DNA of 64,000 nucleotides. Source: Pseudomonas chlororaphis subsp. piscium. Its GTDB lineage: Bacteria; Pseudomonadota; Gammaproteobacteria; Pseudomonadales; Pseudomonadaceae. The position numbers and the translations under genes are program-made. Where the stretch lies: contig NZ_CP027707.1 of assembly GCF_003850345.1 (NCBI RefSeq), positions 6,439,001 to 6,503,000 on the forward strand, read 5' to 3'. Position 1 is the first letter of the stretch. Each line of letters begins with the position of its first letter. Of the stretch, positions 1 through 64,000 are shown in pieces. The notes under the pieces are model-generated. The model searched no databases, was not told where the DNA came from, and worked only from the letters and a program-made list of their open reading frames with translations.

Positions 1-692
1 ACCAAGACCGGCACATCTTCCTGGCTCAAGCCGAAGTGCTCGACTATCCCTCCGCCGTTGGCCCCCAGCGGCCCGAACCCATGGGCGTCGTCGACCATCA
101 GCCAGGCACCCTTGGCCCGGGTTTCACGAGCCAGCGCCGGCAGGTCGGCCAGGTCGCCGTCCATGCTGAACACGCCATCGGTGACCACCAGGGTATTGCC
201 GGTGGCTTTCTCCAGGCGCTTGGCCAGGCTCTCGGCATCGTTGTGCAGGTAACGGTTGAAGCGCGCGCCGGAGAGCAGGCCGGCATCCAGCAACGAAGCG
301 TGGTTGAGGCGGTCTTCCAGCGCTGTGTCGCCCTGCCCCACCAGCGCGGTGACCGCGCCGAGATTGGCCATGTAACCGGTGGTGAACAGCAATGCCCGCG
401 GGCGACCGGTGAACTCAGCCAGGGCTTCTTCCAACTGGTGGTGAGGCGTGCTGTGGCCAATCACCAGGTGTGAAGCGCCACCGCCCACACCCCAGCGGGA
501 CGCGCCGGCGCGCCACGCTTCGATCACTTGCGGATGATTGGCCAACCCCAGGTAATCGTTGTTGCAGAACGCCAGCAACGGCTGGCCGTCGACCACCACT
601 TGCGGCCCTTGCGGGCTTTCCAGCAGTGGGCGCTGACGATAGAGATTTTCGGCACGACGGGCAGCGAGACGCGCGCGGAGATCGAAAGACAT
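1..692 (-). CDS. bioF: 8-amino-7-oxononanoate synthase, partial (3' end beyond the window)
   Basis: This PLP enzyme condenses pimeloyl-ACP (or pimeloyl-CoA) with L-alanine to give 8-amino-7-oxononanoate, the first step of biotin ring assembly in the cytosol. The minus-strand translation begins [20 protein letters not shown]. It carries the aminotransferase-like segments [32 protein letters not shown] and [16 protein letters not shown], then [10 protein letters not shown], all typical of BioF/KBL alpha-oxoamine synthases. About 230 residues are visible; the PLP-lysine region and C terminus lie off the left edge. The ATG at 692 is the first plausible start. bioB lies just upstream on the same strand, so the two belong to a biotin cluster; a REPIN separates them. 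Confidence 0.93.
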
Positions 693-727
693 GCAGGCCT
701 CGCAGGCAAGAAAAGAAACATCATCCT

Positions 728-815
728 TGTAGGAGCGAGGCTTGCCCGCGATCCAGACACCTCTGTGTCCCTGGCTCACGCGGTGAACCATTCGCGGGCA
801 AGCCTCGCTCCTACA
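728..815. repeat. REP family 1 pair (REPIN)
   Basis: Two inverted copies of the core GTAGGAGCGAGGCTTGCCCG face each other over a short spacer. They lie between bioB and bioF, and the RNA of the biotin transcript could fold here into a long hairpin. The same core recurs at about sixteen places in this window, always outside genes. Confidence 0.9.
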
Positions 816-826
816 GAGGCAGCAGA

Positions 827-1882
827 TCAGACGGCGGCGTTATAGAACTGCTCGCTGCTCTTCTGCTCCACCAGCGCCTGCTCGATGGCGGCCTGGTGCA
901 CCTCGTCGGCGTGCTCTTCGCGGGCTTCCGGCTGGATGCCCAGACGCGCGAACAGTTGCATGTCCTTGTCAGCCTGCGGGTTGGCGGTGGTCAGCAACTT
1001 CTCGCCGTAGAAGATCGAGTTGGCGCCGGCGAAGAACGCCAGGGCCTGCATCTGCTCGTTCATCGCTTCGCGGCCGGCGGACAGGCGCACATGGGATTTC
1101 GGCATCAGGATACGAGCCACGGCGAGCATGCGGATGAAGTCGAACGGATCGACATCCTCGGAGTTTTCCAGCGGCGTGCCGGCCACTTTCACCAGCATGT
1201 TGATCGGCACCGATTCCGGGTGCTCCGGCAGATTGGCCAGTTGAATCAGCAGGCCGGCGCGGTCATCGAGGGACTCGCCCATGCCGAGGATGCCGCCGGA
1301 GCAGATCTTCATCCCGGCATCGCGCACGTAGGCCAGGGTCTGCAGGCGCTCGCTGTAGGTGCGGGTGGTGATGATGCTGCCGTAGAACTCCGGCGAGGTA
1401 TCGAGGTTGTGGTTGTAGTAGTCCAGGCCGGCCTTGGCCAGCGCTTCGGTCTGGTCCTGGTCCAGGCGACCGAGGGTCATGCAGGTTTCCAGGCCCATGG
1501 CCTTCACGCCTTTGACCATTTCCAGCACGTACGGCATGTCTTTGGCCGACGGGTGTTTCCAGGCCGCGCCCATGCAGAAACGGGTCGAACCTATGGCCTT
1601 GGCGCGCGCGGCCTCTTCGAGGACCTTCTGCACTTCCATCAGTTTTTCTTTTTCCAGGCCGGTGTTGTAGTGACCGGACTGCGGACAATATTTGCAATCT
1701 TCCGGGCAGGCGCCGGTCTTGATCGACAACAGGGTGGAAACCTGGACGCGGTTGGCGTCGAAATGCGCGCGGTGCACCGTCTGCGCCTGGAACAGCAAGT
1801 CATTGAACGGCTGGACGAAGAGGGCTTTGACTTCAGCCAAAGTCCAGTCATGACGCAGATTGGCGGTGGTGCTGGCGCTCAT
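827..1882 (-). CDS. bioB: Biotin synthase
   Basis: This radical-SAM enzyme inserts sulfur into dethiobiotin to form biotin. The product is 351 aa. The radical-SAM motif [14 protein letters not shown] (CxxxCxxC) is near residue 55. Further family signatures are [35 protein letters not shown] (ligands to the auxiliary [2Fe-2S] cluster lie in this part) and RLSAGRE. I placed the start at [13 protein letters not shown] because an AAGGAA ribosome-binding site precedes it and longer forms have no family support. The gene is read toward bioF and diverges from the comF-like gene. Confidence 0.97.
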
Positions 1883-1973
1883 GGGCGATTCCTTGATTAT
1901 GCTTGGCAAGCGACTGCGGGAAGGGAATACCCACAGCCGCGACACGGATGTTGGGCATATTTAAGGAAGCGCC

Positions 1974-2714
1974 ATGCAGTGTCAACCACATTACCAAGGA
2001 CCGGTTTACATCTGGTTAAAAAACAAACAGATCTGTTTGCTCTGCGACGAGCTAACCGACACGCCCCAAGCCATTTGCACCGCCTGTGAAACCGAACTGC
2101 CGTGGCTCGGCGAGCACTGCCAGGTCTGCGCCCTGCCCTTGCCCGCGGCCGGCTTGACCTGCGGCCAGTGCCTCAAGCAGCCACCCGCCTTCGCCCAGGT
2201 GGTGGCGCCCTGGCGTTATGGCTTTCCGGTCGACAGCCTGGTCAGCCGTTTCAAGCACAACGGCAAATGGCCCTTTGGTCGTCTTTTGGCCGAACTTCTC
2301 GCGCAATCGCTGCAACATCGCTTTAGCGAGGACCTGATGCGACCCGACGCCTTGCTGCCGGTGCCCCTGGCCCGCAAGCGCCTGCGTCAGCGCGGCTATA
2401 ACCAGGCGGCGATGCTCGCGCGCTGGCTGGGCGAGATCCTGCAGATCCCCTGCGATGAAACCTCGTTGCAGCGCACCCAGGACACACCATCGCAACAAGG
2501 CCTGGATGCCAGGGCGCGGCAACGCAACCTGCGCCACGCCTTCGCCCTGATGCCCGGGGCGGCGGTCCGTGGCCGGCACCTAGCGCTGGTGGACGACGTG
2601 CTCACCACCGGCGCGACCGCCCACGCCCTGGCGCGGCTGTTGCTCACGGCCGGGGCGCGGCGGGTCGATGTCTATTGCCTGGCACGCACGCCAAAACCCG
2701 GCGAGCCCGACTGA
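1974..2714 (+). CDS. ComF family phosphoribosyltransferase-like protein
   Basis: A 246-aa ComFC/GntX-type protein. The N-terminal third has a zinc-finger-like cysteine arrangement (CLLCDEL, CTACETEL, CQVCALPLP, CGQC). The C-terminal half is a type-I phosphoribosyltransferase domain with the PRPP loop LALVDDVLTTGATAH near residues 203-217. In naturally competent bacteria ComF proteins aid DNA uptake; in pseudomonads the role is not established. It is divergent from bioB with about 90 bp between the two starts, which is the usual position of this gene beside the biotin cluster. Confidence 0.9.
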   Translation: MQCQPHYQGPVYIWLKNKQICLLCDELTDTPQAICTACETELPWLGEHCQVCALPLPAAGLTCGQCLKQPPAFAQVVAPWRYGFPVDSLVSRFKHNGKWPFGRLLAELLAQSLQHRFSEDLMRPDALLPVPLARKRLRQRGYNQAAMLARWLGEILQIPCDETSLQRTQDTPSQQGLDARARQRNLRHAFALMPGAAVRGRHLALVDDVLTTGATAHALARLLLTAGARRVDVYCLARTPKPGEPD

Positions 2715-2778
2715 ACTTGACTCTCGCCCCTCAAGCCGCAAACTCCCTTTCCATTCCCAGCGTTCAAAGCGTTCAGCC

Positions 2779-3543
2779 ATGTCCTTGCCCACCTTGTTGA
2801 CCCAGCACATCGTCCGTCGCCCGCAGCGCATTGCCCTGCTGCAGCACATCGCCGAACAGGGCTCGATCACCCGCGCAGCGAAAAGCGCCGGCCTGAGCTA
2901 CAAGGCCGCCTGGGACGCTATCGACGAGCTGAACAACCTGGCGCAGAAACCCCTGGTCGAACGCAGTGTCGGCGGCAAAGGCGGCGGTGGCGCCAGGCTC
3001 TCCGCCGAAGGCGAGCGGGTGCTGCGTCTCTACCAGCGCTTGCAGGCGTTGCAGGCCCAGGTGCTGGAAGCCGCCGAAGACGCCGCCGATCTCGATCTGC
3101 TGGGACGCCTGATGCTCCGGACCAGCGCCCGCAACCAGCTGCACGGCACGGTGCAGGCCGTCGAAGCCCAAGGGCGCAACGACCTGGTGCGCCTGGCGCT
3201 CGCGGAAGACCTGGTGATCCAGGCGCAGATCACCCATGACAGCACCCTGCATCTGGAACTGGAACCCGGCACCGGAGTGGTGGCCTTGATCAAGGCCGGT
3301 TGGCTGGAACTGCTGGCTATCGGTCAGCCCGCAACACCCGGACACAATTGCCTGCAAGGCACCCTGGAAGCGATCCTCGACGCCGAAGACGGCCCCAGCG
3401 AAATCAGAATCGTCCTGCCCAGCGGCCAGACCCTCTGCGCCCTGGCCGAACCGCTGCAACTGCGAAACCTTGGCTTGAGCGCCGGCAAGCCGGTGCGGGT
3501 GCAGTTCTCGCCATCCAATGTGCTGCTCGGTACGCCGCTGTAA
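2779..3543 (+). CDS. ModE-type molybdate-responsive transcriptional regulator
   Basis: A 254-aa regulator. Residues 1-110 form the ModE-like winged helix-turn-helix, with the segments IAEQGSITRAAKSAGLSYKA and AWDAIDELNN. Residues from about 115 hold two TOBE (molybdate-binding) modules with RNQLHGTV and LIKAGWLELLA. ModE binds molybdate and then represses molybdate uptake genes. No modABC lies in the window, so its targets are elsewhere. The internal ATG at 2779 matches the conserved N terminus; its Shine-Dalgarno is weak, so a start a few codons away is possible. Confidence 0.88.
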   Translation: MSLPTLLTQHIVRRPQRIALLQHIAEQGSITRAAKSAGLSYKAAWDAIDELNNLAQKPLVERSVGGKGGGGARLSAEGERVLRLYQRLQALQAQVLEAAEDAADLDLLGRLMLRTSARNQLHGTVQAVEAQGRNDLVRLALAEDLVIQAQITHDSTLHLELEPGTGVVALIKAGWLELLAIGQPATPGHNCLQGTLEAILDAEDGPSEIRIVLPSGQTLCALAEPLQLRNLGLSAGKPVRVQFSPSNVLLGTPL

Positions 3544-3569
3544 ACAGACCTGAATGATCCGGAGCGCCC

Positions 3570-3608
3570 TGTAGCCGCTGCCGAGCAACGCGAGGCTGCG
3601 ACCAGATC
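3570..3608. repeat. REP family 2, single copy
   Basis: A single copy of the second palindromic family (TGTAGCCGCTGCCGAG followed by GAGGCTGCGA) sits in the 150-bp gap between the ModE-type gene and the phoX-like gene. Confidence 0.75.
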
Positions 3609-3693
3609 GCACGGTTTAAAGCTTCTCGGCACTGCAATACGTTCGTCATCGACGCTGACTAAGGTGGCTGCAAAACCCTGCAGGAAGCCTGTG

Positions 3694-5595
3694 ATGAGCC
3701 TACTAGAAGAAGACCAACCTACCGACCTCGAAAAGATGGTCGGCCTCAGCCGCCGTGGTTTCATCAGCGCCGGTGCCCTGTGCGGCGCGGCCATGTTCCT
3801 CGGTGGCAACCTGCTGAGCCGCAGCGTGCTGGCCGCCAGCGTCAGCGCCGGTTCCAGCAAGCTGCTGGGCTTTGAAGGCATTGCCGCCGCCACCAGCGAC
3901 ACCATCACCCTGCCACCGGGCTACAAGTCCTCGGTCCTGATCAGCTGGGGCCAGCCCCTGCAGAAAAACGGTCCGGCCTTCGACCCGAGCGGCAATGGCA
4001 CCGCCGCGGCCCAGGAAGTCCAGTTCGGTGACAACAACGATGGCATGAGCCTGTTCGCCTTCCCGGACGACAAGAATCGCGCGCTGATGGCGATCAACAA
4101 CGAATACACCAACTACCGCTACCTCTACCCCCACGGCGGCATGCCGCAGTCGGCGGAAGACGTGCGCAAGGCCCTGGCCAGCGAAGGCGTGTCGGTGATC
4201 GAAGTGCAGCGCCGCAGCGGCCAATGGCAGTTCGTCCAGGGCTCGCGCTACAACCGACGCATCCACGGCAACGCGCCGATTCGCCTGAGCGGCCCGGCCG
4301 CCGGCCACGCGCTGATGAAAACCAGCGCCGACAAGAGCGGCAGGAAAGTCCTCGGCACCTTCCAGAACTGCGCCAACGGCAAGACGCCATGGGGCACCTA
4401 CCTGACCTGTGAAGAGAACTTCACCGACTGCTTCGGCAGCAGCAACGCCCAGCAGACCTTCGATGCCGCGCAGAAACGCTATGGCGCTTCGGCGAGCAGC
4501 CGCGACATCAACTGGCATCAGTTCGACCCACGCTTCGACCTGGCGAAAAACCCCAACGAGCTCAACCGGCACGGCTGGGTCGTGGAGATCGACCCGTTCG
4601 ACCCGCAATCCAAACCGATCAAGCGCACCGCCCTGGGCCGCTTCAAGCATGAGAACGCCGCCCTGGCCGAAGCCCGCGACGGACGCGCCGTGGTCTACAT
4701 GGGCGACGACGAGCGTGGCGAGTTCATCTACAAGTTCGTCAGCCGCGACCGCATCAACCACCGCAACCCCAAGGCCAACCGTGACCTGCTGGACCACGGC
4801 ACCCTGTACGTGGCGATCTTCGACAATGGCGACGGCAACCCGGACCACCCGAAAGGCAAGGGCAAATGGGTCGAGCTGAGCCATGGCAAGAACGGCATCG
4901 ACGCCAGCAGCGGTTTCGCCGACCAGGCCGAAGTGCTGATCCACGCCCGCCTGGCGGCCAGCGTGGTCAAGGCCACGCGCATGGACCGTCCGGAATGGAT
5001 CGTGGTCAGCCCGAAAGACGGCCAGGTCTACTGCACCCTGACCAACAACTCCAAACGCGGTGAAGACGGCCAGCCAGTGGGCGGCCCGAACCCGCGGGAG
5101 AAAAACGTCTACGGGCAGATCCTGCGCTGGCAGACCGCTCGTGGCGACCACGGCTCGATGGACTTCACCTGGGACCTGTTCGTGGTCGCCGGCAACCCGG
5201 CCGTGCATGCCGGCCAGCCGAAAGGCGGCTCGTCGAACATCACCCCGCAGAACATGTTCAACAGCCCCGACGGCCTGGGCTTCGACAAGTCTGGCCGGTT
5301 GTGGATCCTCACCGACGGCGACTCCAGCAACGCTGGCGACTTTGCCGGCATGGGCAACAACCAGATGCTCTGCGCCGACCCGGATACCGGTGAAATCCGC
5401 CGCTTCATGGTCGGGCCGGTAGGCTGCGAGGTCACCGGCATTAGCTTCTCGCCGGATCAGCGAAGCCTGTTCGTGGGCATCCAGCATCCGGGCGAGAACG
5501 GCGGTTCGACCTTCCCCGAGCACCTGCCCAACGGTAAGCCGCGTTCCTCGGTGATGGTGATCACCCGGGAAGATGGCGGCATCGTCGGCGCCTGA
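3694..5595 (+). CDS. phoX: PhoX family (DUF839) alkaline phosphatase, Tat-exported
   Basis: A 633-aa secreted phosphomonoesterase of the DUF839/PhoX family, whose members use Fe and Ca cofactors and act in the periplasm on organic phosphate esters. The twin-arginine signal SRRGFISAGALCGAAMFLGG lies near residues 24-43 and ends before LAASVSAG. Family segments seen include GTYLTCEENFTDCFG, HGWVVEIDPFDP, YMGDDERGEFIYKF and NMFNSPDGLGFDKSGRLW. The start at 3694 has an upstream AGGAAG and places the RR motif at the usual distance. No other phosphate genes adjoin it. The exact substrate is inferred from the family. Confidence 0.88.
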   Translation: MSLLEEDQPTDLEKMVGLSRRGFISAGALCGAAMFLGGNLLSRSVLAASVSAGSSKLLGFEGIAAATSDTITLPPGYKSSVLISWGQPLQKNGPAFDPSGNGTAAAQEVQFGDNNDGMSLFAFPDDKNRALMAINNEYTNYRYLYPHGGMPQSAEDVRKALASEGVSVIEVQRRSGQWQFVQGSRYNRRIHGNAPIRLSGPAAGHALMKTSADKSGRKVLGTFQNCANGKTPWGTYLTCEENFTDCFGSSNAQQTFDAAQKRYGASASSRDINWHQFDPRFDLAKNPNELNRHGWVVEIDPFDPQSKPIKRTALGRFKHENAALAEARDGRAVVYMGDDERGEFIYKFVSRDRINHRNPKANRDLLDHGTLYVAIFDNGDGNPDHPKGKGKWVELSHGKNGIDASSGFADQAEVLIHARLAASVVKATRMDRPEWIVVSPKDGQVYCTLTNNSKRGEDGQPVGGPNPREKNVYGQILRWQTARGDHGSMDFTWDLFVVAGNPAVHAGQPKGGSSNITPQNMFNSPDGLGFDKSGRLWILTDGDSSNAGDFAGMGNNQMLCADPDTGEIRRFMVGPVGCEVTGISFSPDQRSLFVGIQHPGENGGSTFPEHLPNGKPRSSVMVITREDGGIVGA

Positions 5596-5633
5596 TCCAC
5601 TGCTTCGCAAGCAGGCCTCGCCCCTACACGGAT

Positions 5634-5661
5634 TTGTAGGAGCGAGGCTTGCCCGCGATAG
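5634..5661. repeat. REP family 1, single copy
   Basis: One intact family-1 core lies between the phoX-like gene and the kinase gene. A decayed partner (CAGGCCTCGCCCCTACA) lies just to its left, so this may be a degenerate REPIN. Confidence 0.75.
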
Positions 5662-5744
5662 CGACCTCACAGTCACCACCTGTCATCCTTCGTGCGCTAC
5701 CATGCTTGGCCGGACGCAGCAGCCTGCTGCGCGCAGGAGTCAGC

Positions 5745-6719
5745 ATGTCTCACCCGTTCGAAACCCTTACCCCTGATCTAGTCCTCGATGCCGTCGAAAG
5801 CATCGGTTTTCTCAGCGACGCCCGCGTTCTGGCACTCAACAGTTACGAAAACCGTGTCTACCAGGTCGGCATCGAAGACGGCGAGCCGCTGATCGCCAAG
5901 TTCTACCGCCCGCAGCGCTGGACCAACGAGGCGATTCTCGAGGAGCACCGCTTCACCTTCGAACTGGCCGAATGCGAAGTGCCGGTGGTGGCGCCGCTGA
6001 TTCACCAGGGCGAAAGCCTGTTCGAGCATCAAGGCTTCCGCTTCACCCTGTTCCCGCGCCGTGGCGGCCGGGCGCCGGAACCCGGCAACCTCGACCAGCT
6101 GTATCGCCTGGGGCAATTGCTCGGCCGCCTGCATGCGGTCGGCGCCACCCGCCCGTTCGAGCATCGCGAAGCGCTGGGGGTGAAGAACTTCGGCCACGAT
6201 TCGCTGGCCACCCTGCTGGAAGGCGACTTCGTGCCCAAGAGCCTGCTGCCGGCCTATGAGTCGGTGGCCCGCGACCTGCTCAAGCGGGTGGAAGAGGTCT
6301 ACCAGGCCACTCCGCACCAGAACATCCGCATGCATGGCGACTGCCATCCCGGCAATATGATGTGCCGCGACGAGGTGTTCCATATCGTCGACCTCGACGA
6401 CTGCCGCATGGGCCCGGCGGTACAGGATCTGTGGATGATGCTCGCCGGCAATCGCCAGGAATGCCTGGGGCAGCTGTCGGAGCTGATGGATGGCTACAGC
6501 GAGTTCCACGACTTCGACCCGCGCGAACTGGCGCTGATCGAACCGCTGCGCGCCCTGCGCCTGATGCACTACAGCGCCTGGCTGGCCCGGCGCTGGGACG
6601 ACCCGGCCTTCCCGCGCAGCTTCCCCTGGTTCGGCAGCGAGCGTTATTGGGGCGACCAGGTGCTGGCGTTGCGCGAGCAACTTGCGGCGCTCAACGAAGA
6701 ACCCTTGAAGCTGTTCTGA
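5745..6719 (+). CDS. srkA: Stress response serine/threonine protein kinase (SrkA/YihE family)
   Basis: A 324-aa kinase with the choline-kinase/APH fold. SrkA in E. coli phosphorylates proteins and protects against stress-induced cell death. The sequence shows a nucleotide-binding N lobe (ALNSYENRVYQVGIEDG), the catalytic HGDCHPGNMMC loop (residues about 201-211) and the metal-binding HIVDLDDCRMGPAVQDLW. The start at 5745 has GGAG upstream; the open frame before it runs into a REP element. It is transcribed alone, between two REP sites. Confidence 0.92.
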   Translation: MSHPFETLTPDLVLDAVESIGFLSDARVLALNSYENRVYQVGIEDGEPLIAKFYRPQRWTNEAILEEHRFTFELAECEVPVVAPLIHQGESLFEHQGFRFTLFPRRGGRAPEPGNLDQLYRLGQLLGRLHAVGATRPFEHREALGVKNFGHDSLATLLEGDFVPKSLLPAYESVARDLLKRVEEVYQATPHQNIRMHGDCHPGNMMCRDEVFHIVDLDDCRMGPAVQDLWMMLAGNRQECLGQLSELMDGYSEFHDFDPRELALIEPLRALRLMHYSAWLARRWDDPAFPRSFPWFGSERYWGDQVLALREQLAALNEEPLKLF

Positions 6720-6740
6720 CCCCCCAGCCTTCATCGGGTC

Positions 6741-6830
6741 TGTAGGAGCGAGGCTTGCCCACGATAGCCTCGCCGCGATGAGTCTGATGCACCGCGGTGT
6801 CTTGATCGCGGGCAAGCCTCGCTCCTACAG
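6741..6830. repeat. REP family 1 pair (REPIN)
   Basis: Two inverted family-1 cores (the left with one change, GCCCACGAT) lie downstream of srkA and upstream of rarD. Confidence 0.9.
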
Positions 6831-6942
6831 AAGCCGGATCGATCACAACAGCGGGTTACCGGGATTACACCGACAAAGACACAGCCTGATAAACCTCCTT
6901 ACAATCACTGCCTTTAGTTAGCTGCCTAAGCAAGGATTCTGC

Positions 6943-7830
6943 ATGCAAGCCGCCAACCCGCGTCGCGGGTACATCCTGGGCCTGAGCGCCTACATCATCT
7001 GGGGCCTGTTCCCGCTCTACTTCAAAGCCATCGCCAATGTGCCCGCCGTGGAAATCATCATCCACCGGGTGCTCTGGTCCGCGCTGTTCGGCGCGCTGCT
7101 GCTGATGGTCTGGAAGCATCCCGGCTGGTGGCGCGAGCTGCGGGACAACCCCAGGCGCCTGGCGATCCTGGCCCTGAGCGGCACCCTGATCGCGGCCAAC
7201 TGGCTGACCTATGTCTGGTCGGTGAACAACGGACGCATGCTCGAAGCCAGCCTGGGTTACTACATCAACCCGCTGGTGAACGTGCTGCTGGGCATGCTGA
7301 TCCTCGGTGAGCGGCTGCGACGCATGCAGTGGCTGGCAGTGGGCCTAGCGGCGGTCGGCGTGGCGCAGCAGGTGTGGCAGGTCGGCAGCCTGCCCTGGGT
7401 CTCGCTGGTGCTGGCACTGACCTTCGGTTTCTATGGGCTGATCCGCAAGCAAGCGCCAGTCAAGGCGCTGCCGGGACTGGTGGTGGAAACCTGGATGCTG
7501 GTGCCGATTGCCCTCGCCTGGCTCTTGTTCAACCCTACCGCCACCAGTGCCCAGGCGGCCTTCTGGACCAGTTCCGAGGCCTGGTGGCTGGTGGCGGCCG
7601 GCCCCGTCACATTGATCCCCCTGGTGTGCTTCAACGCCGCCGCCCGTCACCTGCCCTACACCACCCTGGGCTTCTTGCAGTACCTGGCGCCAACCCTGGT
7701 GCTGCTGCAGGCGGTACTGCTGTTCGGCGAGCACCTGTCGTCGAGCACATTGGTGGCGTTCATGTTTATCTGGGCCGGCCTGGCGGTGTACAGCGTGGAT
7801 GCCTGGTTGAGCCTGCGCAAACGCAGCTGA
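6943..7830 (+). CDS. rarD: EamA family transporter RarD
   Basis: A 295-aa inner-membrane protein with about ten hydrophobic segments, the drug/metabolite-transporter fold. The signatures GYILGLSAYIIWGLFPLYFK near the N terminus and SASLGYYINPLVNVLLG-like text around residues 100-115 are those of RarD (named for chloramphenicol sensitivity; substrate unknown). The ATG is preceded by AAGGA. The gene is single and convergent with gcvR. Confidence 0.93.
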   Translation: MQAANPRRGYILGLSAYIIWGLFPLYFKAIANVPAVEIIIHRVLWSALFGALLLMVWKHPGWWRELRDNPRRLAILALSGTLIAANWLTYVWSVNNGRMLEASLGYYINPLVNVLLGMLILGERLRRMQWLAVGLAAVGVAQQVWQVGSLPWVSLVLALTFGFYGLIRKQAPVKALPGLVVETWMLVPIALAWLLFNPTATSAQAAFWTSSEAWWLVAAGPVTLIPLVCFNAAARHLPYTTLGFLQYLAPTLVLLQAVLLFGEHLSSSTLVAFMFIWAGLAVYSVDAWLSLRKRS

Positions 7831-8055
7831 TCAATAAACGTACAAACCTCTACAGGCCACGGTTGGCGTGGCCTGCATCTATCCTTCCCAAGGTTATCCA
7901 CAGCGTGATCCCCGCCGTTTGTGCACAAGCCCTTGAAACTGCTGGTTTTTTGATCAGATTCCGCAAAGCCTTGGCTGGCCTGGGCTGGCGGCGGGTCTCT
8001 ACAGGTTATCCACAGGCGCATGCACGCTAAAACTGGATAACCCGCCCTTTCAGGT
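7831..8055. other. Convergent intergenic region with two DnaA boxes and a hairpin
   Basis: A 225-bp gap between the 3' ends of rarD and gcvR. It begins with a GC-rich hairpin (CAGGCCACG, loop, CGTGGCCTG at 7853-7875) without a U tract. It then holds two exact TTATCCACA boxes at 7894-7902 and 8006-8014, both in the context AGGTTATCCACAG, and a near-match TTGTGCACA at 7919-7927. The text between the boxes (TTTTTTGATCAGATTCCGCA) resembles the unit of the large array at 43.8-44.5 kb. Confidence 0.75.
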
Positions 8056-8574
8056 TCACACCTCGCTGCGCAGCACCAACTCCACCATCAAATCATCCGC
8101 CAGGGTTTCCAGGCGCGACTGCAAGACATCGAGGGACAAGGTCAGCGGCACCGCCAGGATCGCTTCGGCGTGGAACAGCGGCTCGCTGCTCATAGGCGCC
8201 GGGCGCACTTCGGTCACCAGTCGCTCCAGGTTCACCCCCTGCTCGCTCAACAGGCGGGTGATGTCGCGCACGATGCCCGGCCGGTCATTGCCCACCAGCT
8301 CCATGGCGATCGGCTTCCAGGTGCAGGATTGTTCGATACCGCTTTCGGCGATCAGCACTCGAATGCCCTGGGCCGCCAAGCCTTGCAGGGCGTCCACCAG
8401 CTCGTCGTAGGCTTCCGCCGGCACGCCGACCCGTAGGATGCCGGCGAACTGGCCCGCCATGCGCGACATGCGGCTCTCCAGCCAGTTACCGCCGTGCGCG
8501 GCGATGCATTGGGCGATGCGCTCGACCTGTCCGGGTTTGTCCGGGGCGAATACGGTGAGTACGAGGTGGTCCAT
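8056..8574 (-). CDS. gcvR: Glycine cleavage system transcriptional repressor (ACT-domain protein)
   Basis: A 172-aa protein made of two ACT domains: MDHLVLTVFAPDKPGQVERI at residues 1-20 and VGNDRPGIVRDITRLL around residue 95. GcvR-type proteins bind GcvA and modulate glycine-cleavage expression in response to glycine. No HTH is present, as expected. The ATG at 8574 follows a GAGGGT-like site. It faces rarD, and a long leader for glcB lies on its other side. Assigned from domain layout and length; a generic ACT regulator is the alternative. Confidence 0.85.
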   Translation of the reverse strand: MDHLVLTVFAPDKPGQVERIAQCIAAHGGNWLESRMSRMAGQFAGILRVGVPAEAYDELVDALQGLAAQGIRVLIAESGIEQSCTWKPIAMELVGNDRPGIVRDITRLLSEQGVNLERLVTEVRPAPMSSEPLFHAEAILAVPLTLSLDVLQSRLETLADDLMVELVLRSEV

Positions 8575-9069
8575 GGCGCAACCCTCTGTCAGGACTTTTG
8601 TTATAGAAAATCAAGTATAGGCAAGGCTCATCCTGCCGCTTCCCTTGCGCCCACAGGCAAAGCGCAAAGCAGGAAAACGCCGCGCTCCGGCTGTCGGAAT
8701 ATAAATCGTGTACAACTCCTTAGATTTATATGGAACAATTCAATAGTTTTTTGAGAACATCCTGTTCCCCAGCGTGACCGTTCAGCGAACTTGGGTCGCG
8801 GAACGACGTATTTAGTCTAATTTTCACAACCGCAATTCATCATGTAGTATGCCGCAGCGCGCACTACATAACGTTGGATCGATGTCTGCCAAGGCGCAGT
8901 CGCAACCCTGAAAGCCCTGTCAGCAAGGCTTCAAGCCGTTGATTGGAACCATCCCAGCCGCCAGCGATGGCATGTACTGGTAGAGGGGTTTGTGGTTTAA
9001 ATGGCCAGAGGCTTCATTGTTAATTTGAAGAGCTGAAAAGCGAAATAGCTGAGCAGAGTGAGGCAAGCA
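8575..9069. promoter_or_regulatory. Long intergenic region upstream of glcB with two inverted repeats
   Basis: Nearly 500 bp without a supported gene between the divergent gcvR and glcB. It contains two perfect dyads. One is ATATAAATC/GATTTATAT at 8699-8707 and 8723-8731. The other is ATGTAGT/ACTACAT at 8842-8848 and 8863-8869. Neither is followed by a U tract, so they look like operators or mRNA-leader hairpins rather than terminators. A regulator binding here to control malate synthase is inference. Confidence 0.55.
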
Positions 9070-11247
9070 ATGACTGAACACGTTCAAGTCGGTGGCCTGC
9101 AGGTCGCCAAAGTCCTGTTCGACTTCGTGAACAACGAAGCCATTCCCGGTACCGGCCTCACCGCCGACAAGTTCTGGGCCGGCGCCGACAAGGTCATCCA
9201 CGACCTGGCACCGAAGAACAAAGCCCTACTCGCCAAACGCGACGATTTCCAGGCGCGTATCGATGCCTGGCACCAAGCCCGTGCCGGACAAGCCCACGAC
9301 GCCGTGGCCTACAAAGCCTTCCTGCAAGACATCGGTTATCTGCTGCCAGAAGCGGCGGACTTCCAGGCCACGACGCAAAACGTCGATGACGAGATCGCCC
9401 GCACGGCCGGCCCGCAGCTGGTGGTCCCGGTGATGAATGCCCGCTTCGCCCTCAACGCCTCCAACGCCCGCTGGGGCTCGCTGTACGACGCGCTGTATGG
9501 CACCGACGCCATCAGCGAAGCCGACGGCGCGGAAAAAGGCAAAGGCTACAACAAGGTGCGCGGCGACAAGGTCATCGCCTTCGCCCGCGCCTTCCTCGAC
9601 GAAGCCGCGCCATTGGCCGCCGGCTCCCATGTCGACTCCACCGGCTACAAGATCGTCGACGGCAAGCTGGTGGTCGCCCTCAAGGGTGGCAGCAACAGCG
9701 GCCTGCGCGACGACGCCCAACTGATCGGCTACCACGGCGATGCCACGGCCCCGACCACGGTCCTGCTGAAACACAACGGCCTGCATTTCGAGATCCAGAT
9801 CGACGCCAGCAGCCCGGTCGGCCAGACCGACGCCGCCGGCGTCAAAGACGTGCTGATGGAAGCGGCCCTGACCACCATCATGGACTGCGAAGACTCGGTC
9901 GCCGCCGTCGACGCCGACGACAAGGTGGTGATCTACCGCAACTGGCTCGGCCTGATGAAGGGCGACCTGGCCGAAGAAGTGGCCAAGGGCGGCCAGAGCT
10001 TCACCCGCACCATGAACGCCGACCGCGAATACACCGCGCCCAACGGCGGCAGCGTGAAGCTGCACGGTCGCTCGCTGCTGTTCGTGCGCAACGTCGGCCA
10101 CCTGATGACCATCGACGCGATCCTCGACAGTCAAGGCAACGAAGTGCCGGAAGGCATCCTCGACGGCCTGGTCACCAGCCTGGCGGCGATCCACAACCTC
10201 AACGGCAACACCTCGCGCACCAACAGCCGTACCGGCTCGGTGTACATCGTGAAACCGAAGATGCACGGTCCGGAAGAAGCCGCGTTCACCAACGAGCTGT
10301 TCGGGCGCATCGAAGACGTGCTGGAACTGCCACGCAACACCCTGAAAGTCGGGATCATGGACGAGGAACGCCGCACCACGGTCAACCTCAAGGCCTGCAT
10401 CAAGGCCGCCAGCGAGCGCGTGGTGTTCATCAACACCGGCTTCCTCGACCGTACCGGCGACGAGATCCACACCTCCATGGAAGCCGGCGCCGTGGTGCGC
10501 AAGGCCGAGATGAAGGCCGCCAAGTGGATCGGCGCCTACGAGAACTGGAACGTCGATATCGGCCTGAGCACCGGCCTGCAAGGCCGCGCGCAGATAGGTA
10601 AAGGCATGTGGGCCATGCCGGACCTGATGGCCGCCATGCTCGAACAGAAAATCGCCCATCCGCTGGCCGGCGCCAACACCGCTTGGGTACCCTCGCCTAC
10701 CGCCGCGGCACTGCATGCCCTGCACTACCACAAGGTCGATGTGTTCGCCCGCCAGGCCGAGCTGGCCAAGCGTGCCCGCGCCTCGGTGGACGACATCCTG
10801 ACCATCCCATTGGCCAGCAACACCAACTGGTCGGCCGAAGAGATCAAGAACGAACTGGACAACAACGCCCAGGGCATTCTCGGTTACGTGGTGCGCTGGA
10901 TCGACCAGGGCGTCGGCTGTTCCAAGGTGCCGGACATCAACGATGTCGGCCTGATGGAAGACCGCGCCACCCTGCGCATTTCCAGCCAGCACATCGCCAA
11001 CTGGCTGCGCCATGGCGTCGTCACCGAAGCCCAGGTCATGGAAAGCCTCAAGCGCATGGCGCCCGTGGTGGACCGGCAGAACGCCGGCGACACCCTGTAC
11101 CGTCCGCTGGCACCGAACTTCGACAGCAACATCGCCTTCCAGGCGGCGGTCGAACTGGTGATCGAAGGCACCAAGCAGCCAAATGGCTACACCGAGCCGG
11201 TACTGCACCGTCGTCGTCGCGAGTTCAAGGCCCGCAACGGCCTGTGA
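9070..11247 (+). CDS. glcB: Malate synthase G
   Basis: This enzyme condenses glyoxylate with acetyl-CoA to malate in the glyoxylate shunt, allowing growth on C2 compounds. The 725-aa length is exactly that of the G isoform. Visible features are [46 protein letters not shown] and [21 protein letters not shown]. The glyoxylate/Mg-binding arginine and glutamate/aspartate residues lie in these blocks. I prefer the ATG at 9070 ([11 protein letters not shown]), with AGTGAGG upstream, over the in-frame ATG 12 nt earlier. A strong terminator follows. Confidence 0.97.
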
Positions 11248-11269
11248 TCCTGCGTTAACGCAGTAAAAG

Positions 11270-11303
11270 AAAAAGCCCTGGTCGCAAGATCAGGGCTTTT
11301 TTG
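11270..11303 (+). terminator. Rho-independent terminator after glcB (probably bidirectional)
   Basis: AAAAAGCCCTG and CAGGGCTTTTTT flank a short loop, with T-rich DNA on the right and A-rich DNA on the left. It ends glcB and can also stop the convergent response-regulator transcript. Confidence 0.9.
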
Positions 11304-11330
11304 TGGGGGCCGGAAACCTCATGGCTCACG

Positions 11331-11777
11331 CTAGCGCACCACGCCCAGCTCATGCTTGACCAGCGCCAGCAGCTTGCCGGTGTCGATCGGCTTGAGCAGG
11401 AAGTCCACCACGCTCAGGTGCATGGCCGCGATGGCGTCACGCACATCGGCATCCCCGGAAATGATAATGATCGGCAGCGCCGCCCGCTCCGATTCGCGCA
11501 CCCGGCGTATCAGGTCCAGGCCGTTGCAGGGGGCCATGCGCAGATCGGTGATCAGCAGTCCGATCGATTTGTTCGAGTTCAACAATTCAAGTGCGGCCTT
11601 GCCACTGGCTGCGGTCATGCAGCGAATACCATCGAGTCCGAGAATCTCCGACAGCAACTCACGGGCATCCTTGTCATCATCGGCGATCAACACGCGCTGG
11701 GGCGGCAGATCGGGCTCGAGCATCACGGCGTTCAGCGCCTCGCGCTCGGCATCACTCAAAATATCGTGGTCGGACAT
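11331..11777 (-). CDS. Single-domain response regulator (CheY-like receiver)
   Basis: A 148-aa protein with one receiver domain. The acidic pocket is at VLIADDDKDA, the phospho-acceptor Asp is in LLITDLRMAPCNGLDLI, the switch Ser is in IIIISGDADV, and the conserved Lys is in VDFLLKPIDTGKL. There is no output domain. About 25 residues precede the receiver. No histidine kinase is adjacent, so the partner is unknown. The start at 11777 is favoured over one 36 nt upstream because the shorter protein fits the fold and GAGAAC precedes it. Confidence 0.85.
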   Translation of the reverse strand: MSDHDILSDAEREALNAVMLEPDLPPQRVLIADDDKDARELLSEILGLDGIRCMTAASGKAALELLNSNKSIGLLITDLRMAPCNGLDLIRRVRESERAALPIIIISGDADVRDAIAAMHLSVVDFLLKPIDTGKLLALVKHELGVVR

Positions 11778-12030
11778 GGCGTTCTCTACATATTCAAATC
11801 GATCCCCTAGCACAGTGGTCAGACATCGCTAAGCAGGCCTCCAATGTGCACTTCGTCGGATTTTTTTCCAAGAGGTCGGATAAGTACTTTTTTCACGGTT
11901 TTGACACCTGCTTGAAGCGAATTAACAGGTGCAGACCCGCTACCTAGACTTACGTCCAATGGGCACCTGGCAGCGTGGGACCGACCATGACCCAAGACCC
12001 GACCACAACAAATCCAAAAAGACTGCGGTA

Positions 12031-13971
12031 ATGGTTATGAGTAAAGCGGATGCCTTCACCCAGGCAGGGAAAACCGCGGTGTTGCAGAACATCCACGGCA
12101 CGATGCAGTTTCTCCAGCGGTTCCCCCCTTTCAATCAGATGGAAAACGCTCACCTGGCGTACCTGGTCGAGCAATGCCAACTGCGTTTCTACGGCCCCGG
12201 CGAGAGCATCATCAAACCCGCCGACGGCCCCGTCGAACACTTCTATATCGTCAAGCAGGGCCGGGTGGTCGGCGAGCGCCAGCACGCCCTCAAGGGCGGC
12301 ACCGAAACCACTTTCGAGATCACCGCCGGCGAGTGTTTCCCCCTCGCCGCGCTGCTGGGTGAGCGCGCCACCCGCACCGAACACCTGGCGGCCGAGGACA
12401 CCTTCTGCCTGCAACTGAACAAGCCGGCCTTCATCAAGCTGTTCGCTCTCTGCGCGGTGTTTCGCGATTTCGCCCTGCGCGGCGTCAGCAGCCTGCTGGA
12501 CCAGGTCAACCAGCAGGTCCAGCAAAAAGCCGTGGAAACCCTCGGCACCCAATACTCTCTCAACACCCGGCTGGGCGAACTGGCGATGCGCCATCCGGTA
12601 ACCTGCAGCCCGTCCACCCCGCTGCGCGAAGCCGTGAGCCTGATGCACGAGCAGCAGGTCGGCAGCATAGTGGTGGTGGATGAACACAAGGCACCGCTCG
12701 GCATCTTCACCCTGCGCGACCTGCGCCAAGTGGTGGCCGACGGCACCAGCGACTTCAACCAGGGTATCGAACGGCACATGACCCAGGCGCCGTTCGCCCT
12801 GTCGCCGGACCACAGCGCATTCGATGCCGCCATCGCCATGACCGAGCGGCACATCGCCCACGTCTGCCTGGTAAAGGAGCAGCGCCTGTGCGGCGTGGTT
12901 TCCGAGCGCGACCTGTTTTCCCTGCAACGGGTCGACCTGGTGCACCTGGCGCGGACCATCCGCAACGCACCACGCATCGACAACCTGGTGGCGATCCGTG
13001 GCGAGATCGGCCAACTGGTGGAGCGCATGCTGGCCCATGGAGCGTCCTCGACCCAGATCACCCACATCATCACCCTGCTCAACGACCACACTGTGTGCCG
13101 GGTCATCGAACTGACCCTGGCCGACAAGGGCGACCCGGGCGTGCCGTTCAGCTGGCTGTGTTTCGGCAGCGAAGGCCGGCGCGAACAGACCCTGCACACC
13201 GACCAGGACAACGGCATCCTGTTCGAAGCGCGCGACGCGGCCCATGCGGCACAGATCCGCGGCAAGCTGCTGCCCCTGGCGCAACAGATCAACCAGAGCC
13301 TGGCGCTGTGCGGCTTCACCCTGTGCAAGGGCAACATCATGGCCGGCAACCCCGAGCTGTGCCTGTCCCGCGCCGAATGGGCACGGCGCTTCGCTGCCTT
13401 CATCCGGGAGGCAACGCCTGAGAACCTGCTGGGTTCGAGCATCTATTTCGATCTGCGGGTGGTCTGGGGCGACGAGCAAGGCTGTGCCCAACTGCGCCGT
13501 GGCATCCTCGACCAAGTCGGCGACAACCGCCTGTTCCAGCGCATGATGGCCGAAAACGCGCTGCGCCAGCGCCCGCCGGTGGGGCGTTTCCGCGAGTTCG
13601 TCCTGGCCAGGAAAAATGGCGAAAAAGCCACCCTCGACCTCAAGGTCCAGGGCCTCACCCCCTTCGTCGACGGTGCCCGCCTGCTGGCCCTGGCCAATGG
13701 TATCGACGCCAACAACACCCTGGAGCGCCTGCGTCAGCTAGTGGCCAAGGAAGTCATCGAAACCCTCGACGGCGCCGCGTATGAAGAGGCCTATCACTTC
13801 ATCCAGCAGACCCGCATGCAACAGCACCAATTGCAGACCCGGCAGAACCTGCCCTACTCCAACCGCGTCGACCCGGACAGCCTCAACCACCTGGACCGAC
13901 GGATCCTGCGCGAGTCGCTGCGCCAGGCCCAGCGCCTGCAAAGCAGCCTGGCGCTGAGGTACCAGCTATGA
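12031..13971 (+). CDS. Cyclic-nucleotide-binding / CBS-pair / DUF294 nucleotidyltransferase-like protein
   Basis: A 646-aa multidomain protein. The order is a cNMP-binding-like beta barrel (residues about 20-140, with FYGPGESIIKPADGPVEHFY), two CBS domains (about 165-290, with MRHPVTCSPSTPLREAV and MTQAPFALSPDHSAFDAA), then a DUF294 nucleotidyltransferase-like core with FGSEGRREQTLHTDQDNG near 390 and the DUF294 C-terminal helical domain. The GS...DxD pattern of nucleotidyltransferases is intact, so catalysis is possible but the target is unknown. The start may instead be the ATG at 12037. Its stop overlaps the next gene by ATGA, so the two are translationally coupled. Confidence 0.88.
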   Translation: MVMSKADAFTQAGKTAVLQNIHGTMQFLQRFPPFNQMENAHLAYLVEQCQLRFYGPGESIIKPADGPVEHFYIVKQGRVVGERQHALKGGTETTFEITAGECFPLAALLGERATRTEHLAAEDTFCLQLNKPAFIKLFALCAVFRDFALRGVSSLLDQVNQQVQQKAVETLGTQYSLNTRLGELAMRHPVTCSPSTPLREAVSLMHEQQVGSIVVVDEHKAPLGIFTLRDLRQVVADGTSDFNQGIERHMTQAPFALSPDHSAFDAAIAMTERHIAHVCLVKEQRLCGVVSERDLFSLQRVDLVHLARTIRNAPRIDNLVAIRGEIGQLVERMLAHGASSTQITHIITLLNDHTVCRVIELTLADKGDPGVPFSWLCFGSEGRREQTLHTDQDNGILFEARDAAHAAQIRGKLLPLAQQINQSLALCGFTLCKGNIMAGNPELCLSRAEWARRFAAFIREATPENLLGSSIYFDLRVVWGDEQGCAQLRRGILDQVGDNRLFQRMMAENALRQRPPVGRFREFVLARKNGEKATLDLKVQGLTPFVDGARLLALANGIDANNTLERLRQLVAKEVIETLDGAAYEEAYHFIQQTRMQQHQLQTRQNLPYSNRVDPDSLNHLDRRILRESLRQAQRLQSSLALRYQL

Positions 13972-14675
13972 GCCTGTTCGCCTGGTTGCGCCCGGCCAAC
14001 GCGGCGCTCAACGCCGAGCAGCAACAACGCCGCGAGCGCCTGCCTGTCGCCCCGCCGTTGGGCGAATGCAGCCTGCGCGAACAGCGCTGGGTGGTGCTGG
14101 ACCTGGAAACCACCGGGCTCAACCTCAACCGAGATCAGGTGTTGTCCATTGGCGCGGTGATGATCGAAGACGGCGCCATCGACTTCGGCCAGCAGTTCGA
14201 ACGCACCTTGCAGCGTACCGACCACAAGCTCAGCCCCAGCGTGCTGATTCACGGCCTCGGCCCGAGTGCGATCGCCGCGGGCAGCGACCCGGTGGAGGCC
14301 TTGCTGGATTTCATGGAGTTCGTCGGCGACAGCCCTCTGCTGGCCTTCCATGCGCCGTTCGACCAGCACATGCTCGGCCGGGCCCTGAAGGACAGCCTGG
14401 GTTATCGCCTGCAGCATCCCTTCCTCGACGTTGCCGAGATGGCCCCGCTGCTCTGCCCCCAGGCGCATATCCGCGAAGCCGGGCTGGATGACTGGATGGG
14501 TTACTTCAAGCTGCAGGCCGGCGAACGCCACCATGCCGCCGCCGACGCCTTGGCCACCGCCGAACTGGCGCTGATCCTGTTCAGCCGCGCCCGCCAGCAG
14601 CAGATCCACAGCCCGCTGAACCTGCAACAGCGGCTCAGCCAATGGAAGCGCCGGCAACAGACGCACTCCTTCTGA
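13968..14675 (+). CDS. DnaQ-like 3'-5' exonuclease (DEDDh)
   Basis: A 235-aa exonuclease. The ExoI motif WVVLDLETTGLNLNRDQVLS carries the D-x-E pair. FHAPFDQHMLGR is motif II, and the HHAAADALATAELA block is motif III with its His and Asp, so the catalytic set is complete. Such proteins trim 3' ends of DNA or RNA, and several resemble the Pol III epsilon subunit. The start overlaps the DUF294 stop by 4 bp. The DUF294-exonuclease pair is a recurring unit, but its substrate is not known to me. Confidence 0.9.
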   Translation: MSLFAWLRPANAALNAEQQQRRERLPVAPPLGECSLREQRWVVLDLETTGLNLNRDQVLSIGAVMIEDGAIDFGQQFERTLQRTDHKLSPSVLIHGLGPSAIAAGSDPVEALLDFMEFVGDSPLLAFHAPFDQHMLGRALKDSLGYRLQHPFLDVAEMAPLLCPQAHIREAGLDDWMGYFKLQAGERHHAAADALATAELALILFSRARQQQIHSPLNLQQRLSQWKRRQQTHSF

Positions 14676-14694
14676 CCCGGAAAACGAACCCCCT

Positions 14695-14798
14695 TGTAGC
14701 CGCTGGCGCAGCCTGCGATCGACTGCGCAGCAGTCGTAATCCGCATAACGCGACTTGCCTGACCGACCGCGTTGCCGGATCTGCGGCAGCGGCTACAG
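14695..14798. repeat. REP family 2 pair
   Basis: Two inverted family-2 cores (TGTAGCCGCTGGCGCAGCC and GCGGCAGCGGCTACAG) bracket about 60 bp between the exonuclease gene and the sigma-factor gene. Confidence 0.8.
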
Positions 14799-14885
14799 CC
14801 CGGGTTTCCCGTATTCCCCCGCAAACATTGGCTACACCCGGCCGACCAGCGCCCATTGCGCGGCTCTTTGCGCCCTGCCACAATC

Positions 14886-14904
14886 GCGAATAATTCTCGT
14901 TAGT
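14886..14904. promoter_or_regulatory. Candidate Fur box upstream of the ECF sigma gene
   Basis: GCGAATAATTCTCGTTAGT resembles the Pseudomonas Fur-box core AATAATTCTCATT and lies about 30 bp before the GTG start of the sigma gene. Fur repression of an iron-starvation sigma factor would fit the receptor and FecR genes downstream. Confidence 0.6.
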
Positions 14905-14930
14905 TTCAACTTCTCGATTGGGATACCCAG

Positions 14931-15449
14931 GTGTCGTCAGCCCAAAGCCCTCACAGTGACCTCGTTGGCGCGTTGTATCGCGACCATCGCGGCTGGCTGC
15001 TGGCCTGGCTGCGACGCAACGTGGCCTGCCCGCAACGGGCCGAGGACCTGAGCCAGGACACCTTCGTCCGCCTGCTGGGCCGCGACGAACTGAAAGCCCC
15101 GCGCGAGCCGCGGGCGTTCCTGGTGGCCATCGCCAAGGGCCTGCTGTTCGACTACTTCCGCCGCGCCGCGCTGGAACAGGCCTACCTCACCGAGCTGATG
15201 CTGGTCCCGGAGGAAGAACAACCCTCCCCGGAAGAACAGCAGTTGATCCTTGAAGACCTCAAGGCCATCGACCGCCTGCTGGGCAAGCTGTCGAGCAAGG
15301 CCCGCGCCGCCTTCCTCTATAACCGCCTCGACGGCCTCGGCCACGCGGAAATCGCCGAACGCCTCGGCGTGTCCGTGCCGCGGGTCAGGCAGTACCTGGC
15401 CCAGGGTATTCGCCAGTGCTACGTCGCCCTGTACGGTGAGCCGGTATGA
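14931..15449 (+). CDS. ECF sigma factor, FecI-like (iron starvation)
   Basis: A 172-aa group-IV sigma factor. Region 2 reads LYRDHRGWLLAWLRRN through AEDLSQDTFVRLLG; region 4 reads LDGLGHAEIAERLGVSVPRV. It should direct RNA polymerase to the TonB receptor promoter when the receptor binds ferric siderophore. It begins with GTG; the ribosome-binding site is poor, and no better start is available. FecR overlaps its end by ATGA, the classic sigma-regulator-receptor order. Confidence 0.93.
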   Translation: MSSAQSPHSDLVGALYRDHRGWLLAWLRRNVACPQRAEDLSQDTFVRLLGRDELKAPREPRAFLVAIAKGLLFDYFRRAALEQAYLTELMLVPEEEQPSPEEQQLILEDLKAIDRLLGKLSSKARAAFLYNRLDGLGHAEIAERLGVSVPRVRQYLAQGIRQCYVALYGEPV

Positions 15450-16432
15450 GCCCGCTCAACGCCAAACCGGTGTCCGCCCGGGTACTGGACGCGGCAATTG
15501 CCTGGCAGCTGTCGCTGGACTCCGGCGAGGGCAACCCGATGGCGCGCGAAGAATTCGCCAAATGGCACGCCGCCGATGAAGAACACGCCCGCGCCTGGCG
15601 CCAGTTGGGCATGCTCGACCAGCGTTTCAGTGTCGCCAGCGGCCCGGCCCGCAGCGCCCTGCTGCAATCGCGGGACAGCCTCCGCCGCCGCGTGCGCAAG
15701 CTCGGCAGCGGGCTGGCCAGCGTCGTCCTGCTGCTCGGCCTGGCCCTGTTCGCCGGCGAACGTTACGGCCAACTGGATTACTGGCTCGCCGACCAGCGCA
15801 CCGCCACCGGCGAACAGCGCACCCTGCGCCTGGCCGACGGCACGCTGATCAACCTCAATACCCACAGCGCCGTGGATGTGCGCTTCGACGAAAAACAGCG
15901 GCGCATCGTGTTGCGGGAAGGCGAGATCCTGGTCGAGACCGGCCACAACGACGCCCGGCCCTTTATCGTCGAGACCCGCGAAGGCCATATGCGCGCGCTG
16001 GGCACGCGCTTCCTGGTCAAGCGCGAGGAACAGGGCACGCGCTTGAGCGTGCTGCAATCGGCCGTGGCCGCGCGGCCGGAGTCCGGCCAGGACGAACAGA
16101 TCCTCAAGGAGGGCCAACAGGTGCTGATGCGCCGCGACGGCCTCGGCCCGCTACTGGCCCTGAACCCCGGCGCCGACGCCTGGACCCGCGGCATGCTGGT
16201 GGTGGACAACGCGCGCCTGGCGGACCTGGTCAGCGAGCTGGGGCGCTATCGCCGTGGCCATCTGGGGGTGGCCGACGACGTAGCCGACCTGCGTATCACC
16301 GGCAGCTTCCCGCTGCACGACACCGACCTGGCCCTGAGCGCGCTGCTGCCCACCCTGCCCGTGGCCATCGAGCGGCACACACCCTGGTGGGTCACCCTGG
16401 TGGCGCGGGCCGAGAGCAAGACCAAACCTTAG
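15446..16432 (+). CDS. FecR family sigma regulator (inner membrane)
   Basis: A 328-aa FecR protein. The cytoplasmic N terminus binds the sigma factor and has the DUF4880-type text AIAWQLSLDSGEG and FAKWHAADEEHARAW. One membrane segment (LASVVLLLGLALFAGE) lies near residue 97. The periplasmic FecR domain follows (TLRLADGTLINLNTHSAVDV, GEILVETGHND). The periplasmic part receives the signal from the receptor's STN domain. It is translationally coupled to the sigma gene. Confidence 0.93.
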   Translation: MSPLNAKPVSARVLDAAIAWQLSLDSGEGNPMAREEFAKWHAADEEHARAWRQLGMLDQRFSVASGPARSALLQSRDSLRRRVRKLGSGLASVVLLLGLALFAGERYGQLDYWLADQRTATGEQRTLRLADGTLINLNTHSAVDVRFDEKQRRIVLREGEILVETGHNDARPFIVETREGHMRALGTRFLVKREEQGTRLSVLQSAVAARPESGQDEQILKEGQQVLMRRDGLGPLLALNPGADAWTRGMLVVDNARLADLVSELGRYRRGHLGVADDVADLRITGSFPLHDTDLALSALLPTLPVAIERHTPWWVTLVARAESKTKP

Positions 16433-16632
16433 AACGCTGCGTCGGAACGATCTTTCTCACGGCAAGCGCCCCCTCGACTGCTCGCAAAAACGCTCCCCGA
16501 CACCGCCTGTCCCGACCCGAAACACCGCCCTCTTTTTCGTGAATCGAAATTATTTTCAATCCGCCCTATCACTTTTTGAATCTCGTCCGGCACATAGGCA
16601 ATTGAGAAATGTTTCCATCCAGGAGCCGCCGT
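16433..16632. promoter_or_regulatory. Promoter region of the TonB-dependent receptor
   Basis: A 200-bp gap. The AT-rich stretch GAATCGAAATTATTTTCAAT at about 16541-16560 is the most likely place for a FecI-type or Fur-controlled promoter; neither a full Fur box nor a clear -35/-10 pair is convincing. AGGAG at 16621-16625 is the ribosome-binding site that fixes the receptor start. Confidence 0.4.
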
Positions 16633-19062
16633 ATGTCCCGCTCGCTAGACACCCTGTTGCGCCCCAGCCTGTTGGCCGTGGCCATTGCCCTCTGCGCCCC
16701 GCTGGCCAGCACCCCGCTGATCGCCGCCGAACAGGCGTCCGGCGTGCGCGCCTACAACCTGCCGGCCGCGCCCCTGGCCAGCACCCTGAACCAGATCGCC
16801 AGCCAGGCCGGCCTGGCCCTGAGCCTCAACCCGAGCCTGGCCGCCGGCAAGACCTCGGCCCCGGTCAAGGGCCAGTTCGATGCCACCGACGCCCTGCGCG
16901 AAGCCCTGCGCGGCACCGGCCTGCAACTGGAACAAAGCAGCGCCGGCACCTACAGCCTGGTGGCGATTCCCGACGGTGTGGTGGCCTTGCCGGAAACCAG
17001 CATTACTGGCCAGCAGGCTTATGAGAGTGCCTGGGGGCCGGTGGACGGTTACCTCGCCACGCGCACCGCCGCCGGCACCAAGACCGACACCTCGCTGGTT
17101 GAAGCGCCGCGTTCGATTTCCGTCGCCACCCGCCAGCAGATGGAAGACCGCAACGTGCAGAATCTCGATGATGCCGTGCGTTACATGCCCGGTATTGTGT
17201 CCGCCAGCTACGGCAGCGACACCCGCTATGACTGGATGCGCGTGCGCGGCTTCGAGCCCACTCAATTCCTCGACGGCCTGCCACTGCCCCGCGGCGTGTA
17301 TGCCAACCCAAAAGCCGAAACCTGGAACCTCGACCGCCTTGCCCTGCTGCGCGGCCCGGCCTCGTCGGTCTACGGCCAGACCCCGCCGGGCGGCCTGCTG
17401 GACATGGTCAGCAGGCGCCCCAGCGCTGAATCGAGCAATGCCATTCAGCTGCAGTACGGCAGTGACAACTACCGCCAGATCAACTTCGCCAGCACCGGCA
17501 AGATCGACGATGAAGGCCAGTTCCTCTACGGCCTCAGCGGCGTCGTGCGGGATGCCGGCACGCAGGTCGACCACATCGACAACAAGCGCTACAACATCGC
17601 CCCCAGCCTGACCTGGAACATCGACACCGATACCAGGCTGACCCTGCTCTCGCAGTTCACCCGTGACGACACCGGCGCGACCAGCCAGTTCATGCCGATC
17701 CAGGGCACCAAGATCAAATCGCCGCTGGGCGACGTCTCCCATCACAAGAACCTCGGCGACCCGGACTACGAGTTCTACGACCGCACCTACTACGCCCTGG
17801 GCTACGCCTTCGAGCACCGCTTCAACGATGTCTGGCAGTTCCGCCAGAACCTGCGCTACACCAAATCGGAGCTGTCCTTCCAGCAACTGACCGTGGGTTC
17901 CTACGCCTACTCCCCGGCCGATGCGGCAGGCAATATCAGCCGTACCTCGACCAACGTGGACGAGGACATCAGCCAGTTCGCGGTCGACAACAACTTCCAG
18001 GCCGACTTCGCCACCGGCGACATCACCCACACCCTGCTGCTGGGCCTGGATCACCAACGCACCGACACTTCCTATCTGTCGATTTACGGTGACGGCGGGA
18101 CCACCAACATTTTCAACCCGGTCTATGGCAAGCCGATCGTACGGCCGGCGCGCTCCAGCGCTTACTACGACTACAACCAGAAAACCGTGCAGACCGGCCT
18201 CTATGCGCAAGACCAGATGGCCCTGGACCAATGGCGCCTGACCCTGGGCGGTCGTGAAGACTGGGTGCACCAGGGCACCACTTACTTCAACAAGAACGAC
18301 GTGACCAACACCGATCGCAGCAAGAACTTCAGTGGCAACGCGGCGCTGAGCTATGTGTTCGACTCGGGCCTGGTGCCGTACCTCTCCTACGCCGAATCCT
18401 TCCAGCCAGCCAGCAATGCCAGCGTCTCCCCCACCGAGTCGTATAAACCCACCGAGGGCAAGCAATGGGAGCTGGGCATCAAGTATCAGCCGCCTGGCTC
18501 GAACACCCTGCTGAGCGCAGCGGTCTACGACTTGACCCAGAAAAACGTGCTGGTGACCAGCATCGGTGCCGGTGGCGAGTCGGTGACCAACCAGACCGGC
18601 GAAGTGAAGGTCAAAGGCCTGGAGCTGGAAGCGGTGTCCGACGTGACCGACAACCTCAAGGTCATCGCCGCCTACACCCTGGCCAAGTCCGAGGTGCAAA
18701 AAGGCATCTATAAAGGCAACCGCCTGCAACTGATGCCAAACCAGCAAGCCTCGCTGTGGACCGACTACACCTGGCACAGCGGCGTGCTCGACGGTTTCGG
18801 CATTGGCGCCGGTGCCCGCTACACCGGCAACACCTATGGCGACCAGGCCAATACCTGGCTGGGCAAGGCCAATGCCTACACGGTGTTCGATGCCGCCGTG
18901 CATTACGACTTGGGCCGCCTGGACAGCAGCCTCAAAGGCGCGTCGCTGAAACTCAACGCCACCAACCTGTTCGACAAGGACTACCTGTCCACCTGCGATG
19001 GTTCCTACTGCTATTTCGGCGATCAACGCAGCGTGGTCGCCAGTGCCACCTACCAGTGGTAA
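16633..19062 (+). CDS. TonB-dependent siderophore receptor with STN signalling domain
   Basis: An 809-aa outer-membrane transducer. A signal peptide ends near LIAAEQASG. The STN domain (residues about 45-115: YNLPAAPLASTLNQIASQAG) signals to FecR. The plug (RSISVATRQQMEDRNVQNL, RGFEPTQFLDGLPLPRG, LRGPASSVYGQTPPGGLL) precedes the barrel, which ends ...SVVASATYQW with the terminal aromatic. It imports a ferric siderophore; the plug style is that of FhuA/FoxA/FpvA-like receptors, but the ligand cannot be read from sequence. I chose the ATG at 16633 because AGGAG lies 8 nt upstream. Confidence 0.93.
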   Translation: MSRSLDTLLRPSLLAVAIALCAPLASTPLIAAEQASGVRAYNLPAAPLASTLNQIASQAGLALSLNPSLAAGKTSAPVKGQFDATDALREALRGTGLQLEQSSAGTYSLVAIPDGVVALPETSITGQQAYESAWGPVDGYLATRTAAGTKTDTSLVEAPRSISVATRQQMEDRNVQNLDDAVRYMPGIVSASYGSDTRYDWMRVRGFEPTQFLDGLPLPRGVYANPKAETWNLDRLALLRGPASSVYGQTPPGGLLDMVSRRPSAESSNAIQLQYGSDNYRQINFASTGKIDDEGQFLYGLSGVVRDAGTQVDHIDNKRYNIAPSLTWNIDTDTRLTLLSQFTRDDTGATSQFMPIQGTKIKSPLGDVSHHKNLGDPDYEFYDRTYYALGYAFEHRFNDVWQFRQNLRYTKSELSFQQLTVGSYAYSPADAAGNISRTSTNVDEDISQFAVDNNFQADFATGDITHTLLLGLDHQRTDTSYLSIYGDGGTTNIFNPVYGKPIVRPARSSAYYDYNQKTVQTGLYAQDQMALDQWRLTLGGREDWVHQGTTYFNKNDVTNTDRSKNFSGNAALSYVFDSGLVPYLSYAESFQPASNASVSPTESYKPTEGKQWELGIKYQPPGSNTLLSAAVYDLTQKNVLVTSIGAGGESVTNQTGEVKVKGLELEAVSDVTDNLKVIAAYTLAKSEVQKGIYKGNRLQLMPNQQASLWTDYTWHSGVLDGFGIGAGARYTGNTYGDQANTWLGKANAYTVFDAAVHYDLGRLDSSLKGASLKLNATNLFDKDYLSTCDGSYCYFGDQRSVVASATYQW

Positions 19063-19125
19063 TCGGCTGAGTTAACCACCGGGCCGTCCAGCAAGGACGG
19101 CTTTGCCGTGTCTGAAGGCTAAGAA

Positions 19126-20259
19126 ATGAAAAGCAAAACCATCCGCCGCTGGTCCTTTATCCACACCTGGACCAGCCTGATCTGCACGGTGTTCCTGCTG
19201 ATGCTGGCGCTGACCGGCCTGCCGCTGATCTTTCACCACGAGATCGATCACCTGCTGGGCGACGCGCCGCAACTGCGGGAAATGCCCGCCGGCACCCCGC
19301 AGCTGGACCTGCAGCAGCTGGTACGCGCCGCCGAGGCCCATCGCCCGGGCGAGGTCATGCAGTATTTCGGCTGGGACGAGGAAGACCCCAACGGCGTGCT
19401 CACCATCATGGCCAGGACCGCCGGCACCGAGCCCAATTCGTCCCACACCTTCATGCTCGACGCCCGCACCGGCGAAGCGGTGGAAACGCCCTCGGCCAAC
19501 GGCGGGCTGATGATGTTCATCCTGCGCCTGCACGTGGACCTGTTCGCCGGGCTGCCGGGCAAGCTGCTGCTGGCGTTCATGGGGCTGCTGTTCGTGCTGG
19601 CGATCGTCTCCGGCGTGGTGCTGTACCTGCCGTTCATGCGCCGGCTGGAATTCGCCACGGTGCGCCAGGACAAATCCACCCGCCTGCGCTGGCTGGACCT
19701 GCATAACCTGATCGGCGTGGTGACCCTGACCTGGGTCCTGGTGGTCGGTGTCACCGGGGTGATCAGCGCCTGCGCCGACCTGTTGATCGCCGCCTGGCGC
19801 AACGACAGCCTCAGCGCCATGATCGAGCCGTACCGCGAGGCGCCGCCACTGACCCAGCTGGCCCCGGCCAGCCGCCTGCTGGAGATCGCCAAGGAGGTGG
19901 CGCCGGGCATGCAGCCGGACTTCATCGCCTTCCCCGGCACGCGCTTTTCCAGTGAGCATCACTATGCGGTGTTCATGAAGGGCAGCACCCACCTGACCTC
20001 GCACCTGCTGACCCCGGTGCTGATCGACGCCAGCACCCTGGAGGTCACGGCGGTGGCCGAACGCCCCTGGTACATGGACGCCATGGGCATGTCGCAACCG
20101 CTGCACTTCGGCGACTACGGCGGCATGCCGATGAAGATCCTCTGGGCGACCCTGGATGTGCTGACCATCATCGTCCTGGGCAGCGGCCTGTACCTGTGGA
20201 CAGTCCGGCGCCGCGCGGCCAGGCCGGCCTTGGGCGAGCCCGCCGCGGTGGCGCCATGA
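19126..20259 (+). CDS. PepSY-associated transmembrane protein (iron-uptake associated)
   Basis: A 377-aa inner-membrane protein of the PepSY-TM family, with hydrophobic segments near residues 15-37, 145-170, 195-220 and 340-360. Signatures include WSFIHTWTSLICTVFLLMLA, HVDLFAGLPGKLLLAFMG and LRWLDLHNLIGVVTLTW. Family members next to siderophore receptors are proposed to act as ferric reductases or in iron release; that role is inferred from context. It follows the receptor by 63 bp and overlaps the next small gene. Confidence 0.9.
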   Translation: MKSKTIRRWSFIHTWTSLICTVFLLMLALTGLPLIFHHEIDHLLGDAPQLREMPAGTPQLDLQQLVRAAEAHRPGEVMQYFGWDEEDPNGVLTIMARTAGTEPNSSHTFMLDARTGEAVETPSANGGLMMFILRLHVDLFAGLPGKLLLAFMGLLFVLAIVSGVVLYLPFMRRLEFATVRQDKSTRLRWLDLHNLIGVVTLTWVLVVGVTGVISACADLLIAAWRNDSLSAMIEPYREAPPLTQLAPASRLLEIAKEVAPGMQPDFIAFPGTRFSSEHHYAVFMKGSTHLTSHLLTPVLIDASTLEVTAVAERPWYMDAMGMSQPLHFGDYGGMPMKILWATLDVLTIIVLGSGLYLWTVRRRAARPALGEPAAVAP

Positions 20260-20444
20260 GGCCGCGGCAATCGAACTTCTGGAAGGTCTTCGGCGCGCCG
20301 CTGTTCATCGCCGTGCTCTGTGCCGCGGGGCTGTTCTCCGCGCTGCTCGGCGACGGCATCTGGGACGCCCTGAGCTGGCTCGGCCTGGGCGCTCCAGCGC
20401 TGATCGCCCTGCGGGGTTTGTTCAACCGCCCGCCTCCGGCCTGA
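20256..20444 (+). CDS. Small membrane protein downstream of the PepSY gene
   Basis: A 62-aa protein with two hydrophobic stretches (VFGAPLFIAVLCAAGLFSAL and ISWLG-like text near residue 40). Its ATG overlaps the PepSY stop as ATGA, so it is translationally coupled. Similar small proteins accompany PepSY genes in iron-uptake loci. Its function is unknown. Its 3' end overlaps that of the convergent gene by about 20 bp. Confidence 0.8.
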   Translation: MRPRQSNFWKVFGAPLFIAVLCAAGLFSALLGDGIWDALSWLGLGAPALIALRGLFNRPPPA

Positions 20445-20844
20445 CCCCGGCGGCGGGGAAGCCGCGCCACAGGTACAGCGACAGCCCCAGGCCGACCAGC
20501 AGTACCGGAATGAAGACGCGGTTTTCCTGCTGCGCCTCGGCGGCGACCAGCACGCAAAACAGCGCCAGCCCCAGCAGCGGTACATAGCTCGCCGCCAGGC
20601 TCCAGCGCCAGGGCCGGGTCACAGGTTCAGGGCCCCGCAGGCTCAGCAGGACGCAGCCCAGTGCCGGCAGGGCCAGCGCCGGCAGCGCCCAGTACCAGGC
20701 CATGTAGGCGAACGCCATGATCAGCTCCGGCTCACCCTCGCCGTGGCGACGAAACTCGAACTGCAAGGCCAGGTACACCGCCAGCGCGCCCAACAGGGTC
20801 AGGGCCAGGCTGTACAAGCCGTGTCGAAGATAGGACCTGCGCAT
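20422..20844 (-). CDS. Hypothetical four-helix membrane protein
   Basis: A 140-aa protein with four hydrophobic segments: LYSLALTLLGALAVYLAL, MAWYWALPALALPALGCVLL, ASYVPLLGLALFCVLVAA and VFIPVLLVGLGLSLYLW. GGAGTGATGA precedes the ATG at 20844, a good ribosome-binding site, which supports it as real. I recognise no family. It is convergent with the PepSY unit and divergent from the GST gene. Confidence 0.7.
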   Translation of the reverse strand: MRRSYLRHGLYSLALTLLGALAVYLALQFEFRRHGEGEPELIMAFAYMAWYWALPALALPALGCVLLSLRGPEPVTRPWRWSLAASYVPLLGLALFCVLVAAEAQQENRVFIPVLLVGLGLSLYLWRGFPAAGVRPEAGG

Positions 20845-20955
20845 TCATCACTCCTTGTCTGTGCTGCATGCCGCCCCTGTGGCCGGGGCCAGAGGCTGCG
20901 TTAAGATCCCCGGGATTGCGAGCCTGCGCTCCACTTCCACCCGCGAGGAATATTC

Positions 20956-21585
20956 ATGTCCACCCCCAGCATGACGCTGTTCCACAACCCGGCATCACCT
21001 TACGTGCGCAAAGTCATGGTGCTGCTGCACGAGACCGGCCAACTGGACCGCGTGGCCCTGCAAGCCAGCCAGTTGACTCCGGTGAATCCGGACGCCGCCC
21101 TCAACCAGGACAACCCGCTGGGCAAGATTCCCGCCCTGCGCCTGGCCGACGGCAACGTGCTGTACGACAGCCGGGTGATCCTCGATTACCTCGACCAGCA
21201 GCACGTCGGCAACCCACTGATCCCCCGCGAAGGTTCGGCCCGCTGGCGGCGCCTGACCCTGGCGGCCCTGGCCGACGGGATCCTGGATGCCTCGGTGCTG
21301 ATCCGTTACGAACTGGCCCTGCGCGCCCCCGAGAAACACTGGGAGCAGTGGCTCGATGGCCAGCGCGACAAGATCCGCCGCGCCCTGGCCGTGCTCGAGG
21401 CCGATGCGATCGCCGCACTGGCCAGCCACTTCGACGTGGCCGCCATCAGCGTCGCCTGCGCCCTGGGTTACCTCGACTTCCGCCACCCCGACCTGCAGTG
21501 GCGCGATGCCCAGCCCCGGCTGGCGGCCTGGTACGCCGAGGTCAGTCAACGCCCTTCGATGCTGGCGACCCAGCCGCCGGCTTGA
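20956..21585 (+). CDS. Glutathione S-transferase family protein
   Basis: A 209-aa cytosolic GST. The thioredoxin-like N domain begins MTLFHNPASPYVRKVMVLLHE with the SPY segment at the glutathione site and has NPLGKIPALRLADG and LYDSRVILDYLDQ (residues about 50-75). A helical C domain follows. GAGGAA precedes the ATG. Substrate unknown. It stands alone. Confidence 0.92.
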   Translation: MSTPSMTLFHNPASPYVRKVMVLLHETGQLDRVALQASQLTPVNPDAALNQDNPLGKIPALRLADGNVLYDSRVILDYLDQQHVGNPLIPREGSARWRRLTLAALADGILDASVLIRYELALRAPEKHWEQWLDGQRDKIRRALAVLEADAIAALASHFDVAAISVACALGYLDFRHPDLQWRDAQPRLAAWYAEVSQRPSMLATQPPA

Positions 21586-21754
21586 AGCCTCCGGGCGCGA
21601 CCATCACCTGAAGCAGGGTGCCGGTCGTGCCGTGCTTATCGCGAGCCGGCTGGCGATGGCCACCCCTTGGTGCTTCAGGCAACAACCCGACTATCCACGC
21701 CAGCAAGGCTTCCGCCGCCTGCTGGTCCTCACGCAAACCCAACGACCTACTCAT
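21542..21754 (-). CDS. Possible 70-aa hypothetical protein coupled to creD
   Basis: An open frame whose ATG lies inside the creD stop region (ATGAGTAG), the arrangement of translationally coupled genes. It encodes a short protein with the segment REDQQAAEALLAWIVGLLPE. It overlaps the 3' end of the convergent GST gene by 44 bp. No family is recognised, and the frame could be chance. Confidence 0.35.
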   Translation of the reverse strand: MSRSLGLREDQQAAEALLAWIVGLLPEAPRGGHRQPARDKHGTTGTLLQVMVAPGGFKPAAGSPASKGVD

Positions 21755-23123
21755 GGGCCACCTCCGCCTCGAACGTCAGCGGCTGGGCCGGTTTGACCTG
21801 GCCTACGCCGTACCAGTCGAGCTTGCGGGTCAGCACCATGAACACTCCCAGCAGGCCGAACAGCAGCAGCGAGCCCATCAGCAGCGCGTAATCCTCGGCG
21901 CTGAGCAAGCCGTACAATAGGCCATACAGGGCGGCCAGGCCGACGGCGAAACTCAGGCCGTGACCCAGGCTGCGCAATACATGGCAAACGTAGAAACCGA
22001 TCAGCGTCACGCAGGCACCGGCCGACAGCAAGTAGGCCAGGGCGAAGCCGATGTGTTCCGAGAGCGACAGCAGCAACAGATAGAAGAACGCCAGGGCCAC
22101 GCCCACCAGGGCGTACTGCACCGGGTGCACCGCCAGGCTCTTGAGCACCTCGAAGAGGAAGAAGCCGGCAAAGGTCAGGGCGATGAACAGCAGCGCGTAT
22201 TTGATCGCCCGGTCGCTCTTGAGGTACTGGTCCACCGGGTCGATGAAACTCACGCCGAAGGAGCGGTTCTTGAACTCGTCGCACTGCCCGCTGGCCAGGC
22301 AATTGATCAAGGCGCTTTCCAGGTTGGTGGAGAAGAACGAGGTCTGCCAGTTGGCGGCGAAACCCAGGTCGGAAATCTCACGCTGGGCCGGCAGGTAGTT
22401 GCCGATAAAGCTCGGATGGGGCCAGTCGGCGCGCAGGCGCACCTTGCTGGTCTTGCCCACCGGCAGCACCTGCAACTGGCCGGTGCCTTGCAGTTGCAGG
22501 TCGAAGGCGAAGTCCAGGTCGGTGCTGCGCTGGCCGTCCAGCAGCGGCAGGTTGACGTGCACCCCCTCCCCCAGCCAGTCAATCCGGGTGCCGGGCGCGA
22601 AAGGCAGGTTCTGCCCGTTCAGATCGAGGGCCAGCGCCTGTTCGATGCCGCGAATGTCGCTGATGCCCACGGCGAGAAACGGCTGCTCGAACTTGTAGTC
22701 GACGAAATCTTCCTTGATCCCCAATTGCTCGGGCAGCACAAACTGCCCACTGATGCGGTTGTTGGCATGGAACAGCCGGGCCTGGTAGATCCCCCGGGCG
22801 CGCAATTCGGTCTTCACCTGGCCATCGAGCTCGAAAAGCTCCGGTAGGAAATACAGCTGCCCGCGCTCCTCACCCTGCTCCTGGTAACGCTTGTTGGTCT
22901 TCTCGTTGGTTTTCCAGGTGCGCACCACCTTGCGATAGGGCACCACCAGCAGCGGGCCGCTCAGTTGCTGGCTGTAGCTGGAGCTGCGGGCGATATCGGT
23001 CAGCACACCGTCGCGCAGCTCCTGGCGCTCCTGGATCAGCCCGTCGATCATCAACAGCGGGATCAGCAGCAACAGGATCAAAAGGGCTATCGCCCCGAGC
23101 TTCATGGTCAGATTGCGGTTCAT
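21747..23123 (-). CDS. creD: Inner membrane protein CreD
   Basis: A 458-aa CreD-family protein: one N-terminal membrane helix (GAIALLILLLLIPLLMIDGL), a periplasmic domain (to about residue 300), and six C-terminal hydrophobic segments. It is the main output gene of the CreBC system, and in pseudomonads its expression affects beta-lactam response and envelope integrity. The start at 23123 is fixed by GGGAGAG upstream. The gene lies downstream of creB-creC on the same strand, separated from creC by a gap with family-2 REPs. Confidence 0.94.
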   Translation of the reverse strand: MNRNLTMKLGAIALLILLLLIPLLMIDGLIQERQELRDGVLTDIARSSSYSQQLSGPLLVVPYRKVVRTWKTNEKTNKRYQEQGEERGQLYFLPELFELDGQVKTELRARGIYQARLFHANNRISGQFVLPEQLGIKEDFVDYKFEQPFLAVGISDIRGIEQALALDLNGQNLPFAPGTRIDWLGEGVHVNLPLLDGQRSTDLDFAFDLQLQGTGQLQVLPVGKTSKVRLRADWPHPSFIGNYLPAQREISDLGFAANWQTSFFSTNLESALINCLASGQCDEFKNRSFGVSFIDPVDQYLKSDRAIKYALLFIALTFAGFFLFEVLKSLAVHPVQYALVGVALAFFYLLLLSLSEHIGFALAYLLSAGACVTLIGFYVCHVLRSLGHGLSFAVGLAALYGLLYGLLSAEDYALLMGSLLLFGLLGVFMVLTRKLDWYGVGQVKPAQPLTFEAEVAHE

Positions 23124-23406
23124 GGGGTTCTCTCCCTGTTCGAATGAGGGAGAGTCTGGGAGGCCCATATGGGGGTTTTATGGGGGCAGTGTGGAGAGTG
23201 TGTGGAGATTGCCACTCGCCCTTTTCAGGAGCGTCTATCGGCGGCCCCCATAAAGATGTGGTGACTGACAGATCTGGCGGCCGCTTCGCGCCCGAACGCA
23301 GGCTGCGCCAGCGGCTACAGGGCTCGGGTACAACTCCAACTTTGTAGCCGCTGCCGAAGGCTGCGATCGGTCTGCGAAGCAGCCGCAAAACGGTATACGC
23401 AGGGAA
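23124..23406. promoter_or_regulatory. creC-creD intergenic region with REP family 2 copies and probable creD promoter
   Basis: Two family-2 REP cores, at 23281-23320 and 23342-23390, in inverted orientation. creD lies on the left and probably has its own CreB-controlled promoter. TGGGGGTTTTATGGGGGCAG and a similar GGCCCCCATAAAG on the other strand lie at 23167-23255. I did not find an exact cre-tag repeat pair. Confidence 0.5.
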
Positions 23407-24828
23407 TCAGACTGGAAACTGCAACGTCACTTCAACGCCGCCTTCCACGTTGCCGATCTGCATCTGGCCGCCATGCAGCTGCACCACCTCTTCGACGAAG
23501 TTCAGCCCCAGGCCGGTGCTTTTGCGCCCGCTGTCGGGCCGTGGCAGGGAGTAGAAACGTTCGGTCAGGCGCGCCAGGGCGTAGTCCGGGATGGGCTCGG
23601 CCTGGTTGAACAGGCTGAACCGCAACTGGTCGCCCGCTCTGCTGGCGCTCAAGCGCAACACGCCACCGGCGGGGGTGAAATCCAGGGCGTTTTCCAGCAG
23701 GTTGCCCAGGGCCTGACGCAGCAGGAACGCTTCGCCCGACAGCTTCAGCCCCGGCTCGATACGCTGTTCGACCTGCAAGCCCTTGCCCTCGATCCGCGCC
23801 TTCTGGCTGTCCAGCACCTGGTTCGCCAGCTCCGCCAGCGGCACCGCTACCCGCTCTTCCAGGCCATGGCGCTGCTCGACCTGCGCCAGGTTCAGCAAGC
23901 GCTCGATCAAGTGCTGCATGCGCGCGCTTTCGCTGTCGATGTTGCTGACGAAACGTGCGCGCTGCTCACCGGGCATATCGCTCTGCAACAACTCCGCCGC
24001 CCCGCGAATCGCCGCCAGCGGGCTTTTCAGTTCGTGGGTCAGGGTGTGCACGTAACGCTCGACATAAGCCTTGCCCTCCAGCTGGGTGCGCATGTGCTCC
24101 ACCGCCGTGGCCAGCTGCTCCAGCTCGCCGCCACGGTAGTGCGGCAGCTCGGCGCGGCGACCTTCGCTGACCGCCTGGGCATAACCGGTCAGGCGGCGCA
24201 GGGCAGCGCTCAGCCACCAGGACAGCAAGGCGCCGAACAGCAGGCCGAGGCCGATCAGGCCGGCGCCGTACCACAGCAGGCGGCGCTCGGTGCGGTCGAC
24301 GTAGGGTTGCAGGGAACTGTTGGGCTTGGCCACGGTGACCACGCCGATGATCCGGCCGTTGTCGCGAATCGGCGCGCCGACATGCATCACCGAGGAGTTC
24401 GGGTCATCGGCCACGCTGCGCGAGGAGCGCGCGCCGTATTGGCCGCGCAGGGTCAGGTACACGTCGTTCCAGCGCGAATAATCCTGGCCGACCGCCAGGC
24501 CGCTGGAGTCCAGCACCACCTTGCCCTGGGCATCGGTGACGTAGATGCGGTGATTGACCTGGTTCTTCGGCAGACCCCAGATGGTCGCCGCCGGCTGCCG
24601 CTCGCCATAGGCCTTGAGCAGTTCCGGCCAGCGGTTCTCGCTGAGGGTGCCGGCCTTGAAGTCGTCACGGAGGATTTCCGCCAGCAGGTTAGCGGTGTCC
24701 ACCAGGGTTTCTTCGGTGGACTGGCGCACGCCCGGGCGGATTTCCTCCATCACCGTACTGAGCACGAAATAGCCGGTCAGGCCGACGAACAGGACGTAGA
24801 CCAGGAAAATCCGGATTCCCAACGGCAT
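23407..24828 (-). CDS. creC: Sensor histidine kinase CreC
   Basis: A 473-aa two-helix sensor kinase. TM1 (FLVYVLFVGLTGYFVLSTV) spans residues about 7-25, a periplasmic sensor follows, TM2 (LLWYGAGLIGLGLLFGALLS) is near 190, then HAMP. The HisKA site is YVHTLTHELKSPLAAIRGAAEL with the phospho-His, followed by N (LGNLLENALDF) and G boxes (GRKSTGLGLNFVEE). It responds to carbon source and envelope stress and phosphorylates CreB. Its start overlaps the creB stop by one base (TGATG). Confidence 0.95.
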   Translation of the reverse strand: MPLGIRIFLVYVLFVGLTGYFVLSTVMEEIRPGVRQSTEETLVDTANLLAEILRDDFKAGTLSENRWPELLKAYGERQPAATIWGLPKNQVNHRIYVTDAQGKVVLDSSGLAVGQDYSRWNDVYLTLRGQYGARSSRSVADDPNSSVMHVGAPIRDNGRIIGVVTVAKPNSSLQPYVDRTERRLLWYGAGLIGLGLLFGALLSWWLSAALRRLTGYAQAVSEGRRAELPHYRGGELEQLATAVEHMRTQLEGKAYVERYVHTLTHELKSPLAAIRGAAELLQSDMPGEQRARFVSNIDSESARMQHLIERLLNLAQVEQRHGLEERVAVPLAELANQVLDSQKARIEGKGLQVEQRIEPGLKLSGEAFLLRQALGNLLENALDFTPAGGVLRLSASRAGDQLRFSLFNQAEPIPDYALARLTERFYSLPRPDSGRKSTGLGLNFVEEVVQLHGGQMQIGNVEGGVEVTLQFPV

Positions 24829-25508
24829 CAGCTGTGCCCCGGGCTGTAGCTGTAACCCAGGCCGCGATGGGTCTGGATCGGCTCGGCGTCGGCCGCCACC
24901 AGCCGCAGCTTGGCCCGCAGGCTCTTGATATGGCTGTCGATGCTGCGCTCGTAGCCGGCATCCGCCGCCACCCCCAGGGCATCGAGCAACTGCTCGCGGC
25001 TGAACACCCGCTCGGGTTGTTCCAGCAGGCAATGCAGCAGGCGGAATTCATGGCGGGTCAGGCTTAGGGGCTGGCCGCGGTAGCTGATCTGGAACTTGTC
25101 GGTATCGACCTGGAACGGCGAAGTCGGCGCCTCGACCGACGCCCGCGGCGCCATGCGCTTGAGGATGGCCTTGACCCTTGCGGCGACCTCGCGCGGGCTG
25201 AAGGGCTTGACCACATAATCGTCGGCGCCGATTTCCAGGCCCACCACCCGGTCGATTTCACCGTCCCGGGCACTGAGGAACATCACCGGCACCTCGCTGA
25301 AGCGCCGCAACTGCTTGCAGGTTTCGAAGCCGCTGATGTCCGGCAGGCCGATGTCGAGAATCAGCAGATCCGCCGGCGTGCTGCGCTGATAGTCCAGCGC
25401 CGCCTGCCCGAGATTCAGCCAGGTGGTGCTGAAACCTTCACCCTGCAGGGCAAAAATCAGCGTATCGGCAATCGCCGCTTCGTCTTCGACAATCAGGATA
25501 TGAGGCAT
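24828..25508 (-). CDS. creB: Response regulator CreB
   Basis: A 226-aa OmpR/PhoB-type regulator. The receiver has VEDEAAIADTL, the phospho-Asp in LLILDIGLPDISGFE, SARD and KPFSP. The winged helix has LTRHEFRLLHCLLEQPERV and RSIDSHIKSLRAKL. It activates creD. I favour MPHILIVEDE (25508) over an ATG three codons upstream because it fits the fold. The gene is the first of creB-creC-creD, divergent from nothing nearby; the retropepsin gene lies upstream on the same strand. Confidence 0.94.
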   Translation of the reverse strand: MPHILIVEDEAAIADTLIFALQGEGFSTTWLNLGQAALDYQRSTPADLLILDIGLPDISGFETCKQLRRFSEVPVMFLSARDGEIDRVVGLEIGADDYVVKPFSPREVAARVKAILKRMAPRASVEAPTSPFQVDTDKFQISYRGQPLSLTRHEFRLLHCLLEQPERVFSREQLLDALGVAADAGYERSIDSHIKSLRAKLRLVAADAEPIQTHRGLGYSYSPGHS

Positions 25509-25577
25509 GGCATCCAAGCACGGGAAGTAAGTGCCAGAACGGTGCCGGATGCCTCATGCGCCGTCAATCAGGTCTGA

Positions 25578-26078
25578 TCAGCAGTCGGGTTTATCGGCGG
25601 TGTAACGCCGAGCCGGGTTCACCGCGGCGCCGAACTCGCGCAGGGCCTTGGCGCCGATCAGCAGCGGGTAGTTGAAGCTGCTGCGGTCGGTCAGGTTGAC
25701 CTCGACGGTGCGCTTGACGTTGCCCAGGCACATTTCCAGGTCGACCACCGGACGCTTGGCCACCTGGGCCTCTTCCTTGTCTTCGTCTTCATCGGCGCGG
25801 TTCTTGATCTTGCTGATCCGCGCCACCTTGTGTTCGTAGACCTTGCCGTCGGCGTCCTTGGTCGCCAGGCGGAAGCGCACCCACTCCTCGCCATCGCGGG
25901 TGAAGGTCTGGATGTCCTTGGCCGACAGCGAGGCGGTCAGGGCACCAGTGTCCATCTTGGCCTTGAGGGTTTCGCCGATTTCCGGCAGTTGAATGTATTC
26001 GTAGCGCCCGTAGAGGGTCGGCTCGGCGGCCATGACCGGCAGCGCCAGCAGGGACAGGAGTGCAAGGACGGATTTCAC
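25578..26078 (-). CDS. Retropepsin-like aspartic protease / 'ATP-dependent zinc protease' family (PF05618), exported
   Basis: A 166-aa secreted protein. It starts with GTG at 26078 (AAGGAA upstream), which gives a short signal peptide VKSVLALLSLLALPVMAAEP. The longer open frame lacks support. The mature part has the PF05618 signature YIQLPEIGETLKAKMDTGAL with the DTGA catalytic-type motif and LIGAKALREFG. Proteins of this family are often encoded near rimK or ATP-grasp genes, but none is here. Substrate unknown. Confidence 0.82.
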   Translation of the reverse strand: MKSVLALLSLLALPVMAAEPTLYGRYEYIQLPEIGETLKAKMDTGALTASLSAKDIQTFTRDGEEWVRFRLATKDADGKVYEHKVARISKIKNRADEDEDKEEAQVAKRPVVDLEMCLGNVKRTVEVNLTDRSSFNYPLLIGAKALREFGAAVNPARRYTADKPDC

Positions 26079-26163
26079 GTGAGCAGGTTCCTTAGAAAGT
26101 GGGCGGCAGGATTTTAGACCCTGGCCGGGCAATTGGTTCGCTATCGTTTGTTGGTCATGCATC

Positions 26164-26257
26164 TGTAGGAGCGAGCGGGCGGCGATCCGACTTGCCCGCG
26201 ATGGCGTCCGCTCAGACAGCACGCGGCGTCTGCATCGCGGGCAAGCCTCGCTCCTAC
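26164..26257. repeat. REPIN with one long-stem REP variant
   Basis: The right copy is a normal family-1 core. In the left copy about 15 bp (CGGGCGGCGATCCGA) are inserted between GAGCGAG and CTTGCCCGCG. It occupies the gap (26079-26402, no gene seen) between the retropepsin and acyltransferase genes. Confidence 0.8.
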
Positions 26258-26402
26258 CCTACGGGATAATGCGCAGCTGCGGTCTGTTCGGTTGAGTGCA
26301 CCATACCTCCATAGAAGTGAAACATTCGTCAGCACATCAGCATTTGGCCTGCCCGGCGAAGGTGCTTATCATGGCGCGCCCAAAGGCTTTCAAGAGTTCC
26401 TT

Positions 26403-27290
26403 ATGCGCCGCCTGCTCACCGGCTGTTTCGTCACCCTGCTGCTGTTGCTCAACACCCTGGTCCTGTTCGGGCCGCTGGTGGTGTTCGCCCTGTTCAAGCT
26501 GGTCCTGCCAGGGCGCCTGTGCGACCGCGCGTCGAAGGCGGTGATGTGGATTGCCGAAACCTGGGCCGAAATCGACAAGCTGATCTTCGCCCTGTGCATT
26601 CCCACCCAGTGGGACATCCGCGGCGGTGACGAGTTGCGGGTCGACACCTCGTATCTGGTGATCAGCAACCACCAATCCTGGGTCGACATCCCGGCACTGA
26701 TCCAGACCCTCAACCGCCGTACCCCCTTCTTCAAGTTCTTCCTGAAGAAAGAGCTGATCTGGGTGCCCTTCCTCGGCCTCGCCTGGTGGGCCCTGGATTA
26801 CCCCTTCATGAAGCGCTACAGCAAGGCCTTCCTGGCCAAGAACCCGGAGCTGCAAGGCAAGGACCTGGAAATCACCAAGGCCGCCTGCGAGCTGTTCAAG
26901 CGCCAGCCGGTCACCGTGGTCAACTACCTGGAAGGCACCCGCTTCACACCGGCCAAGCGCGAGCAGCAGCAATCCCCCTTCAAGCAGCTGCTCAAGCCGA
27001 AAGCCGGCGGCGTGGCGTTCGTGCTGGCGGCCATGGGCGAACAGCTCGACGCCATCCTCGATGTGACGGTGGTCTATCCGCAGCAGAAGATTCCCGGTTT
27101 CTGGGACCTGATCAGCGGCAACGTGCCGCGGGTGATCGTCGATATCCAGACCCGTGAACTGGATCCGGCGTTGTGGCAGGGGGATTACGAAAACGATCCG
27201 GCGTTTCGCCAGACCGTCCAGAACTGGGTCAACCAGCTCTGGACCGAGAAAGACCAGCGCATCGACGCCTTGCGCGCCGAGCGCCGTTGA
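26403..27290 (+). CDS. 1-acyl-sn-glycerol-3-phosphate acyltransferase family protein (PlsC/YihG-like)
   Basis: A 295-aa membrane-associated acyltransferase. A hydrophobic N terminus (TGCFVTLLLLLNTLVLFGPL) precedes the catalytic HX4D motif in ISNHQSWVDIP near residue 90. The second block is the FPEGTR-type NYLEGTRFTP near 180. It transfers acyl chains, most likely to lysophosphatidic acid. The length and long C-terminal part resemble E. coli YihG. The start is uncertain: MRRLLTGCF is chosen for the hydrophobic N terminus. It ends base-to-base with the convergent DUF2780 gene. Confidence 0.88.
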   Translation: MRRLLTGCFVTLLLLLNTLVLFGPLVVFALFKLVLPGRLCDRASKAVMWIAETWAEIDKLIFALCIPTQWDIRGGDELRVDTSYLVISNHQSWVDIPALIQTLNRRTPFFKFFLKKELIWVPFLGLAWWALDYPFMKRYSKAFLAKNPELQGKDLEITKAACELFKRQPVTVVNYLEGTRFTPAKREQQQSPFKQLLKPKAGGVAFVLAAMGEQLDAILDVTVVYPQQKIPGFWDLISGNVPRVIVDIQTRELDPALWQGDYENDPAFRQTVQNWVNQLWTEKDQRIDALRAERR

Positions 27291-27863
27291 TCAGCTGCCG
27301 CTGCCGACGCCCCAGATCCCGCCCAGGCTGTTGAGCAGCGAACCGCCCACGCCCTGCTGACCCAGGAATTGCAGGAGCACCGGGGCGAACTGGCCGATCA
27401 TGCCGCTGTCCATGCCCAGGGCGCTGAACGCGCTGTTCAGGTCATTGGTGTTCTGCACGTTACCCAGCGCACTCTCCAGACCAGCGGTCTTGCTGCCACC
27501 GCTCTGCCCGAGCAGGCCACTCAAGGCGCCCAGGCTGCCCAGCGCGTTGCCGCCCGAGAGCTTGTCCAGCCCCGGAACGCTTTTGCTCAGCTGCGAGTAG
27601 TCGGTGCTGCTCAGCTGGTTCTTCGCCAGGCCCAGCATCGCGCCGGTACCGCCGATCGCCTGCTCCGGCGTGACATCCAGTTGCGAAAGGGCACTGAGCA
27701 GATTGGCGGTCTGCGAGGTTGGAGCGGCAGCGGTAGCCTTGTCGCCACCCTGCATGCTGGACACCGCATTGGCGGCATCGCTCAGGCTGAAGCCTGCGGC
27801 AAAAACCGGGCTGGCACCCAGGGTCAGCAACGTGGCCAGTGCAACACTGCGGGAAATTTTCAT
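27291..27863 (-). CDS. DUF2780 domain-containing exported protein
   Basis: A 190-aa low-complexity Gly/Ser/Leu-rich protein with a clear signal peptide (VALATLLTLGASPVFA, residues 6-21). The body is the DUF2780 helical domain (LSQLDVTPEQAIGGTGAMLG, LQFLGQQGVGGSLL). GAGGTT precedes the ATG at 27863. The function is unknown; family members are predicted periplasmic or secreted proteins. Confidence 0.85.
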   Translation of the reverse strand: MKISRSVALATLLTLGASPVFAAGFSLSDAANAVSSMQGGDKATAAAPTSQTANLLSALSQLDVTPEQAIGGTGAMLGLAKNQLSSTDYSQLSKSVPGLDKLSGGNALGSLGALSGLLGQSGGSKTAGLESALGNVQNTNDLNSAFSALGMDSGMIGQFAPVLLQFLGQQGVGGSLLNSLGGIWGVGSGS

Positions 27864-28028
27864 CGAGACAACCTCTTGAACCAGAAATACATCGTGACAA
27901 CGGCGGGGAAACTGCGGATTTGACCGGAACAACCGGATCAATGTTCCGCACCGGCGCATCCATATTTAACCGACCCGGATATACCCGGAACCTCGCGGAC
28001 GGACAACCGTTATTCCAGCGCCAATATC

Positions 28029-28142
28029 TGTAGCCGCTGCCGCAGGCTGCGATCGACCGGAACGGTCGTAGCGATCTGAAGGGTGCTGGGGGTTTGGCAG
28101 AAAGGCCTGCCGACCTTATCGCAGCCTGCGGCAGCGGCTACA
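28029..28142. repeat. REP family 2 pair
   Basis: Inverted cores TGTAGCCGCTGCCGCAGGCT and GCCTGCGGCAGCGGCTACAG bracket about 70 bp in the gap (27864-28221) between the DUF2780 gene and fdhA. Apart from the fdhA terminator I see nothing else in this gap. Confidence 0.85.
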
Positions 28143-28176
28143 GGATGCATAGTCGGGCTTTGCTCGAGTCAGCCAT

Positions 28177-28207
28177 AAAAAAGGGCGACCCGAGGGTCGC
28201 CCTTTTT
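28177..28207 (-). terminator. Rho-independent terminator of fdhA
   Basis: GGGCGACC and GGTCGCCC form a perfect 8-bp stem with a CGAG loop, flanked by A6 on the left and T5 on the right. It lies just past the fdhA stop and can work in both directions. Confidence 0.92.
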
Positions 28208-28221
28208 ACTGCTTTGCAGGC

Positions 28222-29421
28222 TTACGCCGCGCTGAACAGCTTGTGCGGATCGATGACGAATTTCTTCGGCACGCCGGCGTCGAATTCGCCGTAGCCACGC
28301 GGGGCGTCGTCCAGGCTGATGACCTGCACGCCGACCACTTCGGCGATGTTGATGCGGTCCCACATGATGGCTTGCATCAGTTGGCGGTTGTACTTCATCA
28401 CCGGGGTCTGGCCGGTGTGGAAGCTGTGGGACTTGGCCCAGCCGAGGCCGAAGCGGATGCTCAGGCTGCCGATCTTGGCCGCTGCATCCACCGCGCCCGG
28501 GTCTTCGGTGACGTAGAGGCCGGGAATACCGATCTTGCCGGCAACCCGCACCACACCCATCAACGAGTTGAGCACCGTGGCCGGCGCTTCGTGCTGGGCG
28601 CCGGAATGGCCATGGCCACGGGCCTCAAAGCCCACCGCGTCGACCGCGCAATCCACTTCCGGCTCGCCCAGCAGTGCGGCGATCTGCTCGTGCAGCGGGG
28701 TGTCCTTGGACAGGTCGGCGATCTCGAAACCCACCGCCTTGGCGTGGGCCAGGCGCACCGGGTTGACGTCGCCAACGATCACCACCGCCGCGCCCAGCAG
28801 GCGTGCCGAGGCTGCGGCGGCCAGGCCTACCGGACCGGCACCGGCGATGTAGACGGTACTGCCCGGGCCGACGCCGGCCGTTACCGCGCCGTGATAGCCG
28901 GTCGGCAGGATGTCGGACAGGCAGGTCAGGTCGCGGATCTTCTCCATGGCCTTGTCGCGGTCCGGCAGCTTCAGCAGGTTGAAGTCGGCGTACGGCACCA
29001 GCACGTATTCGGCCTGGCCGCCGGTCCAGTCGCCCATGTCGACGTAGCCGTAGGCACCGCCGGCGCGAGCCGGGTTGACGGTCAGGCAGACCCCGGTGTG
29101 TTGCTCCTTGCAGGAACGGCAGCGCCCGCAAGCCACGTTGAACGGTACCGAGACCAGGTCGCCGAGCTTCAGGTTCTCGACGTCGCTGCCCTTCTCCACC
29201 ACCTCGCCAGTGATTTCGTGACCCAGGACCAGGCCGACCTGGGCAGTGGTACGGCCGCGCACCATGTGCTGGTCCGAACCGCAGATATTGGTGGATACCA
29301 CGCGCAGGATGACGCCGTGCTCAATCTTCCTGCCGCGCGGGTCCTGCATTTTTGGATAGTCGATTTTCTGTACTTCGACCTTGCCATTGCCGAGATACAC
29401 GACACCACGATTACCAGACAT
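28222..29421 (-). CDS. fdhA: Glutathione-independent formaldehyde dehydrogenase
   Basis: A 399-aa zinc medium-chain dehydrogenase that oxidises formaldehyde to formate with tightly bound NAD. The catalytic zinc site is CGSDQHMVRG with GHEITGEV. Structural zinc cysteines are in ACGRCRSCKEQHTGVC. The NAD fold has GAGPVGLAAAASARLLGA and IVGDV. In Pseudomonas it removes the formaldehyde released when sarcosine and dimethylglycine are demethylated, and the adjoining purU and sox genes fit. The start at 29421 follows GAGGTGAAAGC. Confidence 0.96.
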   Translation of the reverse strand: MSGNRGVVYLGNGKVEVQKIDYPKMQDPRGRKIEHGVILRVVSTNICGSDQHMVRGRTTAQVGLVLGHEITGEVVEKGSDVENLKLGDLVSVPFNVACGRCRSCKEQHTGVCLTVNPARAGGAYGYVDMGDWTGGQAEYVLVPYADFNLLKLPDRDKAMEKIRDLTCLSDILPTGYHGAVTAGVGPGSTVYIAGAGPVGLAAAASARLLGAAVVIVGDVNPVRLAHAKAVGFEIADLSKDTPLHEQIAALLGEPEVDCAVDAVGFEARGHGHSGAQHEAPATVLNSLMGVVRVAGKIGIPGLYVTEDPGAVDAAAKIGSLSIRFGLGWAKSHSFHTGQTPVMKYNRQLMQAIMWDRINIAEVVGVQVISLDDAPRGYGEFDAGVPKKFVIDPHKLFSAA

Positions 29422-29519
29422 GCTTTCACCTCGCTGTTGTTTTTATGAAACCGCGTTGCCGGAAAAAGGCAGCGCGTAGAGTGCTCGGGTACAGATGCTG
29501 TTTCGTCTTCAAAATTGCT

Positions 29520-29588
29520 ATCGCGGGCAAGCCTCGCTCCTACAGAGGAATGCGTGCGTCTGTAGGAGCGAGGCTTGCCCGCGATGGC
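29520..29588. repeat. REP family 1 pair, tail-to-tail
   Basis: Two inverted family-1 cores (the left one reversed) bracket about 15 bp between purU and fdhA, inside what is probably one transcription unit. Confidence 0.85.
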
Positions 29589-29604
29589 CGCAAAGCGGCC
29601 TGTG

Positions 29605-30462
29605 TTAAAGCACCACCGTCCTGTTGGCGTTCAAGAACACCCGCCGTTCGATGTGATAACCCACCGCCCGCGCCAGGGTCAGGCCCTCGATATCGCGGCC
29701 CTTGGCAATCAGGTCCTCGGGGTAGTGACTGTGGTCCACCACTTCCACGCCCTGGGCGATGATCGGGCCTTCGTCCAGGTCGTTGTTGATGTAGTGCGCG
29801 GTGGCGCCCACCAGTTTCACGCCCTTGTTGTAGGCCTGGTGATAAGGCTTGGCGCCCTTGAAACCGGGCAGCAGGGAGTGGTGGATGTTGATCGCCTTGC
29901 CATCGAGCTTGCGGCACAACTCCGGCGACAGCACTTGCATGTAGCGCGCAAGGATCACCAGTTCGGCGCCGGACTCCTCGATCACCTGCCACACCTGACG
30001 CTCCTGGGACGGCTTGTCGTTGGGATCCAGGGGGAAGTGGTAGTACGGGATCTGGTGCCAGTCGGCCAGGGGCTTGAGGTCCGGGTGGTTGGACACCACC
30101 GCCACCACGTCCATCGCCAGCTGGCCGATGCGCTGGCGGTAGAGCAGGTCGTTGAGGCAGTGATCGGCCTTGGAGACCATGATCACCACTTTCGGCCGAT
30201 GCTGCGGCGGGGTCAGTTCGACGTTCATGTCGAAAGCCCGGGCGCGTTCGGCCAGGCCGTCGCGCAGGCCCTGCTCGTTGAAATCCTCGGGCTGGCGGAA
30301 TTCCACACGAATGAAAAAACGCGCCGAAAGCCGGTCATCGAAGGAGTGGTGCTCAGTGACGTAGCAGCCCTGCTCGAACAGAAAGCGGGTCACCGCGTCC
30401 ACCGTGCCGAGCACGCTGGGGCAGTCGGCAGTCAGAATCCAGGTATCGGGTGCGCGGCTCAT
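29605..30462 (-). CDS. purU: Formyltetrahydrofolate deformylase
   Basis: A 285-aa enzyme that hydrolyses 10-formyl-THF to THF and formate, relieving C1 overload during betaine catabolism. The N-terminal ACT domain (WILTADCPSVLGTVDAVTRF) is followed by the formyltransferase fold with NHPDLKPLADWH, ARYMQVLSPELC and NIHHSLLPGFKGAKPYHQAY, which carries the catalytic His, then the Asp in DLDEGPIIAQG. The start at 30462 has GGAGT upstream. In P. aeruginosa the same order soxG-purU2-fdhA occurs. Confidence 0.95.
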   Translation of the reverse strand: MSRAPDTWILTADCPSVLGTVDAVTRFLFEQGCYVTEHHSFDDRLSARFFIRVEFRQPEDFNEQGLRDGLAERARAFDMNVELTPPQHRPKVVIMVSKADHCLNDLLYRQRIGQLAMDVVAVVSNHPDLKPLADWHQIPYYHFPLDPNDKPSQERQVWQVIEESGAELVILARYMQVLSPELCRKLDGKAINIHHSLLPGFKGAKPYHQAYNKGVKLVGATAHYINNDLDEGPIIAQGVEVVDHSHYPEDLIAKGRDIEGLTLARAVGYHIERRVFLNANRTVVL

Positions 30463-30507
30463 GCGGGGTGACTCCTGTTCGTAATGGGCAACCGTTGTGC
30501 GGTTGAT

Positions 30508-30566
30508 CGCGAACCAGCCTCGCTCCTGCGGTGGATCTCCGTCAGGAGCGGGCTGGCCCGCGAAGG
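30508..30566. repeat. Degenerate REP family 1 pair
   Basis: GCGAACCAGCCTCGCTCCTG and CAGGAGCGGGCTGGCCCGCG form a diverged inverted pair between soxG and purU. Confidence 0.65.
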
Positions 30567-30568
30567 TC

Positions 30569-31201
30569 TCAGGCCTGAACGCTGAGGCCGTATTCGGCGG
30601 CGGCATCCTGCAGCCACAACCACCAGTAATCGGAGAAGCTGCGGCGGATCACCAGTTCCCAGGTGTCTTCGCCCATGCGGCGGATCACCAGTTGCGACTT
30701 GGCGAACACGGTGCCGATGGCCTTGCCCACCGGGAAGTTGTTGGGGTGCACGTCGTAGCTGGTGGACTTCATCAGCACTTGGCGCACGTTCGGGCCGGAC
30801 AGCTCGAGGATCTGCTGGCCGCCACTGACGTTGACGATCTGGATGTGCAGGCCGCCCAGCGCTTCGCGCAGTTTTTTCTCGGCGGCAAACTCTTCACCGC
30901 TCGGCACCACCAGCAGCCATTCGTCCGGGCCCAGCCATTGCAGGCTGGTTTCGCCCTTGGCGACCACGGTCAGGGCCACCGGCAGCTCCAGGCCCAGGGC
31001 CTTGTGCACGCCGGAAGCGAAGGCCGGGTCATGGCCATCGCCGCGGATGGTCAGGTGGCCGAGGAGTTTCTTCTCGCACAGGGTCACGCCTGCGTTCTTG
31101 CGGCCCTTGCCCACCAGGCTGGCGAGGTCGGCATGGTGCAGCGACGACTCGGCTTTGGCGCCAGTGGTCGGGCGCTGTTGGTAAACGTTGACTGCGGTCA
31201 T
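30569..31201 (-). CDS. soxG: Sarcosine oxidase gamma subunit
   Basis: The 210-aa gamma subunit of heterotetrameric sarcosine oxidase, structurally like the C-terminal part of aminomethyltransferases. Seen are LSGPNVRQVLMKSTSYDVHP, WLGPDEWLLVVPSG and RSFSDYWWLWL. It is the last sox gene, downstream of soxA, with a REPIN between them. The ATG at 31201 matches the family N terminus MTAVNVYQQRP. Confidence 0.94.
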   Translation of the reverse strand: MTAVNVYQQRPTTGAKAESSLHHADLASLVGKGRKNAGVTLCEKKLLGHLTIRGDGHDPAFASGVHKALGLELPVALTVVAKGETSLQWLGPDEWLLVVPSGEEFAAEKKLREALGGLHIQIVNVSGGQQILELSGPNVRQVLMKSTSYDVHPNNFPVGKAIGTVFAKSQLVIRRMGEDTWELVIRRSFSDYWWLWLQDAAAEYGLSVQA

Positions 31202-31235
31202 AGAGCACCTGTCTTCAAATTCTTGCATCACACCC

Positions 31236-31322
31236 GTAGGAGCGGAGCTTGCCCGCGATGAGTACGTCGCGGTCTGTCTGAGGCACCGCGTGATGCCTAT
31301 CGCGGGCGAGCCTCGCTCCTAC
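31236..31322. repeat. REP family 1 pair (REPIN) between soxA and soxG
   Basis: Two inverted family-1 cores (GTAGGAGCGGAGCTTGCCCG; TATCGCGGGCGAGCCTCGCT) fill most of the 133-bp gap between the soxA stop and the soxG start. Confidence 0.88.
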
Positions 31323-31334
31323 AAGGTTGTAGGG

Positions 31335-34300
31335 TTAAACGTTCTGGCGATCGCCTTTCGGATCGAAGAACACCGAAGAAACGATTTCCGCCTCGATCAC
31401 CGTGCCGTCGGCCAATGGCGCGAATACCCGCTCGCCCATCCGCTTCAGGCCGCCCTTGACCACCCCCATGGCAAACGAATAACCCAGGGAGTTGTGGGCA
31501 TAGCTGGAGGTCACGTGACCGGCCATGCTCATCGGGATCGCCTGCTTGGTGTTGAACACCAGTTGCGCGCCTTCCGGCAGCCACTGGTTCGGGTCGATCG
31601 GCTTCAGGCCCACCAGCTGCTTGCGCTGGTCGCGCACACAGTCTTCGCGGTTCATGCCACGCCAGCCGATCCACGAGAAGGGTTTGGTGCGACCGACGCA
31701 CCAGCCCATGTTCAGGTCGTCCGGGGTCATCGAGCCGTCAGTGTCCTGGCCGACGATGATGAAGCCCTTCTCGGCCCGCAGCACGTGCATGGTTTCGGTG
31801 CCGTACGGGGTCAGGTTGTACTTCTTGCCAGCCTCGACGATCTGCTCCAGCACGCCCATGGCGTAGTCGGCCTGGACGTTGACTTCGTACGACAGCTCGC
31901 CGGTGAAGGAGATGCGGAACACCCGCGCCGGCACGCCGCCCACCAGGCCTTCTTTCCAGGTCATGAACGGGAAGCCGTCCTTGTCCAGGTCGATGTCGGT
32001 GACTTCGCTGAGCAGCTTGCGGCTGTTCGGTCCGGACAGGGTCATGGTCGCCCAGTGGTCGGTGACCGAGGTGAAGTACACCTTGAGGTCCGGCCATTCG
32101 GTCTGCTGATAGATCTCCAGCCATTGCAGGACGCGCGCGGCGCCACCGGTGGTGGTGGTCATGATGAAGTGGTTTTCGCCGACGCAGGCGGTTACGCCGT
32201 CGTCGAAGACCATGCCGTCTTCCTTGCACATCAGGCCGTAGCGCGCCTTGCCCACGTCGAGCTTGGTCCAGGCGTTGGTGTAGATGCGGTTGAGGAACTC
32301 ACGGGCGTCCGGGCCCTGGATATCGATCTTGCCCAGGGTCGAGGCGTCGAGCAGGCCGACGCTGTCGCGCACCGCCTTGCACTCGCGTTTGACCGCGGCG
32401 TGCAGGTCTTCGCCGTTCTTCGGGAAGTACCAAGGGCGCTTCCACTGGCCGACGTCCTCGAACTCGGCGCCGTTCTTCACGTGCCACGAATGCAGCGCGG
32501 TGAAGCGCACAGGCTCGAAGATGTGCCCGCAGTGACGACCGGCCACCGCGCCGAAAGTCACCGGCGTGTAGTTCGGACGGAACATGGTGGTGCCCATCTG
32601 CGGGATGCTCACGTTCAGCGAACGGGCCGCGATGGCCAGGCCGTTGACGTTGCCGAGCTTGCCCTGATCGGTACCGAAGCCCAGCGCGGTATAGCGCTTG
32701 ACGTGCTCGACCGACTCGAAGCCCTCGCGGGTCGCCAGTTCGATGGCGGCGGCGGTGACGTCGTTCTGCAGGTCGACGAATTGCTTGGGTGCCCGCGCGG
32801 TGCCTTTCTCATGGGGCACCTGGAACAGCGCCAGGGTCGACTCTTCCAGACGGCTGAGGGCCTTGGGCAGTACCGCTTCCACGGCCTTGAAACCCGCTTC
32901 GCTGGCAGCCCGCACGCCACCTTCGAAACCGTCGGCCAGGGAATCGCCGAGGCTGTAGACCCCATTGATGCCGCCGACGCACACACGTTTCTGCGGTGCT
33001 TCGCCCGGTACGAAACCGAGGATGTCTTCACGCCAGATCGGCTTGCCGCCCAGGTGCGAAGCCAGGTGCACCACCGGGCTGTAGCCGCCGGAGCTGGCAA
33101 TCAGGTCGCAGTCCAGCCACTCGCCTGGGCTGGTGACTTTATGCGCCTTGACGTCGATCGCCGCGACGCGGGCGCCGGTCACATGTTTGCTGCCACGGGC
33201 TTCGATCACCGCACTGGAAGTGAGGATGCGAATGCCCTTGGCGCGGGCTTCTTCCACCAGCGCGCCGCGTGGGTTGTGACGGGCATCGGCGATGGCCACC
33301 ACTTGCAGGCTGGCGTCGAGCCAGTCCAGGGCCACACGGTAGGCATGGTCGTTGTTGGTGCTCAGCACCAGCTTCTTGCCCGGTGCCACGCCGTAGCGGC
33401 GCACGTAGACCGAGACCGCGCCGGCCAGCATGTTGCCCGGCACGTCGTTGTTGCCGTAGACCAGCGGACGCTCGCAGGCGCCGGTGGCCAGCACCACGCG
33501 CTTGGCCCGCACCCGGTGGATGCGCTGGCGCACCTGGCCGATCGGCGCGCGATCGCCGAGGTGGTCGGTCAGGCGCTCGTGAATGGTCAGGAAGTTATGG
33601 TCGTGGTAGCCGTTCACGGTGGCCCGTGGCAGCAGGGTCACGTCCGGCAGCGACTTCAGCTCGGCGACCACGGTGGCGACCCACTCGGCCACCGGCTTGC
33701 CGTCCAGGCTTTCGCGGCTGTCCAGCAGGCTGCCGCCGAATTCTTCCTGCTCGTCGGCGAGGATCACCCGCGCACCGCTGCGCGCGGCAGCCAGGGCCGC
33801 GGCCAGGCCGGCAGGGCCGGCGCCGACGATCAGCACGTCGCAGTGCTGGTTCATGTAGTCGTAGGTGTCCGGATCGTTCTCGGTCGGCGAGCGACCCAGG
33901 CCCGCGGCCTTGCGGATGTACTTCTCGTAGGTCATCCAGAACGATTGCGGATACATGAAGGTTTTGTAGTAGAAGCCCGGCGGCATCAGCTTGCCGCCGA
34001 CCTTGCCGAGGATCCCCATCATGTCATTGTTGACGCTCGGCCAGCCGTTGGTGCTGGTGGCGACCAGGCCCTGGTACAGCGCCTGTTGGGTGGCGCGCAC
34101 GTTAGGGATCTGGGTGGCTTCGGTGGCGCCGATCTGCAGCACCGCGTTCGGCTCTTCGGCACCAGCGGCGAAGATGCCGCGCGGCCGGGAATACTTGAAG
34201 CTGCGACCAATGATGTCCACGCCGTTGGCCAGCAGGGCGGCGGCCAGGGTGTCGCCTTCGAAGCCTTTGTAGGTCTGGCCGTTGAAGGTGAAGCTGAGGA

Positions 34301-34352
34301 CTTTGTTGCGGTCGATGCGTCCGCCGTTGGACAGGCGATTGGACTGGCTCAT
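31335..34352 (-). CDS. soxA: Sarcosine oxidase alpha subunit
   Basis: The 1005-aa alpha subunit binds NAD+ and tetrahydrofolate and passes the methyl of sarcosine to THF. Domains in order: a ferredoxin-like N part (LSFTFNGQTYKGFEGDTLAA, residues 15-95), an FAD/NAD Rossmann domain (VLIVGAGPAGLAAALAAARS near 173), a central oxidoreductase part (VVLATGACERPLVYGNNDVP), then a GcvT-like aminomethyltransferase domain from about 590 (NYTPVTFGAVAG, LDASTLGKIDIQGPDA, TLSGPNSRKLLS). Length is normal. It overlaps soxD by ATGA, so they are coupled. Confidence 0.97.
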   Translation of the reverse strand: MSQSNRLSNGGRIDRNKVLSFTFNGQTYKGFEGDTLAAALLANGVDIIGRSFKYSRPRGIFAAGAEEPNAVLQIGATEATQIPNVRATQQALYQGLVATSTNGWPSVNNDMMGILGKVGGKLMPPGFYYKTFMYPQSFWMTYEKYIRKAAGLGRSPTENDPDTYDYMNQHCDVLIVGAGPAGLAAALAAARSGARVILADEQEEFGGSLLDSRESLDGKPVAEWVATVVAELKSLPDVTLLPRATVNGYHDHNFLTIHERLTDHLGDRAPIGQVRQRIHRVRAKRVVLATGACERPLVYGNNDVPGNMLAGAVSVYVRRYGVAPGKKLVLSTNNDHAYRVALDWLDASLQVVAIADARHNPRGALVEEARAKGIRILTSSAVIEARGSKHVTGARVAAIDVKAHKVTSPGEWLDCDLIASSGGYSPVVHLASHLGGKPIWREDILGFVPGEAPQKRVCVGGINGVYSLGDSLADGFEGGVRAASEAGFKAVEAVLPKALSRLEESTLALFQVPHEKGTARAPKQFVDLQNDVTAAAIELATREGFESVEHVKRYTALGFGTDQGKLGNVNGLAIAARSLNVSIPQMGTTMFRPNYTPVTFGAVAGRHCGHIFEPVRFTALHSWHVKNGAEFEDVGQWKRPWYFPKNGEDLHAAVKRECKAVRDSVGLLDASTLGKIDIQGPDAREFLNRIYTNAWTKLDVGKARYGLMCKEDGMVFDDGVTACVGENHFIMTTTTGGAARVLQWLEIYQQTEWPDLKVYFTSVTDHWATMTLSGPNSRKLLSEVTDIDLDKDGFPFMTWKEGLVGGVPARVFRISFTGELSYEVNVQADYAMGVLEQIVEAGKKYNLTPYGTETMHVLRAEKGFIIVGQDTDGSMTPDDLNMGWCVGRTKPFSWIGWRGMNREDCVRDQRKQLVGLKPIDPNQWLPEGAQLVFNTKQAIPMSMAGHVTSSYAHNSLGYSFAMGVVKGGLKRMGERVFAPLADGTVIEAEIVSSVFFDPKGDRQNV

Positions 34353-34678
34353 ACCTTCTCTCCCAGAGCCTGCGTGGCCGCTTTCGGGCTATCGGTCTTG
34401 TCGGTGAATTGCGGCTTGGTACCGATCTTGTAGGTTTCGAGAATCTCGTAGGTCAGGGTGTCGCGGGTGGCGTTGAAGTACTGACGGCAACCGGCGGCGT
34501 GGATCCACAGCTCGTGGTGCAGACCGCGAGGGTTGTCGCGGAAGAACATGTAGTTGCCCCACTCCTCGTCGGTGCAGTTGTTCGGATCCAGCGGACGCGG
34601 GATATGCGCCTGGCCGGACGAATGGAATTCCTCTTCGGAGCGCAGTTCGCCGCAGTGAGGACAGAAGATGTGCAACAT
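34349..34678 (-). CDS. soxD: Sarcosine oxidase delta subunit
   Basis: The 109-aa delta subunit with the zinc-ribbon start MLHIFCPHCGELRSEEEF; a third ligand lies near HAAGCRQYFN. It is a structural zinc subunit of the SoxBDAG heterotetramer. AGGAGAAAT precedes the ATG at 34678, which rules out the longer frame. The stop overlaps the soxA start. A large palindrome separates it from soxB upstream. Confidence 0.95.
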   Translation of the reverse strand: MLHIFCPHCGELRSEEEFHSSGQAHIPRPLDPNNCTDEEWGNYMFFRDNPRGLHHELWIHAAGCRQYFNATRDTLTYEILETYKIGTKPQFTDKTDSPKAATQALGEKV

Positions 34679-34693
34679 AGGGATTTCTCCTAT

Positions 34694-34833
34694 CAAGCCT
34701 CTTGAAAACGTAGCGAGCGAAGGCAAGACAAGGCAAAAACAGGGGAGAAAGCGGAGCTTAGTTTACTAAGTGAGCATTTCGAGCCTGTTTTTAACGCCGT
34801 ATTGCCAAGCGCAGTAGTTTTCATGAGGCCTTT
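34694..34833. repeat. Large imperfect palindrome (MITE-like) between soxB and soxD
   Basis: About 140 bp of inverted repeat. The left arm begins CAAGCCTCTTGAAAACGTAG; the right arm ends CAGTAGTTTTCATGAGGCCT. The inner parts CAAAAACAGG and CCTGTTTTTA also pair, and the centre is CTTAG-TTTA-CTAAG. The arms are about three-quarters complementary, with a few one-base gaps. It takes up the whole gap from the soxB stop to the soxD ribosome-binding site. Confidence 0.85.
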
Positions 34834-34834
34834 G

Positions 34835-36085
34835 TTAGTGGGCGACAGCTGCAGCGCCGTGTTCGTCGATCAGCGCACCGTTGTGGAAACGGTCGATGGA
34901 GAAAGGTGCGGCCAGCGGGTGCATTTCACCCTTGGCCAGGCTCGCGGCGAATACGTTGCCCGAACCCGGGGTGGCCTTGAAGCCGCCGGTACCCCAGCCG
35001 CAGTTGAAGAACATGTTCGGCACCGGAGTCTTGGAGATGATCGGGCAGGCGTCCGGGGTGGTGTCGACGATGCCGCCCCACTGGCGGTTCATGCGCACCC
35101 GCGAAAGGATCGGGAACATCTCGACGATGGCCTGGATGGTGTGCTCGATCACCGGGTACGAACCGCGCTGGCCGTAGCCGACCCAGCCGTCGATACCGGC
35201 GCCGATCACCAGGTCGCCCTTGTCGGACTGGCTGATGTAACCGTGCACCGCGTTGGACATGATCACGCTGTCGATGATCGGCTTGATCGGCTCGGACACC
35301 AGCGCTTGCAGCGGGTGCGATTCGATCGGCAGGCGAAAGCCGGCGAGCTTGGCCATGTGCCCGGAGTTACCGGCGGTGACCACGCCGACGCGCTTGGCGC
35401 CGATGAAGCCCTTGTTGGTTTCCACGCCGATGCACACACCGTTTTCCTTGCGGAAGCCGATCACTTCGGTCTGCTGGATCAGGTCCACGCCCAGGGCGTC
35501 GGCGGCACGGGCGAAGCCCCAGGCCACGGCGTCGTGACGGGCCACGCCGCCACGGCGCTGGACGGTGGCACCCATCACCGGGTAGCGGGTGTTCTTGGAG
35601 CAGTCCAGGTAGGGAATCTCGTCCGCTACCTGCTTGGCGTTGAGCAGCTCGCCGTCCACGCCGTTGAGGCGGTTGGCGCTGACCCGACGCTCGGAATCGC
35701 GGATGTCCTGCAGGGTGTGGCACAGGTTGTAGACGCCGCGCTGGGAGAACATCACGTTGTAGTTGAGGTCCTGGGACAGGCCTTCCCAGAGTTTCATCGC
35801 GTGTTCGTACAGGTGCGCCGACTCGTCCCACAGGTAGTTGGAACGCACGATGGTGGTGTTGCGCGCGGTGTTACCGCCGCCCAGCCAGCCTTTCTCGACC
35901 ACGGCGACGTTGGTGATGCCGTGCTCCTTGGCCAGGTAGTAGGCAGTCGCCAGGCCATGCCCACCACCGCCGACGATGACCACGTCGTAGACCTTTTTCG
36001 GGGTCGGCGTGCGCCACATGCGCTGCCAGTTTTCATGGTGGCTGAGGGAGTGCTTGAAGAGGCCGAAGCCCGAGTAGCGTTGCAT
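34835..36085 (-). CDS. soxB: Sarcosine oxidase beta subunit
   Basis: The 416-aa flavoprotein subunit that oxidises sarcosine; in the characterised enzyme it carries noncovalent FAD and covalent FMN. The FAD-binding [20 protein letters not shown] starts near residue 36. [18 protein letters not shown] holds the His that probably links FMN. The substrate domain follows, with [18 protein letters not shown] at the end. The start MQRYSGFGL (36085) has GGAGTAA upstream. It follows glyA by 23 bp, in the order glyA1-soxBDAG. Confidence 0.96.
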
Positions 36086-36108
36086 AGTCATTTACTCCAA
36101 AACCGCAC

Positions 36109-37362
<1,254 letters not shown>

Positions 37363-37731
37363 CGCGTCTCTCCCAGCGGCGGCGGTGCGCCTTTCGTCTC
37401 GGTGAGGCACGTACCCTGCGGTAGTGCCCTTTGGATGCGATGGTATGGCCGGCGCTGACCGGTCAAATGCCTATGGACGCCACGCAAAGGTGCGTTTACG
37501 ACATGGCTTGGCGCAGAGAGCCCCAGACCGCCGCGCGCCATGCACCGAAGGCTCTATATCCGAGGCTTGCCCGCGACTGTGGGGGCCTGCCGCCGACCAG
37601 TGGCGCGACCGGCGATTGACAGCACGACTGTCGCAAATACGCCAAAGGCCGTTGGCCTGGAGTATTGCGATGGCTGGTCTGGCGGCCGCTGCGCGACCGA
37701 TCGCGGGCAAGCCTCGCTCCTACGGGGGCCA
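37363..37731. promoter_or_regulatory. Promoter region of glyA1-soxBDAG with REP halves
   Basis: A 369-bp gap upstream of glyA1. Family-1 REP remnants lie at 37557-37575 (CGAGGCTTGCCCGCGACTG) and 37690-37722 (intact core, reversed), about 115 bp apart. The promoter must lie at about 37380-37550. I saw no clear regulator site; a GbdR- or SouR-type binding site would be expected from P. aeruginosa knowledge. Confidence 0.45.
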
Positions 37732-38475
37732 TCAGGCCAGGAGATTGCGCAGCATCAGCAGCAGGAGGAAATGCCCGGGGTACAGGAGATAGGCCCAACG
37801 CCGCATCGGTGGCGGCGAAACACCGCGCAACCGCCGCAGGATCGCCAGCCCCAGCCACGGCGCCAGCACGCAGGCGACCAGGGCCCAGGCCGCCACCTGA
37901 CTGCCCTGGCGCACCGCCGGCAGCAGGCTTTCCCACTGATTGGCCGCCAGGCACAACAGCCCCGGCAGCAGCGCCCAGTACCAACGGCGCTGCAGCACCA
38001 GCAACAACGCCAGCGGCAGCAATACGCCGAACAGGCCGAACATCAGGTACCGGTCGAACAGCCCGCCCAGCAAGGCCGCGACAATCCCCAGCCACAACGC
38101 CAGGCCGCCGCGTCGCTGCCAGGCACGGGCCACCAGCAGGCCCAGGGCCAGGGTCGGCAGCACATTCAGGGTATCGGGGTCGGGAATGTATAGCCGGTAC
38201 GGCACTTCGCCGAGCAGGCTGAACAGCAGCAGCCAGCCCAGGTAACGCCATTGCCCCGCGCCCTCGCGCTCCACCGCGCCAGCCCGCGCCACATTGGCCG
38301 CCAGCGCCAGGCAGAACCAGGGAAACGCCAGGCGCCCGGGCACATACAGCAGATCAAGGCTCCAGCCGACGTAACGCAGGTGATCGAGCACCATGCCGAG
38401 CAGCGCCAGCCACTTGAGCAGGTCCAGGGCTCCATCGCGCCGGGCGGCAAGCGGGGTCAGCATCGGGTCTGGCAT
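37732..38475 (-). CDS. TraX family membrane protein
   Basis: A 247-aa polytopic membrane protein. It begins with the TraX signature DLLKWLALLGMVLDHLRYVG (residues about 18-37), and eight or so hydrophobic segments follow. F-plasmid TraX acetylates pilin; chromosomal relatives have unknown targets. No conjugation genes are nearby, so conjugal function is unlikely. GAGGAT precedes the ATG. A start four codons in is possible. Confidence 0.85.
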   Translation of the reverse strand: MPDPMLTPLAARRDGALDLLKWLALLGMVLDHLRYVGWSLDLLYVPGRLAFPWFCLALAANVARAGAVEREGAGQWRYLGWLLLFSLLGEVPYRLYIPDPDTLNVLPTLALGLLVARAWQRRGGLALWLGIVAALLGGLFDRYLMFGLFGVLLPLALLLVLQRRWYWALLPGLLCLAANQWESLLPAVRQGSQVAAWALVACVLAPWLGLAILRRLRGVSPPPMRRWAYLLYPGHFLLLLMLRNLLA

Positions 38476-38699
38476 ATATCCTCATGGCCTGTGCATTTTT
38501 CATCCATAAACAGAGCGTGTGCTCCCCCGTCAATCTTGGGTAAAGTGGCGCTCCACCGATCTCTGCGGGGCCTGCGCTGTCCTGCTGGCCCAGACCTCGT
38601 TGCGGACGCTTGACCCAAGGGCTCCTTACCCAGGAGCACCTTATCCGGAGCCCTTTATCGAAGGACTCCCCTCTCGGACCCTTAGCACGGAAGACGGCC

Positions 38700-39740
38700 A
38701 TGACCGACAAGAGCCAACAATTCGCCAGCGACAACTATTCCGGCATTTGCCCCGAGGCCTGGGCGGCCATGGAACAGGCCAATCGCGGCCACGAACGCGC
38801 CTACGGCGACGACCAGTGGACCGCACGCGCCGCCGATTATTTCCGCAAACTGTTCGAGACCGACTGCGAGGTGTTCTTCGCCTTCAACGGCACCGCCGCC
38901 AACTCCCTGGCCCTGTCGTCGCTGTGCCAGAGTTACCACAGCGTCATCTGCTCGGAAACCGCCCACGTCGAAACCGACGAATGCGGCGCGCCGGAATTCT
39001 TCTCCAACGGCTCCAAGCTGCTGATCGCCGGCACCGAGAACGGCAAGCTGACCCCGGACTCGATCCGCGACATCGCACTCAAGCGCCAGGACATCCACTA
39101 TCCCAAGCCTCGGGTGGTGACCCTGACCCAGGCCACCGAAGTCGGCAGCGTCTACACCCCGGAAGAAATCCGCGCCATCAGCGCCACCTGCAAGGAGCTG
39201 GGGCTGAACCTGCACATGGACGGCGCGCGCTTCTCCAACGCCTGCGCCTTCCTCGGCTGCTCGCCCGCCGACCTGACCTGGAAAGCCGGGGTCGACGTGC
39301 TGTGCTTCGGCGGCACGAAAAACGGCATGGCGGTGGGCGAGGCGATCCTGTTCTTCAACCACAAGCTGGCCGAAGACTTCGACTACCGCTGCAAGCAGGC
39401 CGGCCAACTGGCCTCGAAGATGCGTTTTTTGTCCGCGCCCTGGGTCGGCCTGCTGGAAAACGACGCCTGGCTCAAATACGCCCGCCACGCCAACCATTGC
39501 GCGCAGCTGCTGGCCGAGCTGGTGGCGGACATCCCAGGGGTGGAACTGATGTTCCCGGTGCAGGCCAACGGTGTGTTCCTGCAACTCTCGGAACCGGCCA
39601 TCGCCGCGCTGACCGCCAGGGGCTGGCGCTTCTACACCTTCATCGGTAAAGGCGGCGCGCGTTTCATGTGCTCGTGGGATACCGAAGAAGCGCGGGTCCG
39701 CGAACTGGCCGCGGACATTCGCCAGGTCATGGCCGGCTGA
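38700..39740 (+). CDS. ltaE: Low-specificity L-threonine aldolase
   Basis: A 346-aa PLP enzyme that splits L-threonine or L-allo-threonine to glycine and acetaldehyde. The N terminus is MTDKSQQFASDNYSG, the active-site His region is SETAHVETDECGAPE, and the PLP lysine is in CFGGTKNGMAVGEA near residue 205. GGAAGA precedes the ATG at 38700. It stands in the glycine-betaine region, as ltaA does in P. aeruginosa, feeding or draining the glycine pool. Confidence 0.94.
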   Translation: MTDKSQQFASDNYSGICPEAWAAMEQANRGHERAYGDDQWTARAADYFRKLFETDCEVFFAFNGTAANSLALSSLCQSYHSVICSETAHVETDECGAPEFFSNGSKLLIAGTENGKLTPDSIRDIALKRQDIHYPKPRVVTLTQATEVGSVYTPEEIRAISATCKELGLNLHMDGARFSNACAFLGCSPADLTWKAGVDVLCFGGTKNGMAVGEAILFFNHKLAEDFDYRCKQAGQLASKMRFLSAPWVGLLENDAWLKYARHANHCAQLLAELVADIPGVELMFPVQANGVFLQLSEPAIAALTARGWRFYTFIGKGGARFMCSWDTEEARVRELAADIRQVMAG

Positions 39741-39770
39741 AACGCCCCCGCCGGCGCCACCCCGCCCTGC

Positions 39771-39792
39771 GCCCCGGTCAACCGACCGGGGC
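39771..39792. terminator. GC-rich hairpin after ltaE
   Basis: GCCCCGGTC and GACCGGGGC form a perfect 9-bp stem with a 4-nt loop, 30 bp past the ltaE stop. There is no U tract, so it may be a 3'-end stabiliser rather than an intrinsic terminator. Confidence 0.45.
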
Positions 39793-39909
39793 CATTCCCA
39801 CCGCAACCCGCTTTTCGCCCCTGATCCGCACGTGCCGCCAGACATGAACTAGATTGTCTGGCGAGCCGCTGTACCCGCTCGGATAACGACAATAATCAGG
39901 AGCGCATCC

Positions 39910-40734
39910 ATGTCCTTACAAGGCAAGACCCTGTTCATCACCGGCGCCAGTCGTGGCATCGGCCGTGAAATCGCCCTGCGGGCGGCGCGGGACGGGGCCA
40001 ATATCGTGATCGCGGCGAAAAGCGCCGAGCCCCATCCCAAGCTGCCCGGCACCATCTTCAGCGTGGCCCGCGAGGTCGAGGCGATTGGCGGCAAAGCCCT
40101 GGCCCTGCAGGTGGATGTGCGTGACGAAGAGGCGGTGCGCCAGGCCCTGGCCAAGGCCGCCGAGCAGTTCGGCGGCATCGATGCGCTGGTCAACAATGCG
40201 GGGGCGATCAAGCTGACCGGGGTGCAGCACATCGAGCTCAAGCGCTTCGACCTGATGCACCAGATCAACACCCGCGCCGTGCTGCTGTGCAGCCAGGCGG
40301 CCCTGCCCTACCTGAAAAGCAGCGGCGGCCACATCCTCAACCTGTCGCCGCCACTGAACCTGGCGAACAAATGGTTCGCCCAGTACAGCCCCTACACCGT
40401 GACCAAATACGGCATGAGCATGCTGACCCTGGGCATGAGCGAGGAATTCAAGAACTACGGCATCAGCGTCAACTCGCTGTGGCCGCAGACCATGATCGCC
40501 ACCGCCGCCATCGAGTTCCAGCTGGGTTCGCGCGAGTCGTTCAAGCATGCGCGCACGCCTGCGATCATGGCCGACGCGGCCCACGCGATCCTCTCCAGCA
40601 GCCAGCGCCGCATCACCGGGCGCTTGCTGATCGACGAGGAAATATTGCGTGAACAGGGAGTGAGCGACTTCGCTCATTACCGCTTCGATCCCGACAGCAG
40701 AGAAACGCTGATGACGGATCTGTTTATCGATTGA
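39910..40734 (+). CDS. SDR family oxidoreductase (HSDL2-like)
   Basis: A 274-aa short-chain dehydrogenase. The cofactor motif TGASRGIGREIALRAARDGA is at residues 10-29, NNAGAIK near 97, and the catalytic Tyr-Lys pair in YSPYTVTKYGMSML near 160. The active-site Ser lies in ILNLSPPLN. The sequence resembles the hydroxysteroid-dehydrogenase-like-2 group. AGGAG lies upstream. Substrate unknown. It is located between ltaE and gbcB but is convergent with gbcB. Confidence 0.88.
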   Translation: MSLQGKTLFITGASRGIGREIALRAARDGANIVIAAKSAEPHPKLPGTIFSVAREVEAIGGKALALQVDVRDEEAVRQALAKAAEQFGGIDALVNNAGAIKLTGVQHIELKRFDLMHQINTRAVLLCSQAALPYLKSSGGHILNLSPPLNLANKWFAQYSPYTVTKYGMSMLTLGMSEEFKNYGISVNSLWPQTMIATAAIEFQLGSRESFKHARTPAIMADAAHAILSSSQRRITGRLLIDEEILREQGVSDFAHYRFDPDSRETLMTDLFID

Positions 40735-40758
40735 AAAAACGCAGCGCCCCCAACGCAA

Positions 40759-40821
40759 ACAAGCTCGCTCCTGCAGGGTTTTCACCCGACCTGCAGGAGC
40801 GAGCTTGCTCGCGATGAACGA
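40759..40821. repeat. REP variant pair (CTGCAGGAGCGAGCTTGCTC type)
   Basis: AAGCTCGCTCCTGCAG and CTGCAGGAGCGAGCTTGCTC bracket a 15-bp loop between the converging SDR gene and gbcB. It may act as a terminator for both. Confidence 0.75.
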
Positions 40822-40842
40822 TGAACCGGTCCCGAACCGGAC

Positions 40843-41943
40843 TCAATACTCGACCCGCACATCCCCCTTCGGCACGCTGCAGCAGGACAGGATGTAGCCT
40901 TCGGCTTCGTCTTCCTCGGTGATGCCGCCGTTGTGGTCCATCTCCACTTCACCGCCCAGCTTGAGCACCTTGCAGGTCCCGCAGATGCCCATGCCACAGG
41001 CCTTGGGGATCATCAGGCCAAGCTTGGCCGCGGCGGCGTGGACGGTCTCGCCCGGCGCCACGCGGATGCTCTTGCCGGACGCGGTGAACTCCACCTGGTG
41101 CAGGTCGGCGGCGTCGACTTCGGGCGCCTCGGCGGCCTGTTCGGCCTGTTCCACCGCGTCGGCACGGGCTTCCGCCGGCGTCGCGCCGAAGGATTCCTCG
41201 TGGTAACGCGACATGTCGAAGCCGGCGGCCTCGAGCAGGCGCTTGACCGCGTTCATGTATGGGGTCGGGCCGCAGCAGAACACCTCGCGCTCGAGGAAGT
41301 CCGGCGCCATCAGCTCCAGCATCTTGTGGTTCAGGTAGCCGCGATAACCGGCCCAGGGCTCGCCCAGGCCGTGTTTCTCGCAGATCAGGTGCAGGCTGAA
41401 GTTGTCGATCCGCGACGCCATGTGCTCCAGCTCGCGGTGATAAATGATGTCTTTCGGCGAGCGCGCGCTGTGGATAAACACCATGTCGACATTGCCGTTG
41501 GTGTCGTAGAACCAGCGCGCCATGGACATCACCGGGGTGATACCGACGCCGCCACTGAGGTAGAGGATCTTCGGGCTGGGGAAGTCGATGGCGTTGAACA
41601 GCCCCACCGGCCCGTGCACCGCCAGCTCCTGGCCTTCGTGCAGGGTGTCGTGCAGCCAGTTGGACACCTTGCCGCCAGGGACGCGCTTGATGGTCACCGA
41701 GAAGCTGTAGGGCACCGAGGGCGAGCTGGAAATGGTGTAGGAACGCATGATCGGCTGGCCTTCGATCTCCAGCTCCAGGGTGACGAACTGCCCCGGCTTG
41801 AAGAAGAACATGATCGGCTGGTCGGCCATGAAGCAGAAGGTGCGCACGTCCCAGGTTTCCTGGATGACTTTGACGCAACGGACGATGTGTCGGCCATTGG
41901 CCCAGGTCTGGGTGGTTACCGGGTTCAGGAAGTTGTTGGACAT
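40843..41943 (-). CDS. gbcB: Glycine betaine demethylase, reductase subunit GbcB
   Basis: A 366-aa electron-transfer protein that feeds GbcA. The FAD domain has MRSYTISSSPS, the NAD domain LYLSGGVGITPVMSM, and the C-terminal plant-type [2Fe-2S] ferredoxin (from about residue 280) has PKACGMGICGTCKVLK plus ILSCCSVPK. GGAGATCAGC precedes the ATG at 41943. It diverges from gbcA across a 439-bp region, so the two subunits are not in one operon here. An Ala/Glu-rich linker (about 250-280) joins the reductase and ferredoxin parts. Confidence 0.95.
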   Translation of the reverse strand: MSNNFLNPVTTQTWANGRHIVRCVKVIQETWDVRTFCFMADQPIMFFFKPGQFVTLELEIEGQPIMRSYTISSSPSVPYSFSVTIKRVPGGKVSNWLHDTLHEGQELAVHGPVGLFNAIDFPSPKILYLSGGVGITPVMSMARWFYDTNGNVDMVFIHSARSPKDIIYHRELEHMASRIDNFSLHLICEKHGLGEPWAGYRGYLNHKMLELMAPDFLEREVFCCGPTPYMNAVKRLLEAAGFDMSRYHEESFGATPAEARADAVEQAEQAAEAPEVDAADLHQVEFTASGKSIRVAPGETVHAAAAKLGLMIPKACGMGICGTCKVLKLGGEVEMDHNGGITEEDEAEGYILSCCSVPKGDVRVEY

Positions 41944-42382
41944 GCTGATCTCCACGGCCGACTGTCGGCCTTTATGGTGACGATTGTGCGCAGGCCCATA
42001 AACGCCCATTTACCTATCTGCGACATTCACATGCTTATCGCGACCAGCCCCCAACCACCGGGGCTTGCGCGTCGGGAACAGATTGGGCCATGTCGCCCAT
42101 GGATAAGGTTCTGGGCCGCGCCGGCCCCACACTCGCCTCAACTGATAACCGCTGATTTTTCAGCCTTGCGTCGTAACAGTGGCCGGTGTGACGGGTTTGT
42201 ACGGAGCAAGCCCACAGCATGAAGTTCTGAGTCAAGGCGCCGCGACGAGTCATAGCCCGCTATGGCGAGGAGCGGCAACGCAGAATCAGGACTTCAGGCG
42301 CAGGGATTGCCCGTACAAACCCGTTACACCGGCCACACAGCCACTTTCGCCGGCCACACAGATGGCCATGAGGACTAAAACG
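41944..42382. promoter_or_regulatory. Divergent gbcB-gbcA control region
   Basis: A 439-bp non-coding region serving both gbc genes; in P. aeruginosa the AraC-type activator GbdR acts on gbc promoters. The gbcA-proximal half is filled by a 158-bp palindrome (separate entry). After it, the 12-mer CCGGCCACACAG occurs twice, at 42329-42340 and 42350-42361, just before the gbcA ribosome-binding site. No exact GbdR site was identified. Confidence 0.6.
42179..42336. repeat. 158-bp near-perfectly centred palindrome (MITE-like) in the gbcA leader
   Basis: The outer arms GGCCGGTGTGACGGGTTTGT... (42181-42204) and ...CCGTTACACCGGCC (42311-42334) match at 23 of 24 positions. The interior also pairs imperfectly without indels (ATGAAGTTCTGA with TCAGGACTTCAG). 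The centre is CATAGC-CC-GCTATG at 42251-42264. The right end lies 46 bp before the gbcA ATG. Confidence 0.9.
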
Positions 42383-43678
42383 ATGGACGTCACCGCAACC
42401 CTGAGCCTGGGCGATCCGCTGGAACCCGCACGCAAGGCCACCGCACAAATGCTCCAAGAACGCGAGCGGACCTTCTCCCTGCCGCAGCCGTTCTACTGCG
42501 ACGAGCGCCTGTTCGATATCGACATGCAGGAGATCTTCCAGAAGGAATGGCTGATCGCCGGCATGACTTGCGAGATCCCGACCAAGGGCAACTACATCAC
42601 CCTGCAGATCGGCAAGAACCCGATCATCGTGATCCGTGGCGCCGACGGCGTGGTCCATGCCTTCCACAACGTCTGCCGCCACCGCGGTTCGCGCCTGTGC
42701 ACCAGCGACAAGGGCAAGGTCGCCAAGCTGGTCTGCCACTACCACCAGTGGACCTACGAGCTGGACGGTCGCCTGCTGTTCGCCGGCACCGAGATGGGCG
42801 CCGACTTCGACATGAAGCAGTACGGCCTCAAGCCGGTGAACGTGAAGACCGCCGGTGGCTACATCTTCATCAGCCTCGCGGAAAACCCGCCGGCCATCGA
42901 TGACTTCCTGGCAACCCTGACGCACTACATGGAACCCTACGACATGGAGAACACCAAGGTGGCGGTGCAGACCACCTTGATGGAAAAAGCCAACTGGAAG
43001 CTGGTGCTGGAAAACAACCGCGAGTGCTACCACTGCGGCGGTTCGCACCCGGAGCTGCTGAAAACCCTGCTGGAGTGGGACGACGTCACCGACCCGCGCG
43101 CCGACCAGGGGTTCAAGGACCACGTGGCCGCCTCCGCCGCCGCCTGGGAAGCCGAGAAGATCCCTTACGCCCACGCCAGCTTCGGCCTGCGTAACCGCAT
43201 CGTGCGCATGCCGCTGCTCAAGGGCACCGTGTCCATGACCATGGACGGCAAGCAGGGCTGCGCCAAGCTGATGGGCCGGATCAAGAACCCGGACCTGGGC
43301 TCGATGCGCATCCTGCACCTGCCACACTCGTGGAACCACTGCATGGGCGACCACATCATCGTGTTCACCGTGTGGCCGATCAGCGCCCAGGAAACCATGG
43401 TCACCACCAAGTGGCTGGTGCACAAGGACGCGGTCGAAGGCGTGGACTACGACGTCGAGCGCATGCGCCAGGTGTGGGATGCCACCAACGACCAGGACCG
43501 TCGCCTGGCCGAAGAGAACCAGCGCGGCATCAACTCCACCGCCTACCAGCCAGGCCCGTACTCCAAGACCTATGAGTTCGGCGTGGTCAACTTCGTGGAC
43601 TGGTACAGCGAGCGCATACTGAGCAACCTCGGCGCCGAACCGGCTCCGTACCTCAAGGGCGTGCCGGTTCACGGCTGA
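42383..43678 (+). CDS. gbcA: Glycine betaine demethylase, Rieske oxygenase subunit GbcA
   Basis: A 431-aa Rieske non-haem iron oxygenase that removes one methyl of glycine betaine to give dimethylglycine and formaldehyde. The Rieske ligands are in CRHRGSRLC and CHYHQW (residues about 95-120). The mononuclear iron site is in NNRECYHCGGSHPELL near residue 215. AGGAC precedes the ATG at 42383; the longer frame runs into the palindrome and is not coding. Transcribed away from gbcB. Confidence 0.96.
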   Translation: MDVTATLSLGDPLEPARKATAQMLQERERTFSLPQPFYCDERLFDIDMQEIFQKEWLIAGMTCEIPTKGNYITLQIGKNPIIVIRGADGVVHAFHNVCRHRGSRLCTSDKGKVAKLVCHYHQWTYELDGRLLFAGTEMGADFDMKQYGLKPVNVKTAGGYIFISLAENPPAIDDFLATLTHYMEPYDMENTKVAVQTTLMEKANWKLVLENNRECYHCGGSHPELLKTLLEWDDVTDPRADQGFKDHVAASAAAWEAEKIPYAHASFGLRNRIVRMPLLKGTVSMTMDGKQGCAKLMGRIKNPDLGSMRILHLPHSWNHCMGDHIIVFTVWPISAQETMVTTKWLVHKDAVEGVDYDVERMRQVWDATNDQDRRLAEENQRGINSTAYQPGPYSKTYEFGVVNFVDWYSERILSNLGAEPAPYLKGVPVHG

Positions 43679-43687
43679 TCCAAGACC

Positions 43688-43790
43688 TGTAGGAGCGAGG
43701 CTTGCCCGCGATGAACGCGACACGGTGCATCTGACACACCGGGTTATCGTTCATCGCGAGCAAGGACTAGGCGTCCCCCTGCTCCTACAG
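43688..43790. repeat. REPIN with a long-stem right copy
   Basis: The left copy is a standard family-1 core. The right copy has an extended stem containing GGACTAGGCGTCCCCC between CGCGAGCAA and TGCTCCTACAG. It lies immediately after gbcA and may protect or end its transcript. Confidence 0.8.
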
Positions 43791-43867
43791 AAACCAATGC
43801 TGATGTTGCTGTACAAAATTTGATCTGACTCCCTCCCGGCCATGGCCGACAAGGCCCCCAGCCTTCC

Positions 43868-44460
43868 GCGAACAAGTTATCCACATCTCCACCCACAGCA
43901 AATGTGGGCAACTCGGCTTTCAGCCAACGGATTCATTGGCAGAACCTGAAGAAAATCCGTGACTTATCCAGAAAGGCCTTTTCCATCAGGCTTTGATCAT
44001 TTTTTGAACAAGACTCTGCAGGCCACGTATTTAAAGGCCCACAGGCGAAGGCGAACACCTTATCCACAGAAGCGCCAACAGACTTTGGGGGCAACTTCAC
44101 GGCAAAGGGCGGCGAGCTGTGGAAAACCGCCGAATAGCGCGAAATATCGAGGCTTCAGTACCGCCGACAAGGCAAAACCCCGGATTTGCCTATTTTTCGA
44201 CCACACCCTCGCAGACCGCTGTTTATATGGCTCTCAGCGGACAGCGAACATCTTATCCACAAAGAGGCCAACAGACTTTGGGGGCAAGTCGGCAGCAGCA
44301 GAGGAGCGAGGGAATTCCTTATCCACAGAAAAACCTTCGTAAAAACCTCGACTTAGCTTGATCGTTTTTCGTACAGAGCGCCGCAGCACTTGATTGGCGC
44401 GGCGTGCAGAGAGGGACGAACATCTTATCCACAGAGGCGCACACAGGGATTGTGGGTAAC
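43868..44460. repeat. Degenerate tandem array with DnaA boxes (TTATCCACA)
   Basis: Four diverged copies of a roughly 40-bp motif (GCGAACAnn-TTATCCACA, then CCAACAGACTTTGGGGGCAA or a diverged form). The boxes start at 43877, 44060, 44253 and 44425, so the units are 183, 193 and 172 bp long. A fifth exact box is at 44319-44327. Near-matches are TTATCCAGA at 43964 and the reversed TGTGGGTAA at 44451. Between boxes the units share TTGATCnTTTTTnGnACA-like text. The whole gap 43679-44552 holds no convincing gene. A DnaA-binding role is inference. Confidence 0.8.
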
Positions 44461-44502
44461 CGTGGATACAGGAGGGGAATCAGTCACAAGCAAGCCACGC
44501 CC

Positions 44503-44530
44503 CTGTAGGAGCGAAGCTTGCTCGCGATAA
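44503..44530. repeat. REP family 1, single copy
   Basis: GTAGGAGCGAAGCTTGCTCG lies 22 bp past the etfB stop, between the DnaA-box array and etfB. Confidence 0.75.
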
Positions 44531-44552
44531 CGATAGTGCGACAGGCCCGGCC

Positions 44553-45323
44553 CTAACGGACCACGCCTTCTTCGATCAGCAGCTTGAGGATCGCCTCGGC
44601 CCCAGCTTCGGCGCTGACGCCCTTGAGCACCTGGCCGCCACCGCCGCTGGCCTTGGCGGTCGCGGCTTTCATGCGGTCGGCGCCGCTCTTGGCCTTGATC
44701 ACTTTCAGGCGCTTGGGCCGGGGTTTGGCCGGTTGCAGGGTGGCGCTGGTGAACAGCTCATCGTCGAGCACTTCCACATTCCGCGCCTGTAGCACCCCGC
44801 GTCGGGCCGGGCCGTAGGCGCTCTGCCGTGGCTTGGGCGCGGCGTTATCCACAGTGGCGAGGAACGGCAGGCGCACCTTCAGCCGGCGGCGCTGGCCGCG
44901 CGGCAGGGCTTGCAGCACCAAGGCCACGCCAGCGTCGATGGACTCCACCTGGGCCAGGCCCACCACCAGCGGCCAGCCGAGGTTTTCCGCCAGCAGGAAC
45001 GGCAGCATGCCCGAACCTTCGCCGGTTTCCGCCTGGCTGCCGGTAAGCACCACTTGCGCTCCGGCATCGCGCAGATAATCGGTCAGCGCCGGCAGCGCAT
45101 CGGCACCGGCCGACTGCTCCAGCACGTGCATCTGTTCCAGGCCCATGCCCAGGTACGCGCGCAGGGCCGGCTCGGCGATATCGCCGGCGTGCAGCACCTG
45201 CAGCCTGTCCCCGGCCAGTTGCAGCCCCAGCTCGACTGCCCGCGCATCCTGCTCGGCACGCCGTGGCCGGCCGGAAGTCGGGTGGGCGCCGATGGACACC
45301 AGGCTGATCACATTAGTACTCAT
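44553..45323 (-). CDS. etfB: Electron transfer flavoprotein beta subunit (dimethylglycine pathway)
   Basis: A 256-aa ETF-beta family protein that binds AMP and, with the alpha subunit, shuttles electrons from a flavin dehydrogenase. Seen are HPTSGRPRRAEQDARAVELG at the N terminus, VVLTGSQAETGEGSGMLPFL and KVRLPFLATVDNAAPKPRQS. The C-terminal tail is Lys/Ala/Gly-rich. As last gene of the dgc operon it most likely serves DgcA, not fatty-acid oxidation. An exact TTATCCACA box lies inside the gene at 44845-44853. Confidence 0.9.
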   Translation of the reverse strand: MSTNVISLVSIGAHPTSGRPRRAEQDARAVELGLQLAGDRLQVLHAGDIAEPALRAYLGMGLEQMHVLEQSAGADALPALTDYLRDAGAQVVLTGSQAETGEGSGMLPFLLAENLGWPLVVGLAQVESIDAGVALVLQALPRGQRRRLKVRLPFLATVDNAAPKPRQSAYGPARRGVLQARNVEVLDDELFTSATLQPAKPRPKRLKVIKAKSGADRMKAATAKASGGGGQVLKGVSAEAGAEAILKLLIEEGVVR

Positions 45324-45338
45324 AACCCTATCCTTCCC

Positions 45339-46559
45339 TTAAGCCGCATCGCGCTTGGCGCCGTTGCGGTAGGCCTCTACCGCCGCGATCAAGGCTTGAA
45401 GAAGCTCGGCGCTTTCGCCAATCACCGACAGGTCGGCGCGTTTGATCATGTCGCAGCCCGGATCGAGGTTGATCGCCACCACCTTGTCGCAGGCACCGAT
45501 GCCCTGCAGGTGCTGGATCGCCCCGGAAATCCCCACCGCCACGTACACCCGGGCGGTAACCCAGGTACCCGAGGCGCCAACCTGACGGTCGCGGGCCATG
45601 AAGCCGTCGTCCACCGCCACCCGCGACGCGCCTTCGGTGGCGCCCAGGGCCGCGGCGGTCCGGTGGAAAAGTTCCCAGTCCTTGACCCCGTTGCCGCCGG
45701 AGAAAATGAATTCGGCCTCGGCCATGGGAATCGCCGCCGGGTCCACCGCCACCGCGCCCAGGTCCTCGATCCGCGCCAGGCTGCGCGCCACCGTTGTGGA
45801 TAACTCCACCGGCAGGGCTTCGTGGCGGGTTTCGCTGACCGGCTCGGCGCATTCGGCGGCGGCCAGGATCAGGCGTGCCAGCGGTCGGGCCAGGTCCTGC
45901 AAGCCGGCACCGGCGCGGCCGATGCACTGCTCGTCCTTGACCTGCCAGACCCGCGTGGCCGGGCGTTCGCCCAGGGCCGCGGCAAAGCGTCGGCCCAGTT
46001 CGCCGCCACCGGTACGGCTGTCGGGCAGCAACCAGTGACGCGGGCTGAACTGGTTATCCACAGCCCGCAGGCCCTGGACCCGTTGCTCCGGTGCATAACC
46101 GCTGAATTCGTTGCCTTCCAGCACCAGCAGGCGGTCGATGCCGGCCGTGGCGAAGGCGTTTTCCTTGTGCTCGCCGAACACCACCGCCAGCACTGCGCCG
46201 TCCTTGCCGGCCAGTTGATGGGCCAGGCCCAGCAGGTCGCGGTCGTGGCTGCTCAGGCGGCCGCCAACCATGTCCGGCACCACGCTGATGTAGAACGCCG
46301 GCTGCGCCACCTGATGCAGCGGCAGCTGGACTTCGACCGTAGCGCTGCGCTTGACCGCCCCGCCCTGCTGGGCGCCGCTGCGGTCGATGCGCTTGATGCC
46401 GTTGGGGCCGATAAAACCGACCCCGTGGGGGTTCTTGCGGATGATGCCGTTGGGCCCCATCCAGCTGTGCTGCGCCGGTTGCATGGCCGCGTGCAGCGGG
46501 TGCAGGCGGTTACGGGCGATCCATTCGGCCCGTGGGTCGCGGCGGATAATGTCGCTCAT
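45339..46559 (-). CDS. etfA: Electron transfer flavoprotein alpha subunit with N-terminal extension
   Basis: A 406-aa ETF-alpha protein. The C-terminal FAD domain has FIFSGGNGVKDWELFHRTAA, RQVGASGTWVTARVYVAVGI and ISGAIQHLQGIGACDKVVAI. The N-terminal AMP-binding-like domain starts near residue 85. The first 80 residues are extra relative to usual ETF-alpha (about 310 aa) and hold a duplicated motif, MGPNGIIRKN and IGPNGIKRID. Its start overlaps the dgcB stop by one base (TGATG). Two exact TTATCCACA boxes lie in it (45795 reversed, 46054). Confidence 0.92.
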   Translation of the reverse strand: MSDIIRRDPRAEWIARNRLHPLHAAMQPAQHSWMGPNGIIRKNPHGVGFIGPNGIKRIDRSGAQQGGAVKRSATVEVQLPLHQVAQPAFYISVVPDMVGGRLSSHDRDLLGLAHQLAGKDGAVLAVVFGEHKENAFATAGIDRLLVLEGNEFSGYAPEQRVQGLRAVDNQFSPRHWLLPDSRTGGGELGRRFAAALGERPATRVWQVKDEQCIGRAGAGLQDLARPLARLILAAAECAEPVSETRHEALPVELSTTVARSLARIEDLGAVAVDPAAIPMAEAEFIFSGGNGVKDWELFHRTAAALGATEGASRVAVDDGFMARDRQVGASGTWVTARVYVAVGISGAIQHLQGIGACDKVVAINLDPGCDMIKRADLSVIGESAELLQALIAAVEAYRNGAKRDAA

Positions 46560-48508
46560 CAGTGGGCCTCCGCAGGTTCACGTTTGGCCGGGGTCGCCGG
46601 CTTGCCGGGCGCGGCGTCCTCCAGCAAGGCGTCGGCCACCAGTTCGGCGATGTCCTTGATCAGCGGTCGTGGTTCGACCACGCCTTCAAGCATCGCGGTG
46701 CATTGTGGACAACCCACGGCCACCAGCTCGGCGCCGGTTTCGCGGATGTCGTCCATACGCATGTCGGGGATCCGCTGCTTGCCCGGGATGTCGGTGATCG
46801 GCGCGCCGCCGCCACCGCCGCAGCAGCGCGAGCGGAAACCGGAGCGTTGCATTTCCTTGACCTCGATCCCCAGCGCCCGCAGCACTTCACGCGGCGCTTC
46901 GTACTCGCCGTTGTAGCGGCCCAGGTAGCACGGGTCGTGATAGGTCACACTGTTGCCTTTGTGCTGACCCAGATTCAGGGCGCCGCCGGCGATCAGCTCG
47001 GCCATGTAGGTGCTGTGGTGCTGCACCACGTACTCGCCACCCAGGGCGCCGTATTCGTTTTTCAGCACATGGAAGCTGTGGGGGTCGCAGGTGACGATGC
47101 GTTTGAAGCTGTACTTGGCCAGGGTCTGGATATTGCGCTTGGCCAGCAGCTGGAAGGTCGCCTCGTCGCCCAGGCGCCGGGCCACGTCACCGCTGTCGCG
47201 TTCTTCCAGGCCCAGTACCGCGAAGTCGACCTTGGCCGCTTTCAGCACTTTGACGAAGGCGCGCAGGGTGCGCTGGTTGCGCATGTCGAACGCGCCGTCG
47301 CCAACCCAGAACAGCACGTCGGTGGTTTTCTTCTCGCCCAGCAGCGCCAGGTTGAGGTCCGCCGCCCAGTTCATCCGCCCGCCCGGGGCAAAACCGCCCG
47401 GGTTGTCGGTGGCGATCAGGTTTTCCAGGACTTCGGCGCCCTTGTTCGGGGTGGCGCCCTTTTCCAGGGTCAGGTGACGGCGCATGTCGACGATGGCATC
47501 GACGTGCTCGATCATCATCGGGCATTCCTCGACGCAGGCGCGGCAAGTGGTGCAGGACCACAGGGTCTCGGCGTCCACCAGGCCGTTGACGATCGGCTGG
47601 TGCGGGTTGCCGCTGTGTTCGCCAATCGGTTTACCCGGATACGGGCTGCCAGCGAACTTGGCGTCGGTACCGCCAGCCAGGCCAACCACCATGTCCTGGA
47701 TCAGTTTTTTCGGGTTCAGCGGCTGGCCGGCGGCAAAGGCCGGGCACGCGGCTTCGCATTTACCGCACTGCACGCAGGCGTCGAAGCCCAGCAGTTGGTT
47801 CCAGGTGAAATCCTTGGGTTTTTCCACCCCCAGCGGCGCGTTCGGGTCTTCCAGGTCCAGCGGCTTGAGGCCGGTGGAACGGCCGCCGCCGAAGCGCTCG
47901 GCGCGGCGGTGCCAGGCCAGGTGCAGGGCACCGGCGAAGGCGTGCTTCATCGGGCCGCCCCAGGTCATGCCGAAGAACAGCTCGGACACGCCCCACAGTA
48001 CGCCGATGCCGAGGATTACTGCCAATACCCAGCCACCGAAGTTTTCCGGGAGGATCCCGGCCACCGGCAGGGTCACCAGGAAAAACGACGCCGAGAACGC
48101 CAGCAGGCTTTTCGGCAGGCGCATCCACGGGCCTTTCGACAGGCGCGCCGGCGGGTTGCGGCGGCGCAGGTAGACGAAGATCGCGCCGACGAACATCACC
48201 GCCGACATCAGCAGCAAGGCGTAGCCGAGGATGCGATTATGCAGGCCGAAACCGTGCACCAGAATCGCCAGCACGATGGACGCCACCGCGCCACCGGCCG
48301 TGGCCACGTGGGTGTTGGCGATGTATTTGTCCCGCGCTACCACATGGTGCAGGTCGACCATGTAGCGCTTGGGCATGGCCAGCAGGCCGCCGATCAGGTC
48401 GACCTTGGACGCACGGCCCCGGCGCCACATGGCCACCCGCCGCAACGCGCCCAGGACAGCCAGGCCGATGGCTGCGAACAGCAGGATGGGAAGAAGGGTG
48501 TTCAACAT
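46559..48508 (-). CDS. dgcB: Dimethylglycine catabolism protein DgcB (membrane Fe-S oxidoreductase)
   Basis: A 649-aa protein. Hydrophobic segments come first (LPILLFAAIGLAVLGAL; then three near residues 75-190), followed by a ferredoxin domain with two 4Fe-4S sites: ACVQCGKCEAACP near residue 255 and SCTTCRACVEECP near 325. A heterodisulfide-reductase-like CCG region (RCCGGGGGAP near 580) follows. The layout suggests it takes electrons from ETF/DgcA into the quinone pool; that direction is inference. The start at 48508 has GGAGCTCCTCT upstream. Confidence 0.93.
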   Translation of the reverse strand: MLNTLLPILLFAAIGLAVLGALRRVAMWRRGRASKVDLIGGLLAMPKRYMVDLHHVVARDKYIANTHVATAGGAVASIVLAILVHGFGLHNRILGYALLLMSAVMFVGAIFVYLRRRNPPARLSKGPWMRLPKSLLAFSASFFLVTLPVAGILPENFGGWVLAVILGIGVLWGVSELFFGMTWGGPMKHAFAGALHLAWHRRAERFGGGRSTGLKPLDLEDPNAPLGVEKPKDFTWNQLLGFDACVQCGKCEAACPAFAAGQPLNPKKLIQDMVVGLAGGTDAKFAGSPYPGKPIGEHSGNPHQPIVNGLVDAETLWSCTTCRACVEECPMMIEHVDAIVDMRRHLTLEKGATPNKGAEVLENLIATDNPGGFAPGGRMNWAADLNLALLGEKKTTDVLFWVGDGAFDMRNQRTLRAFVKVLKAAKVDFAVLGLEERDSGDVARRLGDEATFQLLAKRNIQTLAKYSFKRIVTCDPHSFHVLKNEYGALGGEYVVQHHSTYMAELIAGGALNLGQHKGNSVTYHDPCYLGRYNGEYEAPREVLRALGIEVKEMQRSGFRSRCCGGGGGAPITDIPGKQRIPDMRMDDIRETGAELVAVGCPQCTAMLEGVVEPRPLIKDIAELVADALLEDAAPGKPATPAKREPAEAH

Positions 48509-48561
48509 AGAGGAGCTCCCAAAGACCTCGGGCTTAACTACCTGGATGACTTGCTCGTCCT

Positions 48562-48655
48562 CTGTAGGAGCGAGGCTTGCCCGCGAAAGCAATGGATCTG
48601 CCGACATCCATGGCGAATGTCAGTACGTCTTCGCGGGCAAGCCTCGCTCCTACAG
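48562..48655. repeat. REPIN between dgcA and dgcB
   Basis: Two inverted family-1 cores lie in the dgcA-dgcB gap. An exact DnaA box TTATCCACA (48658-48666) abuts the right copy and almost touches the dgcA stop codon. Confidence 0.9.
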
Positions 48656-48671
48656 GGTTATCCACAAGCGC

Positions 48672-50732
48672 TTAGAAATCCTTGCAGATCCGCAGGGCGT
48701 CATAGATGGCCGCGTGGGTGTTGCGCTGCGCCACGCAGTCACCGATGCGGAACAGCAGATAACCGTCGCCCGCCTGGCTCAACGAAGGCTGCGGCTTGAT
48801 CGCGAACAGCGCTTCGACGTCGACCTGGCCCTTGTTGCGCGAACCTTCCTTGAGCGCGTAGTAGATCGCTTCGTCAGGCCGCACGCCGTTCTCCACCACC
48901 ACCTGGTCGACCACCCGCTCCTCTTTGGCGCCGGTGTATTCGTTCTCCAGCACCGCCACCAGCTTGTCGCCTTCGCGGTAGACCTTTTCCAGCATCATGT
49001 CGCCGGTCATGATCACTTCTTTGGGGTACATGCTGCGGTAGTAGGTCGGGAACGACGTACCGCCGATGGCCACGCCCGGCTTGATGTCGTCGGTGACGAT
49101 CTCGACCTGGCTGCCCTTGTCGGCGAGGAAGTCGGCCACCGACATGCCGGTGAACTCGCAGATGGTGTCGTAGACCAGCACGTTCTTGCCCGGCGCGACC
49201 TTGCCGTCGAGCACGTCCCAACTGCTGACCACCAGCCCTTCGGCGGCGCCCCAGTGCTCGTTCTGCTCGAGGAACGGATGCCCGCCGACGGCCAGCACCA
49301 CGATGTCCGGACGCAGGTCGAGGATGGTCGCGGCATCGGCCGCGGTCCCCAGGCGCAGGTCGACCTTCAGCCGCGCCAGCCCCAGCTGGTACCAGCGGGT
49401 GATGCCGGCGATCTGGTCGCGCTGCGGCGCTTTCGCGGCGGTGGTGATCTGCCCGCCGATGGCCTCTTTCTTCTCGAACAGGGTCACGTCGTGGCCCCGT
49501 TCGGCTGCCACCCGCGCCGACTCCATGCCGGCGGGGCCGGCGCCAACCACCACCACCTTGCGTTTCGGCCCGGTGGATTTCTCGATGATGTGCGGCACGC
49601 CCAGGTATTCACGGGAGGTCGCGGCGTTCTGGATGCACAGCACGTCCAGGCCCTGGTACTGGCGGTCGATGCAGTAGTTGGCGCCCACGCACTGCTTGAT
49701 CTGATCGATCTGGCCCATCTTGATCTTGGCGATCAGGTGCGGGTCGGCAATGTGCGCGCGGGTCATGCCGACCATGTCGACGTAACCGCCTTCCAGGATG
49801 CGGGTAGCCTGGTTCGGGTCCTTGATGTTCTGCGCGTGCAGTACCGGAACCTTGACCACTTCCTTGATGCCGGCAGCCAGGTGCAGGAACGGCTCCGGTG
49901 GATAACTCATGTTCGGAATCACGTTGGCCAGGGTGTTGTGGGTGTCGCAACCCGAGCCCACGACGCCGATGAAATCGAGCATGCCAGTGTCGTCGTAATA
50001 CTTGGCAATCTGCTTCATGTCCTCATGGGACAGGCCGTCCGGGTGGAATTCGTCACCGCAGATACGCATGCCCACGCAGAAATCGTCGCCGACTTCGGCG
50101 CGCACTGCCTTGAGCACTTCCAGGCCGAACTTCATCCGGCCTTCGAAAGTGCCGCCCCATTCGTCGGTCCGCTTGTTGACCCGCGGGCTCCAGAACTGGT
50201 CGATCATGTGCTGGTGCACGGCGGACAGCTCGACGCCGTCCAGGCCACCGGCCTTGGCCCGGCGCGCAGCCTGGGCGTAGTTGCCGATCACCCGCCAGAT
50301 CTCTTCCGGCTCGATGGTCTTGCAGGTGGCGCGGTGCACCGGTTCACGGATGCCCGACGGCGACATCAGGGTCGGCCAGTTGAAACCGTCCCAACGCGAG
50401 CGGCGGCCCATGTGGGTAATCTGGATCATGATCTTGGCGCCATGCTTGTGCATGGCGTCGGCCAGGTTCTGGAAGTGCGGAATGATGCGGTCGGTGGACA
50501 GGTTCACCGAGCTCCACCATTCCTGCGGGCTGTCGATGGCCACCACGGACGAACCGCCACAGATCGCCAGGCCGATACCGCCCTTGGCTTTCTCTTCGTA
50601 ATACTTCACGTAGCGGTCGGTGGTCATGCCGCCGTCGGTGGCGTAGACCTCGGCGTGCGCGGTGCTGAGCACCCGGTTGCGGATGGTCAGTTTGCCGATC
50701 TGGATCGGCTGGAACATCGCTTCGAAAGCCAT
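48672..50732 (-). CDS. dgcA: Dimethylglycine demethylase DgcA (old-yellow-enzyme/TMADH family)
   Basis: A 686-aa flavoprotein that demethylates dimethylglycine to sarcosine. The FMN barrel spans residues 1-340 (VLSTAHAEVYATDGG, ITHMGRRSRWDGFNWP, GMTRAHIADPHL). The linker has C348, C354 and C366. An FAD/NAD domain follows (KVVVVGAGPAGMESARVAAE near 393). In trimethylamine dehydrogenase this linker has four cysteines for a 4Fe-4S cluster; here the second is Ala351. First gene of dgcA-dgcB-etfA-etfB or internal to a longer operon with the two genes upstream. Confidence 0.94.
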   Translation of the reverse strand: MAFEAMFQPIQIGKLTIRNRVLSTAHAEVYATDGGMTTDRYVKYYEEKAKGGIGLAICGGSSVVAIDSPQEWWSSVNLSTDRIIPHFQNLADAMHKHGAKIMIQITHMGRRSRWDGFNWPTLMSPSGIREPVHRATCKTIEPEEIWRVIGNYAQAARRAKAGGLDGVELSAVHQHMIDQFWSPRVNKRTDEWGGTFEGRMKFGLEVLKAVRAEVGDDFCVGMRICGDEFHPDGLSHEDMKQIAKYYDDTGMLDFIGVVGSGCDTHNTLANVIPNMSYPPEPFLHLAAGIKEVVKVPVLHAQNIKDPNQATRILEGGYVDMVGMTRAHIADPHLIAKIKMGQIDQIKQCVGANYCIDRQYQGLDVLCIQNAATSREYLGVPHIIEKSTGPKRKVVVVGAGPAGMESARVAAERGHDVTLFEKKEAIGGQITTAAKAPQRDQIAGITRWYQLGLARLKVDLRLGTAADAATILDLRPDIVVLAVGGHPFLEQNEHWGAAEGLVVSSWDVLDGKVAPGKNVLVYDTICEFTGMSVADFLADKGSQVEIVTDDIKPGVAIGGTSFPTYYRSMYPKEVIMTGDMMLEKVYREGDKLVAVLENEYTGAKEERVVDQVVVENGVRPDEAIYYALKEGSRNKGQVDVEALFAIKPQPSLSQAGDGYLLFRIGDCVAQRNTHAAIYDALRICKDF

Positions 50733-50747
50733 TTTTCTTAACTCCGC

Positions 50748-51278
50748 TTACAACGGCTTGACGGTGAACAGGCCATCGTCGTGGCCTTCTTCGGAACCGC
50801 CGTAGACCTGTTCGGCGACGGTGCGGATCTTGCTACCGCGGGCGGCCAGAATCTGGTCCATGGCGCCGGCGAACCAGCCGGTGAACATGTAGTCGACCTT
50901 GCGCCCGACCTTGCCGTACACATAGACAAAGGCCGAGTGTTCGAGCTTGACGCTGGCGGTGCCCTTGTCGAGGTCGATGTCCTGGATCTTGAACAGGCCC
51001 CAGCCACGCTGAGACAGGCGCTTCATGTAGTGTTCGAACACCGCGACGCCTTCCAGGCCGTGGCATTCGGCTTCTTTTTCGCACCAGTGCCAGGCGGATT
51101 TGTAGCCGGCCTTGTAGAGGATCTCGGCATAGGCTTCGGCGCCCAGCACTTCCTCGATACCCATGTGGTTGTTGACGAAGAAGTGACGCGGTACGTACAG
51201 CATCGGCAGGGCGTCGGAGGTCCAGACACCGGTTTCGCTGTCGACTTCGATGGGCAGTTGCGGGGCGATCTTGGCCAT
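50748..51278 (-). CDS. Conserved protein of the dgc operon (DUF5943-like)
   Basis: A 176-aa soluble protein. It includes MLYVPRHFFVNNHMGIEEVL, AYKSAWHWCEKEAE-like text, RLSQRGWGLFKIQDIDLDKG and VDYMFTGWFAGAMDQIL. The layout resembles small-molecule-binding V4R-like domains, but I cannot assign a function. It sits 15 bp upstream of dgcA and follows the dipeptidase-like gene, the same order as in P. aeruginosa dgc loci, so a role in dimethylglycine use is likely. Confidence 0.8.
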   Translation of the reverse strand: MAKIAPQLPIEVDSETGVWTSDALPMLYVPRHFFVNNHMGIEEVLGAEAYAEILYKAGYKSAWHWCEKEAECHGLEGVAVFEHYMKRLSQRGWGLFKIQDIDLDKGTASVKLEHSAFVYVYGKVGRKVDYMFTGWFAGAMDQILAARGSKIRTVAEQVYGGSEEGHDDGLFTVKPL

Positions 51279-51354
51279 GGAAACTTAACTCCAGAAAATT
51301 CGTTGTGTTGCCCCCGGCGCGGACGGCCGGGGGAAAGGATTCAGAGGTTGCGGC

Positions 51355-52332
51355 TTATTCGCCCCAGACGTCCTTCAGGACGTTGACCCAGTTCTCGCCC
51401 ATGATCTTGCGCACCACACGCTCGGAGTGACCGCGCTTGAGCAGGGTCTCGGTGAGGTTGGGGAACTCGCCCACGGTGCGGATGCCCAGCGGGTTGATGA
51501 TCTTGCCGAAGTTGGTCAGGCGACGGGCGTAGCCCTTGTCGTGGGTCAGGTATTCGAAGAAGTCCTGGCCATGGCCCTGGGTGAAGTCGGTACCGATACC
51601 GATGGCGTCTTCGCCGACGATGTTCATGGTGTATTCGATGGCTTCGGCGTAGTCGTCGATGGTCGAATCGATGCCCTTGGCCAGGAACGGCGCGAACATG
51701 GTCACGCCGACGAAACCGCCGTGGTCGGCGATGAACTTCAGTTCTTCATCGGACTTGTTGCGCGGGTGCTCTTTGAGGCCCGACGGCAGGCAGTGGGAGT
51801 AGCAGACCGGTTTCTTCGATTCGAGGATGACTTCCTCGGAGGTCTTGGAGCCGACGTGGGACAGGTCGCACATGACGCCGACGCGGTTCATCTCGGCGAC
51901 GATCTCGCGACCGAAGCCCGACAGGCCGCCGTCGCGCTCGTAGCAGCCGGTACCCACCAGGTTCTGGGTGTTGTAGCACATCTGCACGATACCCACGCCC
52001 AGCTGCTTGAACACCTCGACGTAGCCGATCTGGTCCTCGTAGGCGTGGGCATTCTGGAAGCCGAAAAGGATGCCGGTCTTGCCCAGTTCCTTGGCCTTGC
52101 GGATGTCGGCGGTAGTACGCACCGGCATCACCAGGTCGCTGTTCTCGCGGATCAGCTTCTGGCTGGAGGCGATGTTGTTGACCGTGGCCTGGAAGCCCTC
52201 CCACACCGACACGGTGCAGTTGGCCGCGGTCAGGCCGCCTTTACGCATGTCTTCGAACAGCTCACGGTTCCACTTGGCAATGATCAGCCCGTCGATAACG
52301 ATGCTGTCGGCGTGCAATTCGGCTGGGCTCAT
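51355..52332 (-). CDS. Membrane-dipeptidase-fold protein of the dgc operon
   Basis: A 325-aa protein of the renal dipeptidase family (TIM barrel). Conserved blocks are MCDLSHVGSKTSEEVI, PVCYSHCLPSGLKEHPRNKS and AIGIGTDFTQGHG. The N-terminal metal motif, normally DGHND, reads VIDGLIIAKW, so the two first zinc ligands are absent. The bridging Glu region reads FGFQNAHAYE. It may have a changed activity. It is the first gene of the unit running through the DUF5943-like gene to dgcA. No signal peptide is evident. Confidence 0.87.
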   Translation of the reverse strand: MSPAELHADSIVIDGLIIAKWNRELFEDMRKGGLTAANCTVSVWEGFQATVNNIASSQKLIRENSDLVMPVRTTADIRKAKELGKTGILFGFQNAHAYEDQIGYVEVFKQLGVGIVQMCYNTQNLVGTGCYERDGGLSGFGREIVAEMNRVGVMCDLSHVGSKTSEEVILESKKPVCYSHCLPSGLKEHPRNKSDEELKFIADHGGFVGVTMFAPFLAKGIDSTIDDYAEAIEYTMNIVGEDAIGIGTDFTQGHGQDFFEYLTHDKGYARRLTNFGKIINPLGIRTVGEFPNLTETLLKRGHSERVVRKIMGENWVNVLKDVWGE

Positions 52333-52559
52333 CAGGCAGTCCCCTTATTGGCAATTCATGCGCCGAATCGTCTGCCGGCGCTTTGGGGTCAGCATATGCC
52401 TCGGTGCCCGGGCAGCCGGGTGCAAAAACGACAGGGGAATTGCCGAAAGCGTCAATCCGCGACAAAGGGTCTGCCGGGCGTCCCTTGCCCCATCTGTTCT
52501 TTGTCATGCGCATGGGCCAGAATCCGCCGCATCACTGGATTAGAGGGGGCTGCGACGCA
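52333..52559. promoter_or_regulatory. Divergent promoter region of the dgc operon
   Basis: 227 bp between the dipeptidase-like gene and the LprI-like gene. It should hold the dgc promoter. I saw no clear operator; GAGGGGG near 52544 is the ribosome-binding site of the rightward gene. Confidence 0.4.
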
Positions 52560-52961
52560 ATGAAATCGATCTTCCTGGCTTTGGCACTGCTGGCGACTGG
52601 CGCACAGGCGGCTGAAGAGGCCGACAACTCTCCGTGCGACAGCGTCGAACAGGACCAACAGACTCTGGAATGCGCCACCTTCAACAAAACCACCGCCGAG
52701 CAACTGCTGAGCGACAACCTGCAGGGCCTGCTCGAACGCCTGGGGACGCAATATGGCAGCGACAAGGCGCAGCTGGCCGACATCACCGCCAAGGTCAAGA
52801 ACGCCCAGCAGCTGTGGCAGAAACAGCGCGACGCCGACTGCGCCATCGACACTTTCCCCGCCAAACCCGGCAGCAAGGCCTATGCCATTGCCCAGGCCGA
52901 TTGCCTGGCGCGCATGAGCGATGAACGGTCGGAGTTTCTTGAGTCGATCGGGCAGGAATAA
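52560..52961 (+). CDS. LprI-like (DUF1311) exported protein
   Basis: A 133-aa protein with a signal peptide (SIFLALALLATGAQAAEE, residues 3-20). The mature part has the DUF1311 pattern with paired cysteines: SPCDSVEQDQQTLECA, QKQRDADCAID and AQADCLARMSDER. LprI-type proteins inhibit lysozyme in mycobacteria; here the role is inferred from the fold only. It is alone and divergent from the dgc operon. Confidence 0.85.
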   Translation: MKSIFLALALLATGAQAAEEADNSPCDSVEQDQQTLECATFNKTTAEQLLSDNLQGLLERLGTQYGSDKAQLADITAKVKNAQQLWQKQRDADCAIDTFPAKPGSKAYAIAQADCLARMSDERSEFLESIGQE

Positions 52962-53000
52962 CGGACCGGTCGCAAGATTTCCGATGACAGGAATACCGCT

Positions 53001-53049
53001 ATCGCGGGCAAGCCTCGCTCCTACAGATGCAAAACCTGCAGGAGCGGTC
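53001..53049. repeat. REP family 1 with a decayed partner
   Basis: An intact reversed core followed by CTGCAGGAGCGGTCGG, a partly lost second copy. It lies between the LprI-like gene and the toxin gene. Confidence 0.7.
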
Positions 53050-53194
53050 GGTCGACAATTGGTTGCTCGCGAAAAACCTGCCCCTCCCCCCGCTGTAACA
53101 AGCCATGAGCAATACCTGGACAAGGTTCCTGCCTTGGCCCGCGGGCGAACATAAGCAAAGATTGATTAATCTTATAAAAGGCTTATATTCGTTC

Positions 53195-53449
53195 ATGAAC
53201 AGCATCCTGTGGACCCGTAAGGCCGTCAAACAACTGCTGCGATTGCACAGCGCCCACCAGGTACAGATCCGCGATGCGGTGACCTTGCTCGGCGACATGC
53301 CCGATACCGGCAACGTCAAGGCGCTCAGCGGCCATACCTATGCCTATCGCCTGCGAGTGGGTAACTATCGAATCCTGTTCGACTGGGATGGCGCTATCAG
53401 AGTGGTCAGTATCCAAGAGGTCAAGAAACGTGACGAACGCACCTACTGA
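53195..53449 (+). CDS. RelE/HigB-type toxin
   Basis: An 84-aa basic protein of the RelE/ParE superfamily (ILWTRKAVKQLLRLHSAHQ, LSGHTYAYRLRVGNYRILFD, VVSIQEVKKRDERTY). RelE-like toxins cleave mRNA at the ribosome. The downstream gene is an XRE-type antitoxin, and the toxin comes first as in higBA. I chose MNSILWTRK (53195) because it matches the fold. The AT-rich GATTGATTAATCTTATAAAA just upstream is a likely promoter. Confidence 0.87.
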   Translation: MNSILWTRKAVKQLLRLHSAHQVQIRDAVTLLGDMPDTGNVKALSGHTYAYRLRVGNYRILFDWDGAIRVVSIQEVKKRDERTY

Positions 53450-53756
53450 CATCCAGATCATCAATGGCACGGACGGCAAGCCGGCGTTCGTGGTGATCCC
53501 TTATGCGCACTATGTGGCGCAACAGCAGGAGCCGGACCTGATCCCCCATGATGTGGTCAGCCGCATGGTCGACGGCGCCACGCCAATCCGCGCCTGGCGC
53601 GAACACCTGCACCTGACCCAGGACGAAGTCGCCAGGCGCCTGGGCATTTCCCAGCCGGCCTTCGCCCAGCAGGAAAGCGTCGCCAAGCCCCGTCGCGCCA
53701 CCCGCGAGAAGATCGCCGCGGCCTTCGGCATTCGCGCCGACCAGCTGGAACTGTAA
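53430..53756 (+). CDS. XRE-family antitoxin
   Basis: A 108-aa helix-turn-helix protein: EHLHLTQDEVARRLGISQPA and FAQQESVAKPRRATREKIAA form the HTH. It starts with GTG at 53430, inside the end of the toxin gene (20-bp overlap); AAGAGG lies upstream. It should neutralise the toxin and repress the operon. The N-terminal 45 residues (IQIINGTDGKPAFVVIPYAH) look like the toxin-binding part. Confidence 0.85.
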   Translation: MTNAPTDIQIINGTDGKPAFVVIPYAHYVAQQQEPDLIPHDVVSRMVDGATPIRAWREHLHLTQDEVARRLGISQPAFAQQESVAKPRRATREKIAAAFGIRADQLEL

Positions 53757-53790
53757 GCTGCACGCCATTCACCGAGAAAAAGGTCTTTCC

Positions 53791-54207
53791 ATGAGCATCT
53801 GCGGCATCGAAATCAAAGGCAGCGAAGCCATCTTCGCCATGGCCACCCTGCAAGACGGCACGGCGCAACACCTGGCCAACGCCTGCAAGAAAATCGCCCT
53901 GGACGACGATGACGAAGCCGCCAACGTCAAAGCCTTCGCCACCCAGGTCGCAGCCTTTGTCCGCGACAACGGCATCAGCCGCATCGCCATCAAGAAACGC
54001 AGCAAAAAAGGCGAATTCGCCGGCGGCCCGACCACCTTCAAGATCGAAGGCGTGTTCCAGCTGCTGGACAACTGCGAGGTGACCCTGCTGTCGCCGCAGA
54101 CCATCAACGCGCAGAACAAAAAGCACAACTTCGACCTGCCGGCGACGCTGAACAAGTATCAGCATGAGGCGTACAAGACCGCCTGTGCGGCGCTGCTGAA
54201 AAAATAA
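53791..54207 (+). CDS. DUF3010 family protein
   Basis: A 138-aa protein matching DUF3010 in length and in MSICGIEIKGSEAIFAMATL and ALDDDDEAANVKAFATQVAA. The fold resembles RNase H-like small proteins, but its function is unknown. It follows the antitoxin by 34 bp; co-transcription is possible, though the family also occurs without toxin genes. Confidence 0.83.
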   Translation: MSICGIEIKGSEAIFAMATLQDGTAQHLANACKKIALDDDDEAANVKAFATQVAAFVRDNGISRIAIKKRSKKGEFAGGPTTFKIEGVFQLLDNCEVTLLSPQTINAQNKKHNFDLPATLNKYQHEAYKTACAALLKK

Positions 54208-54217
54208 CCCGGCTTCT

Positions 54218-54299
54218 TGTAGGAGCGAAACTTGCTCGCGATACAGGCAACGCGCTGTGTCAGACAGACCGCCATCGCGGGCAAGCCTCGCTCCTACAG
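54218..54299. repeat. REPIN after the DUF3010 gene
   Basis: Left copy GTAGGAGCGAAACTTGCTCG, right copy a standard reversed core, in the convergent gap before cdhR. Confidence 0.85.
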
Positions 54300-54310
54300 G
54301 ATCAGGCGGC

Positions 54311-55258
54311 TCAGGCCTTCAGGCTTTGGCGCCGGTCTTCCCGCGGGCACTGGGCAAAACGCGCGCGATAGCTGCGGGTGAAATACGAAGGTGATTCGAA
54401 GCCGCAGGCGATGCTGACTTCCAGCACGCTCATGTCGGTCTGGCGCAGCAGTTGCCGGGCCTTTTCCAGGCGCAGCCCCAGGTAGAAGTTGCTCGGGGTG
54501 TCGTTCAGGTGCAGGCGAAACAGGCGCTCAAGCTGGCGCCGGGTGACCTTGATCGATTCGGCCAGTTGCAGGGTACTCAGGGGCGGCTCGCTGTGCTGCT
54601 CCATCTCGCCGATCACCTGCACCAGCTTCTTGTTGCGGATGCCGTAGCGAGTGGCGACCTCCATGCGCTGGTGGTCCTTGCGCGGACGGATGCGCCCCAG
54701 CACGAACTGTTCGCTGACCTGGATCGCCAGCTCCGGGCCGTGGGCCTGGCCGATCAGGTCGAGCATCATGTCGATGGACGCGGTGCCGCCGGCCGAGGTG
54801 ATGCGCCGCCGGTCGATCTCGAACAGCTCCTGGGTCACGCTGAGCTGGGGATAGGATTCCTTGAACGCCTCGATCGCTTCCCAGTGCAGGGTCACGCGGT
54901 GGCCTTCGAGCAGCCCGGCTTCGGCCAGGACCACGCTGCCGGTGTCGATGCCGCCCAGGGTCACGCCCTCCACATCCAGGCGGCGCAACCAGTGCACCAA
55001 CGCCGGGGTGAGGAACTTCAGCGGCTCGAAGCCGGCCACCACCAGCAGGGTCGCGCCTTTCTTCAACGGCTCCAGCGCCGCATCGGCGTTGACCGACATG
55101 CCGTTGCTCGCCAATACCGCGCCGCCATCGGCGCTCAGCACATGCCAGCGATACAGCTCGCCGCGAAAGCGATTGGCCACACGCAGCGGCTCGATGGCCG
55201 AGATGAACCCGATGGCCGAGAAGCCCGGCATCAGCAAGAAATAGAAATCCTGGGACAT
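54311..55258 (-). CDS. cdhR: Carnitine catabolism transcriptional activator CdhR (GlxA family)
   Basis: A 315-aa AraC-family activator with a DJ-1/PfpI-like sensor domain (FYFLLMPGFSAIGFISAIEP at residues 4-23; GGIDTGSVVLAEAGLL). The C-terminal double HTH has LQLAESIKVTRRQLERLFRL and VLEVSIACGFESPSYFTRSY. In P. aeruginosa CdhR activates the carnitine operon in response to carnitine. Divergent from caiX-cdhCAB across 193 bp, the arrangement known there. Start MSQDFYFLL (55258) follows GAGTGCGTTCC. Confidence 0.92.
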   Translation of the reverse strand: MSQDFYFLLMPGFSAIGFISAIEPLRVANRFRGELYRWHVLSADGGAVLASNGMSVNADAALEPLKKGATLLVVAGFEPLKFLTPALVHWLRRLDVEGVTLGGIDTGSVVLAEAGLLEGHRVTLHWEAIEAFKESYPQLSVTQELFEIDRRRITSAGGTASIDMMLDLIGQAHGPELAIQVSEQFVLGRIRPRKDHQRMEVATRYGIRNKKLVQVIGEMEQHSEPPLSTLQLAESIKVTRRQLERLFRLHLNDTPSNFYLGLRLEKARQLLRQTDMSVLEVSIACGFESPSYFTRSYRARFAQCPREDRRQSLKA

Positions 55259-55451
55259 GGAACGCACTCGGATGACGGGCAGCGTGGCCACTGTGATACG
55301 CCGTTTCCACGCCAGGTTCAAGACGAAGGTCGCTGCAGTGCAAGAGCCGGTCGCCGCTGTGCGTTTTCAGCGCTCGCCGGCTGCGTAACGTGGCATCACC
55401 GGCGCACATAGACGCCGGAACCGACAATAACGACCTGCCGAGGAAACCTTA

Positions 55452-56396
55452 ATGAAACGACTGATCAGCAGCTGCGTCCTTGCACTCAGCGGTACCGTCT
55501 TTCTCAGCTCCGGCGCCATGGCCGCCGACGCCGCCAGCTGCCAGAACGTGCGCCTCGGCGTGGTCAACTGGACCGACGTGATCGCCACCAGCGCCATGGC
55601 CCAGGTGCTGCTCGACGGCCTCGGCTACAAGACCAAACAGACCAGCGCCTCGCAGCAGATCATCTTCGCCGGCATCCGCGACCAGCGCCTGGACCTGTTC
55701 CTCGGCTACTGGAACCCGCTGATGACCCAGACCATCACCCCCTTCGTCGACGCCAAGCAGGTCAAGGTGCTGGCCGAGCCCAGCCTCAAGGACGCCCGCG
55801 CCACCCTCGCCGTGCCCACCTACCTGGCGGACAAGGGCCTGAAGACCTTCGCCGACATCGCCAAGTTCGAGAAGGAACTGGGCGGCAAGATCTACGGCAT
55901 CGAGCCCGGCTCGGGCGCCAATACCCAGATCAAGGCGATGATCACCAAGAACCAGTTCGGCCTGGGCAAGTTCCAGCTGGTCGAATCCAGCGAGGCCGGC
56001 ATGCTCGCGGCGGTGGATCGCGCGGTACGACGCAAGGAAGCCGTGGTGTTCTTCGGCTGGGCGCCGCACCCGATGAACGTCAACGTGCAGATGACCTACC
56101 TCACCGGCAGCGACGACGCCCTGGGCCCGAACGAAGGCATGGCCACGGTGTGGACCGTTACCGCGCCGACCTATGCCGAACAGTGCCCGAACGTCAGCCG
56201 GCTGCTGAGCAACCTGACCTTCAGCGCCGAGGACGAGAGCCGCATGATGCAGCCGCTGCTCGACCACAAGGACGCCCTGGAGTCGGCCAAGCAATGGCTG
56301 GCCGACCATCCTCAGGACAAGCAGCGCTGGCTCGAAGGGGTCACCACCTTCGACGGCAAGCCGGCCGCCGACAACCTGAAACTGACTAGCAAATAA
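55452..56396 (+). CDS. caiX: Carnitine/betaine ABC transporter substrate-binding protein CaiX
   Basis: A 314-aa periplasmic binding protein of the OpuAC/ChoX family. A signal peptide ends near SSGAMAADAAS. The ligand-binding segments NWTDVIATSAMAQVLLDGLG and DLFLGYWNPLMTQ supply the aromatic cage residues for the trimethylammonium group. No permease or ATPase is adjacent; in P. aeruginosa CaiX works with the distant CbcVW core. First gene of the carnitine operon. Confidence 0.92.
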   Translation: MKRLISSCVLALSGTVFLSSGAMAADAASCQNVRLGVVNWTDVIATSAMAQVLLDGLGYKTKQTSASQQIIFAGIRDQRLDLFLGYWNPLMTQTITPFVDAKQVKVLAEPSLKDARATLAVPTYLADKGLKTFADIAKFEKELGGKIYGIEPGSGANTQIKAMITKNQFGLGKFQLVESSEAGMLAAVDRAVRRKEAVVFFGWAPHPMNVNVQMTYLTGSDDALGPNEGMATVWTVTAPTYAEQCPNVSRLLSNLTFSAEDESRMMQPLLDHKDALESAKQWLADHPQDKQRWLEGVTTFDGKPAADNLKLTSK

Positions 56397-56468
56397 CCAC
56401 CCCGAACTCCCCCTGCGCAGCGCCAAACGGCTGCGCAGTGACTCACCACGCCTGTAAGGAACCGCACC

Positions 56469-57356
56469 ATGAACCACGACGTCATCATCACCTGCGCACT
56501 CACCGGTGCTGGCGACACGACCGCCAAGAGCCCCCACGTGCCGGTCACCCCGAAACAGATTGCCGCCGCCGCGGTGGAAGCGGCCAAGGCCGGCGCCACC
56601 GTGGTCCACTGCCACGTGCGCAACCCGCAAACCGGCAAGTTCAGCCGCGATGTCGCGCTGTACCGGGAAGTGATGGAGCGTATCCGCGAGGCGGACGTCG
56701 ACATCATCGTCAACCTCACCGCCGGCATGGGCGGCGACCTGGAGATCGGCGCCGGCGAAAACCCGATGGAGTTCGGCCCCAATACCGACCTGGTCGGTCC
56801 GCTGACCCGCCTGGCCCATGTCGAGGAACTGCTGCCGGAAATCTGCACCCTGGACTGCGGCACCCTGAACTTCGGCGACGGCGACACTATTTACGTGTCC
56901 ACCCCGGCGCAACTGCGCGCCGGCGCCAAGCGCATCCAGGAACTGGGGGTGAAGGCCGAGCTGGAAATCTTCGACACCGGCCACCTGTGGTTCGCCAAGC
57001 AGATGATCAAGGAAGGCCTGCTGGACGACCCGCTGTTCCAGCTGTGCCTGGGCATTCCCTGGGGTGCGCCGGCCGACACCACCACCATGAAGGCCATGGT
57101 CGACAACCTGCCGGCGGGCGCGGTCTGGGCCGGCTTCGGTATCGGCCGCATGCAGATGCCGATGGCTGCGCAGGCGGTGCTGCTGGGCGGCAACGTGCGA
57201 GTCGGCCTGGAGGACAACCTGTGGCTGGACAAGGGCGTGCTGGCGACCAACGGCCAACTGGTGGAACGCGCCAGCGAGATCCTCAGCCGCCTCGGCGCCC
57301 GCGTCCTGACCCCGGCCGAGGGCCGGGCCAAGATGGGCCTGAGCAAGCGCGGCTGA
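56469..57356 (+). CDS. cdhC: 3-dehydrocarnitine:acetyl-CoA trimethylamine transferase CdhC (BKACE family)
   Basis: A 295-aa enzyme of the beta-keto acid cleavage (DUF849) family. It converts 3-dehydrocarnitine and acetyl-CoA to betainyl-CoA and acetoacetate. The zinc ligands are in [10 protein letters not shown] (His47, His49); other blocks are [32 protein letters not shown] and a substrate loop PHVPVTP. It follows caiX by 72 bp. A large REP-2 hairpin separates it from cdhA. Confidence 0.94.
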
Positions 57357-57373
57357 CCCCTAAGGCGATTGCC

Positions 57374-57522
57374 TGTAGCCGCTGCCGAGCCCGCGAGGCT
57401 GCGTACGGCTGCAACGCAGCCGCCACAAGGGCGACCACGAGTTACCTGATCCACCGCGCCGACCGGCCTTACGACTGCTGCGCAGCCGCACGCAGCCTCG
57501 CGTTGCTCGGCAGCGGCTACAG
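57374..57522. repeat. REP family 2 pair inside the cdh operon (cdhC-cdhA gap)
   Basis: Inverted cores TGTAGCCGCTGCCGAG...GAGGCTGCG and CGCAGCCTCGCG...CTCGGCAGCGGCTACAG bracket about 85 bp. The right end lies 34 bp before the cdhA ATG. Confidence 0.85.
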
Positions 57523-57555
57523 ATATGTTCACTTTTGACTTTCAGGAAACCTGTC

Positions 57556-58521
57556 ATGAGCTTTATCACCGAGATCAAAACCTTCGCTGCCCTGGGCAGC
57601 GGTGTCATCGGCAGCGGCTGGGTAGCGCGCGCCCTCGCCCACGGCCTGGACGTGGTGGCCTGGGACCCGGCGCCCGGCGCCGAGGCGGCCCTGTGCAAGC
57701 GTGTGGCCAATGCCTGGGGCGCCCTGGAGAAACAGGGCCTGGCACCGGGCGCTTCCCAGGATCGCCTGCGCTTTGTCGCGACCATCGAGGAGTGCGTGAA
57801 AGACGCCGACTTCATCCAGGAAAGCGCCCCGGAACGCCTGGAACTGAAGCTCGAGCTGCACGCCAAGATCAGCGCCGCGGCCAAGCCCAATGCGCTGATC
57901 GGCTCCAGCACCTCTGGCCTGCTGCCGAGCGAGTTCTACGAGAGTTCCACCCACCCGGAACGCTGCGTGGTCGGCCACCCGTTCAACCCGGTGTACCTGC
58001 TGCCGCTGGTGGAAGTGGTTGGCGGCAAGAACACCGCGCCAGAAGCCGTGCAGGCCGCGATCAAGGTCTATGAATCCCTCGGCATGCGCCCGCTGCATGT
58101 GCGCAAGGAAGTCCCGGGCTTTATCGCCGACCGCCTGCTGGAAGCCCTATGGCGCGAGGCCCTGCACCTGGTCAACGATGGCGTGGCCACCACCGGCGAA
58201 ATCGACGACGCGATCCGCTTCGGCGCCGGCCTGCGCTGGTCGTTCATGGGCACCTTCCTGACCTACACCCTGGCCGGTGGCGATGCCGGCATGCGTCACT
58301 TCATGGCCCAGTTCGGCCCGGCCCTGCAGCTGCCATGGACCTACCTGCCGGCCCCGGAACTGACCGACAAGCTGATCGACGACGTGGTCGAGGGCACCGC
58401 CGAGCAGCTCGGCACACACAGCATTTCGGCGCTGGAGCGCTATCGTGATGACTGCCTGCTTGCCGTGCTCGAAGCGGTGAAAACCACCAAGGCCAAGCAC
58501 GGCATGAGCTTCAGCGAGTAA
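57556..58521 (+). CDS. cdhA: L-carnitine dehydrogenase CdhA
   Basis: A 321-aa NAD-dependent enzyme of the 3-hydroxyacyl-CoA dehydrogenase family that oxidises L-carnitine to 3-dehydrocarnitine. The Rossmann motif is [20 protein letters not shown]; the family signature is [19 protein letters not shown] with [20 protein letters not shown] next. AGGAAACCTGTC precedes the ATG at 57556. Length is normal for the monofunctional enzyme; no thioesterase is fused, since cdhB follows separately. Confidence 0.95.
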
Positions 58522-58539
58522 CTCCCTGATGCCCACCCC

Positions 58540-58641
58540 TGTAGCCGCTGCCGCAGGCTGCGATAAGGCTCGAAGAGCCTTCGAGGGCCGCAAGAGCGCG
58601 TCTCCTTCGGAGCCGATCGCAGCCTTCGGCAGCGGCTACAG
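58540..58641. repeat. REP family 2 pair inside the cdh operon (cdhA-cdhB gap)
   Basis: Inverted cores TGTAGCCGCTGCCGCAGGCT and CAGCCTTCGGCAGCGGCTAC bracket about 60 bp, 31 bp before the cdhB ATG. Confidence 0.87.
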
Positions 58642-58672
58642 GTTCAGCCCGCCATTTTCGTGAGCCCATGAC

Positions 58673-59149
58673 ATGCCCGCACTCACCACCTACACCACCC
58701 GCATCATCCCCGACTGGGTCGATTACAACGGCCACCTGCGGGACGCCTTCTACCTGCTGATTTTCAGCTACGCCACCGACGCCCTGATGGACCAGCTGGG
58801 CATGGACAGCAACCACCGCGAAGCCAGCGGCAACTCGCTGTTCACCCTGGAGCTGCACCTCAATTACCTGCATGAAGTGAAGCTCGAGACCGAGGTCGAA
58901 GTGCGCACCCGGATCATCGGCCACGACCGCAAGCGCCTGCACCTGTACCACAGCCTGCACAAGGTCGGTGACGGCCTGGAACTGGCCGGCAACGAGCAGA
59001 TGCTGCTCCACGTCGACCTCGCCGGCCCGCGTTCGGCGCCGTTCAGCGAACCGGTGCTGAACAGGCTGCGAGCCATAGCCGCCGAGCAGGCCGACCTCCC
59101 CGCCCCCGCCTGGATCGGCCGGGTGATTGCCTTGCCGCCGGAAAAATAA
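58673..59149 (+). CDS. cdhB: Betainyl-CoA thioesterase CdhB
   Basis: A 158-aa hotdog-fold thioesterase with the 4-hydroxybenzoyl-CoA-type motif WVDYNGHLRDAFYLLIFSYA, whose Asp is catalytic. It hydrolyses betainyl-CoA from CdhC to glycine betaine, which then enters the gbc-dgc-sox path. The next gene begins 26 nt on, so this end of the operon is compact. Confidence 0.9.
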   Translation: MPALTTYTTRIIPDWVDYNGHLRDAFYLLIFSYATDALMDQLGMDSNHREASGNSLFTLELHLNYLHEVKLETEVEVRTRIIGHDRKRLHLYHSLHKVGDGLELAGNEQMLLHVDLAGPRSAPFSEPVLNRLRAIAAEQADLPAPAWIGRVIALPPEK

Positions 59150-59174
59150 CCACCTCATAAAAAAGGACTGCACC

Positions 59175-60338
59175 GTGAATACCGCCACCGCTTTTGCCGA
59201 CTTCCGCAGTTACCCGTTGATCAGCGCGTTGACCGCCGTACAAGCCCTGGCGGACCGTGTTCAGGTGCAGTGGGCCGACGGTCGCTCGAGCCCCTTTCAT
59301 CATCAGTGGCTGCGCGACAACTGCCCCTGCCCGCACTGCGTCTACAGCGTGACCCGCGAGCAGGTGCTGGAGATAGTCGACGTCGCCGAAGACCTGGCCC
59401 CGGCGTCCAGCCGGATCGACGCCCAGGGCTGCCTGAGCATCGATTGGCAGGACGGCCACCTCAGCCGCTTCGATCCGGGCTGGCTGCGGGCCCACGCCTA
59501 CGACGATGAAAGCCGCGCCGAGCGCCGCGCCCGTCGACCACAAAGCCAGCTGTGGGACAGCCGGCTGCAACTGCCGGTGTTCGAGTACCAGGCGCTGATG
59601 GAGGACCCGCAGGCGCTGTTGCAATGGCTGCTGGCGGTGCGCGATATCGGCCTGACGCAGGTCCGCGGCGTGCCCACCGAACCGGGGTCGCTGGCCCAGG
59701 TCGCCAAGCGCATTTCCTTTATCCGCGAGAGCAATTTCGGCGTGCTGTTCAACGTGCAATCCAAGGCCGACGCCGACAGCAACGCCTACACCGCCTTCAA
59801 CCTGCCGCTGCACACCGACCTGCCGACCCGTGAGTTGCAACCGGGTCTGCAGTTCCTGCATTGCCTGGTGAACGACGCCGAAGGCGGCGAGAGCATTTTT
59901 GTCGACGGCTTTGCCATCGCCGACGCCTTACGCCGCGAAGACCCCGAGGCGTTTCGCGCGCTGTGCGAGATCCCCGTGGAGTTCCGCAACAAGGACCGCC
60001 ACAGCGACTACCGCTGCCTGGCGCCGGTGATCGCCCTGAATGCGCTGGGCGAGGTCGCGGAGATCCGCGTGGCCAACTTCCTGCGCGGGCCGTTCGAGGC
60101 CTCGATGGACGACATGCCACGGCTGTACCGCGCCTATCGACGCTTTATCGCCATGACCCGCGAGCTGCGCTTTCGCCTGACCCGGCGCCTCAACCCCGGC
60201 GAACTGTGGTGCTTCGACAACCGCCGCACCCTGCATGCGCGCAACGCCTTCGACCCCGCCAGCGGCGCGCGGCATTTCCAGGGGTGCTACATCGATCGTG
60301 ACGAGCTGCTGTCGCGGATCCTGGTATTGCAACGCTAG
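59175..60338 (+). CDS. Gamma-butyrobetaine dioxygenase (hydroxylase)
   Basis: A 387-aa 2-oxoglutarate/Fe(II) dioxygenase that hydroxylates gamma-butyrobetaine to L-carnitine. The N-terminal zinc domain has NCPCPHC (Cys50, Cys52, Cys55) and WQDGH (His95), the same Cys3-His set as human BBOX. The TauD domain follows with iron ligands in LPLHTDLPTRE (His213, Asp215) and the distal His in RRTLHARNAF. It starts with GTG at 59175; AAGGACTG lies upstream. Last in the caiX-cdhCAB unit, so it feeds carnitine to CdhA. A trimethyllysine dioxygenase-like substrate is the alternative. Confidence 0.85.
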   Translation: MNTATAFADFRSYPLISALTAVQALADRVQVQWADGRSSPFHHQWLRDNCPCPHCVYSVTREQVLEIVDVAEDLAPASSRIDAQGCLSIDWQDGHLSRFDPGWLRAHAYDDESRAERRARRPQSQLWDSRLQLPVFEYQALMEDPQALLQWLLAVRDIGLTQVRGVPTEPGSLAQVAKRISFIRESNFGVLFNVQSKADADSNAYTAFNLPLHTDLPTRELQPGLQFLHCLVNDAEGGESIFVDGFAIADALRREDPEAFRALCEIPVEFRNKDRHSDYRCLAPVIALNALGEVAEIRVANFLRGPFEASMDDMPRLYRAYRRFIAMTRELRFRLTRRLNPGELWCFDNRRTLHARNAFDPASGARHFQGCYIDRDELLSRILVLQR

Positions 60339-60352
60339 ACCGCGCCGCCCTC

Positions 60353-60418
60353 AATCGCGGGCAAGCCTCGCTCCTACAGATACGCGCAGTTTCCTGTAGG
60401 AGCGAGGCTTGCCCGCGA
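60353..60418. repeat. REP family 1 pair, tail-to-tail
   Basis: Two intact family-1 cores, the left one reversed, directly after the gamma-butyrobetaine dioxygenase stop. Confidence 0.88.
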
Positions 60419-60451
60419 AAAAATCTCCCAAACAGCGCATTTTTCCCAGAC

Positions 60452-60488
60452 AAAAAAAGACCCCGATCAAGCCGTGACAAGATCGGGG
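60452..60488 (-). terminator. Rho-independent terminator (minus strand) of the candidate sRNA
   Basis: An 8-bp GC-rich stem with a 12-nt loop followed by U7 when read on the minus strand. Read on the plus strand it lacks a U run, so it does not serve the dioxygenase gene. Confidence 0.8.
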
Positions 60489-60592
60489 CAGAGGAGGTTT
60501 TCTGAGGAGCCGACACGAGGGTGACCAAACCTTCGATGACCGAGCTGGAATCCAGTGTGCCCAGTCGCCCTCAAGCCAAGTTAGCCGAAAAC
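60452..60592 (-). ncRNA. Candidate small RNA, about 140 nt
   Basis: A minus-strand transcript is suggested in the gap 60339-60700. The -35-like TTGTCG (plus 60621-60626) and -10-like TATGAA (plus 60599-60604) are 16 bp apart. The end is an intrinsic terminator: CCCCGATC/GATCGGGG stem (60461-60488) followed on the minus strand by seven U. No minus-strand gene lies between. The 3' half contains AAAACCTCCTCTGCCCC, which could pair with ribosome-binding sites. I do not recognise it as a named RNA. Confidence 0.55.
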
Positions 60593-60598
60593 GACCTG

Positions 60599-60626
60599 TT
60601 CATAGGCATCCCGGCCATTGCGACAA
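60599..60626 (-). promoter_or_regulatory. Sigma70-like promoter of the candidate sRNA
   Basis: TTGTCG and TATGAA, four of six consensus positions each, 16-bp spacing, minus strand. The start would be near 60592. Confidence 0.4.
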
Positions 60627-60700
60627 TTCACCCTTGCCGACTGTCCGGGCGGCTACCAGAATCGACTCACGACCACGCTCCCTGAACAAGGATAAGAGTC

Positions 60701-60961
60701 ATGATGCACGCGGATCTGATTGACCAGGACGACCTGCTCGGCCAACTGAGGGCCCTGGGTTTTGAAATGCCGGCCGGCGCCACCGCCGACCAGGCCTGCG
60801 AGTGTGCGGTGCGCGGCTTGAGCGATGCCCGGGCCAAGGCCCTCAAGGGCATGGTCGAGCAGATGCTCACCGGCAATGCGACCATCCTGCCGGCCGTGCG
60901 CCAGGCCATCGACAAACAGCTGCTGCCGGCCCTGGCCCAGTTCCAGAACAGCCGCGCCTGA
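60701..60961 (+). CDS. Hypothetical 86-aa protein
   Basis: A short acidic, helical protein (DLIDQDDLLGQLRALGFEMP, LKGMVEQMLTGNATILPAVR). AAGGATAAGAG lies upstream of two adjacent ATG codons. No family recognised. It precedes the AAC(6')-like gene by 61 bp on the same strand. Confidence 0.7.
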   Translation: MMHADLIDQDDLLGQLRALGFEMPAGATADQACECAVRGLSDARAKALKGMVEQMLTGNATILPAVRQAIDKQLLPALAQFQNSRA

Positions 60962-61022
60962 GCCTTCGCCGGGAGCGGATCCCGGAGTAGAGTGCGGTGC
61001 TTGCAAGCCAAGGAACCGCCCC

Positions 61023-61469
61023 ATGATTCGAATCGAACCCTGCCGGTCAGCCCATCAAGCGGGCTGGCTGTCATTGCGCCAGGCGCTATGGCCCGACTGC
61101 CCGGCCGAGGAACACCTGGACGAAATCGCCAGCTTGCTGGACGAGCCGCAGCGTTATATCAACCTGCTCGCTTATACCGCCGACGGCCAGCCAGTAGGGT
61201 TGGCCGAAGCCTCGTTGCGCCGCGACTACGTGAACGGCACCGAGCATTCGCCAGTAGTGTTTCTGGAGGGGTTGTACGTCAGCGCCGAACAGCGGCGCCA
61301 GGGCATTGCCGAACAACTGATAGACGCCGTCGCCCAATGGGGACGGGATCAGGGTTGTGTGGAAATGGCTTCGGATACCGGCCTGGAAAACCTATTGAGC
61401 CAGACCGTGCACAAGGCGCTCGGTTTCGAGGAAACCGAGCGCGTCGTGTACTTCAGGAAAAGCCTGTGA
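61023..61469 (+). CDS. Aminoglycoside 6'-N-acetyltransferase-like GNAT protein
   Basis: A 148-aa GNAT enzyme with the AAC(6')-I pattern: LRQALWPDCPAEEHLDEI at the N terminus, EASLRRDYVNGTEHSPVVFL in the middle, then the acetyl-CoA site LYVSAEQRRQGIAEQLIDA and the C-terminal EMASDTGLENLLSQ with ALGFEETERVVYFRK. These match chromosomal AAC(6') enzymes that acetylate tobramycin/kanamycin-type drugs. It ends next to gbdR (convergent, stops adjacent). Activity against drugs is inferred, not shown. Confidence 0.82.
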   Translation: MIRIEPCRSAHQAGWLSLRQALWPDCPAEEHLDEIASLLDEPQRYINLLAYTADGQPVGLAEASLRRDYVNGTEHSPVVFLEGLYVSAEQRRQGIAEQLIDAVAQWGRDQGCVEMASDTGLENLLSQTVHKALGFEETERVVYFRKSL

Positions 61470-62564
61470 TTACAGCCTGACGCTGGCGAAGGTCGATTCG
61501 TTGCGCGCCTGGCTCAGCGAGGACATTGGCCCGGCCAGCACCAGCGCCTGCGGAATCGGCATCATCGCCACCTGTTGGGCGGTGTTGGAACCCACGCGCT
61601 CGTCACGCGGTGGAATGCCGAAGTACTCGCGGTAGCACTTGGAGAAGTGCGGCGTAGAGACGAAACCACAGACCGAGGCCACTTCGATGATCGACATCGG
61701 CGTCTGCTTGAGCAGTTGGCGGGCGCGGATCAGCCGCAGCTTCAGGTAGTAGCGCGATGGCGAGCAGTGCAGGTATTTCTGGAACAGCCGCTCCAGCTGG
61801 CGCCGCGACACCGAGACGTAGACCGCCAGTTCGTCGAGGTCGATCGGCTCTTCCAGGTTGGCTTCCATCAGCGCGACGATTTCCTGCAGCTTCGGCTGGT
61901 TGGTGCCGAGCATGTGCTTGAGCGGCACCCGCTGGTGATCCTGCTCGTTGCGGATACGTTCGTAGACGAACATTTCCGAGATCGCCGCCGACAGCTCGCG
62001 GCCGTGATCGCGGCTGATCAGGTGCAGCATCATGTCCAGCGGCGCGGTGCCGCCGGAGCTGGTGAACCGGTTGCGGTCGAGGGTGAACAAGCGGGTGCTC
62101 ATGGCCACCCGCGGGAAGGCTTCCTGCATCGAGGCCAGGCATTCCCAGTGCACGCTGCAATCGAAGCCGTCGAGCAGACCGGCGCAGGCCAGGGCCCAGC
62201 TGCCGGTGCAGACCGCGCCGAGACGACGGGACTGGCGTGCCTGGCTTTGCAGCCAGGACACATGTTCGCGGGTCACGGTGCGCTGGATGCCGATACCGCC
62301 GCAGACGATCACGGTGTCCAGAGCGGGTGCTTTGTGCATGGAGGCGTCGGGGGTGATCTGCAGGCCATCACTGGCCCAGACCTGGCCGCCGTCGACGCTG
62401 AGGGTGGTCCAGCGATACAGCTCGCGACCGGACAACTGGTTGGCCATGCGCAGTGGTTCGACCGCGGAAGCCAGGGAAATCAGCGTGAAATTGTCCAGCA
62501 GCAAAAAGCCGATGGATTGAGGCGCACGGTTCTGGGGTTGAGCCCCGGAGTTGAACGACGTCAT
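61470..62564 (-). CDS. gbdR: Choline/glycine betaine catabolism regulator GbdR
   Basis: A 364-aa GlxA/AraC-family activator. The DJ-1-like sensor domain has SIGFLLLDNFTLISLASAVE and GAVCTGSWALACAGLLDG. The C-terminal HTH pair is LDELAVYVSVSRRQLERLFQ and IIEVASVCGFVSTPHFSKCY. In P. aeruginosa GbdR senses betaine and dimethylglycine and activates gbc, dgc, sox and choline genes, most of which are in this window. GGAGATAC precedes the ATG. Confidence 0.93.
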   Translation of the reverse strand: MTSFNSGAQPQNRAPQSIGFLLLDNFTLISLASAVEPLRMANQLSGRELYRWTTLSVDGGQVWASDGLQITPDASMHKAPALDTVIVCGGIGIQRTVTREHVSWLQSQARQSRRLGAVCTGSWALACAGLLDGFDCSVHWECLASMQEAFPRVAMSTRLFTLDRNRFTSSGGTAPLDMMLHLISRDHGRELSAAISEMFVYERIRNEQDHQRVPLKHMLGTNQPKLQEIVALMEANLEEPIDLDELAVYVSVSRRQLERLFQKYLHCSPSRYYLKLRLIRARQLLKQTPMSIIEVASVCGFVSTPHFSKCYREYFGIPPRDERVGSNTAQQVAMMPIPQALVLAGPMSSLSQARNESTFASVRL

Positions 62565-63114
62565 CGCGGTATCTCCTCACACAAAGCAGGTGATGGCCTC
62601 AGGCGGAGGCTCTTGTTATTGCCATCATTCTCACGCGGGAGACGGGCTTTGTAATGACAGAGCAATTGCCATGCCTAAAGTTGAATGGCCATTCAATAAC
62701 TCCTGAAAACGACGTCGCGATGCGTCTATATAAGCCGCGCGCAATGTGCGGGTTATAAGTGCCGAATCGGTCGTGGGGAGCCCTGGCCCGGTGGCTGTGA
62801 GCAAATCGGTAGCACTTGTGGGAACGGCGAGAAACGTCCCGGGAAAAGAGTGTCACCGCAAGCACAGGTGGGCGCTCAGCCGAGGTAAATGCAAAACCTG
62901 ACCGATGAGCCCTTGGACTTACCTGTTTGCGACGCTCCAAAAGGTGGCGGGGGCGACGCTGGGTGTTCAATTTATGCGCAGTGGATTGGAAATGGATGGT
63001 GAACCATCTGGCGCTATCGCGGGCAAGCCTCGCTCCTACAGAAGAAGCATGCATGCGTCTGTAGGAGCGAGGCTTGCCCGCGATGGACTGCGTAGCGGTC
63101 CCGTGTTTAAGACC
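62565..63114. promoter_or_regulatory. gbdR upstream region
   Basis: 550 bp between gbdR and sdaB, both on the minus strand. GCCATTCAATAACTCC-type AT-rich text near 62690 is a likely promoter region for gbdR. A REP pair lies at 63015-63084 (separate entry). No gene is supported; the minus-strand frame 62599-63054 looks like a shadow. Confidence 0.45.
63015..63084. repeat. REP family 1 pair, tail-to-tail
   Basis: Two intact cores, the left reversed, about 18 bp apart, just past the sdaB stop. Confidence 0.88.
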
Positions 63115-64000
63115 TCAGCATTCCACGGCGCTGACCGCCAAACCGCCGCGCGATGTCTCCTTATATTTGTCATGCATATCGGCGCCGGTATCGCGCATGG
63201 TGCGGATCACCCGGTCCAGGGAAATGAAGTGCTGGCCGTCGCCGCGCAGGGCCATTTGCGCGGCGTTGATGGCCTTCACCGCGGCAATCGCGTTGCGCTC
63301 GATGCACGGCACCTGCACCAGACCGCCGACCGGGTCGCAGGTCAGGCCGAGGTTATGCTCCAGGCCGATCTCCGCGGCGTTGCACAGCTGCTCCGGCGAC
63401 GCCCCGAGAATCTCCGCCAGGCCGGCAGCCGCCATCGCGCAGGCGGAACCCACCTCGCCCTGGCAGCCGACCTCGGCCCCGGAGATCGAGGCGTTCTTCT
63501 TGCAGAGGATGCCCACCGCCGCCGCGCCGAGGAAAAAGTCCACCACATTGGCGTCGGTGACATCCTCGCTGAAGCGCATGAAGTAATGCAGCACCGCCGG
63601 GATGATCCCTGCCGCGCCGTTGGTCGGCGCCGTCACCATGCGCCCGCCGGCGGCGTTCTCTTCGTTGACCGCCAGGGCGAACAGGTTGACCCACTCCATG
63701 GCGCTCAGGGTCGAGCCGATCACATTGGGTTTGTTCAATTCCTGCAGGCTGCGGTGCAGCTTGGCCGCGCGGCGCCGCACATTGAGCCCGCCGGGCAGGA
63801 TGCCTTCGTGCTTCAGGCCCTGCTCGACGCAATCCTGCATGGCCTGCCAGAGCTTCATCAGGCCCGCGCGGATCTCCTCCTCCGAACGCCAGACCTTCTC
63901 GTTGGCCATCATCAGCTCGGCCACCCGCAGGTTGTGCTTCTGGCACAAGCTCAGCAGCTCCACGGCGCTGGAGAAGTCATAAGGCAATTCGGTGCGATCC
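63115..64000 (-). CDS. sdaB: L-serine ammonia-lyase (deaminase), partial (5' end beyond the window)
   Basis: The C-terminal 295 or so residues of a single-chain 4Fe-4S L-serine dehydratase that turns serine into pyruvate and ammonia. The cluster cysteines are visible: [20 protein letters not shown] and [39 protein letters not shown] is the substrate loop. The frame stays open to base 64000 (...DRTELPYDF). Adjacent to gbdR, it finishes the betaine-to-pyruvate route as in P. aeruginosa. Confidence 0.95.

Follow-up and report, generated by a model that had tools for sequence, protein, structure and literature searches.

The locus considered here raises the question of what a dense row of DnaA boxes is doing in the gap between two convergent genes. 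The window, the whole stretch of 64,000 nucleotides that was analysed, belongs to a Pseudomonas genome of one contig (7,065,155 bp). The gap lies between the 3′ ends of gbcA, encoding the glycine betaine monooxygenase oxygenase subunit (42383..43678, + strand; its listed ORF begins upstream of this, at 42179), on the left and etfB, encoding the electron transfer flavoprotein subunit beta (44553..45323, − strand), on the right, both genes being assigned by NCBIfam above the cut-off. Exact TTATCCACA boxes were found at 43877, 44060, 44253, 44319 and 44425, all on the + strand, which reproduces in position and strand the five same-strand boxes in about 560 bp of gene-free DNA given in the preliminary description. 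The same description had placed four of them in a repeated context with spacings of 183, 193 and 172 bp and had taken the array for a degenerate tandem repeat; both points were borne out, the box at 44319 falling outside the register and Tandem Repeats Finder reporting no array. Its estimate of less than one box expected per window also proved right, with 13 boxes seen against 0.08 expected from 100 dinucleotide shuffles. Further exact boxes occur near the array within the ORFs of etfB, etfA and gbcB (44845, 45795, 46054 and 41469). Copies of a dispersed CCTGTAGGAGCGAGGCTTGCCCGCGAT-type repeat, which recurs in the same genome and in its relatives, stand on either side of the array (43686-43765 and 44502-44528).

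At the level of the genome, the rarity implied by the preliminary description had to be corrected. The box occurs 164 times, about tenfold more often than the reversed pattern (16), and is not rare in this genome. All 164 boxes were placed; 2,500 bases of the 1.246 Mb used were masked, and the total still agrees with the independent count of 164. They are crowded near oriC, with 49 of the 164 within 250 kb and 136 within 1.5 Mb. The array is the densest exact-box cluster of the genome (five in 600 bp), followed by the oriC region beside dnaA with four boxes, and all other places hold at most three.

Four of the five boxes open the pattern TTATCCACA-N6-CNMACAG-N3-TTG-N-GGG-N-AA. Each of these units carries a trio of DnaA sites, namely a perfect box III (9/9) at position 0, a weak box II on the same strand at +12, and an inverted weaker box I at +26. 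The trio forms the end of a module of about 105 bp, in which an A/T-tract and an imperfect palindrome precede it in fixed register. The four modules of the array, all on the + strand, lie at 43807..43912 (A1; trio 43877-43911, box III 43877-43885), 43990..44095 (A2; trio 44060-44094), 44183..44288 (A3; trio 44253-44287) and 44355..44460 (A4; trio 44425-44459). In A2, the A/T-tract with TGATCA-like arms occupies 43993-44011 and the imperfect palindrome 44016-44045. A gap-free alignment of A1-A4 with units B, C, D1 and D2 from elsewhere in the genome placed the A/T-tract with its TGATCA-like arms at about −65 to −49 and the palindrome, CTGCARGCC..GGCYTGCAG, at about −44 to −15, the latter being least clear in A1, D1 and D2. 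The IHF consensus was found clearly above shuffle in A2 and A3 and marginally so in B, C and D1, and its best match was only at shuffle level in A1, A4 and D2. In E. coli, elements of the DARS2 type carry sites for both IHF and Fis. The fifth exact box (44319..44327, + strand) stands 106 bp before unit A4, has no trio, and is present in only part of the relatives. Across 299 box-centred array windows, the inverted site at +26 was the strongest secondary site (mean 6.64/9, background 3.18, z 4.5), and the +12 site, box II, averaged 4.76/9 and ranked eighth among the offsets.

In E. coli, datA and DARS are non-oriC DnaA-box clusters that control DnaA-ATP, DARS serving to recharge DnaA, the initiator of chromosome replication. 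According to the database records, the DARS1 core reads TAATACACA-TGG-TTATCCACA-GGAAT-AGTGGATAA and the DARS2 core TTCTTCACA-ACT-CTATCCACA-GAAAA-GGTGAATAA, both with boxes at 0, +12 and, inverted, +26. We read these stretches as boxes III-II-I. This reading was borne out for DARS2 by the primers for the deletion of boxes I-III, which leave exactly the trio between them (accessible part of PMC4585315), and for both elements by the accessible text of PMC5742627, in which the two DARS share their box spacing and box I runs opposite to the other two boxes. The array resembles DARS1 (bioD-uvrB region) and DARS2 (rppH-mutH region) in having sites at 0, +12 and inverted +26 in non-coding DNA. It differs in presenting tandem units where E. 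coli has single cores, and in its boxes, since box II scores 8 or 9 of 9 in E. coli and is weak in the array, whereas box III is perfect in the array. Moreover, the present genome has five loci, which lie nearer to oriC than DARS1 and DARS2 of E. coli (0.81 and 2.97 Mb, respectively, in the same part of PMC5742627). The palindrome and the A/T-tract were compared with E. coli through the module model alone. Pairs of boxes separated by 2-3 bp are preferred by the DnaA of E. coli (available portion of PMC11317965), which fits the III-II spacing of the units.

The best trios scored 8/9/8 in DARS1, 8/8/8 in DARS2 and 7/9/5 in datA (each box out of 9), compared with 9/6/7 and 9/5/8 in the array, 9/6/8 at a further locus, E, and 6/9/4 in the own oriC. 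In a scan that used the E. coli box consensus alone, the 12/26 geometry ranked first of 128 at totals of 21 and 22 out of 27; at 22 it was found at six places (A1, A4, both B units and both E units), the mean being 0.13. At a total of 20 it ranked only seventh of 128. Then, a second module model, built from 53 modules, was applied to the three E. coli regions, and only the DARS1 core was matched (15.2 bits, E-value 7e-4, on a rough calibration), with no match in the DARS2 or datA regions at these roughly calibrated E-values. Like the array, datA is an extra-oriC, origin-proximal and non-coding DnaA-box cluster, and an IHF site between its DnaA boxes is part of it, whereas the array has an IHF consensus clearly above shuffle only in two units. 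datA was scored by the DARS trio and the module model only, and its best trio has no inverted box at +26. The preliminary description had proposed a datA- or DARS-type control locus and had put datA first. A non-oriC DnaA-box control locus is supported, and datA as first choice was rejected because neither the DARS trio nor the module model matches it; the anatomy appears to fit a DARS core better. The oriC-proximal DnaA-box clusters of Bacillus subtilis and the DnaA-box cluster of Streptomyces are likewise extra-oriC and are thought to tune initiation. We liken them to the array as extra-oriC box clusters, and we know of no trio module or helical phasing in them.

The array is not the only place in its genome with such modules. 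A search for the trio motif with up to 3 mismatches gave nine places and none for the reversed motif: four in the array (locus A), two at 6.185 Mb (B), one at 0.687 Mb (C) and two at 0.823 Mb (D). A profile of 96 modules, whose training set took in A and B and not E, was then run on the 1.246 Mb arm and recovered A (four modules), B (two) and the new locus E (two) with E-values of 3.4e-10 or lower; the next match in the arm reached only 0.049, and the reversed arm gave none. The second model yielded 14 matches in the own genome at an E-value of 0.01, the best 12 of which were four at A and two each at B, C, D and E; the second C unit was absent from its training set. These 12 strong modules at five loci lie 0.58-0.88 Mb from oriC on both arms. 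Locus E falls within the window, with modules at 7824..7929 (trio 7894-7928) and, 112 bp after the first, 7936..8041 (trio 8006-8040), both on the + strand. A and E lie between convergent ORFs, the first E module overlapping the last 7 bases of its neighbour; C lies outside long ORFs, and B is intergenic by our reading of the region, in agreement with the intergenic placement of DARS. Several roles were rejected for the array: a mobile element by the lack of any match in the plasmid and phage collections, an RNA element by the lack of any Rfam match in 43600-44600 up to an E-value of 1, and a promoter role by the position of the array after both convergent genes. The suggested tie to the betaine genes found no support either, since the array sits between convergent ends, modules occur at four other loci, and several relatives lack gbcA in the flank examined.

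The array was then followed across genomes. A DNA search matched 32 of 57 genomes (own included), a number of them solely through the dispersed repeat beside the array (43686-43765), which contaminated the matches. Among 30 loci examined (L031-L060, own locus included), 23 had gbcA, etfB or etfA in the flank, and several of the remaining seven were dispersed-repeat hits; L047 and L049 carry four boxes in the array spacing with none of the three genes in the flank. Three boxes 168-198 bp apart were present in 161 of the 298 Pseudomonas genomes scanned, the own one among them, and in 0 of 298 for the reversed pattern, and among the matches listed the pattern stood at one place per genome or at two overlapping ones. 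A public-genome scan gave at least 119 stretches. Of the 80 listed, 56 were from Pseudomonas, including P. fluorescens, P. syringae and P. frederiksbergensis, and 51 held three or four trio units, all 51 from Pseudomonas; the other five Pseudomonas loci had no trio units, and one of the 24 non-Pseudomonas stretches holds one. Other Pseudomonas genomes, in which the preliminary description had suggested a search for box clusters at this site, thus conserve the array, mostly between gbcA and etfB. Nor did the opposing case that it had named, an inert repeat scattered genome-wide, agree with the small number of strong modules in each genome and their recurrence at particular loci.

The trio motif was found in 17 of 17 hand-picked Pseudomonas genomes, with 6 to 11 copies each and none reversed, a few of the copies falling outside loci A-D. 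An identical 3-mismatch copy far from oriC and from the other loci recurs in G017, G032, G160 and G197 (e.g., G017:C1:1933558) and possibly reflects conserved coding sequence. When genomes were drawn evenly, the motif was present in 115 of 119 from Pseudomonas (own included) and the reversed form in none. Every one of the 20 genomes on which the second model was tried gave a match, among them 13 that had contributed no training module, the four motif-negative ones included, and locus E was matched in 12 of 12 relatives searched. With regard to position, dnaA was placed in 17 genomes (16 of the hand-picked set and the own one, G023 being left out), some of which gave no match to B, C or D. In 14 of these 17, locus A and those of C and D that could be located sit on opposite arms; G018, G029 and G181 differ. 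Furthermore, the distance between A and dnaA amounts to 6-11% of genome length in 45 of 46 genomes and to 17% in G029; this set comprised 45 of 59 genomes and the own one, the 14 dropped being mostly in several contigs, and genome sizes were rounded for 31. In the order as a whole, the motif was matched with 2 mismatches allowed in 16 of 244 genomes, including nine from other families. Nine places in eight of these nine genomes were examined: none overlapped a stop-to-stop frame of 150 aa or had dnaA or dnaN in the 4 kb around it, and several showed a full box II as well as the A-tract in register. Three motif places in a sister genus do overlap stop-to-stop frames of 150 aa.

Unit spacing was compared in 57 four-unit arrays, a subset of the 76 loci examined, and took the values 128, 139, 149-151, 160-161, 171-173, 181-183 and 192-193 bp. 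On a tree built from the modules themselves, 41 spacing changes were inferred: 23 of 1 bp, 11 of 11 bp, 4 of 22 bp, 2 of 10 bp and 1 of 9 bp, and none of the 41 was of 2-8 or 12-20 bp. Of the changes larger than 1 bp, 17 of 18 were thus of 10, 11 or 22 bp. The array spacing evolves by whole helical turns, and the units keep their helical phase. At locus C, spacings of 364-365 or 374-376 bp in 11 genomes differ by the same step as in the array. Helical phasing as a general rule was dropped, no such steps being seen at B, D and E: the two B units are 236 bp apart in the own genome, the D spacing is 202 bp in 11 of the 12 genomes with two D units (201 in G015) and 187 in G078, and the E spacing is 112-113 bp in 12 of 12 relatives. 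Locus B of G082 (G082:C1:5986034-5986469) has four units, 133-134 bp apart.

Taken together, we consider it slightly more probable than its opposite that the array consists of four tandem DnaA modules of the DARS-core type and is one of five such loci near oriC, that is, part of a multi-locus DARS-type control element. The geometry of the units is identical to that of both E. coli cores, and trios with a full box II lie outside long ORFs in distant families of the order. The genome also encodes IHF alpha and Hda, the factor that generates ADP-DnaA in E. coli, each above cut-off, and both were counted in favour as well. In the proposed mechanism, DnaA would bind box III and then, with I and II, form a head-to-head complex as in E. 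coli DARS; the array would be folded into one complex by its phased units together with proteins bound at the accessory sites; and ADP would leave DnaA, so that the apo-protein could reload ATP and initiation timing be set. Head-to-head DnaA on DARS boxes I and II is described in the accessible part of PMC8682772. Several observations were counted against the DARS reading. Box II is weak, yet boxes I and II are crucial in E. coli DARS2 (PMC4585315, the part cited above); the 12/26 geometry drops to seventh at total 20, and the module model misses DARS2; the IHF consensus is clear in A2 and A3 solely, and phasing was not seen at B, D and E; and the loci lie nearer to oriC than DARS1 and DARS2, more as datA does. 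More tentatively, and with somewhat less than even confidence, we propose a DARS-type network of about a dozen modules at five loci on both arms near oriC, its largest member being the phased four-unit array, which would fold into one nucleoprotein complex with a second protein on the palindrome, and DARS1 being a reduced relative of an older module.

Other explanations have to be weighed against the DARS-type reading. Titration, in which high-affinity boxes near oriC would sequester DnaA once a round is over and hold back re-initiation without nucleotide exchange, seems unlikely, with an appreciable chance left to it. The crowding of the genome's boxes around oriC, with the array as the densest site, and the steady distance of the array from dnaA are what a sink would give, whereas titration would not call for the weak inverted box conserved at one offset, for the palindrome or for the helical phasing. 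A datA-like locus, on which DnaA-ATP would assemble and its ATP be hydrolysed, is a rather poor prospect. It would share with datA (4.392 Mb of MG1655, ori-proximal by what we take to be the position of oriC in that strain) the conserved ori-proximal position, and the genome encodes IHF alpha; against this stand the datA trio without its inverted box, the failure of the module model in the datA region, and the lack of a clear IHF site outside A2 and A3.

It is improbable, in our view, that the modules are chiefly architectural, with DnaA or another protein on them organising the origin-proximal chromosome and having little effect on the nucleotide state of DnaA. The spread of modules over both arms at 0.58-0.88 Mb would suit such a role, the palindrome suggests a second protein, and the phased units suggest a folded complex, whereas architecture alone leaves the DARS geometry unexplained. 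Hardly any weight is given to an ordinary non-functional repeat, a mobile element or a regulatory site of the neighbouring genes. The tandem units are degenerate and a dispersed repeat does flank the array; against such origins stand the few strong modules at recurring loci, the lack of a plasmid, phage or Rfam match, and the place of the array after both genes.

Among the open-access papers listed, at the level of titles and the beginnings of abstracts and with most subscription papers outside this scope, we found no report of DARS or datA in Pseudomonas. Where the accessible parts of PMC4285127 and PMC8203912 treat Pseudomonas, they deal with oriC, the sequence of the box and the promoter of dnaA. 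The DARS2 core is conserved among gammaproteobacteria related to E. coli (accessible part of PMC4245941), and the word Pseudomonas is absent from that text. The loci suggest an earlier origin and a broader distribution of DARS than the papers centred on E. coli describe. The resetting of DnaA between replication rounds is well understood in E. coli but little understood in other organisms, and the loci described here are exact sites at which DnaA reactivation can be tested against titration and hydrolysis in Pseudomonas. Moreover, the range of spacings among natural arrays suggests that DnaA units loop together, and it allows this to be tested directly.
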